Assembly (NCBI RefSeq): GCF_004302915.1
Contig: NZ_QQBI01000009.1
Span: 1 to 64,000 of the forward strand
DNA from: Komagataeibacter xylinus
GTDB lineage: Bacteria; Pseudomonadota; Alphaproteobacteria; Acetobacterales; Acetobacteraceae
Direction of reading: 5' to 3'
Length of the DNA stretch: 64,000 bases
The notes beneath the pieces are model-generated. The model searched no databases, was not told the origin of the DNA, and saw only the letters and a list, made by a program, of their open reading frames with translations. Below, piece after piece: positions 1-64,000 of this stretch (position 1 is the first letter of the stretch; the number at the start of each line of letters is the position of its first letter). Made by a program: the position numbers and the translations under genes.

Positions 1-619
1 ATCATCCCTAAAGACAACAATCGCGCCGCCAGCATATCCCTTCCAGATACTCTCTCTATTCTCTTGTCAAAGAACCCGCCGGAGCAGCATCGCCGTCCGG
101 TGAAGGGGCTTTTACGGATATTAGCCCCCCCTGTCAACGCCACGCCAAAAACCCGGAAAAAACACGGTATTCAGCCATAAAACACACATAACATTCACAA
201 TCCGCACCAAAAAAAATGCACCAGAATGAAAATTATATGAAAAAAGGAGGGGCAAGCCCCTCCTTTCCGTAAAGCCGGTGTCGTGGCCATGACATCGGAT
301 ATCTGGCGCATGGGCCAAAACAGGCAATTAGCTTTCGCAATCAGCGTGACAGCCCGAGCGACGAACGCAATTTCCTGAGGCCGATCAGGTCGCCAGCGGC
401 TTCCTAATCATCAAGCATGGGAACGGCTTATATATATGGTCGAAGCGTTCATCGTTTCATTCCGCTTCGAATTGATTTATCGCAAGGCAGATTTCATTAA
501 ATGTCACACCCTTATTGGCAACCAGGTATGCTATCCTGCAAAACCTTCCTTGTTGGGTGGGCAAATAGGGATAGAACTATGTCATCTTGTTTTTAAGCGC
601 GCTGCCAGGCTTACTTTAA
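1..619. other. Gene-free left end
   Basis: No coding region is convincing here. The base composition is more AT-rich than the rest of the window. It holds one perfect hairpin (243-266) whose poly-U side faces the minus strand, and it must contain the promoter for the plus-strand lipid genes starting at 620, but I cannot place -35/-10 boxes with confidence. A 20-codon open stretch on the minus strand (341-403) is too short to call a gene. Confidence 0.5.
238..266 (-). terminator. Rho-independent terminator-like hairpin, minus-strand orientation
   Basis: Bases 243-253 and 256-266 form a perfect 11-bp inverted repeat with a 2-nt loop centre. On the minus strand the hairpin is followed by six T residues (complement of the A-run 240-245), on the plus strand only by three. 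It would end a transcript coming from the right, yet no minus-strand gene lies there, so either a small RNA or a lost gene fed it, or it works as a bidirectional insulator. Confidence 0.6.
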
Positions 620-1753
620 GTGCATCATATCCTTTTCCCGTATATTGCCCAGCCGCACCAGGAATTCCATTCGCTCCCGATCGCGTTGGAAATGGCGCGC
701 CTGTACAAAGATGTTCGGGTTCATATTGCCAGCCTGACAGAGGAACGTGCCGCACGCCTGCGCCAGCTTTCGCACCTCTATCCGGAGTCTTCCGTTACCT
801 TTGATACATTGGCCATGCCCGAGTGGATCCGTGATCATATAAAGGAGCATGGGCCGACCCCCCTGAGCAAACTGGCCGTGCTTTTTCTGAACAGAAATTA
901 TTTCAACAAGTTTCAGGCCATTGTGATTCCTGAGCGTACATCGCTCTATTTACGCAAGATGGGGGTCCATAATCCCCGCCTCATCTGGACCCGGCATGGC
1001 GCGGGAGACCGGGCCATCGGCTTTACCAATGATGTGCGGAAATTCGACTATATCCTAATGGCAGGCCATAAGGTTGAAGAACGGCTGCTCCACGCGGGCA
1101 CGCTGCGCGATGGGCACTATACCACTGGAATCTATGCCAAATTTGACATGGTGCGCCGGCTCCATATTCAGGCGCGCCCGCTTTTTGATAATGGGCGCCC
1201 CACGGTGCTCTATAACCCGCACTTCAGTCGCAGCCTGTCATCATGGCCACGATTTGGCATGAAATTGCTGGAATATTTTGCGCAGCAGGAAAAATACAAT
1301 CTCATCTTTGCCCCGCATTACCGGCTTTTCGATACCAATCGTGAGAAAAGTATGGAAATGCTGGCGCCCTTTACCCGGTGCCCCCATATGATCATTGACC
1401 TTGGCAGCGATAAAAGCGTCGATATGACCTATACCATGGCCGCCGATCTCTATCTGGGCGATGTCAGCAGCCAGGTTAGTGAATTCCTTATCAAACCGCG
1501 CCCATGCCTGTTCCTCAACGCGCACCGGACCGCGTGGCGCGGAGACCCCAATTATGAGAGCTGGACCCTTGGCCCCGTTGTGGAAAATGTGGAGGCGACA
1601 GGCAATGACCTTGACAATGCTTTCCTGTCACATGCAAATTTCCTTGATCGGCAAAAAGAGTATATACGCGACACATTCGGGTTTGAGCCGCCGGCAGATA
1701 CGGCGGCCAGAGGCGCGAAATCGATTATTGACTTTTTGAGGGTAATTGGTTGA
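620..1753 (+). CDS. CDP-glycerol glycerophosphotransferase-like protein
   Basis: This 377-residue protein resembles the CDP-glycerol:polyglycerophosphate glycerophosphotransferase (TagB/TagF) superfamily. The C-terminal half carries the family-like stretch GDVSSQVSEFLIKPRPCLFL (about 281-300), in which the sugar- or glycerol-phosphate donor would bind; no signal peptide or membrane segment is visible, so it should act on the cytoplasmic face. The start is a GTG directly after an in-frame TAA; the N-terminus HHILFPYIAQPHQ supports it. It is joined to the next gene by a TTGA overlap, so it is probably translated with the acyl ligase. In this lipid locus it may add a glycerophosphate-type group to a lipid; substrate is inferred only. 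Confidence 0.6.
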   Translation: MHHILFPYIAQPHQEFHSLPIALEMARLYKDVRVHIASLTEERAARLRQLSHLYPESSVTFDTLAMPEWIRDHIKEHGPTPLSKLAVLFLNRNYFNKFQAIVIPERTSLYLRKMGVHNPRLIWTRHGAGDRAIGFTNDVRKFDYILMAGHKVEERLLHAGTLRDGHYTTGIYAKFDMVRRLHIQARPLFDNGRPTVLYNPHFSRSLSSWPRFGMKLLEYFAQQEKYNLIFAPHYRLFDTNREKSMEMLAPFTRCPHMIIDLGSDKSVDMTYTMAADLYLGDVSSQVSEFLIKPRPCLFLNAHRTAWRGDPNYESWTLGPVVENVEATGNDLDNAFLSHANFLDRQKEYIRDTFGFEPPADTAARGAKSIIDFLRVIG

Positions 1754-3549
1754 ACACCGCCCATTCGCCGTTTCAAGATACGTCTGTGGAAGTCAAATTA
1801 CCGGAAATGATAAGCCTCCCGACCCCCTCCGATTCTGGTCTGCCCCGTCGTTACGGCGATTTTTCGTCGTTCCCGGCTGCGCTGGACTATGCCGCCCAGG
1901 GCAAGAGCGGCTTCAATATCTATTCCGGCAAGGGCGTCCTGCTCGAAACGCTGCCTTACAGCACGTTGCGCGAACAGGCGATCGAGACCGGCAGGCGCCT
2001 GCTGTCACTGGGGCTGGTGCCGGGCGACCGCGTCGCCATCGTGGCGGAAAGCGATGGTGACTTCGCCCGCATTTTCTTTGGCTGCCAGTATGCCGGGCTG
2101 GTGCCTGCCCCCCTGCCGCTGCCCGTCGCCTTCGGCGGGCGCGAAGGGTATGTCGCCACCCTGCGCGGCATGATCGAGGGGGCTGCGGCATCGGCCGTGG
2201 TCATTGCCTCGATCATCGCTTCATGGACGGACGAGATCACCAGCGGGCTGGACCTGAAGTTCTCCGGCACGCCAGCCGAACTGCTGCAAACGCCCATTAC
2301 GGTTGAAACCCTGCCCCCGGTCGGACCGGATGACCTGTCCTACCTGCAGTTTTCCTCGGGCAGCACGCGTTTCCCCATGGGCATTGCCGTAACCCAGCGC
2401 TCGGGCATGGCCAATGCGCATGCCATTGCGCTCAATGGACTCAAGGTGCGTGAAACCGGCGATCGCTGCGTGTCGTGGCTGCCGCTCTATCATGACATGG
2501 GACTCGTTGGTTTTTTATTAACGCCCATGACCTGCCAGCTCAGCGTTGACATGCTGCCCACGCGTGAGTTCGCCCGCCGCCCCCATGTATGGCTGGACCT
2601 GATCAGCCGCAATCGCGGCACGATCTCCTACAGCCCCTCCTTTGGCTATGAACTGTGCGCACGTCGCGCCACCTCGATCGAGCTTGACCTCTCCTCGTGG
2701 CGCGTGGCGGGCATTGGCGGCGACATGATCCGCTACCATATCCTTGAGGATTTCGCCCAGCGCTTCGCATCCGCCGGGTTTGACAGCGGGGCCTTTACCG
2801 CCAGCTACGGCATGGCGGAGGCCACGCTGGCCATCAGTTTCGCCCCGCTCGGCGCGGGCATCTGCACCGATACGATCGATCTGCGCGCGCTTGAAACGCA
2901 GGGCAAGGCCGTGCCCTCCAACGATCCGGCCCGCGCACTGCGCACCTTCGTGCTGTGCGGTGAAGTGCTGCCGCAGCACGAGCTCGAGGTCCGTGACGCG
3001 CAGGGCCATGTGCTTGGCGACCGCGAGATCGGCACCGTCTACGTGCGCGGCCCGAGCCTGATGCAGGGCTACTTCCGCCGCCCGCAGGAAACCGCCCGCG
3101 TGGTCGATGCCGAGGGCTGGCTCAATACCGGCGACCTTGGCTACATGCTCAACGGGCAGGTTGTCATTACCGGGCGCGCCAAGGACCTGATCATCATCAA
3201 CGGCCGCAACATCTGGCCGCAGGATCTGGAATGGTCGGCCGAGACCGAAATCAGCACCCTGCGCAGCCGTGACGTGGCCGTATTCTCGGTTGATGAGGAT
3301 GAAGGCGAGAAGATCGTGGCCCTCGTGCAGTGCCGCGCCACCTCGCCTGAGGCCCGTGAAACGCTGAAAACCGAAACGGCCAGCCTGTTCCGGCGGCAGC
3401 ATGGGGTTGATGTGTCCATCATCCTGGTGCCGCCCCATACCCTGCCGCAGACCTCATCGGGCAAGCTGACGCGGGCGCGGGCGCGGGCCATGCTGCTTTC
3501 GGGGGCGTTCCAGCCGCTGGAAACATCATCTTCCGTTTCCGTGGTCTGA
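1750..3549 (+). CDS. Fatty acyl-AMP ligase (acyl-ACP loading)
   Basis: A 599-residue ANL-superfamily adenylating enzyme. Visible motifs are the phosphate loop SSGST (202-206), the FAAL-type WLPLYHDMGLVG (about 243-254), the A5 motif YGMAEAT (353-359), the ribose-binding Asp in NTGDLG (462) and the C-terminal catalytic Lys in SSGKLTRAR. It would activate a fatty acid as acyl-AMP and pass it to the carrier protein encoded downstream. The TTG start overlaps the upstream stop and has a GAGGG ribosome site seven bases before it; ATG 1807 is an alternative. The family also includes long-chain acyl-CoA ligases; the neighbouring ACP and oxoamine synthase favour an acyl-ACP route like that of Caulobacter sphingolipid genes. 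Confidence 0.8.
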   Translation: MNTAHSPFQDTSVEVKLPEMISLPTPSDSGLPRRYGDFSSFPAALDYAAQGKSGFNIYSGKGVLLETLPYSTLREQAIETGRRLLSLGLVPGDRVAIVAESDGDFARIFFGCQYAGLVPAPLPLPVAFGGREGYVATLRGMIEGAAASAVVIASIIASWTDEITSGLDLKFSGTPAELLQTPITVETLPPVGPDDLSYLQFSSGSTRFPMGIAVTQRSGMANAHAIALNGLKVRETGDRCVSWLPLYHDMGLVGFLLTPMTCQLSVDMLPTREFARRPHVWLDLISRNRGTISYSPSFGYELCARRATSIELDLSSWRVAGIGGDMIRYHILEDFAQRFASAGFDSGAFTASYGMAEATLAISFAPLGAGICTDTIDLRALETQGKAVPSNDPARALRTFVLCGEVLPQHELEVRDAQGHVLGDREIGTVYVRGPSLMQGYFRRPQETARVVDAEGWLNTGDLGYMLNGQVVITGRAKDLIIINGRNIWPQDLEWSAETEISTLRSRDVAVFSVDEDEGEKIVALVQCRATSPEARETLKTETASLFRRQHGVDVSIILVPPHTLPQTSSGKLTRARARAMLLSGAFQPLETSSSVSVV

Positions 3550-3747
3550 CCCGTCTGGCAAGCCGTCCATCGGCCTTGCCACGTCAGTTCAGGATGGAAA
3601 GCAGGACTGGCCAAAAACCTGTTTTTCGCGCATAAGGCTTTGCAATAAGGGGACGGATTGCAGTCCCCTCCCCGCCACATGCGCGGGGCGACCATTCATG
3701 CTGATCCGCTGCCCCTGGCAGGCCGGACATGCCATAAGGATGTAGGA

Positions 3748-3999
3748 ATGAGTGAAACGGTAGCGAGCGTCTCCGCGCTGATCGTGAAGACGCTGCTGGC
3801 GAACCCCAAGGTTCCCCGTGATATCAATGGCAGCAGCAAGATCGTTGAAGATCTGGCCTTTGATTCACTGGCCGTCATGAATTTCGTCATGGAAATCGAG
3901 GATACCCTTGATGTTTCCGTGCCGCTTGACCGGCTGGCCGATATCCGCACCATTGATGACCTGGCTGCCTGCATTGTTTCCCTCAAGCAGGCTTCCTGA
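3748..3999 (+). CDS. Acyl carrier protein, dedicated to the lipid locus
   Basis: An 83-residue carrier protein with the phosphopantetheine site DSL in DLAFDSLAVMNFVMEIED; Ser is the attachment residue. I place the start at ATG 3748, preceded by AAGGATGTAGGA, rather than at the upstream in-frame codon at 3658, because family members begin close to this point. It is a second ACP beside the housekeeping acpP at 16869 and lies only 6 nt before the oxoamine synthase, so it most likely delivers the fatty acyl chain to that enzyme. The 198 bases before it hold no gene but include a GGGGAC/GTCCCC inverted repeat at 3649-3668. Confidence 0.85.
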   Translation: MSETVASVSALIVKTLLANPKVPRDINGSSKIVEDLAFDSLAVMNFVMEIEDTLDVSVPLDRLADIRTIDDLAACIVSLKQAS

Positions 4000-4005
4000 C
4001 GCATC

Positions 4006-5208
4006 ATGTCGATTTTTTCCAAATATGAAGGCCTGGCCTCCGCCCTCGCATCCGTAACCGCTGGCGGCGGCCGCAACCCCTTCGATGTCGTGATCGAAAA
4101 GCCCATTTCCTCAACGGTGGGGCTGATCGAAGGGCGCGAGACGCTGCTGTTCGGCACCAATAACTACCTGGGGCTGAGCCAGTCCCCCGCCGCGATCAAG
4201 GCTGCGGTCGCCGCGGCAGAAGCCTATGGCGTGGGCACGACCGGCTCGCGCATTGCCAATGGCACGCAGGGTCTGCACCGCCAGCTGGAGGAACGGCTTT
4301 GCGCCTTCTTCCGGCGCAGGCACTGTATGGTGTTCTCCACGGGCTATCAGGCCAATCTTGGCACCATTTCCGCCCTTGCGGGCAAGGATGACTACCTGCT
4401 GCTTGATGCCGACAGCCATGCCAGCATCTATGATGGCAGCCGCCTTGGCCATGCGCAGGTGATCCGCTTCCGCCATAACGATGCCGATGACCTGCACAAG
4501 CGCCTGCGCCGCCTCGAGGGCACGCCGGGTGCGAAGCTTGTTGTGGTTGAAGGCATCTATTCCATGATGGGCGATGTGGTGCCCATGGCGGAATTCGCTG
4601 CCGTCAAGCGCGAGACCGGGGCCTGGCTGCTGGCCGATGAGGCCCACTCCGTTGGCGTGATGGGCAAGCATGGGCGTGGCGTGGCCGAAGCCGATGGCGT
4701 GGAAGATGATGTGGACTTCGTGGTCGGCACCTTCTCCAAAAGCCTGGGCACGGTGGGGGGCTACTGTGTCTCCAACCATGCAGGGCTGGACCTGATCCGC
4801 CTGTGCTCGCGGCCTTACATGTTCACGGCCTCCCTGCCGCCGGAAGTCATTGCCGCGACCATGGCAGCCCTGACGGAACTGGAAAACCACCCCGAACTGC
4901 GCATCCGCCTGATGGACAACGCCCGCAGGCTGCATGCGGGCCTCCAGGCGGCGGGCCTGCGCACCGGCCCGCAGGCGAGCCCGGTCGTATCGGTCATTCT
5001 GGATGACGTGGCGGTTGCCGTGGCATTCTGGAACCGGCTGCTCGACCTTGGGGTTTACGTCAATCTCAGCCTGCCGCCCGCAACGCCGGACCAGCACCCG
5101 CTGCTGCGCACCTCCGTCATGGCCACGCATACGCCTGCGGAAATTGACAAGGCTGTTGATGTCTTCGCGACAGTCGCGCGCGAACTTGGGCTCAACCGCG
5201 CCGCCTGA
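4006..5208 (+). CDS. spt: Serine palmitoyltransferase-type alpha-oxoamine synthase
   Basis: A 400-residue PLP enzyme that condenses an amino acid (serine expected) with an acyl thioester to give a 3-keto long-chain base, the first step of sphingolipid synthesis. PLP Lys is K245 in GTFSKSLGTVGGY; H138 (DADSHASIYDG) should stack on the cofactor, and D211 and H214 (ADEAHSVGVMG) complete the pocket. The TFSKS signature resembles Sphingomonas SPT more than BioF. The alternative, 8-amino-7-oxononanoate synthase, is less likely because ACP and an acyl-AMP ligase precede it and no other bio gene is near. Its 3' end overlaps the convergent gene by 17 bp. Confidence 0.82.
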   Translation: MSIFSKYEGLASALASVTAGGGRNPFDVVIEKPISSTVGLIEGRETLLFGTNNYLGLSQSPAAIKAAVAAAEAYGVGTTGSRIANGTQGLHRQLEERLCAFFRRRHCMVFSTGYQANLGTISALAGKDDYLLLDADSHASIYDGSRLGHAQVIRFRHNDADDLHKRLRRLEGTPGAKLVVVEGIYSMMGDVVPMAEFAAVKRETGAWLLADEAHSVGVMGKHGRGVAEADGVEDDVDFVVGTFSKSLGTVGGYCVSNHAGLDLIRLCSRPYMFTASLPPEVIAATMAALTELENHPELRIRLMDNARRLHAGLQAAGLRTGPQASPVVSVILDDVAVAVAFWNRLLDLGVYVNLSLPPATPDQHPLLRTSVMATHTPAEIDKAVDVFATVARELGLNRAA

Positions 5209-6163
5209 AGAACCCTGCCTGCCGGAGCTTCCATAACAGATACGGCAGGCAGATCAGCGGATGCCGCTCGGAAAATGGCCCGAGCGGCAGTTCAATACCG
5301 GAATGCCGCCTGATCTTCCAGGCGATATAGCGCGCGCCCCCTTCAAACGTGAAAGCGCCCTTGAACAGGCGGCTGACATTGAGCACCCGCCCCAGCCGCC
5401 CGCGCAGCCACCAGCCTTCATGCATGCTGCGCCGCAGTTGTGGTGTCAGGCGTGGGGCAAGGCGATCCCCCTCTCGTGAGAACGGCAGGCCATCAGCCAG
5501 CCATATATCAGGCAGCAGGGCACGATAACGCGCCTCGCGCCCCTCAAGCAGGGCAGATGGCCTGCGCCCGTTTTCCACCCGCAATTCCGCGCCATAAGTA
5601 TGCGCGAACAGCGCTAGCCAGAATTCATCCGCCGTGCCCTGTTCAGGGCCAAGCGCTGCCGCCCAGCGCCCGGCCTGCCCCATGGCGCGCACCAGGCAGC
5701 CCAGTATGGCGTCGGCCGCCTCCGGCCCGCGCACCCAGACCAGCCTGACCGGCTGGCAGAACCGCGCCCAGATGGTGGTATCCAGCGTGGCCCGCCCCGT
5801 CATGCGCCGGAACTGGGCAATCGACAGGATGGCGACCTTGGCGCGGATGATACGGCCGCCAACGGGAATCTCGTGATATTCCACATTGGGTGGCAGCAGG
5901 CGATTGGCCTCACGCGCGAAGTAGCCTGCGCCCCAATCCTCCAGCCGCTCCACGATGACATAAAAGTCCAGCACGCCATCGGGGTCAGGTTCGCGCAGCA
6001 CGGAGCCGTAAAAGAGCACGCCCAGCGGCTGCGCTGGCCCCAGCAGATCGCATACGAACTGCGTGACAAAGGCCGGAACCGGCTGGACCAGTTCACTGGC
6101 CAGCGTATGGGCAATGCGGCCTGCCGCGGCAAGGCGGCTGGAAGGATCGGCCATGGTCAGCAT
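5192..6163 (-). CDS. Tam41-like nucleotidyltransferase (putative lipid cytidylyltransferase)
   Basis: A 323-residue soluble protein. Its N-terminal part has the nucleotidyltransferase-fold pattern FYGSVLREPDPDGVLDFYV (about 51-69): a Gly-Ser followed by spaced acidic residues that could bind metal and NTP. The spacing and the following VERLEDW resemble mitochondrial Tam41, which makes CDP-diacylglycerol from CTP and phosphatidate. It starts 3 nt after the lipid kinase stop, so the two are surely co-translated; a kinase followed by a cytidylyltransferase would make a CDP-activated lipid, possibly CDP-ceramide. That substrate is inference. Start could also be the ATG at 6154. The stop lies inside the convergent spt gene. 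Confidence 0.55.
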   Translation of the reverse strand: MLTMADPSSRLAAAGRIAHTLASELVQPVPAFVTQFVCDLLGPAQPLGVLFYGSVLREPDPDGVLDFYVIVERLEDWGAGYFAREANRLLPPNVEYHEIPVGGRIIRAKVAILSIAQFRRMTGRATLDTTIWARFCQPVRLVWVRGPEAADAILGCLVRAMGQAGRWAAALGPEQGTADEFWLALFAHTYGAELRVENGRRPSALLEGREARYRALLPDIWLADGLPFSREGDRLAPRLTPQLRRSMHEGWWLRGRLGRVLNVSRLFKGAFTFEGGARYIAWKIRRHSGIELPLGPFSERHPLICLPYLLWKLRQAGFFRRRG

Positions 6164-6166
6164 TCC

Positions 6167-7159
6167 TCAGGCGTGAATGAAATCGATGGGTGCCGTGGCG
6201 GACAGCACGATCCGGCCAGACGCGCCGGGGGAAAAGACTTCCCCATCGAGCACGAAGTCGGATTCAAGCGCCATTTCAATCCGCTCCTCGCAACCGCTGC
6301 AGTAATCCGGATTATGCCGCAGCCAGGCCGGGTGCCGCCCCCGCAACAGCGCCCAGGCAGCAGCCGCAAGGCGCGAGGGCTGGCCTGCCACATGCAGGTA
6401 ATTGATCACATCGGAGCGACCGCCCGCCACGTTCCAGAACGGCCATATGCCGTGCGGCAGGCGCTGGAGCGTGCTGGACAGGAACAGGAAGCAGTTTCCA
6501 TGCCGCACGGAGCGCGCACCCGCCTTGAGCGTAATGGGGTTGCCCCGCATCCATTCCTGCCGCGAGCGCCGCGTGAACAGATGCGCGACCGAAGACAGGA
6601 ACGAGACGACAACCGCCATTTCATGGGAGTAATTGTTCAAGATGGCGGGCTGGTGGGCCAGTTCGATACCGCGCGTAAAGGCGGCTGCCCCATGGAACAT
6701 GCCCACGACCGCAGGCTTGCCCTCGGCCTCGGGCCATTCAACCACAAGCCCGCAGCGCCTGCGCACCTTCCCCCGCAGCGTACCGGCGGCAGCAAGGCTG
6801 AGCAGCCGGTCAAGTGCTTTCTGCCCGCGCAGGCCAAAGCCCACGTCACCCGCGATCAGGTTGGTATTGCCCGAAGGCAGGATGGCAAGGGCAGGAAAAC
6901 GCGCGGGCGCGTAATGGCGATGGATGGCGGTCAGCACATCGCTGACCGTGCCATCCCCCCCATCGACCACGATACAGCCCATGTCGCGCGCGGCCAGCTG
7001 CGCGATTGCGGCATCAAGAAGGGAACGGTCGGCCGGATCAATGAAATTCTCTCCCAGAAGGCTACGGGCCATCGGGGCATACGAACTCTTGTCGCCCATG
7101 TTCCGCCGGCTGCGCGGGTTATAAACAAGCGCAAAACGTCCGGTCACTGATGATTCCAT
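6167..7159 (-). CDS. Diacylglycerol/ceramide kinase family protein
   Basis: A 330-residue lipid kinase with the DAGK catalytic-domain nucleotide motif VVDGGDGTVSDV (about 64-75) and the second motif LPSGNTNLIAGD (about 93-104), where most relatives have PxGTxN. The C-terminal beta-rich half contains the VLDGE turn usual for the family. It would phosphorylate a lipid hydroxyl at the inner membrane. Caulobacter has a bacterial ceramide kinase (CpgB) of this family inside its sphingolipid locus, so ceramide is a likely substrate here, though diacylglycerol or sphingoid base cannot be excluded. It is divergent from the metallophosphoesterase, with a 66-bp shared promoter region. Confidence 0.72.
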   Translation of the reverse strand: MESSVTGRFALVYNPRSRRNMGDKSSYAPMARSLLGENFIDPADRSLLDAAIAQLAARDMGCIVVDGGDGTVSDVLTAIHRHYAPARFPALAILPSGNTNLIAGDVGFGLRGQKALDRLLSLAAAGTLRGKVRRRCGLVVEWPEAEGKPAVVGMFHGAAAFTRGIELAHQPAILNNYSHEMAVVVSFLSSVAHLFTRRSRQEWMRGNPITLKAGARSVRHGNCFLFLSSTLQRLPHGIWPFWNVAGGRSDVINYLHVAGQPSRLAAAAWALLRGRHPAWLRHNPDYCSGCEERIEMALESDFVLDGEVFSPGASGRIVLSATAPIDFIHA

Positions 7160-7225
7160 CCCTGTCTGAAATTTGACTTACAGGCCATAAGCAACCATCT
7201 GCCTTCTATTGCAAGGCACGAAACG

Positions 7226-8179
7226 ATGGAACGCATCACCACACCGGCAGGCATAACACGGCCCGGCCCGGTTGCTGACCGGCCTGATGCAGGGAAAGAC
7301 AGCAGCTTGAACACCATCACCATAGCCCATCTTTCCGACCCGCACCTGCCGACGGAAATGTCGCCCCCGCGGCTGCGCGAGAAGCTGAACAAGCGCCTGT
7401 TCAGCCACCTTTCATGGAAGCGGCGCCGCCGTTTCCTGCACCGCCCGGAAATTCTGGCCCGCGTGATGGCCGATATCGGCAGCGCCCATGTGAACATGAT
7501 CGCGCTGACCGGCGACCTGACCAACATGGGCCTGCCGGGAGAATGCCGCCACGCCCTGCGCTGGCTTGAACAGATGCCCGCGCCATGCACAGTCATACCG
7601 GGAAATCATGACACCCTTGTGCATGATAACTGGCAGCAGACCGTAGGGCTGTGGCAGCCCTGGATGGGCGCACTCCCTTTTCCGTTCGTGCGCCGGGTGG
7701 GCCCGGTTGCGCTGATCGGGGTGAGTTCGGCGGTGCCAACGCCGTGGTTCCGGGCGACGGGCCGCGTGGGCGCGCGCCAGGCCGCGCGCCTGGCCACAAT
7801 ACTGCACGAAACAGGCAGGCAGGGGCTGTGCCGCATTGTTATGATTCACCATCCGCCCGTACCGGGCCTCGCCACGGCCCGCAAGGCGCTCAGGGATCCC
7901 CAGCATTTCGCCCATAGCATTGCACGCGAAGGCGCGGAGATGGTACTCCATGGCCATATCCATACCTCCACCCTGTCTTCCCTGCCTGGCCCTGCTGGTG
8001 CCGTGCCGGTACTGGGCATTGCATCGGCATCGGCACGCGCGCATGACCCGCTGCATGCGGCGGCATGGAACCGGATTGCCATCACGCCACGCGACGGGGG
8101 ATATACGCTTGGTGTTACAAGGCGTTTCTTTCCGGCGGGGGGCGTAATGGGTACAACGCAGGAAACTATTTTTGAATGA
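7226..8179 (+). CDS. Calcineurin-like metallophosphoesterase
   Basis: A 317-residue phosphoesterase with the metal ligands HLSDPHL (about 32-38), ALTGDLTN, PGNHDT, and the late MIHHPP and VLHGHIHTS motifs, a complete binuclear metal set. No signal peptide is visible. The N-terminal 25 residues before TITIAHLSD are not conserved in character, so a TTG at 7308 preceded by AGGGAAAG is a possible alternative start. It opens the second plus-strand block of the lipid locus, 40 nt before the LptF-like gene, so it may hydrolyse a lipid phosphate or nucleotide-lipid intermediate; the true substrate is not shown by sequence. Confidence 0.75.
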   Translation: MERITTPAGITRPGPVADRPDAGKDSSLNTITIAHLSDPHLPTEMSPPRLREKLNKRLFSHLSWKRRRRFLHRPEILARVMADIGSAHVNMIALTGDLTNMGLPGECRHALRWLEQMPAPCTVIPGNHDTLVHDNWQQTVGLWQPWMGALPFPFVRRVGPVALIGVSSAVPTPWFRATGRVGARQAARLATILHETGRQGLCRIVMIHHPPVPGLATARKALRDPQHFAHSIAREGAEMVLHGHIHTSTLSSLPGPAGAVPVLGIASASARAHDPLHAAAWNRIAITPRDGGYTLGVTRRFFPAGGVMGTTQETIFE

Positions 8180-8219
8180 GTCCTCCCCCGTATCGTTTTT
8201 CGGATATAAGCACGCCTAG

Positions 8220-9452
8220 ATGAGCCGCATGTCTTTACAGCACGGGATTCTGGCCAAGCTGCGTCCCAACACCATGGACCGCTACCTGCTGCGGCAGGTC
8301 GTGCCGCCGTTTTCCATCGCACTGGGCGTGGTCATGTCCGCCCTGCTGCTGGAGCGGCTTTTGGTGCTGTTCAACATGCTGGCTGCCAATGGCAGCTCCA
8401 TGAAGACATTTTTCGGCCTGCTCAGCGACCTGATCCCCCATTACCTGGGGCTCGCGCTGCCGGCGGCCATGTGCGTAAGCGTGTTTTCCATTATCCGGCG
8501 CATGAGCGCCAACCATGAAATCGATGCCCTGACGGCCAGCGGGGTCTCGATCTTCCGCATCTGCCAGCCTTTCGTGCTGACGGGGGCGGTCTTTGGCGTG
8601 CTGGCCTTCTCGCTTTATGGCTTCATCCAGCCTTACGCGCGCTATGACTACCGCTCGGCCTTCTATTTCGCCAGCCATGCGGGCTGGACGCCGCACCTGC
8701 AATCCAGGATGTTCGCCATATCCGATGACATCATGCTCACGGCCGAGAACGTGGACCATGCAGGTTCGCGGCTGTTCCACGTCTTCATCCGCGACAATTC
8801 GGACAAGACGCGCGTGCGCTACATTACCGCGCAGAAGGGCTACCTGTACAATCCTGCCGACGGCTCGCGCATGCGGCTTGACCTCGTCAACGGCACCATC
8901 GTGACCGACACGCACGACAAGTCCCCCACCATCACCGGCTTTACCCGCACGACCCGCCTCATCTCCGGTGAGGCCAAGCTTGATGATGAAGCCTATCGCA
9001 AACGCGGCGAGACGGAACGCGAACTGACCGTGCCCGAGCTGTATTACGGCATCCGCCACGGCTATCCCGGCATCAGCCCGTCCTACATGCTGGCCGAGCT
9101 GCACTTCCGCCTAGCGCGCACGGCCTCCATCCCGTTCATACCCATCCTGGCCTGCGCGCTCGCGGGCGTGCGCAAGCGCCAGAAGGGCAATCCAGGCCTG
9201 GCCATTGCCGCCATCACGCTGGTCAGCTTTGACCACACGCTGCAGATGGGCATGAGCTTCGTCGCCAACATGCACATGTCCCCGCTGCTGGTCATCTGGC
9301 TACCCACTGTCATTTTCGCCGGGGTGTGCGTGGGCATGCTGATCCGGCAGGCGGGCGGCCTGCGCACCCTGCTCTCGCCGGGGCCAAGCCTGCCGCCACG
9401 GCAGCTCTCGGCGGATGGCCTGCCGCGACGCATGCAGGAAAAAGAGGCATGA
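8220..9452 (+). CDS. LptF/LptG (YjgP/YjgQ) family permease, first of pair
   Basis: A 410-residue inner-membrane protein: three membrane segments near the N-terminus (starting around 25, 65 and 110), a large periplasmic beta-jellyroll region (about 135-290) and three membrane segments at the C-terminus (about 310-385). This is the layout of LptF/LptG, which extract lipopolysaccharide with the ATPase LptB. Here the pair lies between a phosphoesterase and a fatty acid hydroxylase, not next to lptD, surA or other outer-membrane biogenesis genes, so it may be a paralogue for another lipid, plausibly sphingolipid. If the genome has no second lptFG, it would be the housekeeping pair. The stop overlaps the next start (ATGA). 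Confidence 0.82.
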   Translation: MSRMSLQHGILAKLRPNTMDRYLLRQVVPPFSIALGVVMSALLLERLLVLFNMLAANGSSMKTFFGLLSDLIPHYLGLALPAAMCVSVFSIIRRMSANHEIDALTASGVSIFRICQPFVLTGAVFGVLAFSLYGFIQPYARYDYRSAFYFASHAGWTPHLQSRMFAISDDIMLTAENVDHAGSRLFHVFIRDNSDKTRVRYITAQKGYLYNPADGSRMRLDLVNGTIVTDTHDKSPTITGFTRTTRLISGEAKLDDEAYRKRGETERELTVPELYYGIRHGYPGISPSYMLAELHFRLARTASIPFIPILACALAGVRKRQKGNPGLAIAAITLVSFDHTLQMGMSFVANMHMSPLLVIWLPTVIFAGVCVGMLIRQAGGLRTLLSPGPSLPPRQLSADGLPRRMQEKEA

Positions 9453-10555
9453 GGCTCCGCCTGCGCCTGGCCAGCGGCACGGTCCTGCTCGGGTATCTTT
9501 CACGCGAGCTGCTGGCCAAGGTGTTCACCACGGCCATCATCGTCGTGGCGCTGATGGAAATCCTGGCCCTGCTGGAGCAGGTGACCGAAATCATGCACCG
9601 CCACCTTGGCCTGTCCGGGGTGCTGTACTACGCGGTCATGCACCTGCCGCTCCTGTTCGGCAATGCCATGCCCATCGCCGTGCTGATTGGCGCGCTGCTC
9701 ACCCTGCTGCAGCTGACCACATCGAACGAAATCTCGATCATGCGGGCGGCCGGCCTGTCCACGCCGGGGCTGATCAAGCTGTTCCTGCCCACCATCATCG
9801 GCCTTGGCGTGCTGTGCGGGATGGTCAATGACCAGATCACGCCGCGCTCGGAGCAGCACCTCGCCCAATGGTGGAACGCCACGACACCCGACGCCGCGAC
9901 GGTATCGCACAACTACTGGCTGCGCGCGCGCGATGACCTGATCAACATCAACTACCTTTCCCGCGGGGGGGAGGCGCTTGACGGTGTCACGGTCTACCAC
10001 CGCGACCACCAGAGCCTGCTGGAAAAGGTCACGACCCTGAAGGACGTGCATTACATGCATGGCCACTGGTATGGCACGCCCACGCGCGTGCTGAGCGTGA
10101 TCAGCCCGACCCGCGTCGACCTGCTCGACACGCCCGAGCAGCCCGTGCGCCTTGACTGGCCCGACACGCTCACGCCGGGCTACCTGATGCAGATTACCGT
10201 CAGTTTCACCCAGTCCATCGGCACCATGCTGGCCGAGCAGAACGACACCATGCCTTCCAGCCAGTCGTCCTCGTTTTTCATAACCGAAATACTGGGACGC
10301 ATCATGTTACCGGTCACGTTCGCGGTAATGCTGTTACTCGCCGTGCCGGTGGTCTATATCCCCCCCCGGGCTGGCACGCGCAGCTGGTTACCCATATGGT
10401 GCCTCGGCGCGGGCCTGCTGTTTGTCGTGTTCCAGGGGCTGCTCCGCGCGCTTGGCAATGCGGGAACATTGCCCTCGCTTATGGCGATATTCGTCGGGAT
10501 CCTGATTTTCATCCTTGGCGTCATCACCGTGCTACTGAGGATCGAAGAGCGATGA
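9449..10555 (+). CDS. LptF/LptG (YjgP/YjgQ) family permease, second of pair
   Basis: A 368-residue partner of the preceding permease, with the same 3+3 membrane-segment plan around a periplasmic domain. It begins LRLRLASGTVLLGYLSRELLAK, an amphipathic helix followed by the first membrane span, like LptG. I chose ATG 9449 because it overlaps the upstream stop by four bases; the longer reading frame upstream is only a shadow of the preceding gene. The C-terminal segments (about 280-365) are strongly hydrophobic. Its own stop overlaps the hydroxylase start by ATGA, so permease and lipid-modifying enzyme are translationally coupled. Confidence 0.82.
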   Translation: MRLRLRLASGTVLLGYLSRELLAKVFTTAIIVVALMEILALLEQVTEIMHRHLGLSGVLYYAVMHLPLLFGNAMPIAVLIGALLTLLQLTTSNEISIMRAAGLSTPGLIKLFLPTIIGLGVLCGMVNDQITPRSEQHLAQWWNATTPDAATVSHNYWLRARDDLININYLSRGGEALDGVTVYHRDHQSLLEKVTTLKDVHYMHGHWYGTPTRVLSVISPTRVDLLDTPEQPVRLDWPDTLTPGYLMQITVSFTQSIGTMLAEQNDTMPSSQSSSFFITEILGRIMLPVTFAVMLLLAVPVVYIPPRAGTRSWLPIWCLGAGLLFVVFQGLLRALGNAGTLPSLMAIFVGILIFILGVITVLLRIEER

Positions 10556-11334
10556 TTACAAATACCCTGAAGAACAGTTCCATCCGCACAGGCCGCAGCT
10601 TCGACCTGGGCAAGATGAACCTGTCCCAGCTCTGGATTGCCTACCTCACCTACCCCACCATCCTCCTGTATTTCGTGCTGGCCATCGCCAGCTACGCGGT
10701 CATGGTGTACGCCTACACGTCGTTCGTGCCGGTCGCCATCAGCATCGCGGCGGTGGTGCTGGTCTACCCGCTGGTCTGGTATGGCATCCATCGCTTCATC
10801 CTCCACGGCCGGTTCCTCTACCGCATGAAATGGAGCGCCTCCCTGTGGAAGCGCATCCACTTCGATCACCACCAGGACCCCCACCTGCTGGACGTGCTGT
10901 TCGGCTCGCCGCTCAACACCATTCCCACCATTGCCATCGTCACCATTCCCATCGGCTACGCCATTGGCGGGCTGGCGGGTTCGGGTGCCGCCTTTGGCGC
11001 GGGGCTGACCATTACGTGCATCTATGAATTCTTCCACTGCATCCAGCACCTGAACTACAAGCCGCGCATGCGCTGGATCCAGTTGATGAAGCAGCGCCAC
11101 GTGCTGCATCACTTCCATAACGAGAACGGCAATTACGGCATCACCAGCTTCGTGGCCGACCGCATCTTCCACAGCTACTACCCCGATGCCCGCGGCTGCC
11201 CGCGCAGCCCCACCGTGTTCAACCTTGGCTATGACATCGAGGAAGCCCATCGCTACCCCTGGGTGATGGAAGAGACCGGCTCCCCCCCGCGCGACCGCCC
11301 CGATGGCGCCAACACCACCCGGAACGCGGCGTGA
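10552..11334 (+). CDS. Fatty acid hydroxylase (sterol desaturase superfamily)
   Basis: A 260-residue membrane di-iron enzyme. The histidine clusters are HRFILHG, HFDHHQDPH, FFHCIQHLNY and RHVLHHFHNENG, matching the HX3-4H / HX2-3HH pattern of FA2H/Scs7-type hydroxylases; hydrophobic segments lie around residues 35-80 and 120-155. The expected reaction is oxygen-dependent 2-hydroxylation of the N-acyl chain of ceramide. Acetic acid bacteria are known to make 2-hydroxypalmitoyl dihydroceramide, which fits, but the exact carbon is not readable from sequence. It starts by ATGA overlap with the LptG-like gene and ends by GTGA overlap with the NTP transferase. Confidence 0.75.
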   Translation: MITNTLKNSSIRTGRSFDLGKMNLSQLWIAYLTYPTILLYFVLAIASYAVMVYAYTSFVPVAISIAAVVLVYPLVWYGIHRFILHGRFLYRMKWSASLWKRIHFDHHQDPHLLDVLFGSPLNTIPTIAIVTIPIGYAIGGLAGSGAAFGAGLTITCIYEFFHCIQHLNYKPRMRWIQLMKQRHVLHHFHNENGNYGITSFVADRIFHSYYPDARGCPRSPTVFNLGYDIEEAHRYPWVMEETGSPPRDRPDGANTTRNAA

Positions 11335-12116
11335 GCACGGGCATGGCGCTGAATGTTCTCATCCTGGCCGGCAGCAGGCCGGGACGGCCCGACCCCATGG
11401 CGCAGGCGGCGGGTATTTCGCACAAGGCCCTACTGCCGGTTGGCGGCAGCCCCATGATCAGCCGGGTCATCGCGGCGCTCCAGTCGGTCGAGGGCATTGG
11501 CAGGATCGCCATCTGCATCGAGCGCCCCGAGGTGCTCGCGGGCATCGTGCCTGACAATGTCACCTTCATACCCCCCGCGTCCGGGCCGAGTTCCAGCGTG
11601 ATGAAGGCGCTGGACACGCTGGGCACGCCGCTGCTGGTCACCACCGCCGACCATGCCCTGCTCGAACCCGCCTGGGTGCGCAGCTTCGTGCAGAAGGCAC
11701 AGGAAAGCGGGGCCGACGTGGCCGCGGGCATTGCGATGGAACGCGACATCCTGCGTGATGTGCCGGGCACCAGGCGCACCATGATCCGCCTGGCTGATGG
11801 TGCCTTCTCGGGCTGCAACATGTTCCTGTTCCGCACGCCTGCGGCGGCCGGCGTGATCCGGCTGTGGCAGAAGCTCGAGGCCGACCGCAAGAACCCGCTT
11901 AAAATGGCGCGCACACTCGGCCTGGGCATCCTGCTGCGCTTTGTGCTGCGCCGCCTGACCCGTGCGGATGTATGCCGCCGCATCGGCCAGCTTTCACACG
12001 CACGCGTGGCCATGATCGAGCTGCCCAACGGGCGCGCCGCCGTGGATGTGGACAAGCCCGCCGACCTTGAGCTGGTCACGCACCTGCTCGCCTCCACCCC
12101 CCTGCCCGCGACCTGA
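11331..12116 (+). CDS. NTP transferase domain protein (MobA/GT-A-like)
   Basis: A 261-residue protein with the nucleotidyltransferase signature LILAGSRPGRPD...KALLPVGGSPMI at its N-terminus and a TTADHALL acidic motif (about 103-110) typical of the Rossmann-like NTP_transferase fold. It would transfer a nucleotide onto a phosphorylated head-group precursor. GTG 11331 overlaps the hydroxylase stop by GTGA; ATG 11343 is an equally acceptable start. Similar proteins occur in alphaproteobacterial lipid loci, and co-translation with the hydroxylase and permeases argues for a role in the same lipid. Molybdenum cofactor guanylyltransferase is the main alternative but no mob genes are near. Confidence 0.6.
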   Translation: MSTGMALNVLILAGSRPGRPDPMAQAAGISHKALLPVGGSPMISRVIAALQSVEGIGRIAICIERPEVLAGIVPDNVTFIPPASGPSSSVMKALDTLGTPLLVTTADHALLEPAWVRSFVQKAQESGADVAAGIAMERDILRDVPGTRRTMIRLADGAFSGCNMFLFRTPAAAGVIRLWQKLEADRKNPLKMARTLGLGILLRFVLRRLTRADVCRRIGQLSHARVAMIELPNGRAAVDVDKPADLELVTHLLASTPLPAT

Positions 12117-12134
12117 GGCCCACGGCCTTACGCC

Positions 12135-12635
12135 ATGCACCGCCCATCCGCGCCACAGCTCCAGTCCGCCATCCGCACGGGTGTCAGCCAGATGTGCCGG
12201 ATGCATGGGTGGGCGGTGCTGCATGAATTCGTCCTGCCCGATCGCAGGCGGGCCGATATCATGGCCCTGACACCGCAGGGCGACCTTTTGTGCATCGAGA
12301 TCAAGTCCGGCCTGCCGGATTTTCGTGCCGACCACAAATGGCCCGATTACCTGCAATGGTGCGACCAGCTCTATTTCGCGGTCAACCAGGACTTCCCCCG
12401 CCACATCGTGCCACAGGCAGCCGGGCTGATGATTGCCGCCACCCGCCCTGCCGCCATGCAGGCGGCCACCTGCATGGACTGCGCCATCATCCGCCACCCG
12501 CAGCGCAGCCCGCTTGCCGCCGCGCGCAGGCGCAAGCTCACGCTACAGTTCGCCATGCAGGCTGCCGAACGGCTGGGCCGGGTGGACATGCCGCAGGTGG
12601 AACATGCGGTGAAAACGGCGTTACGTGTAGAATAG
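12135..12635 (+). CDS. mmcB: MmcB family DNA repair protein
   Basis: A 166-residue protein of the MmcB family, a PD-(D/E)XK-like fold named from Caulobacter, where it belongs to the SOS/mutagenic repair set. The nuclease-like core is visible: RRADIMALTPQG, then CIEIKSGLPDFRAD (E and K of the ExK motif) and KWPDYLQWCDQLYFAV. It starts 18 nt after the lipid locus, so it may be carried on the same transcript, but nothing links it functionally to lipids. I see no LexA-type operator that I could defend upstream. Confidence 0.8.
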   Translation: MHRPSAPQLQSAIRTGVSQMCRMHGWAVLHEFVLPDRRRADIMALTPQGDLLCIEIKSGLPDFRADHKWPDYLQWCDQLYFAVNQDFPRHIVPQAAGLMIAATRPAAMQAATCMDCAIIRHPQRSPLAAARRRKLTLQFAMQAAERLGRVDMPQVEHAVKTALRVE

Positions 12636-12659
12636 AGTATTCCACAAGAAAGGTTACCC

Positions 12660-13448
12660 ATGTCACAGGCCATCCTGACCCGTTTTGAAGCCGCCCGCTC
12701 CGTCGTGCGCGATGCCGCCGCCCTTGCCATGAAGATGCGCCCCGCCCCCGGCGGCCCCAAGGGCACCCAGAAAAGCGCGCAGGACTGGCTGACCGAAACC
12801 GATGGCGCGGTAGAGGCCTTCATCTCCGGGCGAATCGGCATGCTGTTCCCCGAGGATGGCTTTCAGGGCGAGGAAGAAGGCCGCACCCGCACCGGCAGCC
12901 TGCGCTGGGTGGTGGACCCGATCGACGGCACCTCCAACTACGCGCGCGGGCGCAACCGCTGGTGCATCTCGCTTGGCCTGATGGATGGCGACACCCCCGT
13001 GGCCGGCATTATCGAGGCCCCGATGCTGGGCGAGACCTATACGGCGGTAAAGGGGCATGGCGCATTCCTTAACGGCGCGCGCATCCAGGCCTCTCCCGTG
13101 ACCGACCCCGCCACCTCCCTGATCGAGATGGGCTGGAGCAACCGCGTGCCGCCGGGCGTGTTCCAGGAAAAGATCGACGCCATCCTGAATCTTGGCGCCA
13201 TGCCGCGCTCAGGCGGGTCGGGCGCCATTGCCCTGGCCGAGGTCGCCTGCGGGCGGCAGGACGGCTATCTGGAAATTCGCATCAACCTGTGGGATGTGGC
13301 CGCCGCCCTCGTGCTTCTGGAGGAGGCAGGGGCGAAGGTTTCGCCCTTCCTGCGCGATGGCGGGCTGGAGGATGGCATCCATATCCTGGCCGCCGCCCCC
13401 GGCATTGCCGATGCCCTGTCGCAGGCGGTGGGCGTCTCCCTTAAATAA
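12660..13448 (+). CDS. Inositol monophosphatase family protein
   Basis: A 262-residue Mg-dependent sugar or nucleotide phosphatase. The metal sites are GEEEG (about 72-76), WVVDPIDGTSNYARG (about 82-96) and the C-terminal WDVAAALVLLEEAG. An AAAGG ribosome site precedes ATG 12660. Family members act on inositol-1-phosphate, histidinol phosphate, fructose-1,6-bisphosphate or PAP, and the sequence does not decide which. It stands alone between mmcB and the SYLF gene. Confidence 0.8.
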   Translation: MSQAILTRFEAARSVVRDAAALAMKMRPAPGGPKGTQKSAQDWLTETDGAVEAFISGRIGMLFPEDGFQGEEEGRTRTGSLRWVVDPIDGTSNYARGRNRWCISLGLMDGDTPVAGIIEAPMLGETYTAVKGHGAFLNGARIQASPVTDPATSLIEMGWSNRVPPGVFQEKIDAILNLGAMPRSGGSGAIALAEVACGRQDGYLEIRINLWDVAAALVLLEEAGAKVSPFLRDGGLEDGIHILAAAPGIADALSQAVGVSLK

Positions 13449-13574
13449 CGGCAATATAGGGCTGGATCATGCCACGCAGGCTTGCCTTGAGAGCCATGAT
13501 TCAGCCATGAACACAGACCACTCCAGTGCACGGACCGTTTTGGTGGATCTGCCGTGACGAATCGGAAAGGGAGC

Positions 13575-14390
13575 ATGGGTTTGCACAAGTTTCATCTCAT
13601 CAGGACGTCACTCGCCACGCTGGCCCTGATGATGCCGCTGCACGCCGCGATGGCCGCCAGCATGGAAGAAGAACAGAGCCTGGTGGACCGCGCCACGCTG
13701 ACCGTGCGTGACATGTTCTCAGGCGCCACGGCGGGCAGCAAGGTTACCCGTTACCTGGCCGAATCGCGTGGCGTGATTGTCTGCCCCTCTGTGTTCCGCA
13801 TGTCGATCGCTTTTGGCGGCGGTGGTGGCGGTTGCGTATTCCTCACGCGTGATGCCCATGGCTCCTGGTCTGATCCCGCCTTCTACCGCATGTCATCGGC
13901 CAATTTTGGCCTCCAGCTCGGCATGCAGGATGTGCAGGTAATGCTGTTCGTCATGACAGATCAGGGCGTGCAGTCGCTGCTCGACAGCCAGATGAAACTC
14001 AGTGCGGATGTCGGCACCTCCTTCGCCTCATCGGGTTCCGGGCTGGAAGCCGGCACGGCGGGCGAGCACAACACCTCCATCAAGGGCGTGCAGAAATCCA
14101 AGGGCCTGTTTGCAGGCGCTGCCCTTGGTGGCTCCAAGATGCGGGTCAACAGTGCGGCCAACCGCGCCTATTACAACCAGATTGTAGGACCGGAAGATAT
14201 TGTGGTGTCCATGCGGGTGAACAACTCGGGTGCCGACCCTCTGCGCTCCGCCCTGACCGAAGTGCTGGCCGCCGCGCAAAGCCGCCCGGACAAGAACGGC
14301 CAGACCACCACCCCCACCACGCAGCCCCAGCAGCCCATGGAAACCGCGCCTTCTGGCTCGGTGAGCAGCCAGAGCCTGCCTGCACAGTAA
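13575..14390 (+). CDS. Exported SYLF/Ysc84 domain protein
   Basis: A 271-residue protein with a signal peptide (MGLHKFHLIRTSLATLALMM, cleavage after the AMA at about residue 26) and a SYLF lipid-binding domain: GVIVCPSVFRMSIAFGGGGGG followed by FYRMSSANFGLQLGMQDV. In eukaryotes SYLF domains bind phosphoinositides; in bacteria the function is unclear. I chose ATG 13575 over GTG 13554 because GGAAAGGGAGC precedes it directly. The C-terminal 40 residues are Thr/Pro/Gln-rich and probably disordered. A strong terminator follows at 14406. Confidence 0.82.
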   Translation: MGLHKFHLIRTSLATLALMMPLHAAMAASMEEEQSLVDRATLTVRDMFSGATAGSKVTRYLAESRGVIVCPSVFRMSIAFGGGGGGCVFLTRDAHGSWSDPAFYRMSSANFGLQLGMQDVQVMLFVMTDQGVQSLLDSQMKLSADVGTSFASSGSGLEAGTAGEHNTSIKGVQKSKGLFAGAALGGSKMRVNSAANRAYYNQIVGPEDIVVSMRVNNSGADPLRSALTEVLAAAQSRPDKNGQTTTPTTQPQQPMETAPSGSVSSQSLPAQ

Positions 14391-14405
14391 CAGAAACGTC
14401 CGGGT

Positions 14406-14435
14406 GCCGCCTTTTTAAAAGGCGGCATTTCTTTT
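14406..14435 (+). terminator. Rho-independent terminator after the SYLF gene
   Basis: GCCGCCTTTT (14406-14415) pairs with AAAAGGCGGC (14417-14426), followed by ATTTCTTTT. It sits 15 nt after the SYLF stop and before the convergent mltG end. Confidence 0.85.
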
Positions 14436-14442
14436 GAAGCTT

Positions 14443-15453
14443 TCAGTCATTCGTGCCTGGGCTGGCCTGCGCTGCTGCGCGCCTGCTGGCCCGGAAAGCC
14501 GCCACATGACGGTTATGGTCATCAAGCGTGCTGGTAAAATCATGCCCGCCCAGTCCATTGGCCACGAAATAAAGCTGGTCGCCCTGAGCCGGATGGGCTG
14601 CGGCATAAAGGGCCGCCATGCCGGGCGAACAGATCGGCCCCGGCGGCACGCCAGCAATCACGTACGTATTGTAAGCCGTAGGCTGCTGCAGGTCGGCATG
14701 CGAGAGCGCATGCCCCAGCGGCCCTGCCCCCTTGTTCAGCCCATAGACCACGGTCGGGTCCGACTGAAGCCGCATGCCCTGATGCAGGCGGTTGAGGAAC
14801 ACGCGCGCCACCATGGGGCGTTCGGATGCAATGGCCGTTTCACGCTCGATCATGGAGGCCAGCACCAGCAGGTCGTGACGGTTGACGATGGCCGGATCCA
14901 CCACGCGGCTTTCCCATGCCTGATCGATGGCGCGGTCCATGGCATGCTGCATGCGCGCCAGCATCTGCGCGCGTGGCATGCCCCATTCATAATCATAGGT
15001 GAGCGGCATGACCGACCCCTCATCGGGGAAAGGAAAGCTGCCATCCATAAAGGGCGCGTGTTCCAGCAGGTTGGCGATCTGGATGGCGGAGAGCCCCTCC
15101 GGCACGGTCAGCCTGTGCACGACCGGCTTGCCATGCCGCAGCACCAGCAGCACCTGATGGATGGAGGCATGGGCGGGAAAGACCAGTTCGGCGGCATGAA
15201 AAGCGCCATCAACGCGTGTCAGCACGGTAGCGGCCTCGAACACCTTCTGCGCAAGCCAGCCCTGCTCGACAATGCCCGCAGCCTGCAGGCTGGCCAGGAC
15301 CTGCCCGGTTCCGCCATGGGGCACGACCAGCGTGCGCTGCTCAGCCAGCGGGCCGGGGGCATTGTACTGCCGCACGCCCATGAACAGGGTGCCAAGGCCT
15401 GACAGCACCAGCACGAGAAATGCCAGCCCACATACCGCCAGAACCCTGCGCAC
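14443..15453 (-). CDS. mltG: Endolytic murein transglycosylase MltG
   Basis: A 336-residue inner-membrane lytic transglycosylase that cuts nascent glycan strands. One N-terminal membrane anchor (about 5-27), a LysM-like region, then the YceG/MltG catalytic domain with the general acid Glu in LASMIERETAIASERP and the conserved VARVFLNRL...LQSDPTVVYG and YNTYVIAGVPPGPICSPG motifs. It lies directly after fabF, the same order seen in many proteobacteria (fabF-mltG), although a terminator separates them. No truncation. Confidence 0.93.
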   Translation of the reverse strand: MRRVLAVCGLAFLVLVLSGLGTLFMGVRQYNAPGPLAEQRTLVVPHGGTGQVLASLQAAGIVEQGWLAQKVFEAATVLTRVDGAFHAAELVFPAHASIHQVLLVLRHGKPVVHRLTVPEGLSAIQIANLLEHAPFMDGSFPFPDEGSVMPLTYDYEWGMPRAQMLARMQHAMDRAIDQAWESRVVDPAIVNRHDLLVLASMIERETAIASERPMVARVFLNRLHQGMRLQSDPTVVYGLNKGAGPLGHALSHADLQQPTAYNTYVIAGVPPGPICSPGMAALYAAAHPAQGDQLYFVANGLGGHDFTSTLDDHNRHVAAFRASRRAAAQASPGTND

Positions 15454-15479
15454 GCCCGCTCCTTCGCCCTATGCCTGAA

Positions 15480-15506
15480 ATGAAAAGGGGCGCCCTTGGG
15501 CGCCCC
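15480..15506 (-). terminator. Terminator between fabF and mltG
   Basis: GGGGCGCCC (15487-15495) and GGGCGCCCC (15498-15506) form a 9-bp stem; on the minus strand it is followed by TTTTCATTT. It starts 4 nt past the fabF stop, so it should end or attenuate the fab transcript before mltG. Confidence 0.75.
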
Positions 15507-15510
15507 GGTC

Positions 15511-16794
15511 CTACACGCCGCGCAGGATGACGCTGGCGTTGGTGCCCCCAAAGCCGAAGCTGTTGGACAGGATGGTGTCGATCTTGCGCTCCTGCGCCGT
15601 ATGCGCCACCCGGTCGATCACGCTCTCGCGTGAGGGATTGTCGAGGTTGAGCGTGGGCGGGGCCACATTGTCGCGAATGGCGAGGATGGAATAGATCGCC
15701 TCGACCGCGCCTGCTGCACCCAGCAGGTGCCCCGTGGCCGATTTGGTGGAAGACATGGCCAGCTTGCGCGCATCATCGCCAAACAGGCGCTCGACGGCAT
15801 CAAGCTCAAGGTCATCGGCCATGGTGGAGGTGCCATGGGCGTTGACGTACTGAATGTCAGCCGTGGTCAGGCCCGCGCTGCGCACGGCGTTCTGCATGGC
15901 GCGGAACGCGCCTTCATGGCCTGCGGCAGGCGCCGTGATGTGGTGCGCATCCCCCGACATGCCATAGCCGATCACCTCAGCGTAGATTTTGGCGCCGCGC
16001 GCTTTCGCGTGCTCATATTCTTCCAGCACCACGATACCGGCGCCCTCACCCATCACGAAACCATCGCGGTCACGGTCCCACGGGCGGGAGGCTTTTTCCG
16101 GCGTGTCATTGAAGTGGGTAGACAGCGCCTTGGCCGAGCAGAACCCCGCAATGCCCAGCGGGCACACGGCGGCCTCGGCCCCACCGGCCACCATCACGTC
16201 GGCATCGCCGAGCATGATCATGCGGGCGGCATCGCCAATGGCGTGCACGCCGGTGGCGCAGGCGGTCACGACCGAATGGTTCGGCCCCTTGAATCCGTAT
16301 TTGATCGAGACATGCCCCGAGACCAGGTTGATCAGGGCGGACGGGATGAAGAAAGGCGAAAGCCTGCGGGCCCGGCCTTCCTTTACCGTCACGGATGCCT
16401 CGTAGATGGTCTGAAGACCGCCGATGCCAGAGCCGATCATGACGCCGGTGCGGCAGCGATCCTCTTCCGATTCCGGCTTCCAGCCTGAATCCTCGACCGC
16501 CTCGGTGGCCGCGACAAGACCGAGATGGATGAAGCGGTCCATCTTTTTCTGGTCCTTGACGGGCACCCAGTCCGAAAGGGTCAGGCCGCCACTTTCCGTA
16601 GGCCCTGCGGGCACTTCGCCCGCAACCTGCGCGGGCAGGTCAGAGGCGTCGAACGATGAGATGCGGCCAAAGCCGTTCTCTCCGGCCACGATACGCGACC
16701 AGTTGCGCTCAACACCCAGTCCGAGTGGGCTGACCATACCCATACCGGTTACGACAACGCGCCGCTGTCCAGACATTGATCCGGTAGACTGCAT
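15511..16794 (-). CDS. fabF: 3-oxoacyl-ACP synthase II
   Basis: A 427-residue condensing enzyme (KAS II) that elongates acyl-ACP with malonyl-ACP. The catalytic Cys is in VTACATGVHAIGDAA, the two His in VNAHGTST and GHLLGAAGAVEA, and the C-terminus has NSFGFGGTNAS. The start is ATG 16794 behind GGGCGGG; ATG 16776 (SGQRRVVVTGMGMV) is a shorter alternative seven residues in. It follows acpP by 74 nt in the fabD-fabG-acpP-fabF order. Confidence 0.96.
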   Translation of the reverse strand: MQSTGSMSGQRRVVVTGMGMVSPLGLGVERNWSRIVAGENGFGRISSFDASDLPAQVAGEVPAGPTESGGLTLSDWVPVKDQKKMDRFIHLGLVAATEAVEDSGWKPESEEDRCRTGVMIGSGIGGLQTIYEASVTVKEGRARRLSPFFIPSALINLVSGHVSIKYGFKGPNHSVVTACATGVHAIGDAARMIMLGDADVMVAGGAEAAVCPLGIAGFCSAKALSTHFNDTPEKASRPWDRDRDGFVMGEGAGIVVLEEYEHAKARGAKIYAEVIGYGMSGDAHHITAPAAGHEGAFRAMQNAVRSAGLTTADIQYVNAHGTSTMADDLELDAVERLFGDDARKLAMSSTKSATGHLLGAAGAVEAIYSILAIRDNVAPPTLNLDNPSRESVIDRVAHTAQERKIDTILSNSFGFGGTNASVILRGV

Positions 16795-16868
16795 CAACCC
16801 GCCCTGCTTCCTGAAAGTAACGATACCTGACTGAATTCGTAATAACTATTGATCGACAAACGGGTCGA

Positions 16869-17108
16869 TCAGGCAGCTTTCTGCTTCTCGATGTAGTCGA
16901 TCGCGTCCTTCACGGTCGTGATCTTTTCAGCTGCATCCTCGGGGATCTCGACGCTGAACGCTTCCTCGAACGCCATGACCAGCTCGACCGTGTCGAGGCT
17001 GTCGGCGCCCAGATCGTCGATGAAAGAGGCATCCGGGGTGACCTTGCTTTCGTCAACACCAAGGTGCTCGACTACGATCTTCTTAACCTTATCGGCGATT
17101 TCGCTCAT
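16869..17108 (-). CDS. acpP: Acyl carrier protein (housekeeping)
   Basis: A 79-residue ACP with the phosphopantetheine Ser in [17 protein letters not shown]. It carries acyl chains for FabF, FabG and FabD, all encoded next to it. The 256 bases between it and fabG contain no gene and probably a separate promoter, as is usual for acpP because its product is very abundant. It is clearly distinct from the lipid-locus ACP at 3748. Confidence 0.97.
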
Positions 17109-17364
17109 CTGTCTCTGCTTCCTGTCTGCCCCTAAAGAAACGGGCGGTTCGAAACGTGTTCGTCCTGTAACGTCCCTGCAAACCGATGACGTACACCGGC
17201 CCGCTTCGGACGAAGCTGCGGGCGATTAGCACGGTTTTGATGCAATCGCCAAGGCGGCGTTTGCATTTCCTGTCCGCACGCCCCGCAATTAAGGGGACAG
17301 CTGGGCTGTCAGGACTATCTTTTTTGTCACTTCAGGCCCGCTGTCCAGCAAAATATCACATTGC

Positions 17365-18120
17365 TCAGACCATCGCCATGCCACCATTGACATGAAGCGT
17401 GGCCCCAGTGACCCATCCGGCCTCATCCGATGCCAGATAGACCACCGCCGGTGCGATGTCACCGGGCTGGCCCATGCGGCCGAGCGGGATGGAACCGACC
17501 AGCTTTTCCTTCTGCGCTTCAGGCAGCACGTCGGTCATGGCGGTCTGGATGAAGCCCGGCGCCAGCGTGTTCACGGTCACGCCACGGCTGCCCGCCTCCT
17601 GCGCCAGCGACTTGCCCATGCCGATCATGCCTGCCTTGGCGGCGGCGTAGTTGGCCTGGCCTGCATTGCCCGTCACCCCCACCACGGAGGCGATGTTGAT
17701 GATGCGCCCAGCCCTGCGGCGCAGCATGCCCTTGAGTGCTGCGCGGCACAGGCGGAAGGGGGCGGCGAGGTCCACGTCCAGCACGCGGCTCCAGTCCTCG
17801 TCCTTCATCCGAATCGCAAGCGTGTCGCGCGTCAGCCCCGCGTTGTTGACTAAAATGGCAAGCGGCGCACCTGCCGTTTCCTCGGCTGCGGCGACCAGCG
17901 CATCGGCCGCCGTGGCATCCGACAGGTCAGCGGGGCAGACATGCAGGCGGTCAGCACCACCTTCAGCCCCGATGCTGGCCGCGACCTCCTCCAGCACGGC
18001 CTGGCGCGTGCCTGACAGCACCACCGTGGCCCCCTGCGCATGCAGCGCGCGCACGATCTCGCGCCCGATTCCCCCCGATGCACCGGTTACCAGCGCTACT
18101 TTTCCATCCAGCCTGAACAT
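17365..18120 (-). CDS. fabG: 3-oxoacyl-ACP reductase
   Basis: A 251-residue short-chain dehydrogenase: NADP-binding TGASGGIGREI (about 12-22), NNAG, catalytic Ser in IINIASVVGVTGN and the YAAAKAGMIGM Tyr/Lys pair. I chose ATG 18120 (MFRLDGKVALVTG), as the family starts there and AAGGGAACGGACAG precedes it; ATG 18147 or 18150 would add about ten residues. It lies after fabD with a GC-rich hairpin between. Confidence 0.95.
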   Translation of the reverse strand: MFRLDGKVALVTGASGGIGREIVRALHAQGATVVLSGTRQAVLEEVAASIGAEGGADRLHVCPADLSDATAADALVAAAEETAGAPLAILVNNAGLTRDTLAIRMKDEDWSRVLDVDLAAPFRLCRAALKGMLRRRAGRIINIASVVGVTGNAGQANYAAAKAGMIGMGKSLAQEAGSRGVTVNTLAPGFIQTAMTDVLPEAQKEKLVGSIPLGRMGQPGDIAPAVVYLASDEAGWVTGATLHVNGGMAMV

Positions 18121-18158
18121 GAGCTGTCCGTTCCCTTCGGTATCCATCAATCAGAATG

Positions 18159-18180
18159 CCCCCGGCACGCGGGCCGGGGG
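18159..18180 (-). terminator. GC-rich hairpin between fabD and fabG
   Basis: CCCCCGGC (18159-18166) pairs with GCCGGGGG (18173-18180). No strong U-tract follows on the minus strand, so it may act as a pause or mRNA-processing site inside the fab operon rather than as a full terminator. Confidence 0.4.
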
Positions 18181-18188
18181 GCGTTGTT

Positions 18189-19166
18189 TCAGCGCGCGGC
18201 CAGATAGGCTTCGATATCGGCCGGCGTGCCGACCGAGCGGGTCGCGACATCGCCATTGATGCGCTTGACCAGCCCCGCCAGCACCTTGCCCGAGCCGATC
18301 TCGACAAAGCTGTCCACGCCCATGGCCACCATCGCATCCACGCTTTCGCGCCAGCGCACGGTGCCGGTAATCTGGCGCACCAGCAGGTCGCGGATCGTGG
18401 CCGGGTCACTCACCTTGGCCGCCGTTACGTTGGCTACCACGGGCACGACGGGGGCCTTGATCTCGGCCTCGTCCAGCGCCTTGCGCATGGCCTCGGCCGC
18501 GGGTTCCATCATCGAGCAGTGGAAGGGGGCGGAGACCGGCAGCTTGAGCGCGCGCTTGACGCCCTGCGCCTTGGCCAGCTCGATCACGCGGTCGATCGCC
18601 GCCATCTCGCCCGCCACGACCACCTGGCCGCCGCCATTGTCGTTGGCGACTTCGATGATCTGTTTGTGGGTCCTGCCTGCCTCATCGGCAAACGTCGCGG
18701 CCTCTGCGCACAGGCTGGCGGCGCGCGCCATGTCCATGCCCACGCCAATCAGGGCCGCCATGCCGCCCCTGCCCGGCGGCACGGCAGCCTGCATGGCGTT
18801 GCCGCGCAGGCGCAGCAGGCGGGCGGTCTGGGCAATGCCCAGCGCACCGGCAGCCGCAAGGGCCGAATATTCGCCCAGCGAGTGACCCGCCACCAGCGCC
18901 ACGTCGCGCTTGAGCTCCACGCCGCCTTCGCGCTCCAGCACCCGCAGCACGGCCAGCGAGACGGCCATGAGCGCGGGCTGGGCGTTGTCGGTGCGGGTTA
19001 GGTCCTCCATCGGGCCTTCGAACATGAGTTTGGAGAGATGCTGGCCCAGCGCCTCATCAACTTCCTGGAACACTTCGCGCGCCGGGGCGAAGGCCTCGGC
19101 GAGGTCGCGCCCCATTCCAACTGACTGACTTCCCTGACCGGGGAAAACAAAGGCTTGCACAGGCAT
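18189..19166 (-). CDS. fabD: Malonyl-CoA:ACP transacylase
   Basis: A 325-residue transferase that loads malonyl units on ACP. The nucleophile Ser is in AGHSLGEYSALAAA, with the oxyanion FPGQGSQSVGMG at the N-terminus and the catalytic His in SAPFHCSMMEPAA. ATG 19166 (MPVQAFVFPGQG) fits the family; ATG 19175 would add three residues. It is the first fab gene, 66 nt after the ydcF-like gene. Confidence 0.96.
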   Translation of the reverse strand: MPVQAFVFPGQGSQSVGMGRDLAEAFAPAREVFQEVDEALGQHLSKLMFEGPMEDLTRTDNAQPALMAVSLAVLRVLEREGGVELKRDVALVAGHSLGEYSALAAAGALGIAQTARLLRLRGNAMQAAVPPGRGGMAALIGVGMDMARAASLCAEAATFADEAGRTHKQIIEVANDNGGGQVVVAGEMAAIDRVIELAKAQGVKRALKLPVSAPFHCSMMEPAAEAMRKALDEAEIKAPVVPVVANVTAAKVSDPATIRDLLVRQITGTVRWRESVDAMVAMGVDSFVEIGSGKVLAGLVKRINGDVATRSVGTPADIEAYLAAR

Positions 19167-19232
19167 GACTTCCATCCAGACTAACTATGGTTCTTGGGTT
19201 CATCCGCGTGATGCGGGCTGGGGCGGGCAGTG

Positions 19233-19760
19233 TCAATCACCATCGCGCCCCGCGCGGAGCCGGTAGGCTGCCAGCAAAAGCACATCCCACGGCACGGCTG
19301 CCACCTCGCGCAGGCGCCAGAACCACCGCCTGCCCCACCGGCGGGCGGCGGGCACGGGTGGTGGCGGCACGCGCACCACCGGCCAGCCCATCATGCGCAT
19401 GAGCACAAGGCAGCGTGGCAGGTGATAGGCGCTGCTGGCCACCGCCACCGGCCCCACATGCCCGCGCTGGCGCAGCAGCCGCGTGCAGGCGATGACGGAG
19501 GCCAGCGTGTCGGGTGCGGTACCTTCCACCAGCACGGCATCAGGCGGCACGCCCGCGGCTTCCAGCATGGTGGCCATGACATCGCCCTCACGCAGGCCCG
19601 AAGGGGGCGACACACCTCCGGTAGGCACGTACAGCACCGGGGTACGGGCCGCGCCAAAGGTGTAGGCGGCCGCCACCCGCAACCACAGGGTGCGGCCCGG
19701 CGCGCCATCAGGCTGGAGCCTTGCGCCGAATATGACGATGGGCAGCGGCGGCTGTGGCAT
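19233..19760 (-). CDS. YdcF family (DUF218) protein
   Basis: A 175-residue protein with the DUF218/YdcF core: IVIFGARLQPDG at the start, VLYVPTGG, the VEGTAPDTLASV segment and VASSAYHLPRCLVLMRMMGW. Relatives bind S-adenosylmethionine in vitro or are implicated in envelope and vancomycin-sensitivity functions (SanA, ElyC); the reaction is not established. Most relatives have N-terminal membrane segments; here none is present. It follows the methyltransferase by 6 nt and shares its transcript. Confidence 0.75.
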   Translation of the reverse strand: MPQPPLPIVIFGARLQPDGAPGRTLWLRVAAAYTFGAARTPVLYVPTGGVSPPSGLREGDVMATMLEAAGVPPDAVLVEGTAPDTLASVIACTRLLRQRGHVGPVAVASSAYHLPRCLVLMRMMGWPVVRVPPPPVPAARRWGRRWFWRLREVAAVPWDVLLLAAYRLRAGRDGD

Positions 19761-19766
19761 GGTCCC

Positions 19767-21041
19767 TCAGGCAGGCGCGCGCAGCAGCACCCGGTTGAGC
19801 GATTCCAGCGTGGTGAACATCTGCGCCCAGATTTTGGCAAAGCGGCTGGCCGAGACACCCCGCGTTTCCATGATGGCGGCAAGATCGGCCACCGTGCGCT
19901 CGCCATCGATCAGCGGCAGGATGCCACGCGCCTGCGGCGGCAGGGCAATGGCCACCTGAAGCGTGCCGAACGCGAAGGGCAGCCGGTCATCGCCCCCCAT
20001 CATGCGGGCGAGTTCAAGGCCGGGAATCTCGCGCATGACGGGCACGGCATCTGGCGCAAACGGGTCGGCCCGCACAACCGGCTCGCCCATGCGGCGCACA
20101 TAGGCGACATGGGTGGCCATGTTGCCGGCCACGTCCTCCGCCACGGCCTGGCGGGCGCGTTCGGGCAGGGCCGCAATCCGCTCGCGCAGGCGTGGGTCAG
20201 GCAGCAGCAGGGCGGGGTCGTAGCGGGCGGGTTCCATCAGGCAGGCCGCCGCCAGCCCCGCGCGGTCCAGCAGGGCGTGGAAGGCTGTTATGTCATAGGC
20301 CCTGTCACGCGGGTTGAGCAGCAGGTCATACAGCCCTGCGTCGCCCCCGGTCAGGTGATCGCCAAAATTGGTATTCTGCCGCAGCCAGGCGGTGGCGGGC
20401 AGATGGCGCATGACGCGGCGGGCCACGTCGAGCCGCCCCTTCGGGGCCTCATCCACCGGGGCAAGGCGCTCAAGGGCATCTTGCAGCATATACACGCCCG
20501 TGCGGCCATAAGGCGCATAGACCATCAGCCCCATGCCGCCACCGGGCGCAAGCACGCGCTCGAGGGCCGCAAGCCCCGCATCGGGGTCGGGCAGGTGATG
20601 CAGCACGCCGCAGCAGTCGATGTAGTCGAACGGGCCGGGGGCCACCTGCGCGATATCGGTCAGGTCGCCGCGCACGAAGCGCATGTTCTCCAGCCCGCGC
20701 ACCGCAGCGCGTTTGCTGACAATGTCGAGCGCCGCGGGCGAGCGGTCGAGGCACAGCACCTCACCCGGCCGCCCGGCCCGCGCCATGTGGGTGGCCAGCA
20801 TGATCGCGCCATCACCCGTGCCGCACCCCGCCACCAGCACCCGCAATGGCTGCGAACGCGGGCGGGTGGCGCCAAACACCCAGTAATCGATCTCGCGCAG
20901 GTGGCTGGGGCTGCCGATCAGCAGCCTGCTCTTTTCCTCACGCGGGTCGCGGGCGGGATAGGGGTAATGCTCGTACTGGGCAAGCAGCCCGGCATCACGC
21001 CCGTCATGCGGGGTGGGGATGGCGCTTTCATCACGGGTCAT
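19767..21041 (-). CDS. Class I SAM-dependent methyltransferase, two-domain
   Basis: A 424-residue protein. Residues about 60-190 are a Rossmann methyltransferase: motif I VLVAGCGTGDGAIMLA, acidic end of strand 2 VLCLDRSPAAL, then RGDLTDIA and DYIDCCGVLHHL. The C-terminal 220 residues (after APYGRTGVYMLQD) form a second helical region with an R/H-rich end resembling winged-helix-like DUF modules; I do not recognise a function for it. Similar long methyltransferases occur in marine and alpha-proteobacteria. It lies 8 nt after the betaine-binding-like gene and 6 nt before the ydcF-like gene; substrate unknown. Confidence 0.75.
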   Translation of the reverse strand: MTRDESAIPTPHDGRDAGLLAQYEHYPYPARDPREEKSRLLIGSPSHLREIDYWVFGATRPRSQPLRVLVAGCGTGDGAIMLATHMARAGRPGEVLCLDRSPAALDIVSKRAAVRGLENMRFVRGDLTDIAQVAPGPFDYIDCCGVLHHLPDPDAGLAALERVLAPGGGMGLMVYAPYGRTGVYMLQDALERLAPVDEAPKGRLDVARRVMRHLPATAWLRQNTNFGDHLTGGDAGLYDLLLNPRDRAYDITAFHALLDRAGLAAACLMEPARYDPALLLPDPRLRERIAALPERARQAVAEDVAGNMATHVAYVRRMGEPVVRADPFAPDAVPVMREIPGLELARMMGGDDRLPFAFGTLQVAIALPPQARGILPLIDGERTVADLAAIMETRGVSASRFAKIWAQMFTTLESLNRVLLRAPA

Positions 21042-21049
21042 GACGGGCC

Positions 21050-21808
21050 TCAGCGCGGCAGCAGCTTGCCGCGCTGCCAGGCCTCGGCGGCGTCTTCAGC
21101 GCTCATGCCCTCGAAGCGCATGGCATGGTCGAGCGCGCTGACCACCTTGTTGCCCAGCGTCAGTTCATCAAGCTCGTCAAGCAGGTCGGTATCCATTTCG
21201 GGCCGGGCGGCCGAGCGCAGCAGGATGCGGGCTTCTTGCTCCGCGCCGTAGCTGCCCTTGGGGTCATCGAGTGCGAGCAGCTTCTGGCCGTAATGCACGA
21301 AGGAAGGCTGCCAGGCGGGAATGATCTCGGGCAGGCTGGCCTCAAGCACCCGGGCTGCGTGGTCATATGCCTCCGCATCGGGGCGTGCGGCGATGGTGTA
21401 GCCCGCCTCGGTCAGGTTATAGGCGGCCACGACCTGGCGCACCCGGTCGAGCAGCGAGGCGGGGGTCACGATCTCGCGGCTTACGGGGCAGTCGGCCGCG
21501 GCAAGCCCGGCAACCGAGGTCACGCCCGTGGCCGCGGCCTCGGGCACGCCCCAGCCAAAGGCGGGGCGATAAAGCTGGCCGAAGGCTTCCATGCCCAGCT
21601 CGGGGGCGAGGAAGGCGGCATCGACATCAGGCAGCCAGGCCGAGACGAACAGGTCCACATCGCCACGGCGCATGTGCTCGATCATCTCCGCGCGCGGGGC
21701 AACGACGTATTCGATTTCCAGCTCATAGGCTTCAAGCACGCGGGCGACAGCGGCGGCGGAGGCCTGCTGCACGGTTTCATCAAGGTGCCCGAGGGTCACG
21801 GTGGTCAT
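21050..21808 (-). CDS. Glycine betaine-type substrate-binding protein without signal peptide
   Basis: A 252-residue protein of the OpuAC-like substrate-binding family: MIEHMRRGDVDLFVSAWLPD (about 44-63) and IIPAWQPSFVHYG correspond to the ligand-cage regions, with several Trp. Unlike transported relatives it starts directly at the domain (TTVTLGHLDETVQQA) with no signal peptide or lipobox, and no permease or ATPase lies near. AAGGAG precedes the ATG, so this start is firm. It may be a cytoplasmic sensor or carrier for a quaternary amine, possibly working with the adjacent methyltransferase; this role is inference. Confidence 0.65.
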   Translation of the reverse strand: MTTVTLGHLDETVQQASAAAVARVLEAYELEIEYVVAPRAEMIEHMRRGDVDLFVSAWLPDVDAAFLAPELGMEAFGQLYRPAFGWGVPEAAATGVTSVAGLAAADCPVSREIVTPASLLDRVRQVVAAYNLTEAGYTIAARPDAEAYDHAARVLEASLPEIIPAWQPSFVHYGQKLLALDDPKGSYGAEQEARILLRSAARPEMDTDLLDELDELTLGNKVVSALDHAMRFEGMSAEDAAEAWQRGKLLPR

Positions 21809-21845
21809 GTAGTTTCACTCCTTGGTGGCAAGTGTGCCCGGCCCG

Positions 21846-22727
21846 TCAGCCCTGCTGCTGGGGAACCTGCGCCGCGTGCCCGGTCTGGACCGGCGCCCTG
21901 TTCTGGGGATGCGCGGATGCAACGGCATAGTCAAATACGAGGGTGGTGACGATATAGGGTGCCGCGAATTTCTTGAAGGCTTCATGCGCGGGGTCGAAAT
22001 AGGCCGGGTCCGTCACGACCGGGCGGCCCACGTAATAATTGCGATCCCCCTCCGAGCGGAAGGTGACCACGAAGGCCTGCTGCAGCCCCTCATCCGCGCC
22101 CTCGCCGCTGATCTGGGCGCCGGTCTCGATCGAGACGACAACGGGCGAGCCATCCTCGCGCCGCGACGTGCGGGCCAGCGCCAGGAACCGGCGCACCACC
22201 TCCGCACGCTGGTCATCGGTGATGGTGGGCAGAAAGCGGAACAGCACGATATGGCGCACAAGGCCGCGATGAAAGTCCGCCGAGGTGAAGCGCAGCAGCC
22301 CCACCTGCGAGGCCATGAGCCGTTCAGCGCGCGTGGCATCGCTGACCGGCGGCTCGGCTGGCGCTGCCGCCGCACTGGCCGGAGCGGGAGCCGCAGCGGC
22401 GGCTGGGGCCGGGACTGAAACCGGGGCCGCAGGAGCGGCTGATGCAGGGGCCTGAGCTGGAGCCACAGGAGTAGTCGAGGCCGGAGCCTGAACCGGGGCC
22501 ACAGGGGCGGCTGATGCCGGAGCCTGAGCCGGAACCACAGGAGCAGTTGATGCCGGAACCTTAGCCGGAGCCGGGGGCACAGGCGCAATCGGGGCCGGAA
22601 CCGGGGCCACGGCGGCGTCCGGGGCGGGCGTTGCAGGCGCGTCATCCGCCCACGCGGTTCCCGCCATGAACAGGCAGCCCGCCGCGATGATGGCAGCCTG
22701 TCCCGCCCTGATGTCACGCACCTTCAT
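21846..22727 (-). CDS. Secreted Dabb-domain protein with Pro/Ala repeat linker
   Basis: A 293-residue protein in three parts: signal peptide (about 1-27, ending GTAWA), a Pro/Ala/Val-rich linker (about 28-130) and a C-terminal stress-responsive alpha/beta-barrel (Dabb) domain, visible as RHIVLFRFLP (about 161-170) and the late NYYVGRPVVTDPAYFDPAHE motif. Within the linker four 12-residue units (58-105) repeat. The linker suggests a periplasmic or surface-tethered domain; Dabb proteins are often dimeric and of varied function. It follows the ferritin-like gene by 36 nt and precedes the betaine-binding-like gene. Confidence 0.75.
   Translation of the reverse strand: MKVRDIRAGQAAIIAAGCLFMAGTAWADDAPATPAPDAAVAPVPAPIAPVPPAPAKVPASTAPVVPAQAPASAAPVAPVQAPASTTPVAPAQAPASAAPAAPVSVPAPAAAAAPAPASAAAAPAEPPVSDATRAERLMASQVGLLRFTSADFHRGLVRHIVLFRFLPTITDDQRAEVVRRFLALARTSRREDGSPVVVSIETGAQISGEGADEGLQQAFVVTFRSEGDRNYYVGRPVVTDPAYFDPAHEAFKKFAAPYIVTTLVFDYAVASAHPQNRAPVQTGHAAQVPQQQG
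22413..22556 (-). repeat. Four 36-bp tandem coding repeats
   Basis: Four imperfect 36-bp units encode PASTAPVVPAQA-type dodecapeptides (residues 58-105 of the Dabb protein). Differences between units are mostly Ala/Thr and Val/Ala exchanges. Copy number is likely to vary among strains. Confidence 0.8.
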
Positions 22728-22763
22728 TTTCAGTCTTCGTTCCTTTCATGCGGCAGCACGGGG

Positions 22764-23588
22764 TCAGGCTGCGGCGGTCATCCGCGCGAATTTGCGCTGG
22801 CGCATCATGAGCAGGCGGTACACCGCACTGCTGATCAGCCCGCTCAGCCGCCCGTGGGGCGTCCAGCCAATGGTTTTCAGAATCATGCCCGTAACCCGCA
22901 CTGCATGGCGCGGCTTGTACAGCCGCAGCGCACGCGACATGTAGGCCGCAATGCAGCGGCGGTGGTCGTAGGGCGTGGAGGCGGGCTCGTTGGTGGTGTG
23001 GAAGGCGGACGCCAGTTCGTCATCCTCGCTTTCCGTCACCCGGCCCAGGGCGATGCGGGTGCGCTGCCATGCGCCCAGGCGCTCACGCCGCAGGTAGCGG
23101 CGCATATGGTCATAGAACAGCTTGAAATGGCGGTATTCGTCCGCCGCGATCTGCTTGCATATGGCCTTGAGCAGCGGCTCGTCGGTGGCATCGGCCAGGG
23201 CGCTGTAAAAGGAGGACGTGCCCGTCTCGACCATGCAGCGCGCGATCAGCTCCCCCGTGCGCGAGCCACGGATGGAGGCATTCACGTCAAGGTCGAGGCT
23301 GTAGGCCTGCCGGTAGCGGGTGAAGGCGGCCATGTAGTCCCAGCTCGGGTCGGCCAGCATGGCCCAGCGGCCCAGCGCATCGCCGTGCTGCACTTCCTCC
23401 ACCGCCCAGTTATCCGCCGCACGGGCAAAGGCGGGGTCATCGGCAAAGACGTTTTTCAGGTAGCGGGCATAATCAAGGCCATTACGCTCCACGACCGATG
23501 CTGCCTTGATGACAGGTATCATGTCAGGGTCCACCCGTTGCGGGTCGAAACTGTTCCAGTTCATCTGTTCAATGCGCCAGTGTTTCAT
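22764..23588 (-). CDS. Ferritin-like di-iron domain protein
   Basis: A 274-residue helical protein with two di-iron-type ExxH pairs: NWAVEEVQHGDALG and QIAADEYRHFKLFYDH, plus single Glu residues in VVERNGLDY and MVETGTSSFYSAL. This is the ligand spacing of ferritin-like oxidases. I moved the start to ATG 23588 (MKHWRIEQMNW), preceded by GAGCAGG; the longer frame adds 36 residues without family character. It heads the minus-strand gene run. Possible roles are oxidase, peroxide protection or metal storage; sequence does not choose. Confidence 0.72.
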   Translation of the reverse strand: MKHWRIEQMNWNSFDPQRVDPDMIPVIKAASVVERNGLDYARYLKNVFADDPAFARAADNWAVEEVQHGDALGRWAMLADPSWDYMAAFTRYRQAYSLDLDVNASIRGSRTGELIARCMVETGTSSFYSALADATDEPLLKAICKQIAADEYRHFKLFYDHMRRYLRRERLGAWQRTRIALGRVTESEDDELASAFHTTNEPASTPYDHRRCIAAYMSRALRLYKPRHAVRVTGMILKTIGWTPHGRLSGLISSAVYRLLMMRQRKFARMTAAA

Positions 23589-23774
23589 CGCAACCTGCTC
23601 TTGTATTTTTTCTCCATTAAGGCGCGCACAGCGTGCCATTGATGAAGAGGACATGACACATGTTTCATGTTTACGCCAATCCTGACACCATCCCACCCCC
23701 TGTCATTGCGCTGCCAAATCATGCTAGGGGGCTAGCCCGACACCGCCAATAAGAACGACAGATTGGGTCGCCAC

Positions 23775-24974
23775 ATGAATATTCATGAATATCAGGCAAA
23801 GGCGCTCCTGCGCTCCTACGGCATGCCCGTGCCTGAAGGACATGCCGCCACCACCGCCGATGAGGCCACCGCCGCAGCAAAGGCGCTGGGCGCGCCGGTT
23901 ACCGTAGTCAAGGCGCAGATCCACGCCGGTGGGCGCGGGGCCGGGCATTTTGCGGGCAAGCCCGAGGGCAAGGGCGGCGTGCGCCTCGCCCGCACGCCCG
24001 CCGAGGTGGAACAGGCCGCCCACGCCATGCTTGGCCAGGTACTCGTGACCAAGCAGACCGGGCCTGCGGGCCGCCTCGTGCGCACGCTGTATGTCGAATC
24101 CGGCTGCGACATCGCACGCGAGCTGTATTTTTCCATGCTGGTCGACCGGGTGACCGGGCGCGTGGTCATTGTTGCCTCGCCCGATGGCGGCATGGAGATC
24201 GAGGAGGTCGCCGCCCGCACGCCCGAGCGCATCTTCAAGGAATATATCGACCCCGCGAAGGGCCTGTGCGACTACCAGTCACGCGCACTGGCCGTGCGCC
24301 TGGGCCTGAAGGGACGCGAGATCCGCGCGTTCCAGAGCGTGGTGCGCGCGGCCTATACCGCCTTCACCAGCCTTGATGCCGCCATTGTCGAGGTCAACCC
24401 CCTGGTCGTGACCGGGGCGGGCGACCTGCTTGCCCTCGATGCCAAGATGTCGTTCGACGAGAACGCGCTCTACCGCCACCCCGAGATTGCGAAGCTGCGC
24501 GACGAGCACGAGGAAGACCCCCGTGAGCGCGAGGCGGCCGAATACGGCCTGGCCTATGTGGGGCTGGATGGCAATATCGGCTGCATGGTCAACGGCGCGG
24601 GCCTGGCCATGGCCACGATGGACATCATCAAGATGGAAGGCGAGGAGCCGGCCAACTTCCTCGATGTTGGCGGCGGCGCGTCAAAAGAGCGCGTGGCGGC
24701 GGCCTTCCGCATCCTCATCGGCGACCCCAAGGTGCGCGGCATCCTGGTCAACATCTTTGGCGGCATCATGCGCTGCGACGTGATTGCCGAGGCCATCATC
24801 GCCGCCTCACACGAGACCGGGCTGAACGTGCCGCTGGTGGTGCGTCTGGCGGGCACCAATGTCGATCGCGGCAAGGCGCTGCTGGCTGAATCCGGCCTGA
24901 CCATTATCCCCGCCGATGATTTGGGCGATGCCGCCCGCAAGATCGTAGCCGCCGTCCGTAACGCGGGAGCCTGA
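23775..24974 (+). CDS. sucC: Succinyl-CoA synthetase beta subunit
   Basis: A 399-residue ADP/GDP-forming ligase subunit. It has the ATP-grasp start [45 protein letters not shown] and the C-terminal flavodoxin-like [16 protein letters not shown]. It makes succinate and a nucleoside triphosphate from succinyl-CoA in the TCA cycle. ATG 23775 matches the family start; a TTG four codons upstream is not needed. Malate-CoA ligase (MtkA) is a close relative and an alternative. The alpha subunit follows after 5 nt. Confidence 0.9.
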
Positions 24975-24979
24975 AGCGC

Positions 24980-25852
24980 ATGTCCATTCTCGTCAACAAA
25001 TCCACCAAGGTGATCACGCAGGGCTTTACCGGCGCGCAGGGCACCTTCCACACCGAGCAGGCGCTGGCCTACGGCACCCACATGGTCGGCGGCGTGACCC
25101 CCGGCAAGGGTGGCAGCGTGCATCTGGGCCTGCCGGTGTTCGACACCGTGGCCCAGGCGCGGGATGCGACCGGGGCTGATGCATCGGTCATCTACGTGCC
25201 GCCCGCCGGCGCCGCCGATGCCATCCTTGAGGCCATTGCCGCAGGCATTCCCCTGATCGTGTGCATTACCGAGGGCATTCCCGTGCAGGACATGGTGCGC
25301 GTGCGCGCCGCCCTCGAGCTGTCGGGCAGCCTGCTCATCGGCCCCAACTGCCCGGGCATCATCACGCCTGATGAATGCAAGATCGGCATCATGCCCGGTC
25401 CCATCCACCGCCGCGGGCATGTGGGCATCGTCTCGCGCTCGGGCACCCTGACCTATGAGGCCGTGGCCCAGACCACCGCCATCGGCCAGGGCCAGAGCAC
25501 CTGCGTGGGCATTGGCGGCGACCCGGTCAAGGGCATGGACTTCACCGATGTGCTCGCCCGCATGATCGAGGACCCCGACACGCATTCCATCGTCATGATC
25601 GGCGAGATCGGCGGCACGTCGGAAATCGACGGGGCGGAACTGATCCGCGCCAGCGGCACGCACAAGCCCGTGGTGGGCTTCATTGCCGGTGCCACCGCCC
25701 CTCCCGGCCGCCGCATGGGCCATGCGGGCGCGGTCATTACCGGCGGGCACGAGACCGCAGGCGCCAAGATCGAGGCCCTGCGCGAGGCGGGCATCCATGT
25801 CGCCCCCAGCCCCGCCGAACTGGGCACGACACTGGCCCGCGTGCTAGGCTGA
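24980..25852 (+). CDS. sucD: Succinyl-CoA synthetase alpha subunit
   Basis: A 290-residue subunit with the CoA-binding Rossmann motif [15 protein letters not shown] (about 14-28), [23 protein letters not shown] and the phosphorylated His in [13 protein letters not shown]. Length is normal. It is followed by a perfect terminator (25862-25907), so sucCD form a closed two-gene operon. Many acetic acid bacteria replace this enzyme with succinyl-CoA:acetate CoA-transferase, so its presence is notable. Confidence 0.92.
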
Positions 25853-25861
25853 CCCCCGTTT

Positions 25862-25907
25862 CCGGCGATGGCGCCATAGGAATAAAAGAGTGGCCATCGC
25901 CGGTTTT
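25862..25907 (+). terminator. Terminator after sucCD
   Basis: CCGGCGATGGC (25862-25872) pairs perfectly with GCCATCGCCGG (25893-25903) over a 20-nt loop and is followed by TTTT. It also covers the upstream GTG of the bioB frame, supporting the later bioB start. Confidence 0.85.
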
Positions 25908-25961
25908 GTATGGCACAGCCGGAAGCGTTTTTTCCACCCCCTGCCAGAGGACCTGAGCCCG

Positions 25962-26972
25962 ATGCCCGATGGGAGCAGCCCGGATACCCTGCCCTTGCAT
26001 GGCACCGCCATGCCCCCCGTCCGCACGGACTGGACACGCGATGAAGTCGCGGCCCTCATGGCCCTGCCCTTCCCCGACCTGATCTACCGTGCCCAGACCG
26101 TGCACCGCGCACGCTTTGACCCCACGGAAATGCAGATATCCACCCTGCTGTCGATCAAGACCGGCGGCTGCCCGGAGGACTGCGCCTACTGCCCGCAGAG
26201 CGCGGTGCATGAGGATGGCGGTGTCAAGGCCAGCCGCCTCATGGCCGTGGAGGAAGTGCTGAAGGAAGCCCGCGCCGCCAAGGCCGCGGGGGCCGCGCGC
26301 TTCTGCATGGGGGCCGCGTGGCGCAGCCCCAAGGAGCATGACCTCGAGACCGTGTGCGCCATGGTCGAGGGCGTGAAGGCGCTGGGGCTGGAAAGCTGCG
26401 TGACCCTGGGCATGCTCGACAACAGCCAGGCCCACAAGCTCAAGGATGCCGGGCTGGACTACTACAACCACAACATCGATACCTCGCCCGAATATTATGG
26501 CGACATCATCTCCACCCGCACCTTCCAGGACCGGCTCGATACGCTGGAGAACGTGCGTGACGCGGGCATCAATGTCTGCTGTGGCGGGATCGTGGGCATG
26601 GGCGAGGACAGCACCGACCGCGCGGGCATGATCGCCACCCTGGCCAGCCTGCCCCGCCACCCCGAGAGCGTGCCGATCAACATGCTCGTGCGCGTGGAAG
26701 GCACGCCGCTGGCCGACAGGGCCGAGGCGGTTGACCCGATCGAATTCGTGCGCACCATCGCTGCCGCCCGCATCACCATGCCCGCCAGCCGCGTGCGCCT
26801 TGCCGCAGGCCGCGAGGACATGAGCGATGAAGCCCAGACCCTGTGCTTCCTGGCGGGTGCCAACTCCATTTTCTATGGCGAACGCCTGCTGACCACGCCC
26901 AATCCCGCCGCCCTGCGCGACCGGCAGTTGCTGGACCGGCTGGGCATGCATACATCACACAAACAGGGCTGA
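25962..26972 (+). CDS. bioB: Biotin synthase
   Basis: A 336-residue radical-SAM enzyme that inserts sulfur into dethiobiotin. The Fe-S Cys cluster is in [30 protein letters not shown] and VRLAAGRE are also family-typical, the last carrying the Arg near the second cluster. ATG 25962 was chosen because the longer GTG frame runs through the sucD terminator. No bioA, bioD or bioF is adjacent. A terminator follows at 26981. Confidence 0.95.
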
Positions 26973-26980
26973 ACCCGACG

Positions 26981-27010
26981 CGGCCGGGCGGGGACCGGCC
27001 GGGGCATTTT
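26981..27010 (+). terminator. Terminator after bioB
   Basis: CGGCCGG (26981-26987) pairs with CCGGCCG (26995-27001), followed by GGGCATTTT. It ends the bioB transcript before queE. Confidence 0.65.
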
Positions 27011-27059
27011 CCCATGCTGGCCCTGTTCATCTGGCCACGTGCATCACGAAATCTGGAAC

Positions 27060-27695
27060 ATGTCCTATACCGTAAAGGAAATCTTCCCCACCCTGCAGGG
27101 TGAGGGCGCACAGGCTGGCCGCACCGCCGTGTTCTGCCGCTTTGCAGGCTGCAACCTGTGGAGCGGGCTGGAGCGCGACCGTGCAAAGGCCATCTGCCAG
27201 TTCTGTGATACGGATTTCATCGGGACGGATGGCGCGGGCGGCGGCCGCTTTGCTGATGCCGATGCCCTGGCTGATGCCATCGCCGCACAATGGCCCGGTC
27301 CTGACACCGCGCGGGCCTTCGTGGTGTTTACCGGCGGCGAACCCCTGCTCCAGCTTGATGCGGCGCTGATTGCCGCAGTCCATGCACGCGGTTTTGAAGT
27401 GGCGGTGGAAACCAACGGCACCCTGCCCGCCCCCGCCGGTATAGACTGGCTGTGCGTCAGCCCCAAGGCGGGCGCCGTGCTGGTGCAGAAATCGGGGCAT
27501 GAACTCAAGCTGGTCTACCCCCAGCCCGACCTGATGCCCAAACAGGTGGCGGAACTGGATTTCGGGCAGTTCTGGCTCCAGCCCATGGATGACGCGCGCC
27601 GCGACCACAACACGGCGGCAGCGGTTGACTACTGCATGCGCCACCCGCAATGGCGGCTGTCGCTCCAGACCCACAAGCTGATCGGGATCCCCTGA
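27060..27695 (+). CDS. queE: 7-carboxy-7-deazaguanine synthase
   Basis: A 211-residue radical-SAM enzyme of queuosine synthesis; it turns 6-carboxytetrahydropterin into 7-carboxy-7-deazaguanine. The start [20 protein letters not shown] and the Cys set CRFAGCNLW...CQFCDTDF (long-spaced CX14CX2C type) are diagnostic, followed by [11 protein letters not shown] 27060 fits the family. queC begins 2 nt after its stop. Confidence 0.94.
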
Positions 27696-27697
27696 AC

Positions 27698-28438
27698 ATG
27701 AGCGTTTCCCCTCCCCCTCCCTCCAGGCCCGAGAACGAAGCAGCCCTGGTCCTGTTTTCCGGCGGGCAGGATTCAGCCACCTGCCTCGCCTGGGCGCTGG
27801 CGCGGTTTGGCCGGGTGGAAACGCTGGGTTTTGATTACGGGCAGCGGCACGCGGTGGAGCTGGAATGCCGCGCCACGCTGCGCGATGGCATGGCGCGGCT
27901 CAACCCCACATGGGCGCAGCGCCTCGGCGCCGACCACACGCTTGACCTCGCAGCCCTTGGCACCGTGTCGGACACGGCGCTGACGCGCGAGGCGGAAATT
28001 GCGCTGACCGAAGGCGGCCTGCCCAACACCTTCGTGCCCGGTCGCAACATCATCTTCCTCACCTTTGCCGCAGCCCTGGCCGCGCGCCGCAATATTCGCC
28101 ACATCGTGACTGGCGTGTGCGAGACGGACTATTCCGGCTACCCCGACTGCCGCGATGACACGATCAAGTCCCTGCAGGTCACCCTCAACCTCGGCATGGC
28201 CAGCCATTACATCCTCCATACCCCGCTCATGTGGATCGACAAGGCCCAGACCTGGGAGCTGGCCGAGCAGCTTGGTGGCGCGGCACTGGTGCGGCTGATC
28301 AACCACGAGAGCCACAGCTGCTACCTCGGCACGCGCGGCGTGCTGCATGAATGGGGGCATGGGTGTGGCACATGCCCGGCCTGCCTGCTGCGCAAGGCGG
28401 GGTGGGAGCGGTTCATGGCACAGAAACACCATGTTTGA
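27698..28438 (+). CDS. queC: 7-cyano-7-deazaguanine synthase
   Basis: A 246-residue ATP-pyrophosphatase that makes preQ0. The PP-loop [16 protein letters not shown] (about 18-33) and the C-terminal Zn Cys set SCYLG...[13 protein letters not shown] are present. Start ATG 27698 lies right after queE. The stop overlaps queD by 8 nt. The N-terminal ten residues are Pro/Ser-rich, otherwise the length is usual. Confidence 0.94.
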
Positions 28439-28958
28439 ACTGGTTTTCAGCCGCCGCTTTTCCATGGCGCACCGGCTGCTGGCAGGCAGCAGCGAGCGCT
28501 GCGCCCTGCCGCACGGGCATAATGAATACGTGCGCGTGCACCTGCGCGCGGCAACACCCGCGCCGCTTGATGGCGGCGCGAACATGGTCATGCCCTTCGA
28601 ACGCGCCAAGGGGGTGTGGCATGGCTTTATCGACAACCATGTCGACCATGCGCTGCAACTTGCCGAGGGCGACCCGCTGCTGGCGTGGTTCCGCCAGCAT
28701 GAACCCGGGCGCGCGGCCCGCATCATGGTCACGCCGGGCGACCCCACGACCGAACTGCTGGCCTGCCTGCTCATGGCCAAGCTCAATGCCTTCCTTGCCG
28801 CCGATGGCGGGGCGCTGACCTGTGCGGCCATCGAAATACAGGAAACGCCCACCAACACGGTCCGTTACAGCGGCGACCCGCTCGCGGTCCTGCCCCAGCC
28901 CCGCGCGGCCCCCCGATGCTGGTGGCGGCGCGCGGACATGACCATAGCCGACACCTGA
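28431..28958 (+). CDS. queD: 6-carboxytetrahydropterin synthase-like protein
   Basis: A 175-residue T-fold enzyme that would convert dihydroneopterin triphosphate to 6-carboxytetrahydropterin, the substrate of QueE. Zn ligands are SMAHRL and PHGHNEY; the catalytic Cys precedes the latter ([11 protein letters not shown]); the substrate Glu is in [12 protein letters not shown] 28431 overlaps queC. The protein is somewhat longer than E. coli QueD, with an extra C-terminal tail of about 25 residues ([13 protein letters not shown]). Confidence 0.88.
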
Positions 28959-28989
28959 TTCCCCTACCCTGAAAGGTCCCGTTTTTTAC

Positions 28990-30450
28990 ATGTCAGCACT
29001 TGCCCGCTACCGCCAGGAATGGTTCGGCAACATCACGCGCGACACCCTGGCCGGGATGGTCGGCACATTCGCGCTGATCCCCGAGGTCATCGCGTTTTCC
29101 TTCGTGGCGGGGGTGGACCCGGCCGTTGGCCTTTATGCCTCCTTTGTCATCAGCGTGGTCATTGCGTTCACGGGCGGGCGGTCAGGCATGATCTCGGGGG
29201 CCGCGGGCTCGGTGGCGCTGGTGGCGGCAGCGCTGGTGCGCGGGCATGGCGTGCAGTACCTGCTGGCGGCCACGCTCCTGTGCGGCCTGCTGCAGGTCCT
29301 GTTCGGCATTCTCAAGCTCGACGTGCTCATGCGCTATGTCTCGCGCCCGGTGCGCACCGGGTTCGTCAACGCGCTGGCCATCCTGATCTTTTCGGCCCAG
29401 CTGCCGCACATGCTGCATGTCACGTGGCATACCTATGCCATGATCGCGCTGGGGCTTGTCATCATCTACATGGTGCCGCGCTTCTTTACCGCCATCCCCT
29501 CGCCGCTCATCTGCATCGTGGTGCTGACGGTGGTGGCCGTGGCCTGGCCCATGCCGCTGCACACGGTGGCCGATCTGGGCCGCCTGCCCGACAGCCTGCC
29601 GCATCTGGTCCTGCCTGATGTGCCATTCTCGCTTGATACTCTGGGCATCATAGCACCCTACGCCCTGGCCATGGCCAGCGTGGGCATGCTCGAATCCATG
29701 ATGACCGCCCGCGTGGTCGATGACATGACCGACACCCACAGCAGCAAGAAACAGGAATGCATGGGCCTTGGCGTGGCCAATATTGCAGTCGGCATGTTTG
29801 GCGGCATCGCAGGCTGCGGCATGATTGGCCAGACGGTGGGCAACCTGCGCTATGGCGGGCGGGGGCGGCTTTCCACCTTCGTGGCGGGCGCGTTCCTGCT
29901 GCTGCTGATGGTAGCATTGCGCCCGTGGGTGGCGCAGGTGCCGGTGGCCGCCCTCGTTGCGATCATGATCATGGTCTCGGCCAGCACGTTCTCATGGGGG
30001 TCCCTGCGTGATCTGGCGCACCACCCGCGCACGACCAGCATCATCATGCTGGCTACCGTTGCGGTTGTGGTGGGCACGCATGACCTCGCCGCAGGTGTTG
30101 CCGTGGGCGTGCTGCTCAATGGCCTGTTCTTCGCCTTTCAGGTGTCGAACATGCTGTCGGTCTCCAGCACGCTTTCACCCGATGGCCTCAGCCGCACCTA
30201 TATCGTGAACGGGCAGGTGTTCTTTGCTTCATCCGACGGGTTTACCGATGCGTTCGACCTGCATGACACCGCCCGCGACATCACCATAGACCTCACCCAT
30301 GCCCATCTGTGGGACATGACCGCCGCTGGCGCCGTGGAAGAACTGGTGGGCCGGATGAAAGCGCTGGGCATGCAGGTGCGCCTGACCGGGCTGAACACGG
30401 CCAGCGCCACGCTGATCGAGCGGCATACCGGGCTGGAAAACCTGACCTGA
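28990..30450 (+). CDS. SulP family anion transporter with STAS domain
   Basis: A 486-residue inner-membrane transporter. About 10-12 hydrophobic segments occupy residues 15-400, beginning FGNITRDTLAGMVGTFALIP, then the C-terminal cytoplasmic STAS domain (about 400-486) with DITIDLTHAHLWDMTA. Substrate may be sulfate, another anion or bicarbonate; no cys genes are near. It lacks the full N-terminal extension of eukaryotic members. Downstream lies a decayed gene on the other strand. Confidence 0.88.
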   Translation: MSALARYRQEWFGNITRDTLAGMVGTFALIPEVIAFSFVAGVDPAVGLYASFVISVVIAFTGGRSGMISGAAGSVALVAAALVRGHGVQYLLAATLLCGLLQVLFGILKLDVLMRYVSRPVRTGFVNALAILIFSAQLPHMLHVTWHTYAMIALGLVIIYMVPRFFTAIPSPLICIVVLTVVAVAWPMPLHTVADLGRLPDSLPHLVLPDVPFSLDTLGIIAPYALAMASVGMLESMMTARVVDDMTDTHSSKKQECMGLGVANIAVGMFGGIAGCGMIGQTVGNLRYGGRGRLSTFVAGAFLLLLMVALRPWVAQVPVAALVAIMIMVSASTFSWGSLRDLAHHPRTTSIIMLATVAVVVGTHDLAAGVAVGVLLNGLFFAFQVSNMLSVSSTLSPDGLSRTYIVNGQVFFASSDGFTDAFDLHDTARDITIDLTHAHLWDMTAAGAVEELVGRMKALGMQVRLTGLNTASATLIERHTGLENLT

Positions 30451-30670
30451 AAGGATCTTCTGGCGGGCGGGCATGACCCTCCTGCTGCGCCAGATTCAGG
30501 CCCGTTTGGCCTGTGTCATGCAGGCGGCATGATGGCCGCCTGCGGCCAGCAGTCACGGCAGGGAATGGGAGACCCATACCTGCTGGGCCATGATCCGGAT
30601 CTGGCCGGAGCCTTGCTGGTCCGAAGAGGCACCGCCCTACCGCATCATGCCGCGCTGCAGAATGCGCGGT

Positions 30671-31058
30671 TCATTCCAGCCCGGAGGCTTGCCCGGGGGG
30701 CGGCGCCACAGGCAGCGATGGCCACAAGGCTGGATCAGACAGTTTTTCGATCGTGACTGCCGCAAGTTCCTGCGGCGCATGCTGGTCAAACCTGAACCAC
30801 TTCGCCTTGAGATACGTATCCTCCGGGGTAATACACTCCCTTTTGCACTTCATGTGCCACGCCATCACCTTGCGCGGCGATATGAATGTCCCCGGGCCAT
30901 CGTATAGTCCTGTGGCGCGCATCGGGGCACTTCCAGCACTATCCGCCACCACGCAGGTCGATTGCATCGGGATCGGCACGCCGGAAGTGGGTCAGCGATC
31001 CCCTGAACCCCTGCTGGCGCAACCATGGTACAACGCTGGCCTTCAGTTCACGGTCCAT
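30671..31058 (-). pseudogene. Decayed DUF4304 family gene
   Basis: Three minus-strand frames together resemble one DUF4304 protein. From 31058 a frame reads MDRELKASVVPWLRQQGFRG, continues to DAIDL and stops at 30939. A second frame near 30890-30945 reads IVLEVPRCAPQDYTMARGH. A third, open from GTG 30979 to 30671, supplies FISPRKVMAWHM and KAKWFRFDQHAP, the usual C-terminal end. The central strand between DAIDL and IVLEVP is missing. So there are two frame changes and a deletion, and no intact product can be made. The identification rests on recalled family pattern, not on a search. Confidence 0.55.
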
Positions 31059-31129
31059 ATCCGCGCGGGTATGGGTCACCTGCCTGGCCTCGTGTGTAGA
31101 GGGCACGCGCCCCGGTCGCCATCAAGTGG

Positions 31130-32032
31130 CTATTTCGTGCTTTTTCCCTTGCCCGTGGCCGAAGTCGCGGCGGGCACGGCAAAAGGATCGGTCACCGTGG
31201 CCGTGCCTGCAAGTTTGGCCCACTGGTCGGCCGCCGTCGTATCACCCGCCTGTCGCGCGCTCTGGCTGGCACGGGCATAAAGCTGGGCTGCCGCCTGTGC
31301 ATTGCCTGCCCTGGTCGCCGCGCGGGCGGCTACGCCAAGGGCGCGGGCCATGTCGCGGTAATGCACCTGTGTCTGGCGGATGGTCGCGGCCTGCAGCGCA
31401 TCCTGCCAGGCGGTCTGGGCGCTGCCGCCGGTGGCGAGCAGGTTGCGGGCCGCCATCTCCCTGGCATCCGCGCTCCAGCTATCGGGCAGCTTGCCGGTCA
31501 GCGTCTCGAAATACGCCGCGACCGAGGCCAGTGTCGCATGATCCCCGCTCTCATCGGCAATCAGCCCACGGATGAACTGGCCTTTCTCGGCAATGTCAGG
31601 ATCCTGCGCGCCCGCGGCAAGGGCGGCCTGTTGCGCGGCTTCCCCCTCGCGGCCCAGCCGGTGCAGCGCGCCGGCCTGCACCAGGTCCAGCCCCGTATCA
31701 TCCGTCGTCTGCCCGCGCAGCGCCAGCGCCGCCCGGGTTGAGGTAATGGTGGCCAGCGCATCCTGCGGCTTGTTTTCATCAAGCTGCACGGTGGCCAGAT
31801 TATAGCCTGCATCGCCTATGGCCGTAACGTCATCACGCGCCACGGCACGCTGGCCTGCCGCACGGTACTGCTGTTCGGCCACTGCAAGGCGGTCAAGCCC
31901 CACGGCATCGCGCCCGGTATCCATGTCCTGCGACAGGGTGCTGTCGGTCGGGGGGGGGGGGGTCTGCGCCCCGCCGCAGGCGGCAAGGCCCAGTGCAAGG
32001 CCCAGTGCCGCATAGTTTTTTTTCATCTTCAT
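31130..32032 (-). CDS. TPR-like lipoprotein, last gene of the MCE operon
   Basis: A 300-residue lipoprotein: signal MKMKKNYAALGLALGLAAC with the acylated Cys at 19, then helical repeat-like sequence (QYRAAGQRAVARDD, GDAGYNLATVQLDENK and similar) resembling TPR units, ending in a Ser/Lys-rich tail. It should sit on the periplasmic side of the inner or in the outer membrane and could link the MCE protein to partners. ATG 32032 overlaps the mlaD-like stop (ATGA). Residues 24-28 are encoded by a run of 13 G/C that could slip. It is not the PqiC-type lipoprotein usual in MCE operons. Confidence 0.75.
   Translation of the reverse strand: MKMKKNYAALGLALGLAACGGAQTPPPPTDSTLSQDMDTGRDAVGLDRLAVAEQQYRAAGQRAVARDDVTAIGDAGYNLATVQLDENKPQDALATITSTRAALALRGQTTDDTGLDLVQAGALHRLGREGEAAQQAALAAGAQDPDIAEKGQFIRGLIADESGDHATLASVAAYFETLTGKLPDSWSADAREMAARNLLATGGSAQTAWQDALQAATIRQTQVHYRDMARALGVAARAATRAGNAQAAAQLYARASQSARQAGDTTAADQWAKLAGTATVTDPFAVPAATSATGKGKSTK
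31950..31962 (-). repeat. Homopolymeric tract of 13 G (plus strand)
   Basis: Thirteen consecutive G on the plus strand encode Thr-Pro-Pro-Pro-Pro six residues past the acylated Cys of the lipoprotein. Gain or loss of one base would shift the frame and remove nearly the whole mature protein. Confidence 0.95.
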
Positions 32033-32979
32033 GGCTGCACCTTCTGCGCGGGAAGACGGGCATGGCCCTTCTTCACCTTGTTGCCGCTGCCGCCCAGCAG
32101 CCACATGCCCCGCATCTGGTCAACCAGCTTCTGCAGGCTGGCGGCCGTGGTCTGGGCCTGCACCAGAAGGACCGGAAGCTGCTGGCTGGCATCCTTCAGG
32201 TTGCTGGTGATGGCGGGTGTTGCATTGCTCAGGTCGCCCGTCGCCTTCTGCACGTTGCTCATCGAGGCACTGGCCTTGTCCATCACGGTGCCAAGCTGCT
32301 TCTCGATCGGGGTCAGTTGGCTGACCGTGGCGTCAAGGCTGGTGATCATCTGTTCCGCCTGGCGGATCAGGTCATCATTGGTCATGAGCCGCCCGATGGA
32401 GCCCTTGCCCGCATGCATGTCGGTAATGGTGGCATCGAGCGTTGCCATCATGTGCTGGGCGTTATCAAGAACCGGGATCACGCGGTCACGGATATCGCTG
32501 AAGGTCTGGGTAATGGTATCGGCCGGGTTGGGCGCGTTGGTGGCGCTGAGCACGGCGTAGCTCCAGTCCAGCTTCTCGCCCACGCCACGCGAGATGTCGA
32601 TATAGCTCGCCCCTGCCACCACGAAGCGCTTGCGGATGATGGCCGTGCTGTCGTGGCGGATATAGGGCTCGATGTCGGGGTCGATCTCGGCAACGGCGTA
32701 CATGCCGCCCGAGGGGTTGATGCGCACGCGGCGCACCGTGCCCGCATGGATGCCCATCACCTCGAGGTCATCGCCAACGGAAAGGCCGCTCACCCCGTCT
32801 TCAGGCAGCACGATGCGCAGCCTGCCCGCGGGCGTGAGCCAGTCGCGCAGCACGCCAGCCTCGATCACCGCGCCAAACAGGATGACAAGGGCGACCAGAA
32901 CGAGGATGCCCACCCATTCATCGGCGTAACGGACGCGCACAAGCTGCCGGATTCCGTCTGACTGTTGTTTCTGCACCAT
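32029..32979 (-). CDS. MlaD/MCE domain lipid-binding protein
   Basis: A 316-residue protein with one N-terminal membrane anchor (about 22-44, ILVLVALVILFGAVIEAG), one MCE domain (about 48-140: RIVLPEDGVSGLSVGDDLEVMGIHAG...) and a long helical coiled-coil-like C-terminal region (about 150-300, DNAQHMMATLDATITDMH). MCE domains form hexameric rings that pass phospholipids between membranes. The helical tail may form a tunnel or needle, as in longer MCE proteins. ATG overlaps the upstream ABC stop (TAATG), and the lipoprotein start overlaps its stop. Confidence 0.88.
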   Translation of the reverse strand: MVQKQQSDGIRQLVRVRYADEWVGILVLVALVILFGAVIEAGVLRDWLTPAGRLRIVLPEDGVSGLSVGDDLEVMGIHAGTVRRVRINPSGGMYAVAEIDPDIEPYIRHDSTAIIRKRFVVAGASYIDISRGVGEKLDWSYAVLSATNAPNPADTITQTFSDIRDRVIPVLDNAQHMMATLDATITDMHAGKGSIGRLMTNDDLIRQAEQMITSLDATVSQLTPIEKQLGTVMDKASASMSNVQKATGDLSNATPAITSNLKDASQQLPVLLVQAQTTAASLQKLVDQMRGMWLLGGSGNKVKKGHARLPAQKVQP

Positions 32980-33674
32980 TACACCACCCGCAGGGAAAAA
33001 AGACCTTCGTCAAGAAGGCGCATGTGGATATTCACCGCCTTACGATAGGCATGCCACGCAGCAGAGGAGCGGACGAACCACAGCACCCCGCAGCCACGGT
33101 CGCGCGCAGCGGTCATCGTTTCAAAAAACGGCAGGACCGTCTCTTCTGGCAGCATGTCCGAGATATCTTCCAGTATCAGCAGGTCCGGTCGCCCCATGAA
33201 GGCCCGCACGCAGGCCGCCCGCGCCAGATCCGCGCTGGAAAGCCGGTCTGGCGCGGTAATGGGCAGGCCGGGAAAGCCGAAAGTATGCCCAAGCTCGGTT
33301 GCGCGCCGGACCACGTGCTCGAACGGGTCTGTCGTATGGTACAGGTGCGGCAGCATGATGTTGAGATGCGTGCCGAACAGGCTCAGCCAGCTACCATGGC
33401 GCGAGATGCGGCCAATACGCCCGCGCAGCGCGTTGAGCTGCCGGTCATACAGCGTGCTCCAGTCCAGCCCCATGAACTTGATGCTGCCCTGCGTGAGCGG
33501 GATCATGCCCGTGCACAGGTCAGCGAACATGGCGGCGCGCTCGAAGTCACGGCAGTCGATCACCGCGCATTCACCCGGCATGATGCGCAGGTTGTAGGGC
33601 GCGGGCATGAGGCCGCTTTCCTCGAACGAGGGCACGGCGTCGCGTAGTTCCAGCAGGGGCGCGTTTGCTGCCAT
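32979..33674 (-). CDS. Degenerate ABC transporter ATP-binding subunit of the MCE system
   Basis: A 231-residue protein with the length and domain order of MlaF-like ATPases but without their motifs. The Walker A position (about 37-50) reads VIDCRDFERAAMF, with no GxxGxGKS. The signature region (145-149) is LSSAD instead of LSGGQ, Walker B (165-170) is LLILED, and the H-loop His is replaced (LWFVRSSAAW). It can hardly hydrolyse ATP alone. ATG 33674 lies 2 nt after the mlaE-like stop; the longer frame is a shadow of that gene. It may be a structural subunit, or work with an intact ATPase encoded elsewhere. Confidence 0.72.
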   Translation of the reverse strand: MAANAPLLELRDAVPSFEESGLMPAPYNLRIMPGECAVIDCRDFERAAMFADLCTGMIPLTQGSIKFMGLDWSTLYDRQLNALRGRIGRISRHGSWLSLFGTHLNIMLPHLYHTTDPFEHVVRRATELGHTFGFPGLPITAPDRLSSADLARAACVRAFMGRPDLLILEDISDMLPEETVLPFFETMTAARDRGCGVLWFVRSSAAWHAYRKAVNIHMRLLDEGLFSLRVV

Positions 33675-33676
33675 GG

Positions 33677-34573
33677 TCAGAAATCCAGCATGAAGAGGAT
33701 ATTGACCACCAGCACCAGCATGATCCCGCGGGCGAAGCCGCGCGGCATGATGGTGGCCATCGTATCGTTGCTGCTGACGGTCAGCCCCGAAATGCACGCC
33801 CCCAGCCCGACAAAGAAACCGACAAGCACGAATTTGAGCGGGATGATGAGGTAATCCCACGTGGTCATGGCGGCCAGCACGTTGAAGAAGAACGTCCAGA
33901 CCGAGGAGGTGATCGCACCGCTGGCATGCGCCACCACAAACCCCATGAGCAGCGACACGACCGCGAAGATCATGCCCAGCGTAAAGCCACCCACCGTAAA
34001 GGCGAAGGTGCGCGGCATGACCAGCGCCAGGAAGGGGTCGATGCCACGCGCCTGCAGGCCGCGCACCTCGCCGCCAAGCACCATCATGCCGATCTCGGTC
34101 AGCGACAGCATGCCACTGCGGCCCATCAGGATGATGCCCACGAGAATGGGCGCGATTTCACGCACCAGCACCGATACCAGGATCGAGCCCGTCATCTGCG
34201 CCATGCCGGCATAGCCCAGCCAGTACGCCGCCTGCGACACGACCATCAGGCCCGCGAGGGTTGCGGTAATGACAATGCTCAGGAAGCCGCCGCCAATCAC
34301 CTGCCGCAAGGTAGCGCGGAATTCATAGATGACCGGCCGACGCCATGAATTGGGGCGCAGGCTCTCGCGCAGCGTGCCCCACCCCGCCCCGATCAGCAGG
34401 AGCGTGAAGCGGACCTGGTGGCGCGTCAGCCGCCCGAGTGCCGCAAGCCAGGGCGCGAAACGCCCGACCAGCGTAGCGAAACGGTCCGTATCCCCGCTCT
34501 CCTCTGGCGGGGCCATCTGGGCCAGCACGCTTGATGCCTGCTGCTCGGGCGGCGGGGGAGCGTTCTGTGTCAT
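33677..34573 (-). CDS. MlaE/YrbE family permease
   Basis: A 298-residue inner-membrane permease with five or six hydrophobic segments between about 60 and 298. The MlaE family motif is visible around FGAGAQGI-equivalent positions and in GLGACISGLTVSSNDTMA near the C-terminus; EVRGLQARGIDPFLALVMPR (about 167-186) is the family coupling-helix region that touches the ATPase. The N-terminal 45 residues (NAPPPPEQQASSVLAQMAPP) are an extra, Pro-rich tail. It overlaps the sensor gene by ATGA and pairs with MlaD and the degenerate ABC protein. Confidence 0.85.
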   Translation of the reverse strand: MTQNAPPPPEQQASSVLAQMAPPEESGDTDRFATLVGRFAPWLAALGRLTRHQVRFTLLLIGAGWGTLRESLRPNSWRRPVIYEFRATLRQVIGGGFLSIVITATLAGLMVVSQAAYWLGYAGMAQMTGSILVSVLVREIAPILVGIILMGRSGMLSLTEIGMMVLGGEVRGLQARGIDPFLALVMPRTFAFTVGGFTLGMIFAVVSLLMGFVVAHASGAITSSVWTFFFNVLAAMTTWDYLIIPLKFVLVGFFVGLGACISGLTVSSNDTMATIMPRGFARGIMLVLVVNILFMLDF

Positions 34574-36933
34574 CGCCGCCCGGCCAGCACATAGGTGCGC
34601 GTCAGACCCGCGCCGGGAATGAAGAAGCGCCCGCGCTCACGGAACAGGAAGTTCTGGCGCAGCTGGTGATAGACGTCCTCCGTCACCTGAATGGTGCCGA
34701 CATCGGGCGCGCCCTGCGCCATCATCTCGGCCATGCCCATGGCATCGCCCCACAGGTTGAAGGCCTGCGGCGCGTTGCCGAGCATGCCGCCAAAGACGGG
34801 GCCGACATCAATGCCGATGCGGAAGACGGGGTCGAGGTCTTCCTTGGCCAGGACGGCCAGCGTGTTTTCACGCATCATCAGCGCCGCATTGGCCATGCGG
34901 AAGACCGCTCCCTTGTCGGGCGTGTGCGAGCAGCCCGCCACGCACACCACGCGGTGGCCAAGCATGCGGATGGAGAACAGCCCGCACTGACGGGCGATGT
35001 CCTGCAGCATGCCCGCCATTGAATCGATCAGCTTGAGGTTGGCCATCGGGTCGTTCTGGGCTGTCATGACCATGTCCGACAGGCTGATGACCATGATGGC
35101 CACGGCAGGGAAGAACCCTTCCATATTGGCCAGGTCCTGCGCCGAGGGCTGGCCGTTCATGCCCAGGCTGCCGGGCGCCAGCAGGAAGCCCTGGCTGGGA
35201 TCATGCGGCACTTCATCGGGCGAAGGCTCGGATTCCAGTTCCTCGCGCGCGGCGGCCACCGCCGTGTAATGCTGGGCGGAGAAGCGTGCCGCCGTAACGC
35301 CTGCCATCATCTCCACGAAATGGGAGACAATCCCCGCCCGTGGCGCATCCTCAAGCGTGATGACGCCAACCGGGCCGCTGCTGCCCAGAATGGGGCTGCA
35401 GAACAGCGCCCGGCTGCCAAACGAGCGCATGTAGATGCGGTAGAACGCCCCGACCCGCTCATCGGCCGCCGCATTCTCCGTTGTCAGCACATCACCATGC
35501 GAGACGGCATCGAAAAAGGTCTTGAGGTCCGTGGTGGCCATCTCGAAGCCACCGGAATGCACATCCTGCTGCCTGTCGTAGGAATCGATGCACATCAGCG
35601 TATGCCCGTCATGCAGGATACGCCAGATGGCGGCCCGGCGGGCATGGGACTGGTCGGCCAGGGTCTCGGTCAGCAGCAGGGCGTTATCTTCGGGATTGAA
35701 CAGGTCCGGGTAGGTCGCGACCGATTGCAGGGCATGGCTCTCGTATGTGGCCACGGCGCGGGACCTGGCAATCTGCGCGCGCATGTGGTCGGCCCGGCGC
35801 GCCTGCAAAAACAAAAGCAGGCCCAGCCCCGAGGCCAGAATCACGACCAGCACGGTAAAGAGCAGGTTCTGCCGCCCATCCGCCATGGCGAACTGCGAGA
35901 AGTCATCCTCCGGCGCCACGAGCAGCAGCACCCAGCTATCGGTGCCAACCGGCAGGTTGGCCGTGATGGTGACGTAGTTCTTGCCTTTTACACGGACCGT
36001 GCGCGCCCCATCGCCATGAACGCGGTATTCATCAAACGCCTTGGTCATGACCGGAAAGTGATTCGGGTCGAGCTTCATCCTGTCGGGGTCGCCACCTGCG
36101 GCGGCCTCGGCCTCCTGCATGCCGTGGCCTGCCAGCACATGCCCGTCGCGATCCATCAAGATGGCGTTGCCGCTTTCACCAATGCGCAGGGAATTGAGGA
36201 ATTTGTTCAGATGCGCCAGCGACATGTTGATGGCATAGACATAGGTCTTGTCATCCTGCCCCTTATAGGGAATGGCTGCCGTAAGCGTCAGCTGCCGCGT
36301 CACTTCCACGATATAGGGATGGGTCCAGTGCAACTGGCCCGCCTTGACCGTATCGGCAAACCAGGCATGGCCGCGCGGGTCGTAGCTGCCGCCGGGGGTC
36401 TGCCACTGCCTGAGCACCTTGCCATTGGCGTCACGCAGTTCATGGGTGAAGACGGACGGCTTGTTCGCCTCCCTGACCAGGGTGGTCAGAGCCACTTCCT
36501 GCTCGTTCTCGCCATGTTCGAGCGTGCTGAAATTGCCATCGCCATCAGCGATGTAGAAGGACTGGATCTGCGGCACGTTGCGCAGCATGGTGCTGCTGTA
36601 GCCCATGAAGATCTTCTGTTCCACCGCGGGCGCGCCATGTTCGAGCATGTCACGCGCCACCACGCTGCCGGACGATGCCGGGGCGAGGAAGGAATTGACT
36701 TCCTTGGCGATGTAATCCTGCTGGCTGACCAGCAGTTCATGCGTCAGGGCAAGGGCGCCGGTGCGCACCGTGCGGTAGGAATGCCAGCCAAAGCCTGCGA
36801 TGATGGCAATGATGCCCACCACGCACCCGACGGGCACGCCCACATGCAGCAGGAAACGCTTGACCTGATCGGAAGGGGCAATCGTGGGATCGACAATCTC
36901 GTCCGTGGACAATGCTCTCTTCCTGTTCAACAC
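34570..36933 (-). CDS. Cache-GAF sensor with degenerate class III nucleotide cyclase domain
   Basis: A 787-residue membrane sensor, first gene of the MCE operon. Segments: TM1 (28-50), periplasmic double-Cache-like domain (about 55-350), TM2 (357-376), GAF domain (about 410-550), linker, then a class III adenylate/guanylate cyclase fold (about 607-785) identified by RIGIDVGPVFGG (705-716) and FNLWGDAMGMA (725-735). The metal sites look lost: AIMVISLSDMVM (612-623) replaces FADIxGFT, and MLGHRVV (657-663) has His660 where Asp is needed; the NxxxR pair is absent (GMAEMM). It may sense a periplasmic ligand and control the transporter by protein contact. ATG 36933 is the only well-placed start. 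Confidence 0.78.
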   Translation of the reverse strand: MLNRKRALSTDEIVDPTIAPSDQVKRFLLHVGVPVGCVVGIIAIIAGFGWHSYRTVRTGALALTHELLVSQQDYIAKEVNSFLAPASSGSVVARDMLEHGAPAVEQKIFMGYSSTMLRNVPQIQSFYIADGDGNFSTLEHGENEQEVALTTLVREANKPSVFTHELRDANGKVLRQWQTPGGSYDPRGHAWFADTVKAGQLHWTHPYIVEVTRQLTLTAAIPYKGQDDKTYVYAINMSLAHLNKFLNSLRIGESGNAILMDRDGHVLAGHGMQEAEAAAGGDPDRMKLDPNHFPVMTKAFDEYRVHGDGARTVRVKGKNYVTITANLPVGTDSWVLLLVAPEDDFSQFAMADGRQNLLFTVLVVILASGLGLLLFLQARRADHMRAQIARSRAVATYESHALQSVATYPDLFNPEDNALLLTETLADQSHARRAAIWRILHDGHTLMCIDSYDRQQDVHSGGFEMATTDLKTFFDAVSHGDVLTTENAAADERVGAFYRIYMRSFGSRALFCSPILGSSGPVGVITLEDAPRAGIVSHFVEMMAGVTAARFSAQHYTAVAAAREELESEPSPDEVPHDPSQGFLLAPGSLGMNGQPSAQDLANMEGFFPAVAIMVISLSDMVMTAQNDPMANLKLIDSMAGMLQDIARQCGLFSIRMLGHRVVCVAGCSHTPDKGAVFRMANAALMMRENTLAVLAKEDLDPVFRIGIDVGPVFGGMLGNAPQAFNLWGDAMGMAEMMAQGAPDVGTIQVTEDVYHQLRQNFLFRERGRFFIPGAGLTRTYVLAGRR

Positions 36934-37007
36934 ATCAGGGCCGGTGGAAGGGCAAGCCTAGACCAAAGCCGCCCGAACGGCCACTCCCTTTGTTACATAC
37001 CGCCTAT

Positions 37008-37688
37008 TCAGCTCAGCCACACGGGGTCGGACAGGGCGGCGACGAAGGCCTGGTGGGCCTCGATTTCCGCTGTGTCGGGGCGCACGCGCACGGTCACATG
37101 CCCTGCTGGCCGTGCGTAGGTGTAGGTGGCAATGCCGCCCCCCCCTTCGGCCACCGAAAGGCCAAGCCCGCGCTGGCGGCCGCCGGTCAGTTCAAGATAG
37201 ACCTCGGCGAGCAGCTTGCAGTCGAGCAGGGCGTTATGGGTGGTGCGGGCGGAGAGGTCGATGCCAAAGCGGCGGCACAGCGCATCAAGGCTGTTGGGCA
37301 TGCCGGGAAAGCGCTCGCGCGCCATGTCCAGCGTATCGACCATGCGGCCCATATCAAGTTCAGGCAGGCGGGCGCGGGCGAGTTCCGCGTTCAGGAAGCC
37401 GAAGTCGAAGCGCGCATTATGCGCGACCAGCGGGTCACTGCCCACGAACTCGAGGAAACCGGGGGCAATCTCGGCAAATTTCGGCTTTCCCTCAAGGTCG
37501 GCATAGGTAAAGCCATGCACGCGGGATGCCTCCTCGGGCACGTCGCGCTCGGGGTCGATCAGCACATGGAAATTATTGCCCGTGGGCAGGTCGCCCATCA
37601 GTTCCAGCGCCGCGATTTCAATCACGCGGTCACCCTTGAGCGGGTCGAGCCCCGTGGTTTCCGTATCAAACAGGATGGAGCGTTTCAT
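37008..37688 (-). CDS. dnaQ: DNA polymerase III epsilon subunit
   Basis: A 226-residue DEDDh 3'-5' exonuclease that proofreads replication. ExoI is LFDTETTGLDPL (D and E), ExoII VAHNARFDFGFLNAEL, ExoIII HNALLDCKLLAEVYL. The usual C-terminal polymerase-binding tail (after about 180) is present. Its start overlaps the coaE stop by ATGA, the widespread coaE-dnaQ order of alphaproteobacteria. Confidence 0.95.
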   Translation of the reverse strand: MKRSILFDTETTGLDPLKGDRVIEIAALELMGDLPTGNNFHVLIDPERDVPEEASRVHGFTYADLEGKPKFAEIAPGFLEFVGSDPLVAHNARFDFGFLNAELARARLPELDMGRMVDTLDMARERFPGMPNSLDALCRRFGIDLSARTTHNALLDCKLLAEVYLELTGGRQRGLGLSVAEGGGGIATYTYARPAGHVTVRVRPDTAEIEAHQAFVAALSDPVWLS

Positions 37689-38314
37689 GCGGGCTTTCCT
37701 TTATGGGCCGCCCATGCGGCGGGGCTGGCGGCGTGCATGGCGCGCAGCAGGCGCCTGACCTGCCGCAGCGTGTCATGCCGCGACAGCCCGGTTTGAATGA
37801 CGATATCGGCCCTGCGCCGCCGGGCGGCATCGGGCATCTGGCGGGCCAGCACGGCATCAAGCTGCGCGGGCGTCATGGTGCCACGCCTCAGCACGCGCGC
37901 GCGCTGGATGGGGGCGGGCGCGCTCACCACCACCACCCTGTCACAGATCCGCTCGGCCCCGGTCTCGAACAGGAGCGGAATATCAAGCACCACCCACCGG
38001 CACCCATCACGCCGCGCCCGCTCAAGGAAGCGCGTGCGCGCGGCCCGCACCAGAGGGTGCATGATACCCTCAAGCCCGCGCATGATGGCAGGCTCGGCCA
38101 GCGCCGCGCGCCGCAGCGCCGCGCGGTCAAGCACGCCATCGCGCACGCAACCGGGTACCAGCTTTTCAATGGCGGGCAGCGCGCGGCCATGCGGGGCCTG
38201 AAGCGCGCGCACCGTGGCATCGGCATCGAACACGCGCAGGCCCGCGCGGCGCAGCAGGGCCGCCATGGTGGACTTGCCCATGCCGATCCCGCCCGTAAGG
38301 CCGAGCACCCGCAT
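37685..38314 (-). CDS. coaE: Dephospho-CoA kinase
   Basis: A 209-residue P-loop kinase completing coenzyme A. The P-loop is LTGGIGMGKSTMAALLR (about 5-21), followed by DADATVR, DIPLLFETGAE (about 110-120) and the DVVVVVSAP-like strand RVVVVSAPAPIQRARVL. It starts 5 nt after the aroE stop, and its last bases overlap dnaQ. Confidence 0.95.
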   Translation of the reverse strand: MRVLGLTGGIGMGKSTMAALLRRAGLRVFDADATVRALQAPHGRALPAIEKLVPGCVRDGVLDRAALRRAALAEPAIMRGLEGIMHPLVRAARTRFLERARRDGCRWVVLDIPLLFETGAERICDRVVVVSAPAPIQRARVLRRGTMTPAQLDAVLARQMPDAARRRRADIVIQTGLSRHDTLRQVRRLLRAMHAASPAAWAAHKGKPA

Positions 38315-38319
38315 GGCGT

Positions 38320-39201
38320 TCAGCCCCCCGCGTGGGCCGCGCGCAGGTCGGCATCAAGCAGGGCTTCGACCTCCGGGCCGATGGCAGGCTTCGCGCCAAA
38401 CCATTTTTCAAACCCCAGCCCGGCCTGATGGATCAGCATGCCCAGCCCATCAACCGTGCGCAGGCCGTGGCGTGCGGCAAGGCGCAGCAGGCCGGTCTGG
38501 CGCGGCACGTACACGATGTCACACACCACAAGCCCGGCATCGGCCTGCGCCAGATCGAGCGGGAAAGCAGCGTCATCGGCCCCTTCCATCCCGATCGAGG
38601 TGGTGTTGACCAGCAGCGTGCAGCCCGCCAGCGCCTCACCGGCCCGCGCCCAGTCAACCACCTCGATTCCCTCAAGCAGGGCTGCCAGGGCCTCGGCGCG
38701 GGCGCGGGTACGGTTGGCAATGACAACCTGCACGCCCCGGTCGAGCAGGCTTGCGGCAATGGCGCGCGCGGCCCCGCCCGCGCCGAGCAAAAGGGCGCGG
38801 CCGCCGCTCACCGCAACACCATGCGCCTCGACATTGGCAACGAAGCCGTCACCATCGGTGGAATAGCCCTCGATCTGGCCATCGGCGGCAAAGACCAGCG
38901 TATTGACCGAGCCTGAACGCCGGGCCGAACGGTCAAGACGGTCAACGATGCGATAGGCGGATTCCTTGTGCGGGATGGTCACGTTCACCCCCCTGAAGCC
39001 CGCGGCCTGCAATCCCCTGACCGCCGTATCAAACGCGCCGGGCCGCACGGGCAGCGGCACGTAGGCGCCGTTGATGCCACCCTGCGCCAGCCAGAAATTA
39101 TGCATGAGCGGCGAGCGTGAATGCGCCACCGGCCAGCCGATCACTCCTGCAAGCCTGGTGTGCCCGTCAATACGGGGGCTGCGTTCCATCGTGTTGTTCA
39201 T
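38320..39201 (-). CDS. aroE: Shikimate dehydrogenase
   Basis: A 293-residue enzyme reducing 3-dehydroshikimate with NADPH. Substrate motif GWPVAHSRSPLMHNFWL (about 22-38), catalytic Lys in NVTIPHKESAYRI, NADP loop LLGAGGAARAIAASL, and NTTSIGMEG. It is the first gene of aroE-coaE-dnaQ and follows the amidohydrolase by 17 nt. ATG 39189 (MERSPRI) is an alternative start four codons in. Confidence 0.94.
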   Translation of the reverse strand: MNNTMERSPRIDGHTRLAGVIGWPVAHSRSPLMHNFWLAQGGINGAYVPLPVRPGAFDTAVRGLQAAGFRGVNVTIPHKESAYRIVDRLDRSARRSGSVNTLVFAADGQIEGYSTDGDGFVANVEAHGVAVSGGRALLLGAGGAARAIAASLLDRGVQVVIANRTRARAEALAALLEGIEVVDWARAGEALAGCTLLVNTTSIGMEGADDAAFPLDLAQADAGLVVCDIVYVPRQTGLLRLAARHGLRTVDGLGMLIHQAGLGFEKWFGAKPAIGPEVEALLDADLRAAHAGG

Positions 39202-39218
39202 GAACGGCGTGTTCCTGC

Positions 39219-40037
39219 TCAGTGGCGGTATTCTTCCCAGGCCCGGGGCAGGATGCGCTCAAGCCGCGCGGCCCATTCGGCCTGCCCCTGCGGGGTTGCG
39301 ATCAGGTCCTGCCTGATCTCGATTTCCAGATACGGCAGGCCGCGTCCTTCGGCATGGACCGGCACGGTATAGTCATTCACATCCGTCAGCGCATAGGGCT
39401 CGTTGCTGCCCACCACCAGCCCGTCTTCCGCTGCCAGCAGGTCGCGCACGCGCAGGCCAAAGGCGGGGTTGCGATTGTGTAGCACGCCCGTATGCCACGG
39501 CCGCGCCTGACCGTTCATGCAATCGGTAAAGCTGTGCAGCGAGACCAGCACCACGGGCAGGCCAGCCTCGAGCCGCGTGGAAATCTCGCCACGGATCTTC
39601 TGGTGATAGGGCAGGAAAATTTCCTCCACACGCCAGCCTTCCGCATCGGCGCTGAGATCGGCATTGGCGGGCACAAGCGTGCCGTCGCTTTCGCGCACGA
39701 TGGATGAGGGGTGCCCCGGCGCGCGGTTGCAGTCGATCACGAGGCGGGAATAGGCCTGCTCGATCAGCACGCAGCCCAGCTTTTCGGCCAGCAGGCGCCC
39801 GGTTTCGGCCATGCCCAGGTCACAGGCGATATGGCGCGCCCGGTCTGCGGCACTCACCCCCATGTCGCCCAATGCGGCGGGAATGGCCCGGCCCGCATGG
39901 TCGCTGACCAGCACGAAGGGCAGCCCCCCTGCCGTGGCCACGCCATCAAGCGCCGACGGGCCGAACTGGATGACCGGCGCCGGGTCGGCCGGGGTCAGCA
40001 AACGTGACGGCTCCTGCGCAAGGGCTGCATGGTGCAT
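39219..40037 (-). CDS. N-formylglutamate amidohydrolase family protein
   Basis: A 272-residue metal-dependent amidohydrolase of the HutG2/FGase type: VSDHAGRAIPAALGDMG near the N-terminus, a CDLGM acidic site, LVIDCNRAPGHPSS, and the late LVSLHSFTDCMNG with the metal His. I placed the start at ATG 40037 (MHHAALAQEP); the earlier frame to 40181 adds 48 residues of low-complexity Arg/Gly. No other hut genes are nearby, so the in vivo substrate may differ from N-formylglutamate. Confidence 0.82.
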   Translation of the reverse strand: MHHAALAQEPSRLLTPADPAPVIQFGPSALDGVATAGGLPFVLVSDHAGRAIPAALGDMGVSAADRARHIACDLGMAETGRLLAEKLGCVLIEQAYSRLVIDCNRAPGHPSSIVRESDGTLVPANADLSADAEGWRVEEIFLPYHQKIRGEISTRLEAGLPVVLVSLHSFTDCMNGQARPWHTGVLHNRNPAFGLRVRDLLAAEDGLVVGSNEPYALTDVNDYTVPVHAEGRGLPYLEIEIRQDLIATPQGQAEWAARLERILPRAWEEYRH

Positions 40038-40287
40038 TGTGGCGTAACGTCCTCTGCCATGGGCGGGTTGGGGGCCGACATTACAGCCCCGGCCCGCCAA
40101 GTGAAAGACCCTGCCGGGCCAGCACGCCACAACCCCGCCCCGCGCCAGCCCCTCCCCCCGCGCAGGATTGCGGCGCGCCATGATTGTATCTGCCGCGCCG
40201 CGCCGGTAGGGTGCGCTGCGCGCAATGGCATTGAGCCATGAAGGCGCGCCATAATCCTTTTCACACTTGGGGTAGCTGGAACACAGG

Positions 40288-41718
40288 ATGCCGGGGAACG
40301 CAAAAACGCTGACGGATCAGGACGCGCACAAGGCGAACGCACAATGGGGCGGGCGCTTTGCCGGGGGGCCTGCGGCCATCATGCAGGACATCAATGCCTC
40401 GATCGGCTTTGACAAAGCACTGTGGCGGCAGGACATCGCGGGATCAAAGGCCCATGCCGCCATGCTCGCGAAAACCGGCATCATTTCCGGCGAGGACGCC
40501 AAAGCCATTACCGAGGGGCTGGACCAGATCGGCCGCGAGATCGCGGCGGGCACGTTCGAGTTCAGCACCGCCCTTGAAGATATTCACATGAATATCGAGG
40601 CCCGCCTGTCCGATCGCATTGGCGAGGCGGGCAAGCGCCTGCACACCGCGCGCTCGCGCAACGACCAGGTGGCGACCGATTTCCGCCTGTGGGTGCGCGA
40701 TGCGATTGACGGGCTGGAGCAGCAGGCAGCCGCCCTCATGCGGGCACTCGCCCGCCGCGCGCTTGAGCATGCGGCGACCCCCATGCCCGGCTTCACCCAC
40801 CTGCAGACCGCCCAGCCCGTGACCTTCGGCCACCACCTCATGGCCTATGTCGAGATGCTGGCGCGCGACCGGGGCCGCCTGAGCGATGCCCGGCGCAGGC
40901 TCAACGAATCCCCGCTCGGCTCGGCAGCGCTTGCGGGCACGTCCTTCCCCATCGACCGCGAGATGACGGCCCATGCGCTGGGCTTCGACCGGCCCACCGC
41001 CAACTCGCTCGATGCCGTGTCGGACCGCGATTTCGCGCTGGAATATCTCTCGGCCCTGTCCATCATGGCGATGCACCTCTCACGCCTGGCGGAAGAAATC
41101 GTGATCTGGTGCTCGGCCCCCTTCTCGTTCATCCGCCTGTCGGATGCGTTCACCACCGGCTCGTCCATCATGCCGCAAAAGCGCAACCCGGATGCCGCCG
41201 AGCTGGTGCGCGCCAAGGGCGGGCGCATTACCGGCGCGCTGGTGGGCCTGCTTACGGTCATGAAGGGCCTGCCGCTGGCCTATGCCAAAGACATGCAGGA
41301 AGACAAGGAACCCGTCTTCGCCGCCACCGATGCCGCCACCCTGTGCCTTGCCGCCATGGATGGCATGGTGCGCGACCTCACGGTCAACGAGGCGCAGATG
41401 CGCGCCTATGCCGGGTCCGGCTTCTCCACCGCGACCGACCTGGCCGACTGGCTGGTGCGCGTGCTCAAGGTGCCCTTCCGCACCGCGCACCACGTGACCG
41501 GCCGCCTCGTGGGCAAGGCGGAAGCGAAAGGCGTGGGCCTGGCCGAGCTGAGCCTTGCGGAAATGCAGGAAGAGGAAGCAGGCATCACGCAGGACATCTT
41601 CTCGGTGCTGAGCGTCGATTCCTCCATCGCCTCGCGCACCAGCCTCGGCGGCACGGCGGCCGATAACGTGCGCACACAGGCCACGCGCTGGCTTGACACA
41701 CTGGGAGCACAGAAATGA
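40288..41718 (+). CDS. argH: Argininosuccinate lyase
   Basis: A 476-residue fumarase-superfamily lyase that gives arginine and fumarate. It opens [21 protein letters not shown]; further motifs are [29 protein letters not shown] (catalytic His) and the flexible signature loop [15 protein letters not shown] with the catalytic Ser. The 250-bp gap to the divergent amidohydrolase should hold both promoters. The stop overlaps the small lipoprotein gene by ATGA. Confidence 0.96.
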
Positions 41719-41876
41719 ACACGCTGACCATCCTGCGCCGGGGCGCGCCCCGCTTCATGCTCACGCTCGCCATGCTGGCGGCCATAAGTGCCACGCTTGG
41801 CGCCTGCGGGCGCATTGGCAACCCGCACAGTCCCAGCAAGGCCATCTACAACAATTACCCCGACAAGGACCGCTAG
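41715..41876 (+). CDS. lptM: Small LptM-like lipoprotein
   Basis: A 53-residue protein too short for most gene finders: a signal peptide (about 1-30) with lipobox LGAC (Cys 31), then [22 protein letters not shown]. Short lipoproteins of this kind between argH and lysA are frequent in proteobacteria; in E. coli LptM (YifL) helps LptD assembly. The ATG overlaps argH by ATGA, so it is co-translated. The GRxGxP pattern after the Cys is kept loosely, so the name is inferred from context. Confidence 0.7.
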
Positions 41877-41888
41877 GGCACGCGCCGG

Positions 41889-42287
41889 TCAGGCCAGGTT
41901 GCCCGGCCCGAAACTGTCGGGCAGCAGGTCGGCCAGCGTATGGACCACCAGCACCGTGCCCTGGGGCGAGATCATGGTGATCTCGGCCTCGGGGGGTGCG
42001 AATTCCCTTATCTTCTGGCGGCATCCCCCGCATGGCGTGCAGGCTGCCCCCGTGCCGCCACACACCACCACGCGCCGGATGAGGCGCCCGCCCGCCGCCG
42101 CCATGGCCGCAATGGCGCCTGCCTCGGCGCAGGTTCCCTCGGGGTAGGCCGCGTTTTCAACATTGCAGCCGGCAAAAACCCGGCCATCCGCGGTCTCGAC
42201 TGCAGCCCCCACCTGGAAGCGGGAATAGGGCGCGTAGGCATGGGCGCGCACGGCCATTGCCGCCCGTGCCACGGGGTCGTGATTCAT
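41889..42287 (-). CDS. cdd: Cytidine deaminase
   Basis: A 132-residue zinc deaminase of pyrimidine salvage. Zn site CAE in PEGTCAEAGAIAAM and PCGGCRQKI; substrate FQVGAAVETADG and CNVENAAYP. The usual Arg of CAER is Ala here. ATG 42287 (MNHDPVARAAM) fits the family length; a longer frame to 42326 adds 13 residues. It sits convergently between the small lipoprotein gene and, on the other side, divergently from lysA. Confidence 0.9.
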   Translation of the reverse strand: MNHDPVARAAMAVRAHAYAPYSRFQVGAAVETADGRVFAGCNVENAAYPEGTCAEAGAIAAMAAAGGRLIRRVVVCGGTGAACTPCGGCRQKIREFAPPEAEITMISPQGTVLVVHTLADLLPDSFGPGNLA

Positions 42288-42365
42288 GATGGAGCTGTCC
42301 TTCGTGTTCTTTCCTGCGTCAACCACCTTGGAAGGGATGCGGCAAGGCGGTATCGTGCAGGCATC

Positions 42366-43736
42366 ATGGCTGATACTCCCCTCCCCTGTCGCGGACAGGA
42401 CCCTTCCGTCGCCGACCTTCTGGCCGTCCGTCCCGCGCTGTCAATGCACGCCATGGACGGGCTCGTGCTCGAGGACGTGCCGCTCAACGCCATAGCCGAT
42501 GCGCTGGGCACGCCCACATGGGTCATGAGCGCTGGCACGCTGCGCGCGCGCTACCGCAGGCTGGCCAATGCCTTTGGTGCGACGGGCCGCCCGGTTTCCA
42601 TCCATTTCGCGGTCAAGGCCAACGACCATCTGGCCGTGCTGCGCATTCTGGCGGCTGAGGGTGCGGGGGCCGACGTGGTCAGCGGCGGCGAACTGCGCCG
42701 CGCCATGGCGGCGGGCATCCCGGCGGGCAAAATCGTGTTCTCGGGCGTGGGCAAGACCGCTGACGAGATGCGGCTGGCGCTGCGCGCGGGCATTCTGCAG
42801 ATCAATGTGGAAAGTGCGGAGGAACTCGAACTCCTCTCCGCCACGGCGCAGACCGAAGGGCTCGAGGCAGCCATTGCCCTGCGCATCAACCCCGATGTCG
42901 ATGCGGGAACGCATGCCAAGATCACTACCGGGCTTGCCAACAACAAATTCGGCATTCCGTTCAACCGCGCGGTTGAACTCTATGCCCACGCAGCCGAACT
43001 CCCCGGCATCCGCCCCGTGGGGCTGGCCATGCATATTGGCAGCCAGATCGTGCGCATGCAGCCTTACCGCGCCGCCTATGCCCGGCTGGCCGCACTCGTG
43101 CAGGCCATCCGCGCGCGCGGGCTGGTGGTCGACGCGCTTGACTGCGGCGGGGGGCTTGGCATTTCCTACCGCGATGAAACCGAAGGCGCGCCCGAAGCGC
43201 TGGCCGCAGTCATTCAAGCCGAACTCGGCGGGCTGGGCACGCGCCTTGCCATTGAGCCGGGGCGCTGGCTGGCCGGGCCCGCGGGCGTGCTGCTGAGCAC
43301 CGTCATCCTGCGCAAGCGCGGCTATGACGGCATGCCCCCCTTCCTGGTGCTCGATGCGGCGATGAACGACCTCATGCGCCCCAGCCTGTATGATGCATGG
43401 CACGGCATCCTGCCGCTTGCCGCGCAAGATGCGACAGCCCCGGTCGAGACGGTGCATGTGGTCGGTCCCGTATGCGAAAGTGGCGATACCTTCGGCCACG
43501 ACCGCACCCTGCCTTGCCTGCAGGCAGGTGCACGCGTGGCCCTGCTGGATTGCGGCGCCTATGGCATGGTGATGAGCTCCACCTATAACGACCGCCCGCT
43601 GGCAGCGCAGGTGATGGTCGATGGCAATCGCTGGGCTGTCATCCGCCCGCGCCAGCCCGTTGAGGAACTCTGGGCCGCCGACCATGTTCCCCAGTGGGTG
43701 GACCAGACCCTTACCCCCGCTGGCGGAGGCCTATGA
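42366..43736 (+). CDS. lysA: Diaminopimelate decarboxylase
   Basis: A 456-residue fold-III PLP enzyme, last step of lysine synthesis. PLP Lys in HFAVKANDHLAVLRI (about 78-92), HIGSQI, GGGLGISYRDE, EPGRWLAGPAG and CESGDTFGHDR with the catalytic Cys across the dimer. ATG 42366 gives the standard length; the 142 upstream codons of the same frame lie over cdd and are not family-like. The stop overlaps the next gene (ATGA). Confidence 0.95.
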   Translation: MADTPLPCRGQDPSVADLLAVRPALSMHAMDGLVLEDVPLNAIADALGTPTWVMSAGTLRARYRRLANAFGATGRPVSIHFAVKANDHLAVLRILAAEGAGADVVSGGELRRAMAAGIPAGKIVFSGVGKTADEMRLALRAGILQINVESAEELELLSATAQTEGLEAAIALRINPDVDAGTHAKITTGLANNKFGIPFNRAVELYAHAAELPGIRPVGLAMHIGSQIVRMQPYRAAYARLAALVQAIRARGLVVDALDCGGGLGISYRDETEGAPEALAAVIQAELGGLGTRLAIEPGRWLAGPAGVLLSTVILRKRGYDGMPPFLVLDAAMNDLMRPSLYDAWHGILPLAAQDATAPVETVHVVGPVCESGDTFGHDRTLPCLQAGARVALLDCGAYGMVMSSTYNDRPLAAQVMVDGNRWAVIRPRQPVEELWAADHVPQWVDQTLTPAGGGL

Positions 43737-46465
43737 CCGTCGGGCAGGACAGCATCCGAACAGGCGGCAACCTGCCGCAACGCCTTGCGCGCGCGCGCGG
43801 TCAGGCCCGGCGCGCCCTGTGGGCCGAGCGCCTGTGGCCGCTCATGCTGCCTGCCGCCAGCACAGCCATGGGCGTGGCCCTTCTGGGGCTTGCGCGCATA
43901 CCCCAGCGCCTGCCCGACAGCGTGCATGCGCTGGCGCTGCTGGGGCTGGGCGGGGCCGTTGCCTGGCGCACCTGGCGGCTGTGGCAGGCCGTAAGCCCCC
44001 CCACCGCCACCGAGACCGACCGCCGCGTGGAGCAGGCCTCAGGCCTGACAGGGCAGCCGCTACGCACCCTGCATGACCGGCCCGCCAATACCGGCACGCC
44101 CGCCCTGCATGAACTGTGGCAGCTGCACCTGCACCGCACCATGGCGGCCCTCGATCACCTGCGCGGTGGCTGGCCGCATCTGCGCCTGCCCGCCTCGAGC
44201 TGGGTGCGCGCGGCCCCCGTGCTGGCGGTGCTGCTGGCCGGAGGGCTGGCCTGGACCGGCCCCCATGCCGCCAGCCGGATCACCGCTGCTTTCCTGCCCG
44301 GCACGGATGATGCCGATACCCCCGCCCCGCAGGTCAATGCCTGGATCACCCTGCCCGATTACGCGCCCGGCGCCCCGGTCTTTCTTGATGCCACCCATGC
44401 CACCGCCACCATTCCCGCCGGGGCCGTGCTCAGTGTTACGCTGAACGGGCTGGATGGCACGCCCGCCCTGCACATGCAGGCCAGCCAGTCCGGTCCCGCC
44501 ATTGGCCCCCATGCCTTTCACGCGCTGGGCAAGGCAAGCTGGAGTGCGAGCGCCCCCCTTCTGGCCAGCGGCACGCTGCGCCTGCGTGGTCGGGGGCGCA
44601 CGCTGGCGCAATGGAACCTGCACGTAACCCCCAACCCGCTGCCGGATGTAGCCTGGGGGCCAAACCCCGGCAGTAGCGAGGGGGAATGGCGCACGCGCCT
44701 GCCCTACCATGTGGCCCAGCCCTACGGCATTGCCAGCCTGCACGCCGAACTGGTCATGCCCGACGGGCCAAACGACATCCTGCGCGTGCCCCTGCCACTC
44801 AATGGCCAGCCCCGCACGGCTGATGGCGTGGCAACGCCCGACCTGTCAGACAACCCATGGGCGGGCGAGGACGTGACCGCCCGTCTCGTGGCCACCAGCC
44901 ACAGCGGCACCACCGCCACCTCCGCCCCCGTCAAGCTGCGCATCGGCGCGCGCGCGTTCCAGAACCCGGTGGCCAAGGCCATTCTGGATATTCGCAAGCG
45001 CCTTGCCCTGCACCGCGAGAACCGGGCCCAGGCCGCGCGCGAACTGGTGGGGCTGGGGCAGGCCGATACCGTGCTGACCCACCATGTCGGCCTGCTGCTG
45101 GCCCTGACCAGCACCGCCGCCCTGCTGGGCAACGACGATGTAAGCGATGAGCCCGCCATTGCCCAGGCCACCGCACGGCTGTGGTTTCTGGCCCTTGATG
45201 TGGAGCACAACCGCCGCGACATTGATAACGAACAGGCGGATTTTGGCGTAAAGGCCGCGCAGGAAGCCGTGCGCCAGCAGCTTGAGCATATGCGCGAGTT
45301 GGGCCCCAGGGGGCAGGATGCCCAGCAGCAGGCCGAACTCCAGCACCGCATGCAGGCGCTGAAAGATGCGATCGCGCGCAAGATGCAGGCGCTGGGCCAG
45401 CATTCCGCCATTCCCGCCATGCCGGAAATGACCCTGCAGGGCGAGCAGAATCTGGGCCAGATGATGCAGCAGCTGCAGGATGATGCCGCATCGGGCCGCG
45501 ATGCCGATGCCATGCAGAAACTCCAGCAGATGGAAGACATGGCGGACGGCATCCGCAACGCCACCCCACAGGACATGATGCAGCTGGCCCAGCAGATGCA
45601 GGCCCGCCAGCAGGCCCGCGAACTGCGCCGTGACCTGCGCGATCTGGTCACCCGCCAGTCGCAGCTGCTCGATCACGCCCAGTCGCGCCTTGACCAGGAC
45701 CAGCACCAGCGTGAACGCGAGGCCGCCAGCCGCCAGACCGACATGGATGAGGATGATGGCGACCTGTCCTCCATGTCCACAACCGATCTTCTGCGCCAGC
45801 TTGGCATAACGCCCCAGGGCGGGATGCCCCCGGCCGCAGCGCAGGCAGGCCCACCCCCGCCACCCAGCCTGACACCCGAGGCCCGCGCGGCCCAGCAGCA
45901 TGCCGACCGCGCCGTGCAGCATGCCCTCGCCCGCGCCCTGCATGAGCTCCAGCGTGAGTTCAAGCAGGCCATGGGCAAGGACATGCCCGCCCTCGACAAG
46001 GCCCAGACCGACATGAAGGCGGTGCGTGCCGCCCTTGGCGCGGGCAAGGACCCCGAGGCTGCGGCGGCGGAGAAAAAAGTGCTGGCTGACCTGCAGCAGG
46101 GCAACCAGCAGATGCGCCAGTCCATGCGCAGCCAGAGCAGCAAGGGCACCGTAAGCGTGCTGTTGCCCATGCTGTCTGATAACGGCAAGGGCAAGGGTTC
46201 ACACGGCAGTGGCGGCAACCAGTCCGGCGACCCGGATGATGAGGATGACGAACAGCAGCAGGCCGGTGACAAGGGCGATCGTGACCCGCTTGGCCGCAAG
46301 AGCGGCGGCACCCATGCCGGCATGGATAACGATACCCACCTGCCCGACAATGCCAGCCGTGAACGCGCGCGCGAGATCGAGCAGGAACTGCGCCGCCGCG
46401 ATGCCGACCGCACCCGACCGCCAGAGGAACTGGAATATCTCGACCGCCTGCTCCGCCCGTTCTGA
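43733..46465 (+). CDS. DUF4175/TIGR02302 family membrane protein
   Basis: A 910-residue protein typical of alphaproteobacteria. Two or three hydrophobic segments near the N-terminus (about 37-55, 62-80, 165-185) are followed by a beta-rich periplasmic region and a long Gln/Met/Asp-rich helical part (about 480-800), e.g. QDMMQLAQQMQARQQARELRR. The C-terminus ends in the family-type EELEYLDRLLRPF. Function is unknown; the position after lysA is conserved in many relatives. The ATG overlaps lysA and has GGAGG five bases before it. Confidence 0.82.
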   Translation: MTVGQDSIRTGGNLPQRLARARGQARRALWAERLWPLMLPAASTAMGVALLGLARIPQRLPDSVHALALLGLGGAVAWRTWRLWQAVSPPTATETDRRVEQASGLTGQPLRTLHDRPANTGTPALHELWQLHLHRTMAALDHLRGGWPHLRLPASSWVRAAPVLAVLLAGGLAWTGPHAASRITAAFLPGTDDADTPAPQVNAWITLPDYAPGAPVFLDATHATATIPAGAVLSVTLNGLDGTPALHMQASQSGPAIGPHAFHALGKASWSASAPLLASGTLRLRGRGRTLAQWNLHVTPNPLPDVAWGPNPGSSEGEWRTRLPYHVAQPYGIASLHAELVMPDGPNDILRVPLPLNGQPRTADGVATPDLSDNPWAGEDVTARLVATSHSGTTATSAPVKLRIGARAFQNPVAKAILDIRKRLALHRENRAQAARELVGLGQADTVLTHHVGLLLALTSTAALLGNDDVSDEPAIAQATARLWFLALDVEHNRRDIDNEQADFGVKAAQEAVRQQLEHMRELGPRGQDAQQQAELQHRMQALKDAIARKMQALGQHSAIPAMPEMTLQGEQNLGQMMQQLQDDAASGRDADAMQKLQQMEDMADGIRNATPQDMMQLAQQMQARQQARELRRDLRDLVTRQSQLLDHAQSRLDQDQHQREREAASRQTDMDEDDGDLSSMSTTDLLRQLGITPQGGMPPAAAQAGPPPPPSLTPEARAAQQHADRAVQHALARALHELQREFKQAMGKDMPALDKAQTDMKAVRAALGAGKDPEAAAAEKKVLADLQQGNQQMRQSMRSQSSKGTVSVLLPMLSDNGKGKGSHGSGGNQSGDPDDEDDEQQQAGDKGDRDPLGRKSGGTHAGMDNDTHLPDNASRERAREIEQELRRRDADRTRPPEELEYLDRLLRPF

Positions 46466-46539
46466 ACATAATGTTCAGGAAGGCGGGCACGGGAAACGGT
46501 CGTTTTTTTAGAAAAGTGACAGATGACGAAGCTTTCTGA

Positions 46540-46557
46540 AAAAAGCTTCACCAAAAA
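46540..46557 (-). repeat. Dispersed 18-bp core repeat, copy 1
   Basis: The minus strand reads TTTTTGGTGAAGCTTTTT. The same 18 bases occur on the plus strand at 55492-55509. Around it AAGCTT half-sites form a small hairpin. It lies in the 114-bp convergent gap between the DUF4175 gene and the antiporter. Confidence 0.75.
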
Positions 46558-46572
46558 CCTTCTTCTGTTTCA

Positions 46573-46600
46573 AGCGGCTTCAGGCATTGCCTGAGCCGCT
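46573..46600 (-). terminator. Hairpin at the antiporter stop codon
   Basis: AGCGGC/GCCGCT and TCAGGC/GCCTGA form a 12-bp stem with one bulged T. It overlaps the stop codon of the antiporter gene; only a weak T-rich stretch follows on the minus strand. Confidence 0.45.
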
Positions 46601-49201
46601 TCCCCGCACCGGTATGGCCTGTGTCACCGGGGCCGTGGCGAGGTCGATCGCATCATAGGAGGGTGCGCGCCCCGCCATTTCCGCGCCATCGCCGGGCAGC
46701 AGTTGCGCATCGGGCAGTTCGCCCCTGGCACGCGCCTGTATCAGGCGCTCGAGGTTTTCACCAATATGGGGATAATCCTCCACCAGCTTGCGAAAGTCGC
46801 GCGCGCTCATGGTCATGAAATGCCCGAACTGCAACGACCGGCTGGTTGCCGCCACGCGCCCTTCCTTCAGGGCTTCCTCGCCGCCAAGCACGGCACCGGC
46901 CCCGAAGCGCACGTCATGCTTGGGGTAATGCGTCTCGGCAAGGCCCGCGCTGATGAAATAGACCGTATGTACCTTCTGCCCCTTGCGGTACAGCCGCTCG
47001 CCCGGCGTGGAGAAATGGATCGACATCTTCATCGCGATGTCATGCAGCACGCCATCGGCCACGCCCTCGAAGAGGGGGAAATTGTGGATACGGCTTTCAA
47101 TCCCCGCGCGGATGTTGAACTTGAGCCTGAAATCAAGCTGCTCGCGGCGGTGTTCCACATCACGGTGCAGTTCGCGGTGCAGCTCCTCGCTCAGCAGCGA
47201 TTCCGACATCAGGGTATCGTATTTTTCCTCTTCCAGCCTGAGCGCGATCTGGCGCAGCATCCGGTTTTCCAGCGCCTCGGAATAACCGTGGTAATGCAGC
47301 CGCAGGGTCTGCAGCGCCTCATCAAGCAGCTTGCACTGCCGGCCCAGCACCTCGCCCACGATCTCGCTGATGCGCACGCCAAGCGTCGGCTCCATGCGCT
47401 GGCGCATGAAACGCGTGAGTGACAGCGAGACGAAATAGCCGATCATCAGCATCTCGAAACGCTCCATCATGCAGTACATGAGGGGGGTGTCGAAATTGAA
47501 GCGGTGGTGGATGAACTGCGCCACGCGAAAGCGCAGCGAGGGCCGCAGCCTGCGCCGCAATGCGCGCACATAGCCAAAGCGGCCTTCAAGGCGCGCGCCA
47601 TCCACCATGGCCTCGGCCGAGCGCAGCAGCGTTTCCATCACCCGGCGCGACAGGCCCTGAATGCGGAACAGGTCGAGCAGGATGGAGCGCTCGCGGTTGG
47701 CGATCACGATCAGCGCCAGCGTCACGCGCTGGCGGTCGCCAAGTGCGGTATCGAATGTATTGGCCTGTTCCTCCGAATGGACGCGCCGGTCGAGCACATC
47801 GACCACCGTGCTGGTCACGTTGGGCGAAAAGCCAAGCTCGCCCGCCACGTCGCGCGTCTGGTCACGCACTTCACCCAGGCCGATGGCCAGGATCTGGTGG
47901 CGCAGCGCCTGGTCGATCAGCGGCAGCTGGTCAAGCTTGAGGAACAGCACGAGGTAGCGCAGCGACAGACCGTTGACGAACAGCGTGATCAGCACGAACC
48001 CCGTGGCGATGATGCCGATGAAGTGCGCGATGCTGCTCGAGACATGCTCGTTTTCCGTCACCGCCAGCGCCAGCGCCAGCGTAATCGCCCCGCGCAGGCC
48101 GCCCCACACCATTGTCACCTTGAACGGCGTGGGCACCGGCGGCGAGAGCTTTGTCGCGGCAAGGACGGGCAGCATGCCGAACACCACCGCCCCGCGCGCA
48201 AGCAGCCCCGCGCCCGCGGCCACAAGGATCAGCACGCAGTCCCACTTCGTCATGCCCACCAGCAGGCGGGGCACCAGCATCGAGGCCAGCACGAACACCA
48301 GCGACCCCGCCCAGAACACAAGCTGCTGCCACAACTCGTTGAGGAAGCGCCAGGTCTGGGGCCGGAAGGTGGACGGGCCATAGATGGAGATGGTCAGCCC
48401 CGAGGCCGCCGTGGCCACCACGCCCGAAAAACCAAGGAATTCATCACATACGATATAGGACAGGTAGGGCAGCGCCACCGTCAGCGTGACCTCGGCGGCG
48501 GGGGCGGCACCCAGGGCCGGGATCATCATGAGCACCAGCCGCCCGAACAGGATGCCGATGATGAGCGCGCCGATGAACGAGACCAGGAACTCCAGCACCG
48601 CCCCGCCCAGCATGATCTTGTGATGCGAGGTGATGGAACCGAGCAGGATGGTGAAGATGGAAATGGCCGCCGCGTCATTGAGCAGCGCCTCGCCCTCCAC
48701 CAGTCGGGTCAGGCGGCTGGCCGCCCCGATTTCCTTGAAGATGCCCGCAACCGCCGACGGGTCGGTCGTGGCCACGATGGAGCCGAGCAGCAGGCACACC
48801 GCAAGCGGCATGCCCGCCAGCGGATAAAGCGCGAAACCGATGGCGGCGGTGGAAACGGCAACCGCCACCACGGCCAGCAGCAGCACGGTTGCGGTTTCAT
48901 GCGCGAGCCTGCGGACATCAATGCCGAGCGCGCCCTGGAAAACCAGTATGGGCAGGAAGATAAGCAGGAACGCTTCGCTGTTAAGCGGAAAATCCAGCAG
49001 CGTTTCCGCCGCGCCATTGAATATTTCCAGATGGCTGTTGCGCAGCACCAGATCCGCAGCACCACCGATCACGATGCCCACGATGGCAAGCAGCACGGTT
49101 GCGGACAGTTCGAGGCGGCGGGCAAGCGGCTGGACCGCGCTGACCACGACAAGCAGCACGGCAATCGCCATCAGGATTGCTGCCAGACCCGCTATCTCCA
49201 T
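46580..49201 (-). CDS. Na+/H+ antiporter with cyclic nucleotide-binding domain
   Basis: An 873-residue CPA1/NhaP-type antiporter with twelve or so membrane segments (about 1-410); the ion site is in TDPSAVAGI and LVEGEALLNDAAAISIF. A long cytoplasmic region with helical sequence follows, then a CNMP-type domain (about 690-820: FPLFEGVADGVLHDIAMKM, FISAGLAETHYP, FGAGAVLGGEEALKEG). This plan matches SOS1-like antiporters. The phosphate-binding cassette seems altered (GGEEALKEGRVAATSRS; R and A of RxA are roughly retained). It may link cyclic nucleotides to pH or sodium balance. Confidence 0.85.
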   Translation of the reverse strand: MEIAGLAAILMAIAVLLVVVSAVQPLARRLELSATVLLAIVGIVIGGAADLVLRNSHLEIFNGAAETLLDFPLNSEAFLLIFLPILVFQGALGIDVRRLAHETATVLLLAVVAVAVSTAAIGFALYPLAGMPLAVCLLLGSIVATTDPSAVAGIFKEIGAASRLTRLVEGEALLNDAAAISIFTILLGSITSHHKIMLGGAVLEFLVSFIGALIIGILFGRLVLMMIPALGAAPAAEVTLTVALPYLSYIVCDEFLGFSGVVATAASGLTISIYGPSTFRPQTWRFLNELWQQLVFWAGSLVFVLASMLVPRLLVGMTKWDCVLILVAAGAGLLARGAVVFGMLPVLAATKLSPPVPTPFKVTMVWGGLRGAITLALALAVTENEHVSSSIAHFIGIIATGFVLITLFVNGLSLRYLVLFLKLDQLPLIDQALRHQILAIGLGEVRDQTRDVAGELGFSPNVTSTVVDVLDRRVHSEEQANTFDTALGDRQRVTLALIVIANRERSILLDLFRIQGLSRRVMETLLRSAEAMVDGARLEGRFGYVRALRRRLRPSLRFRVAQFIHHRFNFDTPLMYCMMERFEMLMIGYFVSLSLTRFMRQRMEPTLGVRISEIVGEVLGRQCKLLDEALQTLRLHYHGYSEALENRMLRQIALRLEEEKYDTLMSESLLSEELHRELHRDVEHRREQLDFRLKFNIRAGIESRIHNFPLFEGVADGVLHDIAMKMSIHFSTPGERLYRKGQKVHTVYFISAGLAETHYPKHDVRFGAGAVLGGEEALKEGRVAATSRSLQFGHFMTMSARDFRKLVEDYPHIGENLERLIQARARGELPDAQLLPGDGAEMAGRAPSYDAIDLATAPVTQAIPVRGSGSGNA

Positions 49202-49427
49202 TCAAAATCCCCGCCTTCCGGCCACATCAATATATAATAGGCCAACCCTAGCGACCGACCATGAACAGATTATGTCCATCACGTATCAGTGCGGCAGAAT
49301 CCGGCGTCATGAAACCAATATCTGGCCGTAAAAGACATTCCTTCAAGGACCAGAAACGTCAGTACCAATAATGCCACAGAAGCGTTGCACGAACAACACA
49401 ATGCCCATCACATTATGTTCCACTTTT

Positions 49428-50051
49428 TCACAGTGGGCGCGCGGTGGCTGTAGCAGCAAGCCAGGCCTTTACCTGACCCGCCGGGTCGGGCATGCGGATA
49501 AAATCAGACACTGCCGAGACACAGTCCGCTCCCGCCACAATGCATGAAGGCGCGCGCTCGAGCGTAATGCCGCCAATCGCAACCAGCGGCAGGTCGCCAA
49601 TGTGCTGCTTCCATGCCGTCAGTTTTGCCGTGCCCTGCGGCCCCCATGGCATCTTTTTCAGCCTGGTGGGCCAGACCGGGCCAAGGGCCACATAATCGGG
49701 CCTGACGGAAAGCGCGCGCTCGAGTTCCGCCTCGCTATGGGTGCTCACCCCCAGCCTGATCCCGGCGGCACGGATGGCGGGCAGGTCCGCCGTATCAAGG
49801 TCTTCCTGCCCGAGATGGATGTAATCCACCCCCTCCTCGATCGCGATGCGCCAGTAATCATTGAGCACAAGGCACACGCCATGCTGGCGTGCCTGAGCCA
49901 TTCCTGCGCGGATTTCGCGCAGCAGGGCCTCGGGGGCCATATCCTTGAGGCGCAGCTGGATCAGTTTTGCGCCCGCCTGGCCCAGCTGGCCCACCCAGCG
50001 GGCCTCATCCACAACCGGGTAGATGCGCGAGGGCAGTGCTGCGTGGCTCAT
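49428..50051 (-). CDS. thiE: Thiamine phosphate synthase
   Basis: A 207-residue TIM-barrel enzyme joining the thiazole and pyrimidine halves. Visible: [59 protein letters not shown] and IGGI. The common TxTK loop is WPTRLKK here. It is the last gene of thiO-thiS-thiG-thiE; ATG overlaps thiG by ATGA. The sequence VSAVSDFIR near the end fits the phosphate-binding loop. Confidence 0.93.
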
Positions 50052-50818
50052 AGCACGGCCTGCCCGATGACGGGGGTGGAGGGCACGGCCATGTCGCGTT
50101 CCTCCATCGGGTCGGCAATATAGGCCATGCGCCCGGCCTCGACCGCCATGGCGAAGGCGCGCGCCATTTCAGCCGGGTTGCCCGCCTTGGCCACTGCCGT
50201 GTTGATCAGCACCGCGTCATAGCCCAGTTCCATGGCCTGCGCGGCATGCGAGGGCACGCCAATGCCCGCATCGACCACCATCGGCACATCGGGGAAGTGC
50301 GCGCGCAGCGCACGCAGGCCAAACAGGTTGTTCAGCCCCTTGCCCGAGCCGATCGGGGCGCCCCAGGGCATCAGCACCTCGCAGCCCGCGCGCAGCAGGC
50401 GCTCGGCGCCCACCAGGTCCTCGGTCATGTAGGGAAAAACCTTGAAGCCGTCCTCGGTCAGGATGCGCGCGGCCTCGACAAGGGCGAACATGTCAGGCTG
50501 CAATGTATCGGATTCGCCAATCACCTCGAGCTTGATCCAGTCGGTGCCAAACACCTCGCGCGCCATCTGCGCCGTAGTCACGGCCTCGCGCACGGTGTGG
50601 CAGCCCGCCGTGTTGGGCAGCACGGGCACGTCGAGCCCGCGGATCAGCTCCCAGAACGCCTGGCCCGCGCGCGCGCCCGCCGCCTCGCGCCGCAGCGATA
50701 CGGTCACAACCCCGGCCCCGGCCCGGCGCACGGCATCCGCCAGGATTTCAGGCGAGGGATACTGCGCCGTGCCCAGCATCAGGCGCGAGGTGAGTTCGGT
50801 GCCATAGAATAGGGTCAT
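50048..50818 (-). CDS. thiG: Thiazole synthase
   Basis: A 256-residue TIM barrel that makes the thiazole phosphate. Schiff-base Lys in [11 protein letters not shown] (about 95-105), early [27 protein letters not shown] and [17 protein letters not shown]. It lies 5 nt after thiS, its sulfur donor. Ordinary length and no odd feature. Confidence 0.95.
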
Positions 50819-50823
50819 TGCGA

Positions 50824-51024
50824 TTATCCTCCCTGCATGGGGGCCAGAATTTCCACCTGCGCGCCCGGATGCAGCGCAAGGGCCGGACGCTTACTGGCCG
50901 CGACAAAGCAGCCATCTACCGCCGTGGCGATGCGGGTGGTGGCGTCATAGCCCATCTCGTCAAGCAGGGCGCTCAGGGTTGTGGCCTGCACGTCATGACG
51001 TTCGCCATTTACCGTTATCTGCAT
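50824..51024 (-). CDS. thiS: Sulfur carrier protein ThiS
   Basis: A 66-residue ubiquitin-like protein: [20 protein letters not shown] and the C-terminal Gly-Gly (PMQGG) that is thiocarboxylated by ThiF and the sulfur relay. I took ATG 51024 as start; the longer frame to 51243 is a shadow of thiO. It sits between thiO and thiG. Confidence 0.92.
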
Positions 51025-51046
51025 GGAACGCTCCTGTAGGGACTGC

Positions 51047-52042
51047 TCACGCCGCGCCGAACACGATATCGGCCGCCTCCGCCGCCCGCACGGGCGAGAG
51101 CAGGAAGCCATGGCGATACATGCCGTTGATATGGATATGCCGCCCCCGATAGCGCACGGCGGGCATGTTGTCAGGGTAGGAGGGACGCAGGCCGGTGCCG
51201 GTTTCGAGTATCTCGGCCTCGCCAAAGGCGGGGTGCAGGGCATAGACCGCGCCCAGCATTTCCACCATCGAGCGCAGGGTCATGGGGCCTGCGTTCTCGC
51301 TCTCGATCATGGTGGCCCCCACCATGTACACATGGTTGGCACGCGGCACGATGTAAATGGGAATGCGCGGATGCAGCATGCGCACCGGGCGGTGCAGCGT
51401 CACGTCGGGGCAGCGCAGCAGCAGCATCTCGCCGCGCACGCCGCGCATGTCGGTCAACTCGTCGCGGGCTGCGATGCCGGTGCAGTCCACCACCCAGTCA
51501 AAGCCTGCGGGCTGTTCATCCACCGGCACGTTGAACCGGATTTCACCCCCCAGCTCGACCACGCGCGCGGCCAGGGCCGCCAGCGCATCACGCGGGTTGA
51601 CGTGGCCCTCGCCCGCAAAGAACAGCGCACGCGAGAAGCGATCGGCCAGGTCCGGCTCAAGCTGCGTGATCTCGGCCTCGCCAATGGTTTCATAATGTGA
51701 GGTGCGGCGGCCAAAGCGCATGATCTCGCGCACGTCACGCGCAGGCGCGAGCACCAGCGTGCCGTTGCGGTCCACGCCGGGCACATGTGCATCCCACCAG
51801 TCGAGCGAGGCGAGGGACTGGGCAGTCACCTCCGGCGTTGCGGATTCGGCCTCGCACCACGGGGCCAGCATGCCGCCTGCCTTCCATGAGGCGCCCCAGC
51901 CCACGCGCGGACCACATTCATGCACCACCACCCGCGCGCCCCGTTCGGCCAGGGTCACCGCCGCCGTCAGCCCCGAAACCCCGGCACCGCGCACCAGAAC
52001 GCGCGGACCCGGACCCTGGGGAAATGCCGTTGGTGCTGTCAT
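51047..52042 (-). CDS. thiO: Glycine oxidase-type FAD enzyme ThiO
   Basis: A 331-residue FAD oxidase that makes dehydroglycine for the thiazole. FAD-binding VLVRGAGVSGLTAAVTLAERGARV near the N-terminus (the GxGxxG reads GAGVSG) and the late INGMYRHGFLLSPVRA. ATG 52042 (MTAPTAFPQG) was chosen; ATG 52075 is possible and would leave 35 nt to glmS. No TPP riboswitch can fit in the gap, so expression may come from glmS or further up. Confidence 0.88.
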   Translation of the reverse strand: MTAPTAFPQGPGPRVLVRGAGVSGLTAAVTLAERGARVVVHECGPRVGWGASWKAGGMLAPWCEAESATPEVTAQSLASLDWWDAHVPGVDRNGTLVLAPARDVREIMRFGRRTSHYETIGEAEITQLEPDLADRFSRALFFAGEGHVNPRDALAALAARVVELGGEIRFNVPVDEQPAGFDWVVDCTGIAARDELTDMRGVRGEMLLLRCPDVTLHRPVRMLHPRIPIYIVPRANHVYMVGATMIESENAGPMTLRSMVEMLGAVYALHPAFGEAEILETGTGLRPSYPDNMPAVRYRGRHIHINGMYRHGFLLSPVRAAEAADIVFGAA

Positions 52043-52110
52043 GTGCCTGCCGTGCCCCTGTGCTGGTTCATCCATACTGGCGGCGAGTGTGCCAGCGTGC
52101 CTGCGCGTGT

Positions 52111-53934
52111 CTATTCAACAGTAACGGATTTGGCGAGATTACGCGGCTGGTCCACATCCGTGCCTTTGATGAGCGCCACCTCATAGGCCAGGATCTGCAC
52201 CGGAATGGTCTGCAGGATGGGTGCCACGAACTCATCCACCGTCGGGATCGCCACCACGCATTCCGCAATTTCGCGCAGGCGGGGCGCGCCCGCCATGTCG
52301 GTAAACACCAGCAGGCGGCCGCCACGGGCCTTGGCCTCCTGCAGGTTGGACAGTGTTTTTTCAAACAACGGCCCCGACGGCACGGTAGCCACGACCGGCA
52401 CGGTGCTGTCGATCAGCGATATGGGGCCATGCTTCATCTCGCCCGCGGCATAGGCCTCGGCGTGGATATAGGTGATTTCCTTGAGCTTGAGCGCGCCTTC
52501 AAGCGCTACGGGGAACATTGCCCCGCGGCCCAGATACAGCACATCACGCGCGCCCGCCACGATGGCGGCCATGCGGCGGATCTCGTCATGGCGCTCGAAC
52601 ACCTCGGTGGCCTTGCTTGGCAGGTCGAGCAGGCTGGTCACCATGCGTTCTTCCTGCGCCGCGTCAATCATGCCGCGGGCGCGGGCGAAGGCGATGGTCA
52701 GGCACGCCAGCACGGAAAGCTGGGCCGTGAACGCCTTGGTGCTGGCAACCGAGATTTCGGGGCCCGCCACGGTGCCGAGCACTGCATCGCTTTCGCGCGC
52801 CATGGTGCTCTGCTCCACATTGAGCACCGAGACGATATGCTGCCCCGCCGCCCGCATGCCACGCAGGGCGGCCAGCGTATCCGCCGTCTCACCAGACTGC
52901 GAGATGAGCAGCCCCAGCCCGCCATGGGCCAGCGGCGGGTTGCGGTAGCGCATCTCGCTCGCCACGTCGATATCGACCGGCAGGCGCGCGTACTGCTCGA
53001 TCCAGTAGCGCCCGATCATGCCTGCGTAGAAGGCCGAGCCGCAGGCGGTGATCACGGCACGGGGAATGCTGGCCAGGTCAAACGGCAGGTCGGGCATCAC
53101 CACGCGGCGGGTGGCGGGGTCGATCAGGCGCTGGAGCGTCTGGCCGATCACCACCGGGTGCTCGTGCAGCTCCTTCTCCATGTAGTGCCGGTAGCCATCC
53201 TTGCCCACCGAGGCCGCGATCAGCGCCGTCATCTTGACCGGGCGCTCGACCGGGTTGCCCGCCATGTCAAAGAACGTGGCGCCAGCGGGGGTGATGACCG
53301 CCCAGTCGCCATCATCCAGATAGGCGATGCGGCGGGTGAGCGGCGCCAGGGCCAGGCTGTCGGAGCCGAGGAACATCTCGTTATCGCCAAAGCCCACCAC
53401 CAGCGGCGCGCCATGCCGCGCACCGATGACCATGCCGTCATGGCCGGCAAAGATCATGGCCAGCGCATAGGCCCCTTCCAGCCGCCTGAGGCATTCATGC
53501 GCGGCCTCGCGTGGCGGGAGGCCGCGCTGCAGGTGGTAGTCGACCAGCTGGGCGATGGTCTCGCTATCGGTATCGGTCGAGAAGACCTGGCCCTCTGCCT
53601 CGAGTTCGCGGCGCAGTTCCTCAAAGTTTTCGATAATGCCGTTATGCACCACCGACACGCGCTCCGTGCCATGCGGGTGGGCATTGTTCTCGGTCGGCGC
53701 GCCGTGGGTGGCCCAGCGCGTGTGGCCGATGCCGGTCACACCCGGTAGCGGCAGGCGCGCGAGCAGGGAGGCGAGATGGTCGAGCTTGCCCGCAGCCCTG
53801 CGGCGCTCGACATGACCGTGCTCAAGCGTTGCGATACCGGCGGAATCATAGCCCCGATATTCAAGCCGCCGCAGGGCATCAAGAATGACCGGCGTGGCCT
53901 GATTGCTGCCAACAACCCCGACTATGCCACACAT
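52111..53934 (-). CDS. glmS: Glucosamine-6-phosphate synthase
   Basis: A 607-residue amidotransferase making glucosamine-6-phosphate. The N-terminal nucleophile is Cys2 (MCGIVGVVG), then HTRWATHGAPTENNAHPH; the SIS isomerase half has SQSGETADTLAAL and the C-terminal PRNLAKSVTVE. ATG overlaps the glmU stop by one base. GlmS and GlmU feed UDP-GlcNAc for peptidoglycan and lipopolysaccharide; the adjacent thi genes look passenger. Confidence 0.97.
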   Translation of the reverse strand: MCGIVGVVGSNQATPVILDALRRLEYRGYDSAGIATLEHGHVERRRAAGKLDHLASLLARLPLPGVTGIGHTRWATHGAPTENNAHPHGTERVSVVHNGIIENFEELRRELEAEGQVFSTDTDSETIAQLVDYHLQRGLPPREAAHECLRRLEGAYALAMIFAGHDGMVIGARHGAPLVVGFGDNEMFLGSDSLALAPLTRRIAYLDDGDWAVITPAGATFFDMAGNPVERPVKMTALIAASVGKDGYRHYMEKELHEHPVVIGQTLQRLIDPATRRVVMPDLPFDLASIPRAVITACGSAFYAGMIGRYWIEQYARLPVDIDVASEMRYRNPPLAHGGLGLLISQSGETADTLAALRGMRAAGQHIVSVLNVEQSTMARESDAVLGTVAGPEISVASTKAFTAQLSVLACLTIAFARARGMIDAAQEERMVTSLLDLPSKATEVFERHDEIRRMAAIVAGARDVLYLGRGAMFPVALEGALKLKEITYIHAEAYAAGEMKHGPISLIDSTVPVVATVPSGPLFEKTLSNLQEAKARGGRLLVFTDMAGAPRLREIAECVVAIPTVDEFVAPILQTIPVQILAYEVALIKGTDVDQPRNLAKSVTVE

Positions 53935-55301
53935 CAGCCCTGTTCCTTCCTGTTCTTCAGCCGCTGGCGGAACGTGCGGGCATAGCCCGCCTTGTCCGCC
54001 TGCCGCGCCCGGCCAATGGCCAGGGCGTCATCGGGCACGTCATGGGTAATGACGCTGCCGGCCGCCGTAATCACCCCTTTACCCAACCGCACGGGGGCGA
54101 CAAGCACCGAATCCGACCCGATGAAGCTTTCGGCCCCGATTTCCGTGCGGTGCTTGAACACGCCATCATAATTGCACGTAATGGTGCCCGCGCCGATATT
54201 GGCCCTTGCCCCCACGGTGGTATTACCCAGATAGGTCAGGTGGTTGGCCTTGGCCCCCGCGCCGAGCGTGGTGGCCTTGAGTTCGACAAAGTTGCCCACG
54301 CGCGCGCCCTGCCCCACATCGGTGCCCGGCCGCAGGCGGGCATAGGGACCGATCTGGGCATCAGGGCCGACCGTTGCCCCCTCGATATGCGAGAACGCAT
54401 GGATTTCCGTGCCGCGCCTGACATGCACCCCCGGCCCGAACACCACATGGGGGTGCACCACCGTATCGGGCTCGAACACCGTATCAGCGCACAGGAACAC
54501 GGTGTCGGGTGCGACAAGGGTCGTGCCACCCGCCATGGCGGCAAGGCGCAGGCGGGCCTGCACGCAGGCCTCTGCCTGGGCCAGTTCGGCGCGGGAATTG
54601 ATGCCGCGCAGTTCATCCTCGGGGGCGATGACCGCGCGCACCTTGCGCCCTTCGGCCACGGCGCGGGCCACGACATCGCCCAGATAATACTCGCCCTGCG
54701 CGTTGCTGTTATCGATCTGACCCAGCCAGCGGCGGAAATCGGCGGCATCGGCGCACAGCACGCCCGCATTGCACAGGCCGATGGCGCGCTCGGCGGGAGT
54801 GGCATCGGCCCATTCCACAATGCGCTGCACCAGCCCATCGCGCGTGACCACGCGACCGTAACGCGCAGGATCAGCCGGTTCCATGGCCAGCAGGGCAAGG
54901 CCCGTGTCATCGCTGCGGCGCCGGGCCAGCAGGGCGCGCATGGTGCCGGGCGTAATCAGCGGGTTATCGCCATACAGCACCGCGACATCACCCGTGCCAA
55001 ACGCGGCCTCGGCCTGGCGGGCGGCATGGCCCGTGCCCAGCCGGTCATGCTGCACCACCACCGTGTGCGGGGCAGCGAGGGCTGCCACGTCATCCATGCC
55101 CGGCCCGGCGACGACGACAATCCGGTCAAATACTTCGGCTGCGTTATCAATCAGGTAGCGCAGCATGGGCTGGCCCGCGAGCGGGTGCATGACCTTGGGC
55201 CGCTCCGATTTCATGCGCGTGCCGCGACCTGCCGCCAGAATAACAGCGGTCGACAGGGGCGAGGCGGAGGCGGACTGGTCGGTCTCTGTGTCGGTGTTCA
55301 T
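53934..55301 (-). CDS. glmU: Bifunctional GlcNAc-1-P uridylyltransferase / GlcN-1-P acetyltransferase
   Basis: A 455-residue two-domain protein. Uridylyltransferase part: LAAGRGTRMKSERPKVMHPL (about 25-44) and VLYGDNPLI; acetyltransferase left-handed beta-helix from about 265: hexapeptide repeats such as IGPYARLRPG and NHLTYLGNTTVG, with the catalytic His region and C-terminal Arg-rich tail. ATG 55301 (MNTDTETDQ) is preferred to the very long frame to 55637; ATG 55382 is a middle alternative, and no start has a clear ribosome site. Confidence 0.93.
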   Translation of the reverse strand: MNTDTETDQSASASPLSTAVILAAGRGTRMKSERPKVMHPLAGQPMLRYLIDNAAEVFDRIVVVAGPGMDDVAALAAPHTVVVQHDRLGTGHAARQAEAAFGTGDVAVLYGDNPLITPGTMRALLARRRSDDTGLALLAMEPADPARYGRVVTRDGLVQRIVEWADATPAERAIGLCNAGVLCADAADFRRWLGQIDNSNAQGEYYLGDVVARAVAEGRKVRAVIAPEDELRGINSRAELAQAEACVQARLRLAAMAGGTTLVAPDTVFLCADTVFEPDTVVHPHVVFGPGVHVRRGTEIHAFSHIEGATVGPDAQIGPYARLRPGTDVGQGARVGNFVELKATTLGAGAKANHLTYLGNTTVGARANIGAGTITCNYDGVFKHRTEIGAESFIGSDSVLVAPVRLGKGVITAAGSVITHDVPDDALAIGRARQADKAGYARTFRQRLKNRKEQG

Positions 55302-55645
55302 GGCAGTGTGCGGGTACTCCGCACCTGACTGCCCTGTCAAACCCTTATCCGCATGCGGGCGCATCACTTCGGATGTCTGCATGCTACGGTGTTGCTGCTT
55401 GATAATAACAGATTGATAAAAAACATAAAAATTCAAGCCTCTCGGTTGAGGCCCAAAAAGCCTGCTCAAACAATACCCTGAAACCGTAAGCTTTTTGGTG
55501 AAGCTTTTTCCAAAACTCCTCAGAAAAAGGCGACGCCTGGGACTTTCCTGATTTTTTATCAATGACGTGTTTTCAAACAATCTCTTATGACTTGCAGGAC
55601 CGCGCGGGGTCAGGCTTCCTCGACACCAGACAGTCAAAGGGCTTC
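55302..55645. other. Gene-free divergent region glmU / gph with repeat element
   Basis: 344 bases between the divergent glmU and gph genes. It is more AT-rich than its surroundings and holds the second copy of the 18-bp repeat (55492-55509) with neighbouring AAGCTT half-sites. It must include the promoters of both genes, but I cannot place them. Confidence 0.5.
55492..55509 (+). repeat. Dispersed 18-bp core repeat, copy 2
   Basis: TTTTTGGTGAAGCTTTTT, identical to the minus strand at 46540-46557. AAGCTT is repeated just before (55488-55493) and within it. Confidence 0.75.
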
Positions 55646-56326
55646 ATGATGACATCCTCCCCTCCCCGTCTGGCGGTTTTTGATATGGATGGCACGCTGA
55701 TCGACAGCCTGCCCGACCTTGCGGCCTGCGCCGACTGGCTTCTGGCGCAATACAACCTGCCGGGCCTAACACCCGAGGCCGTGCGCCCGATGATTGGGGA
55801 TGGCGTAGCCGTGCTGGTCAGCCGCCTGCTCGACCATGCCGGCCCTGCAGCCGCCCGCATCAACCGCGCCGAGGCCACGGCCCGCTACATGGAACGCTAC
55901 ACGCCGCATTCAACCGACCATTCCCGCCCTTTTCCCGGCACGGTCGAGACGCTGGCGGCCCTGCACGCGGCAGGCTGGTGCATGGCGGTCTGCACCAACA
56001 AGCCCGTGGCGGCGGCGCGGCATATCCTTCAGGTCATGGAACTGGAAAAATGGTTTGTCGCCGTGGGCGGGGGCGACAGCTTTGGCGTGCGCAAGCCCGA
56101 CCCGCGCCACCTGCTGGGCACAATTGAACAGGCAGGCAGCACCCCGGCCCGCGCCATCATGACCGGCGACCACCATAATGACGTGGCCACCGCCACCGGC
56201 GCCCATGTGCCTGCCATATTCGCCCGCTGGGGCTACGGGCGACCGGAAATGGAAGCCGGGGCCACGGTAGGCGCCGATTCCATTACCGAAATACCGCATC
56301 TGGCAGGCGAATTGCGGCCTGGCTGA
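55646..56326 (+). CDS. gph: Phosphoglycolate phosphatase (HAD family)
   Basis: A 226-residue HAD phosphatase: motif I FDMDGTLIDSLPDL (nucleophile Asp and second Asp), motif II VCTNKP, motif III Lys in RKPDPRHLLGTI, motif IV GDHHNDVATATGAHV. The insert cap has the four-helix form of the Gph subgroup. Start ATG 55646 or 55649 behind AAAGGG; the frame to 55562 is not family-like. It ends 6 nt before the convergent gyrB stop. Other small phosphoesters are possible substrates. Confidence 0.85.
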   Translation: MMTSSPPRLAVFDMDGTLIDSLPDLAACADWLLAQYNLPGLTPEAVRPMIGDGVAVLVSRLLDHAGPAAARINRAEATARYMERYTPHSTDHSRPFPGTVETLAALHAAGWCMAVCTNKPVAAARHILQVMELEKWFVAVGGGDSFGVRKPDPRHLLGTIEQAGSTPARAIMTGDHHNDVATATGAHVPAIFARWGYGRPEMEAGATVGADSITEIPHLAGELRPG

Positions 56327-56332
56327 GCCGCC

Positions 56333-58837
<2,505 letters not shown>

Positions 58838-58891
58838 TCAGAATGCATTATAGCCCCAACCGCCCGGCGTAACCAGCATTCCGCGCGCAAA

Positions 58892-60016
58892 TCAGGCCTC
58901 ATGGGCAAGATTACCGGCACCCGGCGTCTCGAATGCGGCATGGCTGCGCAGGGGGGCGAACTGTTCGGCGTCCGTTCCGGTCAGGAACACGCCCGTATTC
59001 ATGCGGCCCACGGCGCGGAACAGGGCCTGCCTGCGGGCTTCATCCAGATGCACCAGCGGCTCATCGAGCAAAAGCATGGGCACCTGCCCCCGGCATGCCG
59101 CGAGTATGCGCGCATGCGACAGCACGATGCCCAGCAGCAGCGCCTTCTGCTGCCCCGTGCTGGACTGGACGGCGGCGCGCCCGCTCACCCGGTCAGCCAG
59201 CGCAAGCCCGGTGCGGTGCGCCCCAAAACGGCAGCCGCCGCGCTGGCGGTCAATGCCGCGCGTGTGCGCGATCTGCCCAGCCAGCCAGTCCTCCACGGCT
59301 AACGCAGGCCGGGTGGCGAGGTGGGCGGCAATGTCGCATTCCAGTTCCAGCCGGGCGGCGGGAAAACCATCGGCCAGCGCCTGTTCATCGGTATTGAGGC
59401 GGCTGACCATATCCATCCGCGCAGCAACGGTGGCCACTGCATGGCGGGCCATGGTGTGCTCAAGGGCCACAAGCCAGGCTGGATCGGGGTTGCGCTGGGC
59501 CAGAAGGCGGCTGCGCTGGGCCATGGCGCGGTCATGGGCGGCAAGTTCACGGGCATGGCCGGGTTCAAGCGCCTGCACCAGCCGGTCAAGAAAACGCCGC
59601 CTTCCCCCTGCCCCTTCAAGGAACAGGCGATCCATCTGCGGCGTGATCCAGACGGCAGAGAAATATTCGCCCACGCCATCGCGGTTGCGCAGGGCCTGCC
59701 CATCCACCCGGAACACCCGGCGCTCGGGGCGCAGCGGGTCGGCTCCGGTAGCCAACTGCGCGGACAGGGCTTCATCCCCGTCCATGCCCTCAACCTGTGC
59801 GGCCACGCCCCACAGGCTGGCGCCATGCCGGGGCAGTTCATCCATGCGCGCGCCCCGCAGGCCACGACCGGGAACAAGCAGCGACACGGCCTCGAGCAGA
59901 TTGGTCTTGCCGCTGCCATTCGGCCCGGTAATGACCGTGACCGGCTGCGCCGGCTGCCACGACAGGCGGCGGTAGTTGCGGAAATCCGTCAGCGCCAGCC
60001 GGGTTATGCAGGCCAT
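58892..60016 (-). CDS. recF: DNA replication and repair protein RecF
   Basis: A 374-residue SMC-like ATPase that loads RecA at gaps. Walker A ITGPNGSGKTNLLEAVSLL (about 29-47), signature region SSTGQQKALLLGIVLSHA and Walker B MLLLDEPLVHLDEARR. It starts 22 nt after dnaN. Confidence 0.95.
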   Translation of the reverse strand: MACITRLALTDFRNYRRLSWQPAQPVTVITGPNGSGKTNLLEAVSLLVPGRGLRGARMDELPRHGASLWGVAAQVEGMDGDEALSAQLATGADPLRPERRVFRVDGQALRNRDGVGEYFSAVWITPQMDRLFLEGAGGRRRFLDRLVQALEPGHARELAAHDRAMAQRSRLLAQRNPDPAWLVALEHTMARHAVATVAARMDMVSRLNTDEQALADGFPAARLELECDIAAHLATRPALAVEDWLAGQIAHTRGIDRQRGGCRFGAHRTGLALADRVSGRAAVQSSTGQQKALLLGIVLSHARILAACRGQVPMLLLDEPLVHLDEARRQALFRAVGRMNTGVFLTGTDAEQFAPLRSHAAFETPGAGNLAHEA

Positions 60017-60038
60017 GCTGCCGTAATGAGGGGCGCGC

Positions 60039-61163
60039 TCAAACGCGCATGGGCATCAGCACGTACAGCGCCGAGGGGCTGTCCACATCGCGCACGATGG
60101 TCGGGGCGGAACTGTCGGAGAATGCGAATTCCACTTCCTTTTCCACCTGGTCGGTAATGTCGTTGAGGTACCGGGCCTGAAAGCCGATTTCGATGGGCGG
60201 CGCATCGTAGGAGACGTGGTTTTCGTCGAGTTCCTCAGTGGCCGAACCCTGATCCTGGCTGGCGGCGGACAGGGTAAGCAGGTTATGCGCCATGCTCAGC
60301 TTGACCGGGCGCGAACGCTCCTGGCTGATGGCCGCGACACGGGCCACCGCATCGGAGAAGATCTTCTTGCCCACGCGCAGGATGCGGTCATTGCCGTGCG
60401 GGATCACGCGCTCATATTCGGGGAAAGTGCCATCGATCAGCTTGGAGGTGAGCGTGATGTTGCCGATGGTGAACTGGATGCGCGTGTCAGACAGGGCCAC
60501 ATCGACCTGCTCCGGCCCTTCATCAAGCAGCTTGCGCAGCTCGCCCACGGTCTTGCGCGGCACGATCACGCCGGGCATTCCCTCGCTGCCCGGCGGCAGT
60601 TCGGTCTCGACCCGGGCCAGGCGGTGGCCGTCGGTTGCAACCGCGCGCAGCACCTGACCGGCCTCGCCTTCGGCCACGTGCAGGAAAATGCCGTTGAGGT
60701 AGTAGCGCGTCTCCTCGGTGGAGATGGCGAAGCGCGTGCGGTCGATCAGGCCGCGCAGCACCTGGGCGGGAATGCTGAATTCATGCGGCAGGCTGCCTGC
60801 CATCATGGAGGGGAAGTCATCCACGTCCAGCACGTTGAGGCTGGTGGCAAAGCGCCCCGCCCGCAGGCCCAGCGGCGCATCGCCCCCGGCGTGGTCGAAT
60901 TCGACCTGCGCGCCATCGGGCAGCTTGCGCACGATTTCGTACAGCACGGCAGCCGGCGCCGTGACCGCACCATCACGCAGCGTTTCCGCCGCCATACCCT
61001 CGACCACGGCAATTTCCATGTCGGTGGCGGTCAGCGTCATGGCGCCATCAGTGACATTGATCAGCACGTTGGCCAGGATGGGGATGGTATTGCGCTTCTC
61101 GGCAACGCTCTGGATATGGGCCAGTGCCTTGAGCAGCGTTACGCGGTCAGCCTTCAACTTCAT
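60039..61163 (-). CDS. dnaN: DNA polymerase III beta sliding clamp
   Basis: A 374-residue clamp. The start is MKLKADRVTLLKALAHIQSV at ATG 61163; the upstream 14 codons are not family-like. The C-terminus ends in the clamp-like YVLMPMRV. Three similar subdomains fit the length. It lies 108 nt after dnaA. Confidence 0.97.
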   Translation of the reverse strand: MKLKADRVTLLKALAHIQSVAEKRNTIPILANVLINVTDGAMTLTATDMEIAVVEGMAAETLRDGAVTAPAAVLYEIVRKLPDGAQVEFDHAGGDAPLGLRAGRFATSLNVLDVDDFPSMMAGSLPHEFSIPAQVLRGLIDRTRFAISTEETRYYLNGIFLHVAEGEAGQVLRAVATDGHRLARVETELPPGSEGMPGVIVPRKTVGELRKLLDEGPEQVDVALSDTRIQFTIGNITLTSKLIDGTFPEYERVIPHGNDRILRVGKKIFSDAVARVAAISQERSRPVKLSMAHNLLTLSAASQDQGSATEELDENHVSYDAPPIEIGFQARYLNDITDQVEKEVEFAFSDSSAPTIVRDVDSPSALYVLMPMRV

Positions 61164-61271
61164 CGGTACGATATCCTCCACATCCCGCAGCACCCGAAAA
61201 AGCACAAAACGGGGGAGACCTGTCTAGCAGCCTGAAGCAACAGCGGTAAAGGGGCGTGCGCGGGAAATGCG

Positions 61272-62735
61272 TCAGGTCTCGAGCATGCGGCGCAGCAGTT
61301 CCACGTCCTCGGCAAAGGCGGGGTCCTGCGCCATCAGCTGCTCCACCTTGGTTACGCCATACATGACGGTGGTGTGGTCGCGGTTGCCGAACTTGCGCCC
61401 GATCTCGGGGTAGGAGCGGCTGGTGAGCTGCTTGGCGAGGTACATCGCCACCTGGCGCGGCCGCGCCACGGCCCGGCCCCGGCGGGCGGAGAACATGTCG
61501 GTCAGGCGCGTGTTCCAGTGCTCGGCCACCTTGCGCTGGATTTCCTCGATGGTGACGCGCCGGTCATGCGCCTTGAGGATGTCGTGTAACACATCCTGCG
61601 TCGCCTCAAGGGTGACGGGGCGGCCAAACAGGTTGGCATGCGCGATCAGCCGGTTGAGCGCGCCCTCAAGCTCGCGCACGTTCGAGGTGATCTTGTGGGC
61701 CAGGAATTCCAGCACCTTGGCCGGCACCACCACGCCGGATGCGGCGGCCTTGGCCTCAAGGATGGAGATGCGCAGCTCGAAGGTCGTGGCATGGATATCG
61801 GCCACCATGCCGCAGCCAAGGCGGGTGCGCAGCCGGTCCTCAAGCCCCGACAGGTCAGAGGGCGACTTGTCGGCCGAGACCACGATCTGCCGCCCGGCAT
61901 CGACCAGCGCGTTGAAGGTGTGGAAGAATTCGTCCTGCGTGTTGTCCTTGCCGATGAGGAACTGCAGGTCATCGATCATCAGCACGTCAACCGAGCGCAG
62001 CTGGTCCTTGAACTCGAGCGTGGACTGCGAGCGGATGGCCCCGATGAAGCGGTACATGAACTTCTCGGCCGACATGTAGGCTACCGAGACCTTGCCCCCA
62101 CGCAGCAGTTCCGCACCGATGGCGTGCATGAGGTGGGTCTTGCCCAGACCCACGCCGCCATACAGGAACAGGGGGTTGAAGCCAGGGCTGGACGGGCGCT
62201 CGGCCACGCGGCGGGCGCAGGCATAGGCGAACTCGTTGGGTTTGCCCACAACGAAGGTGTCAAACGTGAAGCGCGGCTCAAGCGGGGCGGCAAGGTCGCT
62301 GCGCACCTCGGCCTGGCGCGGGCTTTCCGCCGCTTGGGGCGCTGCCGCGGGGGCCGCCGGTTCGCTTGGGGCGACGGCAGCAGCCGGGGCGGGCGTGGCC
62401 TCCTGCGCCCCGGCGGTCGGGGCGGGCTGGGCTGCGGGGCGGGCCACCTGCAACTCGACCCGGCGGATAGCAGGCACTTCGGCATGCCACAGCGCGCCGA
62501 GCCGGTCGCCGTACTGCCCGCGCACCCAGTCACGCAGGAAGCGCGTGGGCAGGTAGAGGGTGATCTCGTCCTCCTCCACCGGGCCGACCGTGATCTGGCG
62601 CAGCCAGGTGCGGTATTCGACCTCACCCACCTCGGCCTTCAGCCGCTCGCAGATGCGCGACCAGTGGATGGCGAGCACACTTTTCTGCGCGTTAGCTTCC
62701 GCAACCGCGTCGTAGCCTTCCAGTCCGCCCGTCAT
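61272..62735 (-). CDS. dnaA: Chromosomal replication initiator DnaA
   Basis: A 487-residue initiator. Domain I (about 20-90), an Ala/Pro-rich domain II linker (about 105-165), AAA+ domain III with Walker A GGVGLGKTHLMHAIG and Walker B VLMIDDLQF, and domain IV helix-turn-helix with RSYPEIGRKFGNRDHTTVMY. Start ATG 62735 follows GGGGAGCGGAT; the frame to 62870 adds 45 unrelated residues. Confidence 0.97.
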   Translation of the reverse strand: MTGGLEGYDAVAEANAQKSVLAIHWSRICERLKAEVGEVEYRTWLRQITVGPVEEDEITLYLPTRFLRDWVRGQYGDRLGALWHAEVPAIRRVELQVARPAAQPAPTAGAQEATPAPAAAVAPSEPAAPAAAPQAAESPRQAEVRSDLAAPLEPRFTFDTFVVGKPNEFAYACARRVAERPSSPGFNPLFLYGGVGLGKTHLMHAIGAELLRGGKVSVAYMSAEKFMYRFIGAIRSQSTLEFKDQLRSVDVLMIDDLQFLIGKDNTQDEFFHTFNALVDAGRQIVVSADKSPSDLSGLEDRLRTRLGCGMVADIHATTFELRISILEAKAAASGVVVPAKVLEFLAHKITSNVRELEGALNRLIAHANLFGRPVTLEATQDVLHDILKAHDRRVTIEEIQRKVAEHWNTRLTDMFSARRGRAVARPRQVAMYLAKQLTSRSYPEIGRKFGNRDHTTVMYGVTKVEQLMAQDPAFAEDVELLRRMLET

Positions 62736-63062
62736 ATCCGCTCCCCGCCACATGGGGCACGAAAAGGACACCGCCTGCGCGCATGCCCCTGCCGTCACCC
62801 CGCTCCATTCCACCACCCCGCGCCACCGGCCCCTCCCCACAGGACAGGCCACAAGCCGTGCCATTGGCACGACCCAACAGCCCGACCCTATCGGCCAGGA
62901 CCACCGATGACGCTGGAATTATCCCCATAATTTAGAGCACGGAATCGGGCGAAGCAACGGGAATCTGCCCCGACCCCGCCAAAACCCGTTCACACCAGCA
63001 AGATGCGGATAATAAAAAAAGGCCGCCATCGCCAATAATGGCGACAGACGACCTCCTTTATT
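62736..63062. other. Gene-free region upstream of dnaA, possible origin or dnaA promoter
   Basis: About 330 bases between dnaA and the rpsT terminator. The left part still reads open in the dnaA frame; the right part is mildly AT-rich. Two sites one base off the DnaA box TTATCCACA are present: TTATCCCCA (62919-62927) and TGCGGATAA (63004-63012, the reverse strand TTATCCGCA). It holds the dnaA promoter and could be part of the origin. Confidence 0.4.
63011..63062 (-). terminator. Terminator after rpsT
   Basis: On the minus strand TCGCCA and TGGCGA form a stem around TTAT, extended by an outer AAAGG/CCTTT pairing, and then a run of seven T. It begins about 40 nt after the rpsT stop. Confidence 0.7.
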
Positions 63063-63102
63063 ACTTCCAGCCTTCTTTCAGATGAAAGAAACCAGCCGTA
63101 TC

Positions 63103-63372
63103 TTACGCAGCAGCGAGAGACTTGATACGGGCGGACAGGCGGGAAATACGACGGGCAACCGTGTTGGCGTGAAGAACGCCCTTGCCAACGGCGCGCTGCA
63201 TTTCGGGCTGTGCCTCACGCAGGGCCACCACGGCGTCGTCCTTCTTGCCGCTGGCGATCGCGGTTTCAATCTTCTTCACGAAGGTGCGTACGCGCGACAG
63301 ACGTGCGGTGTTGCGGGCGTTGCGGCGTTCGTTCTGACGGATGCGCTTGCGCGCGGATGCTGTATTGGCCAT
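63103..63372 (-). CDS. rpsT: 30S ribosomal protein S20
   Basis: An 89-residue basic helical protein, [20 protein letters not shown] at the start and [14 protein letters not shown] at the end. I took ATG 63372; the longer frame adds a non-family leader. Its place beside dnaA is common in alphaproteobacteria. Confidence 0.97.
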
Positions 63373-63502
63373 TGCTCTCAGTTCATCTGCATAAATCAGG
63401 TTACGGCGGTCCGCCACCCGATCGTGCGGACATCCCATATCAGGCTGGCGATCTAGTCCACCCTGACCGTATTCGTCAAGACAAGTCTTTGCCTAAATCG
63501 TC

Positions 63503-64000
63503 TCAAGCCTCCTGCAATCGGGGGCAGAAGAAGCTCGAACGCCCCGATTGGGTGATGCGTTCCACCCCATCGCACGCAGGCGGGCCGGGGCAATCGGGGC
63601 ATCCCAGCCCTTCACGCCCATAGACGCGCCATGCATGCTGGAAATAGCCGAGTTCCCCATCGGGTTGCACATAATCACGCAGGCTTGAGCCACCGGCGGC
63701 AATCGCCTCGTCGAGCACGGCGCGGACCTGGGCTGCCAGTTCATCATATTCCGCGGCACTGATCTCGCCCGCCGCCCGCGCGGGGTGGATGCGCGCACGG
63801 AACAGCGCCTCGGACACATAGATATTGCCAAGCCCCGCCACCACGCGCTGGTCAAGCAGCAGCGCCTTGATGCTCGTGCGCCGCCCACGACCCCTTGCCG
63901 CAAGCCACGCGCCGCCAAAGCGGTTGCCCAGCGGCTCAGGCCCCATGCCTGCCAGCAGGCGATGGCCCTCCACGCCCGCCACCGGCACCAGGTCGACCAT
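63503..64000 (-). CDS. mutM: Formamidopyrimidine-DNA glycosylase, C-terminal part (partial)
   Basis: At least 165 residues of MutM/Fpg; the N-terminal catalytic Pro lies beyond the window edge, so the first Met seen is probably internal. The helix-two-turn-helix part is typical: [29 protein letters not shown]. The C-terminal zinc finger has CPDC and then FFCPRLQEA, so the fourth Cys (usually CPxCQ) is Leu. An extra Cys (PACDG) sits between. The protein removes 8-oxoguanine and opened purines. Confidence 0.9.

Follow-up and report, generated by a model that had tools for sequence, protein, structure and literature searches.

A conserved MCE operon with an NBD-fold subunit lacking ATP motifs and a receptor ending in a putative pseudocyclase

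Introduction

The direction and the power source of each MCE inter-membrane lipid system are open questions. In Escherichia coli, PqiAB and LetAB carry out MCE transport without an ABC ATPase, by way of the PqiA and LetA membrane proteins; the operon described below would resemble them in having no working ABC ATPase, but differs in using MlaE and an NBD-fold subunit. The E. coli phospholipid ABC transporter MlaFEDB shares with it the MlaE permease family, an MCE protein and an NBD-fold subunit, but the NBD of the operon is without ATP motifs, its MlaD is long, Pfam finds no MlaB, MlaC or MlaA among its five genes, and it adds a leading receptor and a TPR lipoprotein. Brucella Mpc (MpcEFDA) follows the same plan of MlaE, ABC subunit, long MlaD and lipoprotein, whereas, in the part of the source available to us, its four-gene mpc operon is described with a PqiC-like lipoprotein and no sensor gene (PMC12436622), as against a TPR lipoprotein and a sensor here. 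The likely counterpart of Mpc in the Komagataeibacter genome is, in our assignment, a different operon (C46), whose MlaF has an intact Walker A that the ABC subunit studied here lacks.

Two further systems bear on the comparison. In mycobacteria, the gene for MceG lies apart from the mce operons, the protein is thought to be shared, and Mce1N stops it from binding YrbE1B (PMC10517005, in the portion available); Mce1 thus resembles our operon in its MlaE-like permeases and in an NBD occupancy that another protein can regulate, but MceG is an active shared ATPase, and that portion describes no pseudo-NBD or cyclase-fold receptor. Veillonella has a MlaEFD core with an elongated, trans-envelope MlaD and no MlaC, likewise shared with the operon, although its MlaD ends in a beta-barrel and the available part of the source describes no sensor (PMC10665443). 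Within the open PMC subset of the literature, we did not find a sensor-plus-MCE operon arrangement.

Results

Operon organization and conservation

The window, meaning the whole 64,000-nucleotide stretch of Komagataeibacter xylinus DNA that was analyzed, carries at positions 31130-36933 of its minus strand a five-gene MCE operon in the order sensor, MlaE, ABC subunit, long MlaD and lipoprotein (Table 1). The sensor and mlaE genes overlap by 4 nt (ATGA), mlaE and the ABC gene are separated by a gap of 2 nt, and the two remaining junctions are TAATG (ABC-mlaD) and ATGA (mlaD-lipoprotein). The initial annotation had claimed this gene order and all four junctions, and both held when checked against the open reading frames and the sequence; we regard the anatomy of the operon as near certain. 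Pfam also bears out the claimed GAF domain and cyclase fold (Guanylate_cyc) of the sensor.

Table 1 Features of the operon in the window (all on the minus strand; scores are from Pfam)
Feature	Coordinates	Strand	Description
Sensor gene	34570..36933	-	787 aa, GTG start; TM1-dCache-TM2-GAF-class III cyclase fold (putative pseudocyclase); TM segments read by eye
dCache_1 domain, residues 120-335	35929..36576	-	PF02743, 44.8 bits
GAF domain, residues 420-543	35305..35676	-	PF01590, 26.1 bits, cut-off 22.4
Class III cyclase fold, residues 611-784	34582..35103	-	PF00211, 71.7 bits, cut-off 21.9
MlaE permease	33677..34573	-	298 aa; PF02405, 116.2 bits, cut-off 22.5
ABC subunit (putative pseudo-NBD)	32979..33674	-	231 aa; NBD fold, ATP motifs degenerate
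P-loop equivalent CRDFERAA	33531..33554	-	Alignment counterpart of GGSGTGKS in the MlaF of this genome
Walker B equivalent PDLLILEDI	33162..33188	-	Asp replaced by Glu, catalytic Glu by Asp
Long MlaD-type MCE protein	32029..32979	-	316 aa; PF02470, also found by genome search
MCE domain of MlaD	32584..32793	-	PF02470, 40.9 bits, cut-off 25.1; genome search
TPR-fold lipoprotein	31130..32032	-	300 aa; lipobox Cys19 followed by Gly

Among 299 Acetobacteraceae genomes, 92 contain an orthologue of the sensor and 88 contain both the sensor and the ABC gene, which lie on one contig in 88 of 88 cases with match starts no more than 4266 nt apart. The four genomes with a sensor and no ABC gene have it at contig ends, and the two with an ABC gene and no sensor belong to a single genus, g95 (loci L069 and L070). 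No ABC match at E<=1e-12 was obtained from the other 209 genomes with the window protein as query; a profile search finds more distant members, so that the 90 positive genomes are a lower bound. In 58 of 58 Acetobacteraceae loci, MlaE, ABC and MlaD lie on one strand. Upstream of them comes the sensor in 56 loci; downstream, a lipoprotein match was obtained in 50, and some of the other eight loci are near contig ends. The ATGA overlap of sensor and mlaE recurs in 38 of the 56 loci with an upstream sensor, with start codons chosen automatically, a choice of start and frame that also gives odd lengths for L039, L050, L080 and L082. The initial annotation would have been refuted by relatives that do not keep the sensor gene beside the MCE genes, and this linkage argues against such a refutation. 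A loose or chance gene neighbourhood is rejected by the 58-locus layout and the 88/88 linkage, and an assembly artefact confined to the window by the presence of the ABC gene in 19 of 19 Komagataeibacter genomes.

A further reading is that the operon is decaying, and disrupted reading frames do occur in L050, from one genome of genus g47, and in L082, from a genome that is 81% complete. Within-genus dN/dS is 0.05-0.21 across all five genes (0.07-0.21 for the ABC gene in 8 comparisons), the ABC gene is universal in the genus genomes, and intact five-gene loci are present in distant lineages. On the dN/dS values recent decay is rejected; decay is refuted as a general account and is exceedingly improbable, though it may hold for single lineages.

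The ABC subunit lacks ATP motifs

Against Pfam ABC_tran the ABC subunit reaches only 18.4 bits where the cut-off is 25, a clue to its degeneracy. We compared 142 ABC sequences (58 + 84, including same-organism repeats reached by two routes and one truncated open reading frame, L050) and found the Walker A lysine, the motif G-x4-GK[ST] and the Gly-Gly of the signature in none of them. The H-loop His is present in two (L064 and L081). At the place of the Walker B Asp, one sequence has Asp and 140 have Glu; 17 sequences retain Glu at the catalytic Glu place. The initial annotation had overlooked this loss of the ATP motifs, as it had the loss of catalytic residues from the cyclase domain of the sensor. 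Automatic annotation would presumably label such a gene 'ABC transporter ATP-binding protein' and so mask the loss.

The fold itself is retained. An AF2 model of the subunit has a pLDDT of 90.9, and in fold searches it matches LolD with a Z of 25.2 and MlaF with 23.2 (22-23 across MlaF chains); searches with the ABC subunit and the lipoprotein returned nothing beyond the expected NBD and TPR folds. In the P-loop region of the model, a strand spans residues 36-40 and a helix begins at residue 44. Alignment entropy is 2.52 at the P-loop equivalent versus 0.41 at ALRGRIGR and 0.27 at AACVRAFMG, and conservation in the subunit has, on this alignment, shifted away from the P-loop equivalent. An ordinary MlaF ATPase is rejected by the motifs missing from the 142 sequences; by motif, the subunit is a predicted pseudo-ATPase, a call in which our confidence rests on Walker A, as that for the sensor rests on the Asn/Arg pair described below, and not on the H-loop, Walker B or the metal Asp. 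The motif test would still leave room for nucleotide binding at an unorthodox site.

A receptor with a degenerate cyclase end

The dCache_1 score of the window sensor is 0.2 bits under the cut-off of 45, and three distant orthologues (L176, L178 and L189) exceed that cut-off with 61.9-67.1 bits; the best solved Cache chains matching the sensor are those of PctA. Its C-terminal end, the sole PF00211 match of the genome at E<=0.001, resembles class III nucleotide cyclases in fold (PDB 5o5k and kin, E 1.7e-20), but differs from them in lacking the transition-state residues and, in Acetobacteraceae, the second metal Asp. The transition-state Asn and Arg places hold Gly and Met in the window sensor, and the motif for the pair is missing from 67 of 67 sensors, single residues being retained in a few. 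Catalysis by class III cyclases needs this Asn/Arg pair. The second metal Asp place holds His in the window sensor and Asp in only 2 of 56 other Acetobacteraceae sensors, whereas 7 of 11 distant sensors retain the Asp in our own reading of the alignment. The usual motif of the first metal Asp is missing from 67 of 67 sensors; at that place the window sensor has Ser in the gap-free HMMER alignment, and the MAFFT alignment with a gap gives Asp in it and in 33 of 56 other Acetobacteraceae sensors, if the gap is correct. Judged by these metal-Asp residues, the cyclase ends of distant sensors appear less decayed than those of Acetobacteraceae.

An output by nucleotide-cyclase signalling is unsupported, because none of the 67 sensors examined has the catalytic Asn/Arg pair and the second metal Asp is nearly always gone in Acetobacteraceae; for the window sensor, we reject active cyclase signalling on these losses. 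Nucleotide could still be used at a non-canonical site of the ABC subunit or of the cyclase domain, a reading consistent with the near-invariant Glu that stands for the Walker B Asp, the surviving FN[LI]WG region of the cyclase end and the second metal Asp of the distant sensors. The universal loss of the P-loop lysine and glycine loop (one of the 142 sequences being truncated), the modelled strand and helix where the P-loop would lie and the missing Asn/Arg pair argue against it, and we consider it highly unlikely.

Another explanation casts the complex as a receptor or tether in place of a transporter: the MCE ring would sense the state of the lipids or of the envelope, and the sensor would integrate it. 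A Cache-GAF receptor together with two degenerate enzymes is more in keeping with signalling than with pumping. However, no known output domain is left to such a receptor, as the cyclase fold is without its catalytic pair and Pfam finds no kinase or regulator domain among the five operon proteins. The flanking genes examined are not common to distant loci either (none shared among 10 proteins from 6 loci) and yielded no additional partner, and MlaE and MlaD are under purifying selection. We hold a receptor or tether to be improbable.

MlaE, MlaD and the lipoprotein

In a tree of 45 pseudo-type and 56 canonical-labelled MlaE rows drawn from fetched loci, the operon-type MlaE forms its own clade with support of 100/100. 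One canonical-labelled sequence, L252, falls within the pseudo-type clade, and the ABC of this locus is also without Walker A; L248, L249, L253, L254 and L255 were omitted as pseudo-type loci already included or as truncated. The segment between TM2 and TM3, the site of the NBD-docking helix in MlaFEDB, is altered: one position is Asp in 49 of 55 canonical sequences versus Arg in 31 of 46 of the operon type, and another is acidic or amide in 55 of 55 canonical sequences versus Gly in 42 of 46. Cys19 of the lipoprotein is invariant in 36 of 36 aligned sequences, and the Gly that follows it would suggest sorting to the outer membrane. Its AF2 model (pLDDT 91.2) is made up entirely of helices, with TPR matches in profile and fold searches; no PqiC-type Pfam match was found at E<=1.

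The altered segment bears on whether a canonical MlaF encoded elsewhere could power the MlaE of the operon, with the pseudo-NBD as a placeholder or regulator: a competitor of that MlaF, its partner in a pair, or a brake that keeps the permease off until released by the sensor. A donor would be at hand: 23 of 23 pseudo-NBD-bearing genomes and 12 of 12 distant genomes have another MlaE besides that of the operon, and each of these has at least one canonical MlaE with Walker A nearby. Among the matches listed from the 23 genomes, 30 of 30 canonical mlaE loci have GxSGxGKS nearby; at distant mlaE loci, Walker A is present in 24 of 30. The six without it are L248, L252 and L255, where the pseudo-NBD itself was shown, L253 and L254, assigned by scores to the L174 and L190 loci, and L249, cut at a contig end. 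MceG, encoded outside the mce operons, and Mce1N, which blocks it, are precedents (PMC10517005, in the part available). Against a shared motor, the TM2-TM3 docking segment of the operon MlaE has diverged systematically, as expected for a private partner, and the pseudo-NBD gene lies beside such an mlaE in 58 of 58 Acetobacteraceae loci and in L069, L070, L188 and L190, a co-occurrence that is not independent, as the loci were found via the pseudo-NBD gene. We judge a shared motor unlikely, though worth serious consideration.

Proposed mechanism and distribution

The reading that we tentatively favour, with somewhat less than even confidence, is a gated lipid conduit, passive or driven by a gradient, and a distinct subclass of MCE systems in which a non-ATPase NBD caps the permease and a pseudocyclase receptor gates it. 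In the inner membrane, a dimer of MlaE would carry no ATPase but a subunit of NBD shape that lacks an ATP site; the long MlaD ring would extend into the periplasm and meet the TPR lipoprotein, with the outer membrane as the probable meeting point. ATP hydrolysis at the pseudo-NBD would supply neither the energy nor the control. The co-translated receptor could sense a periplasmic ligand via dCache, and perhaps a cytoplasmic one via GAF; its dimeric pseudocyclase end would then work the pseudo-NBD/MlaE assembly like a lever, through protein-protein contact. We infer the assembly of such a complex, its lipid substrate and the direction of flow, as we do its independence of ATP and its gating by the receptor. 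The more specific proposal of a receptor-gated, energy-independent class, in which an ABC architecture works without ATP and the NBD is a non-catalytic coupling plate between the receptor and the MlaE/MCE channel, is plausible to us at a slightly lower level of confidence.

What the operon offers is a natural experiment, a Mla-like machine that by motif would have no ATPase activity and is maintained across distant lineages, with two predicted pseudoenzymes, the pseudo-NBD and the pseudocyclase, preserved in one operon. Either MlaE/MCE may move lipid without ATP, or the NBD may be a purely structural, receptor-controlled switch. If the proposal is true, the energy-independent class would span several proteobacterial classes and Desulfobacterales, and would be receptorless in planctomycete and verrucomicrobial MAGs.

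The operon is also found in Desulfobacterales, deltaproteobacterial and gammaproteobacterial MAGs, and the link to the sensor thus extends past Acetobacteraceae; the members listed outside Alphaproteobacteria, from a scan with one peptide pattern that kept 80 of 100, are all MAGs, in which contamination of a single locus is possible. Two loci, L188 from Sedimentisphaerales and L190 from Limisphaerales, have the pseudo-NBD system without a sensor; a 725-aa open reading frame upstream of the operon in L188 gave no Pfam match at E<=0.01. Because sensorless loci exist (these two, L069 and L070), the sensor is dispensable for the pseudo-NBD system.

Outside Acetobacteraceae the system is rare. It was found in 4 of 299 genomes sampled across the phylum of the window, 3 of them Acetobacteraceae, and a class search gave 6 of 385 genomes above 240 bits, of which 4 are Acetobacteraceae, with 52 other genomes listed at E<=1e-20 scoring below 90 bits and called canonical by score. 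In the phylum of L176 it was found in 1 of 297 genomes, that of L176 itself, together with a partial case, L257. This last locus (103.7 bits) is a possible intermediate, with Walker A intact, Gln at the catalytic Glu place and a degenerate signature.

Conservation and extent of the operon

The initial annotation described an operon of five genes for a sensor (Cache-TM-GAF-cyclase fold), MlaE, an ABC subunit, MlaD and a lipoprotein. In the window these genes lie on the minus strand, and their order, coordinates and junctions were all borne out; this is a real and conserved arrangement, and a stranger one than was first described. A Pfam scan of the window proteins identified the sensor by its dCache, GAF and cyclase-fold domains, as well as MlaE, MlaD and an ABC subunit that scored below threshold, and gave the fifth gene, the lipoprotein, no family above the cut-off.

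The ABC gene was present in 19 of 19 Komagataeibacter genomes (83–100% identity), in 90 of 299 sampled Acetobacteraceae genomes from 35 of 102 genera (E ≤ 1e-12) and, by profile search, in 153 of 299 genomes of an order sample (E ≤ 1e-25). Among 58 fetched family loci, the MlaE, ABC and MlaD genes shared one strand in all 58, with the sensor upstream in 56 (the two sensorless loci both belong to genus g95) and a lipoprotein match downstream in 50. A sensor-profile search (E ≤ 1e-40) found the sensor in 92 of the 299 family genomes, and the 88 that hold both genes carry them on one contig without exception, with match starts no more than 4266 nt apart. The ABC gene stood without a sensor in G245 and G275, and the sensor without the ABC gene in G108, G125, G179 and G301; in these four, all on the minus strand, the sensor matches end at contig bases 1, 2, 2 and 102, so that the following genes would fall outside the contig.

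Two further families of the class also have complete units (loci L109 and L110). In a scan of named genomes, limited to the best 80 of its 100 confirmed relatives, the nearest loci were from Komagataeibacter (97–98% identity of the ABC subunit), and others came from Desulfobacterales, deltaproteobacterial, gammaproteobacterial, Sedimentisphaerales and Limisphaerales MAGs. A sensor match was found in 77 of these best 80; locus L118 is truncated by the contig end, and L188 and L190 had no sensor match. Since the flanking proteins examined differ between loci, the unit comprises these five genes. The operon is disrupted at L050 (genome G143, genus g47), which is decay in a single lineage; L049 of the same genus has full-length genes. 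In six genomes (G001, G004, G012, G013, G047 and G133) the ABC gene lies ~29–62 kb from the contig's first base, and its place is possibly fixed relative to the assembly start.

Coordinates of the operon and associated features
Feature	Sequence	Positions	Strand
Five-gene operon	window	31130-36933	minus
13-C run directly past the lipobox of the lipoprotein gene	window	31950-31962	minus
Canonical MlaE-MlaF pair (L004)	contig C57 of the window genome (G000)	5348-7086	

Loss of ATP motifs in the ABC subunit

Aligned to the MlaF proteins of its own genome, the window ABC subunit reads CRDFERAA versus GGSGTGKS at the P-loop, LSSAD versus LSGGM at the signature and ILEDI versus FFDEP at Walker B, and it has Arg at the place of the H-loop His. 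Across 142 ABC sequences (58 from the family and 84 further), the Walker A Lys, G-x4-GK[ST], the signature Gly-Gly and a joint Asp-Glu were each found in none; the Walker B Asp was kept in one (140 have Glu there), Glu at the catalytic place in 17 and the H-loop His in two. As a control, canonical mlaE loci were taken from 23 genomes that also carry the pseudo-NBD system, and GxSGxGKS lay near all 30 of those returned.

An AF2 model built from 41 sequences (pLDDT 90.9) matched LolD, FtsE, MacB and MlaF with TM-scores of ~0.75–0.82 and Z of ~22–25; by this model the NBD fold is kept. A modelled strand stops at residue 40 and a helix begins at 44, which by our reading leaves no room for a P-loop. 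Conservation is shifted off the nucleotide site: mean column entropies for the P-loop equivalent, H-loop, signature and Walker B were 2.52, 2.09, 1.64 and 1.21, compared with 0.41 in ALRGRIGR, 0.27 in AACVRAFMG and 1.90 overall. Within the genus, dN/dS of the ABC gene was 0.07–0.21 (8 comparisons), similar to neighbouring genes. By its sequence, the subunit is a predicted pseudo-ATPase, and we regard the anatomy of the operon together with its loss of ATP motifs as very probable. A search of the open PMC literature by title and abstract start returned no Walker-less MlaF and no cyclase-fold sensor with mlaE.

Two further loci were observed. L257 (genome G1276, in the phylum of L176) has an MlaF-like ABC gene adjoining a long MlaD, with Walker A intact, a degenerate signature and Gln where the catalytic Glu would stand; it is perhaps an intermediate toward the pseudo-NBD. 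The Sedimentisphaerales MAG that carries L188 (G1074) has a second pseudo-NBD MCE locus, L252.

A distinct MlaE and the canonical Mla genes

Across 101 MlaE sequences, a single branch of the tree (100/100) splits pseudo-NBD-adjacent from canonical proteins, bar L252, which was initially labelled canonical and falls in the pseudo-NBD clade; its ABC subunit likewise lacks Walker A. In MlaFEDB, the coupling helix in contact with MlaF is situated between TM2 and TM3 (PMC7790496). In this stretch, the Asp of QIDAL occurs in 49 of 55 canonical proteins, with Arg there in 31 of 46 of the pseudo-NBD type; ahead of Gln/Glu, all 55 canonical proteins have Glu, Asp, Asn or Gln, whereas 42 of 46 of the other type have Gly, and a Gly further along is found in 46 of 46 versus 18 of 55 canonical. 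From its place between TM2 and TM3 we infer that the altered stretch is the coupling helix, and a private NBD partner follows naturally.

The chief rival explanation is that this MlaE shares a canonical MlaF, which competes with the pseudo-NBD. Canonical MlaE with Walker A nearby was present in every genome checked (23 and 12), a gene content that alone fits either reading, and the altered docking segment argues mildly against sharing. In the window genome, two more MlaE genes each precede an MlaF gene whose P-loop is intact: MlaE-MlaF on contig C57, and MlaE, MlaF, MlaD and lipoprotein on C46. The C57 pair has no adjoining MlaD ORF; with MlaD-family matches located elsewhere, on contigs C18, C9, C16 and C3, this genome seems to have its canonical Mla genes split up.

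Degeneration of the sensor's cyclase end

At E ≤ 0.001, the genome's sole match to PF00211 is the cyclase end of the sensor. Aligned to a solved cyclase chain, the window sensor shows replacement of the second metal Asp by His, of Asn by Gly and of Arg by Met. The Asn/Arg pair was found in 0 of 67 sensors examined, with a single residue kept in a few (e.g., Asn in L178, Arg in L189), and the usual first-metal motif likewise in 0 of 67. The residue at the first metal place depends on the alignment: with a gap, Asp falls there in the window sensor and in 33 of the 56 others from the family; without one, the window sensor has Ser. Of those 56, 2 retain the second metal Asp, compared by our reading with 7 of 11 distant sensors, from which decay is taken as more advanced in the family; the FN[LI]WG stretch persists in most sensors. 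We take catalysis to be lost and the fold kept, and the dimer is probably kept as well.

A suggested order of events and a proposed mechanism

The first to branch inside the pseudo-NBD clade of the MlaE tree are two sensorless loci, L188 and L190, together with L252, and the sensorless g95 pair is nested within that clade. This branching order suggests that the NBD was already dead when the receptor joined and that the receptor was lost in g95. As sensorless members exist, the pseudo-NBD can do without the receptor.

Both ATP-using domains of the operon lack catalytic residues yet both are kept, and a structural role for the two is the most economical reading; the overlapping genes fit with a shared complex. 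The pseudo-NBD would form a plate beneath MlaE, the pseudocyclase dimer would be the moving end of the receptor, and the whole complex might act as a receptor-gated lipid path independent of ATP, a tentative proposal that we rate slightly below an even chance.

MlaD and the lipoprotein

At 316 aa, the window MlaD is a long form, like the MlaD of systems proposed to span the periplasm (PMC10665443 and PMC12436622). The lipobox Cys is kept in 36 of 36 aligned lipoproteins. The AF2 model of the lipoprotein is all-helical (pLDDT 91.2) and matches TPR proteins by fold search, and the L176 lipoprotein matches them by Pfam; the lipoprotein is not PqiC-like. At the C run in the lipoprotein gene, close relatives whose sequence can be compared there have 5–8 C, and the run of the window may mark a slippage (phase-variation) site or an assembly error.
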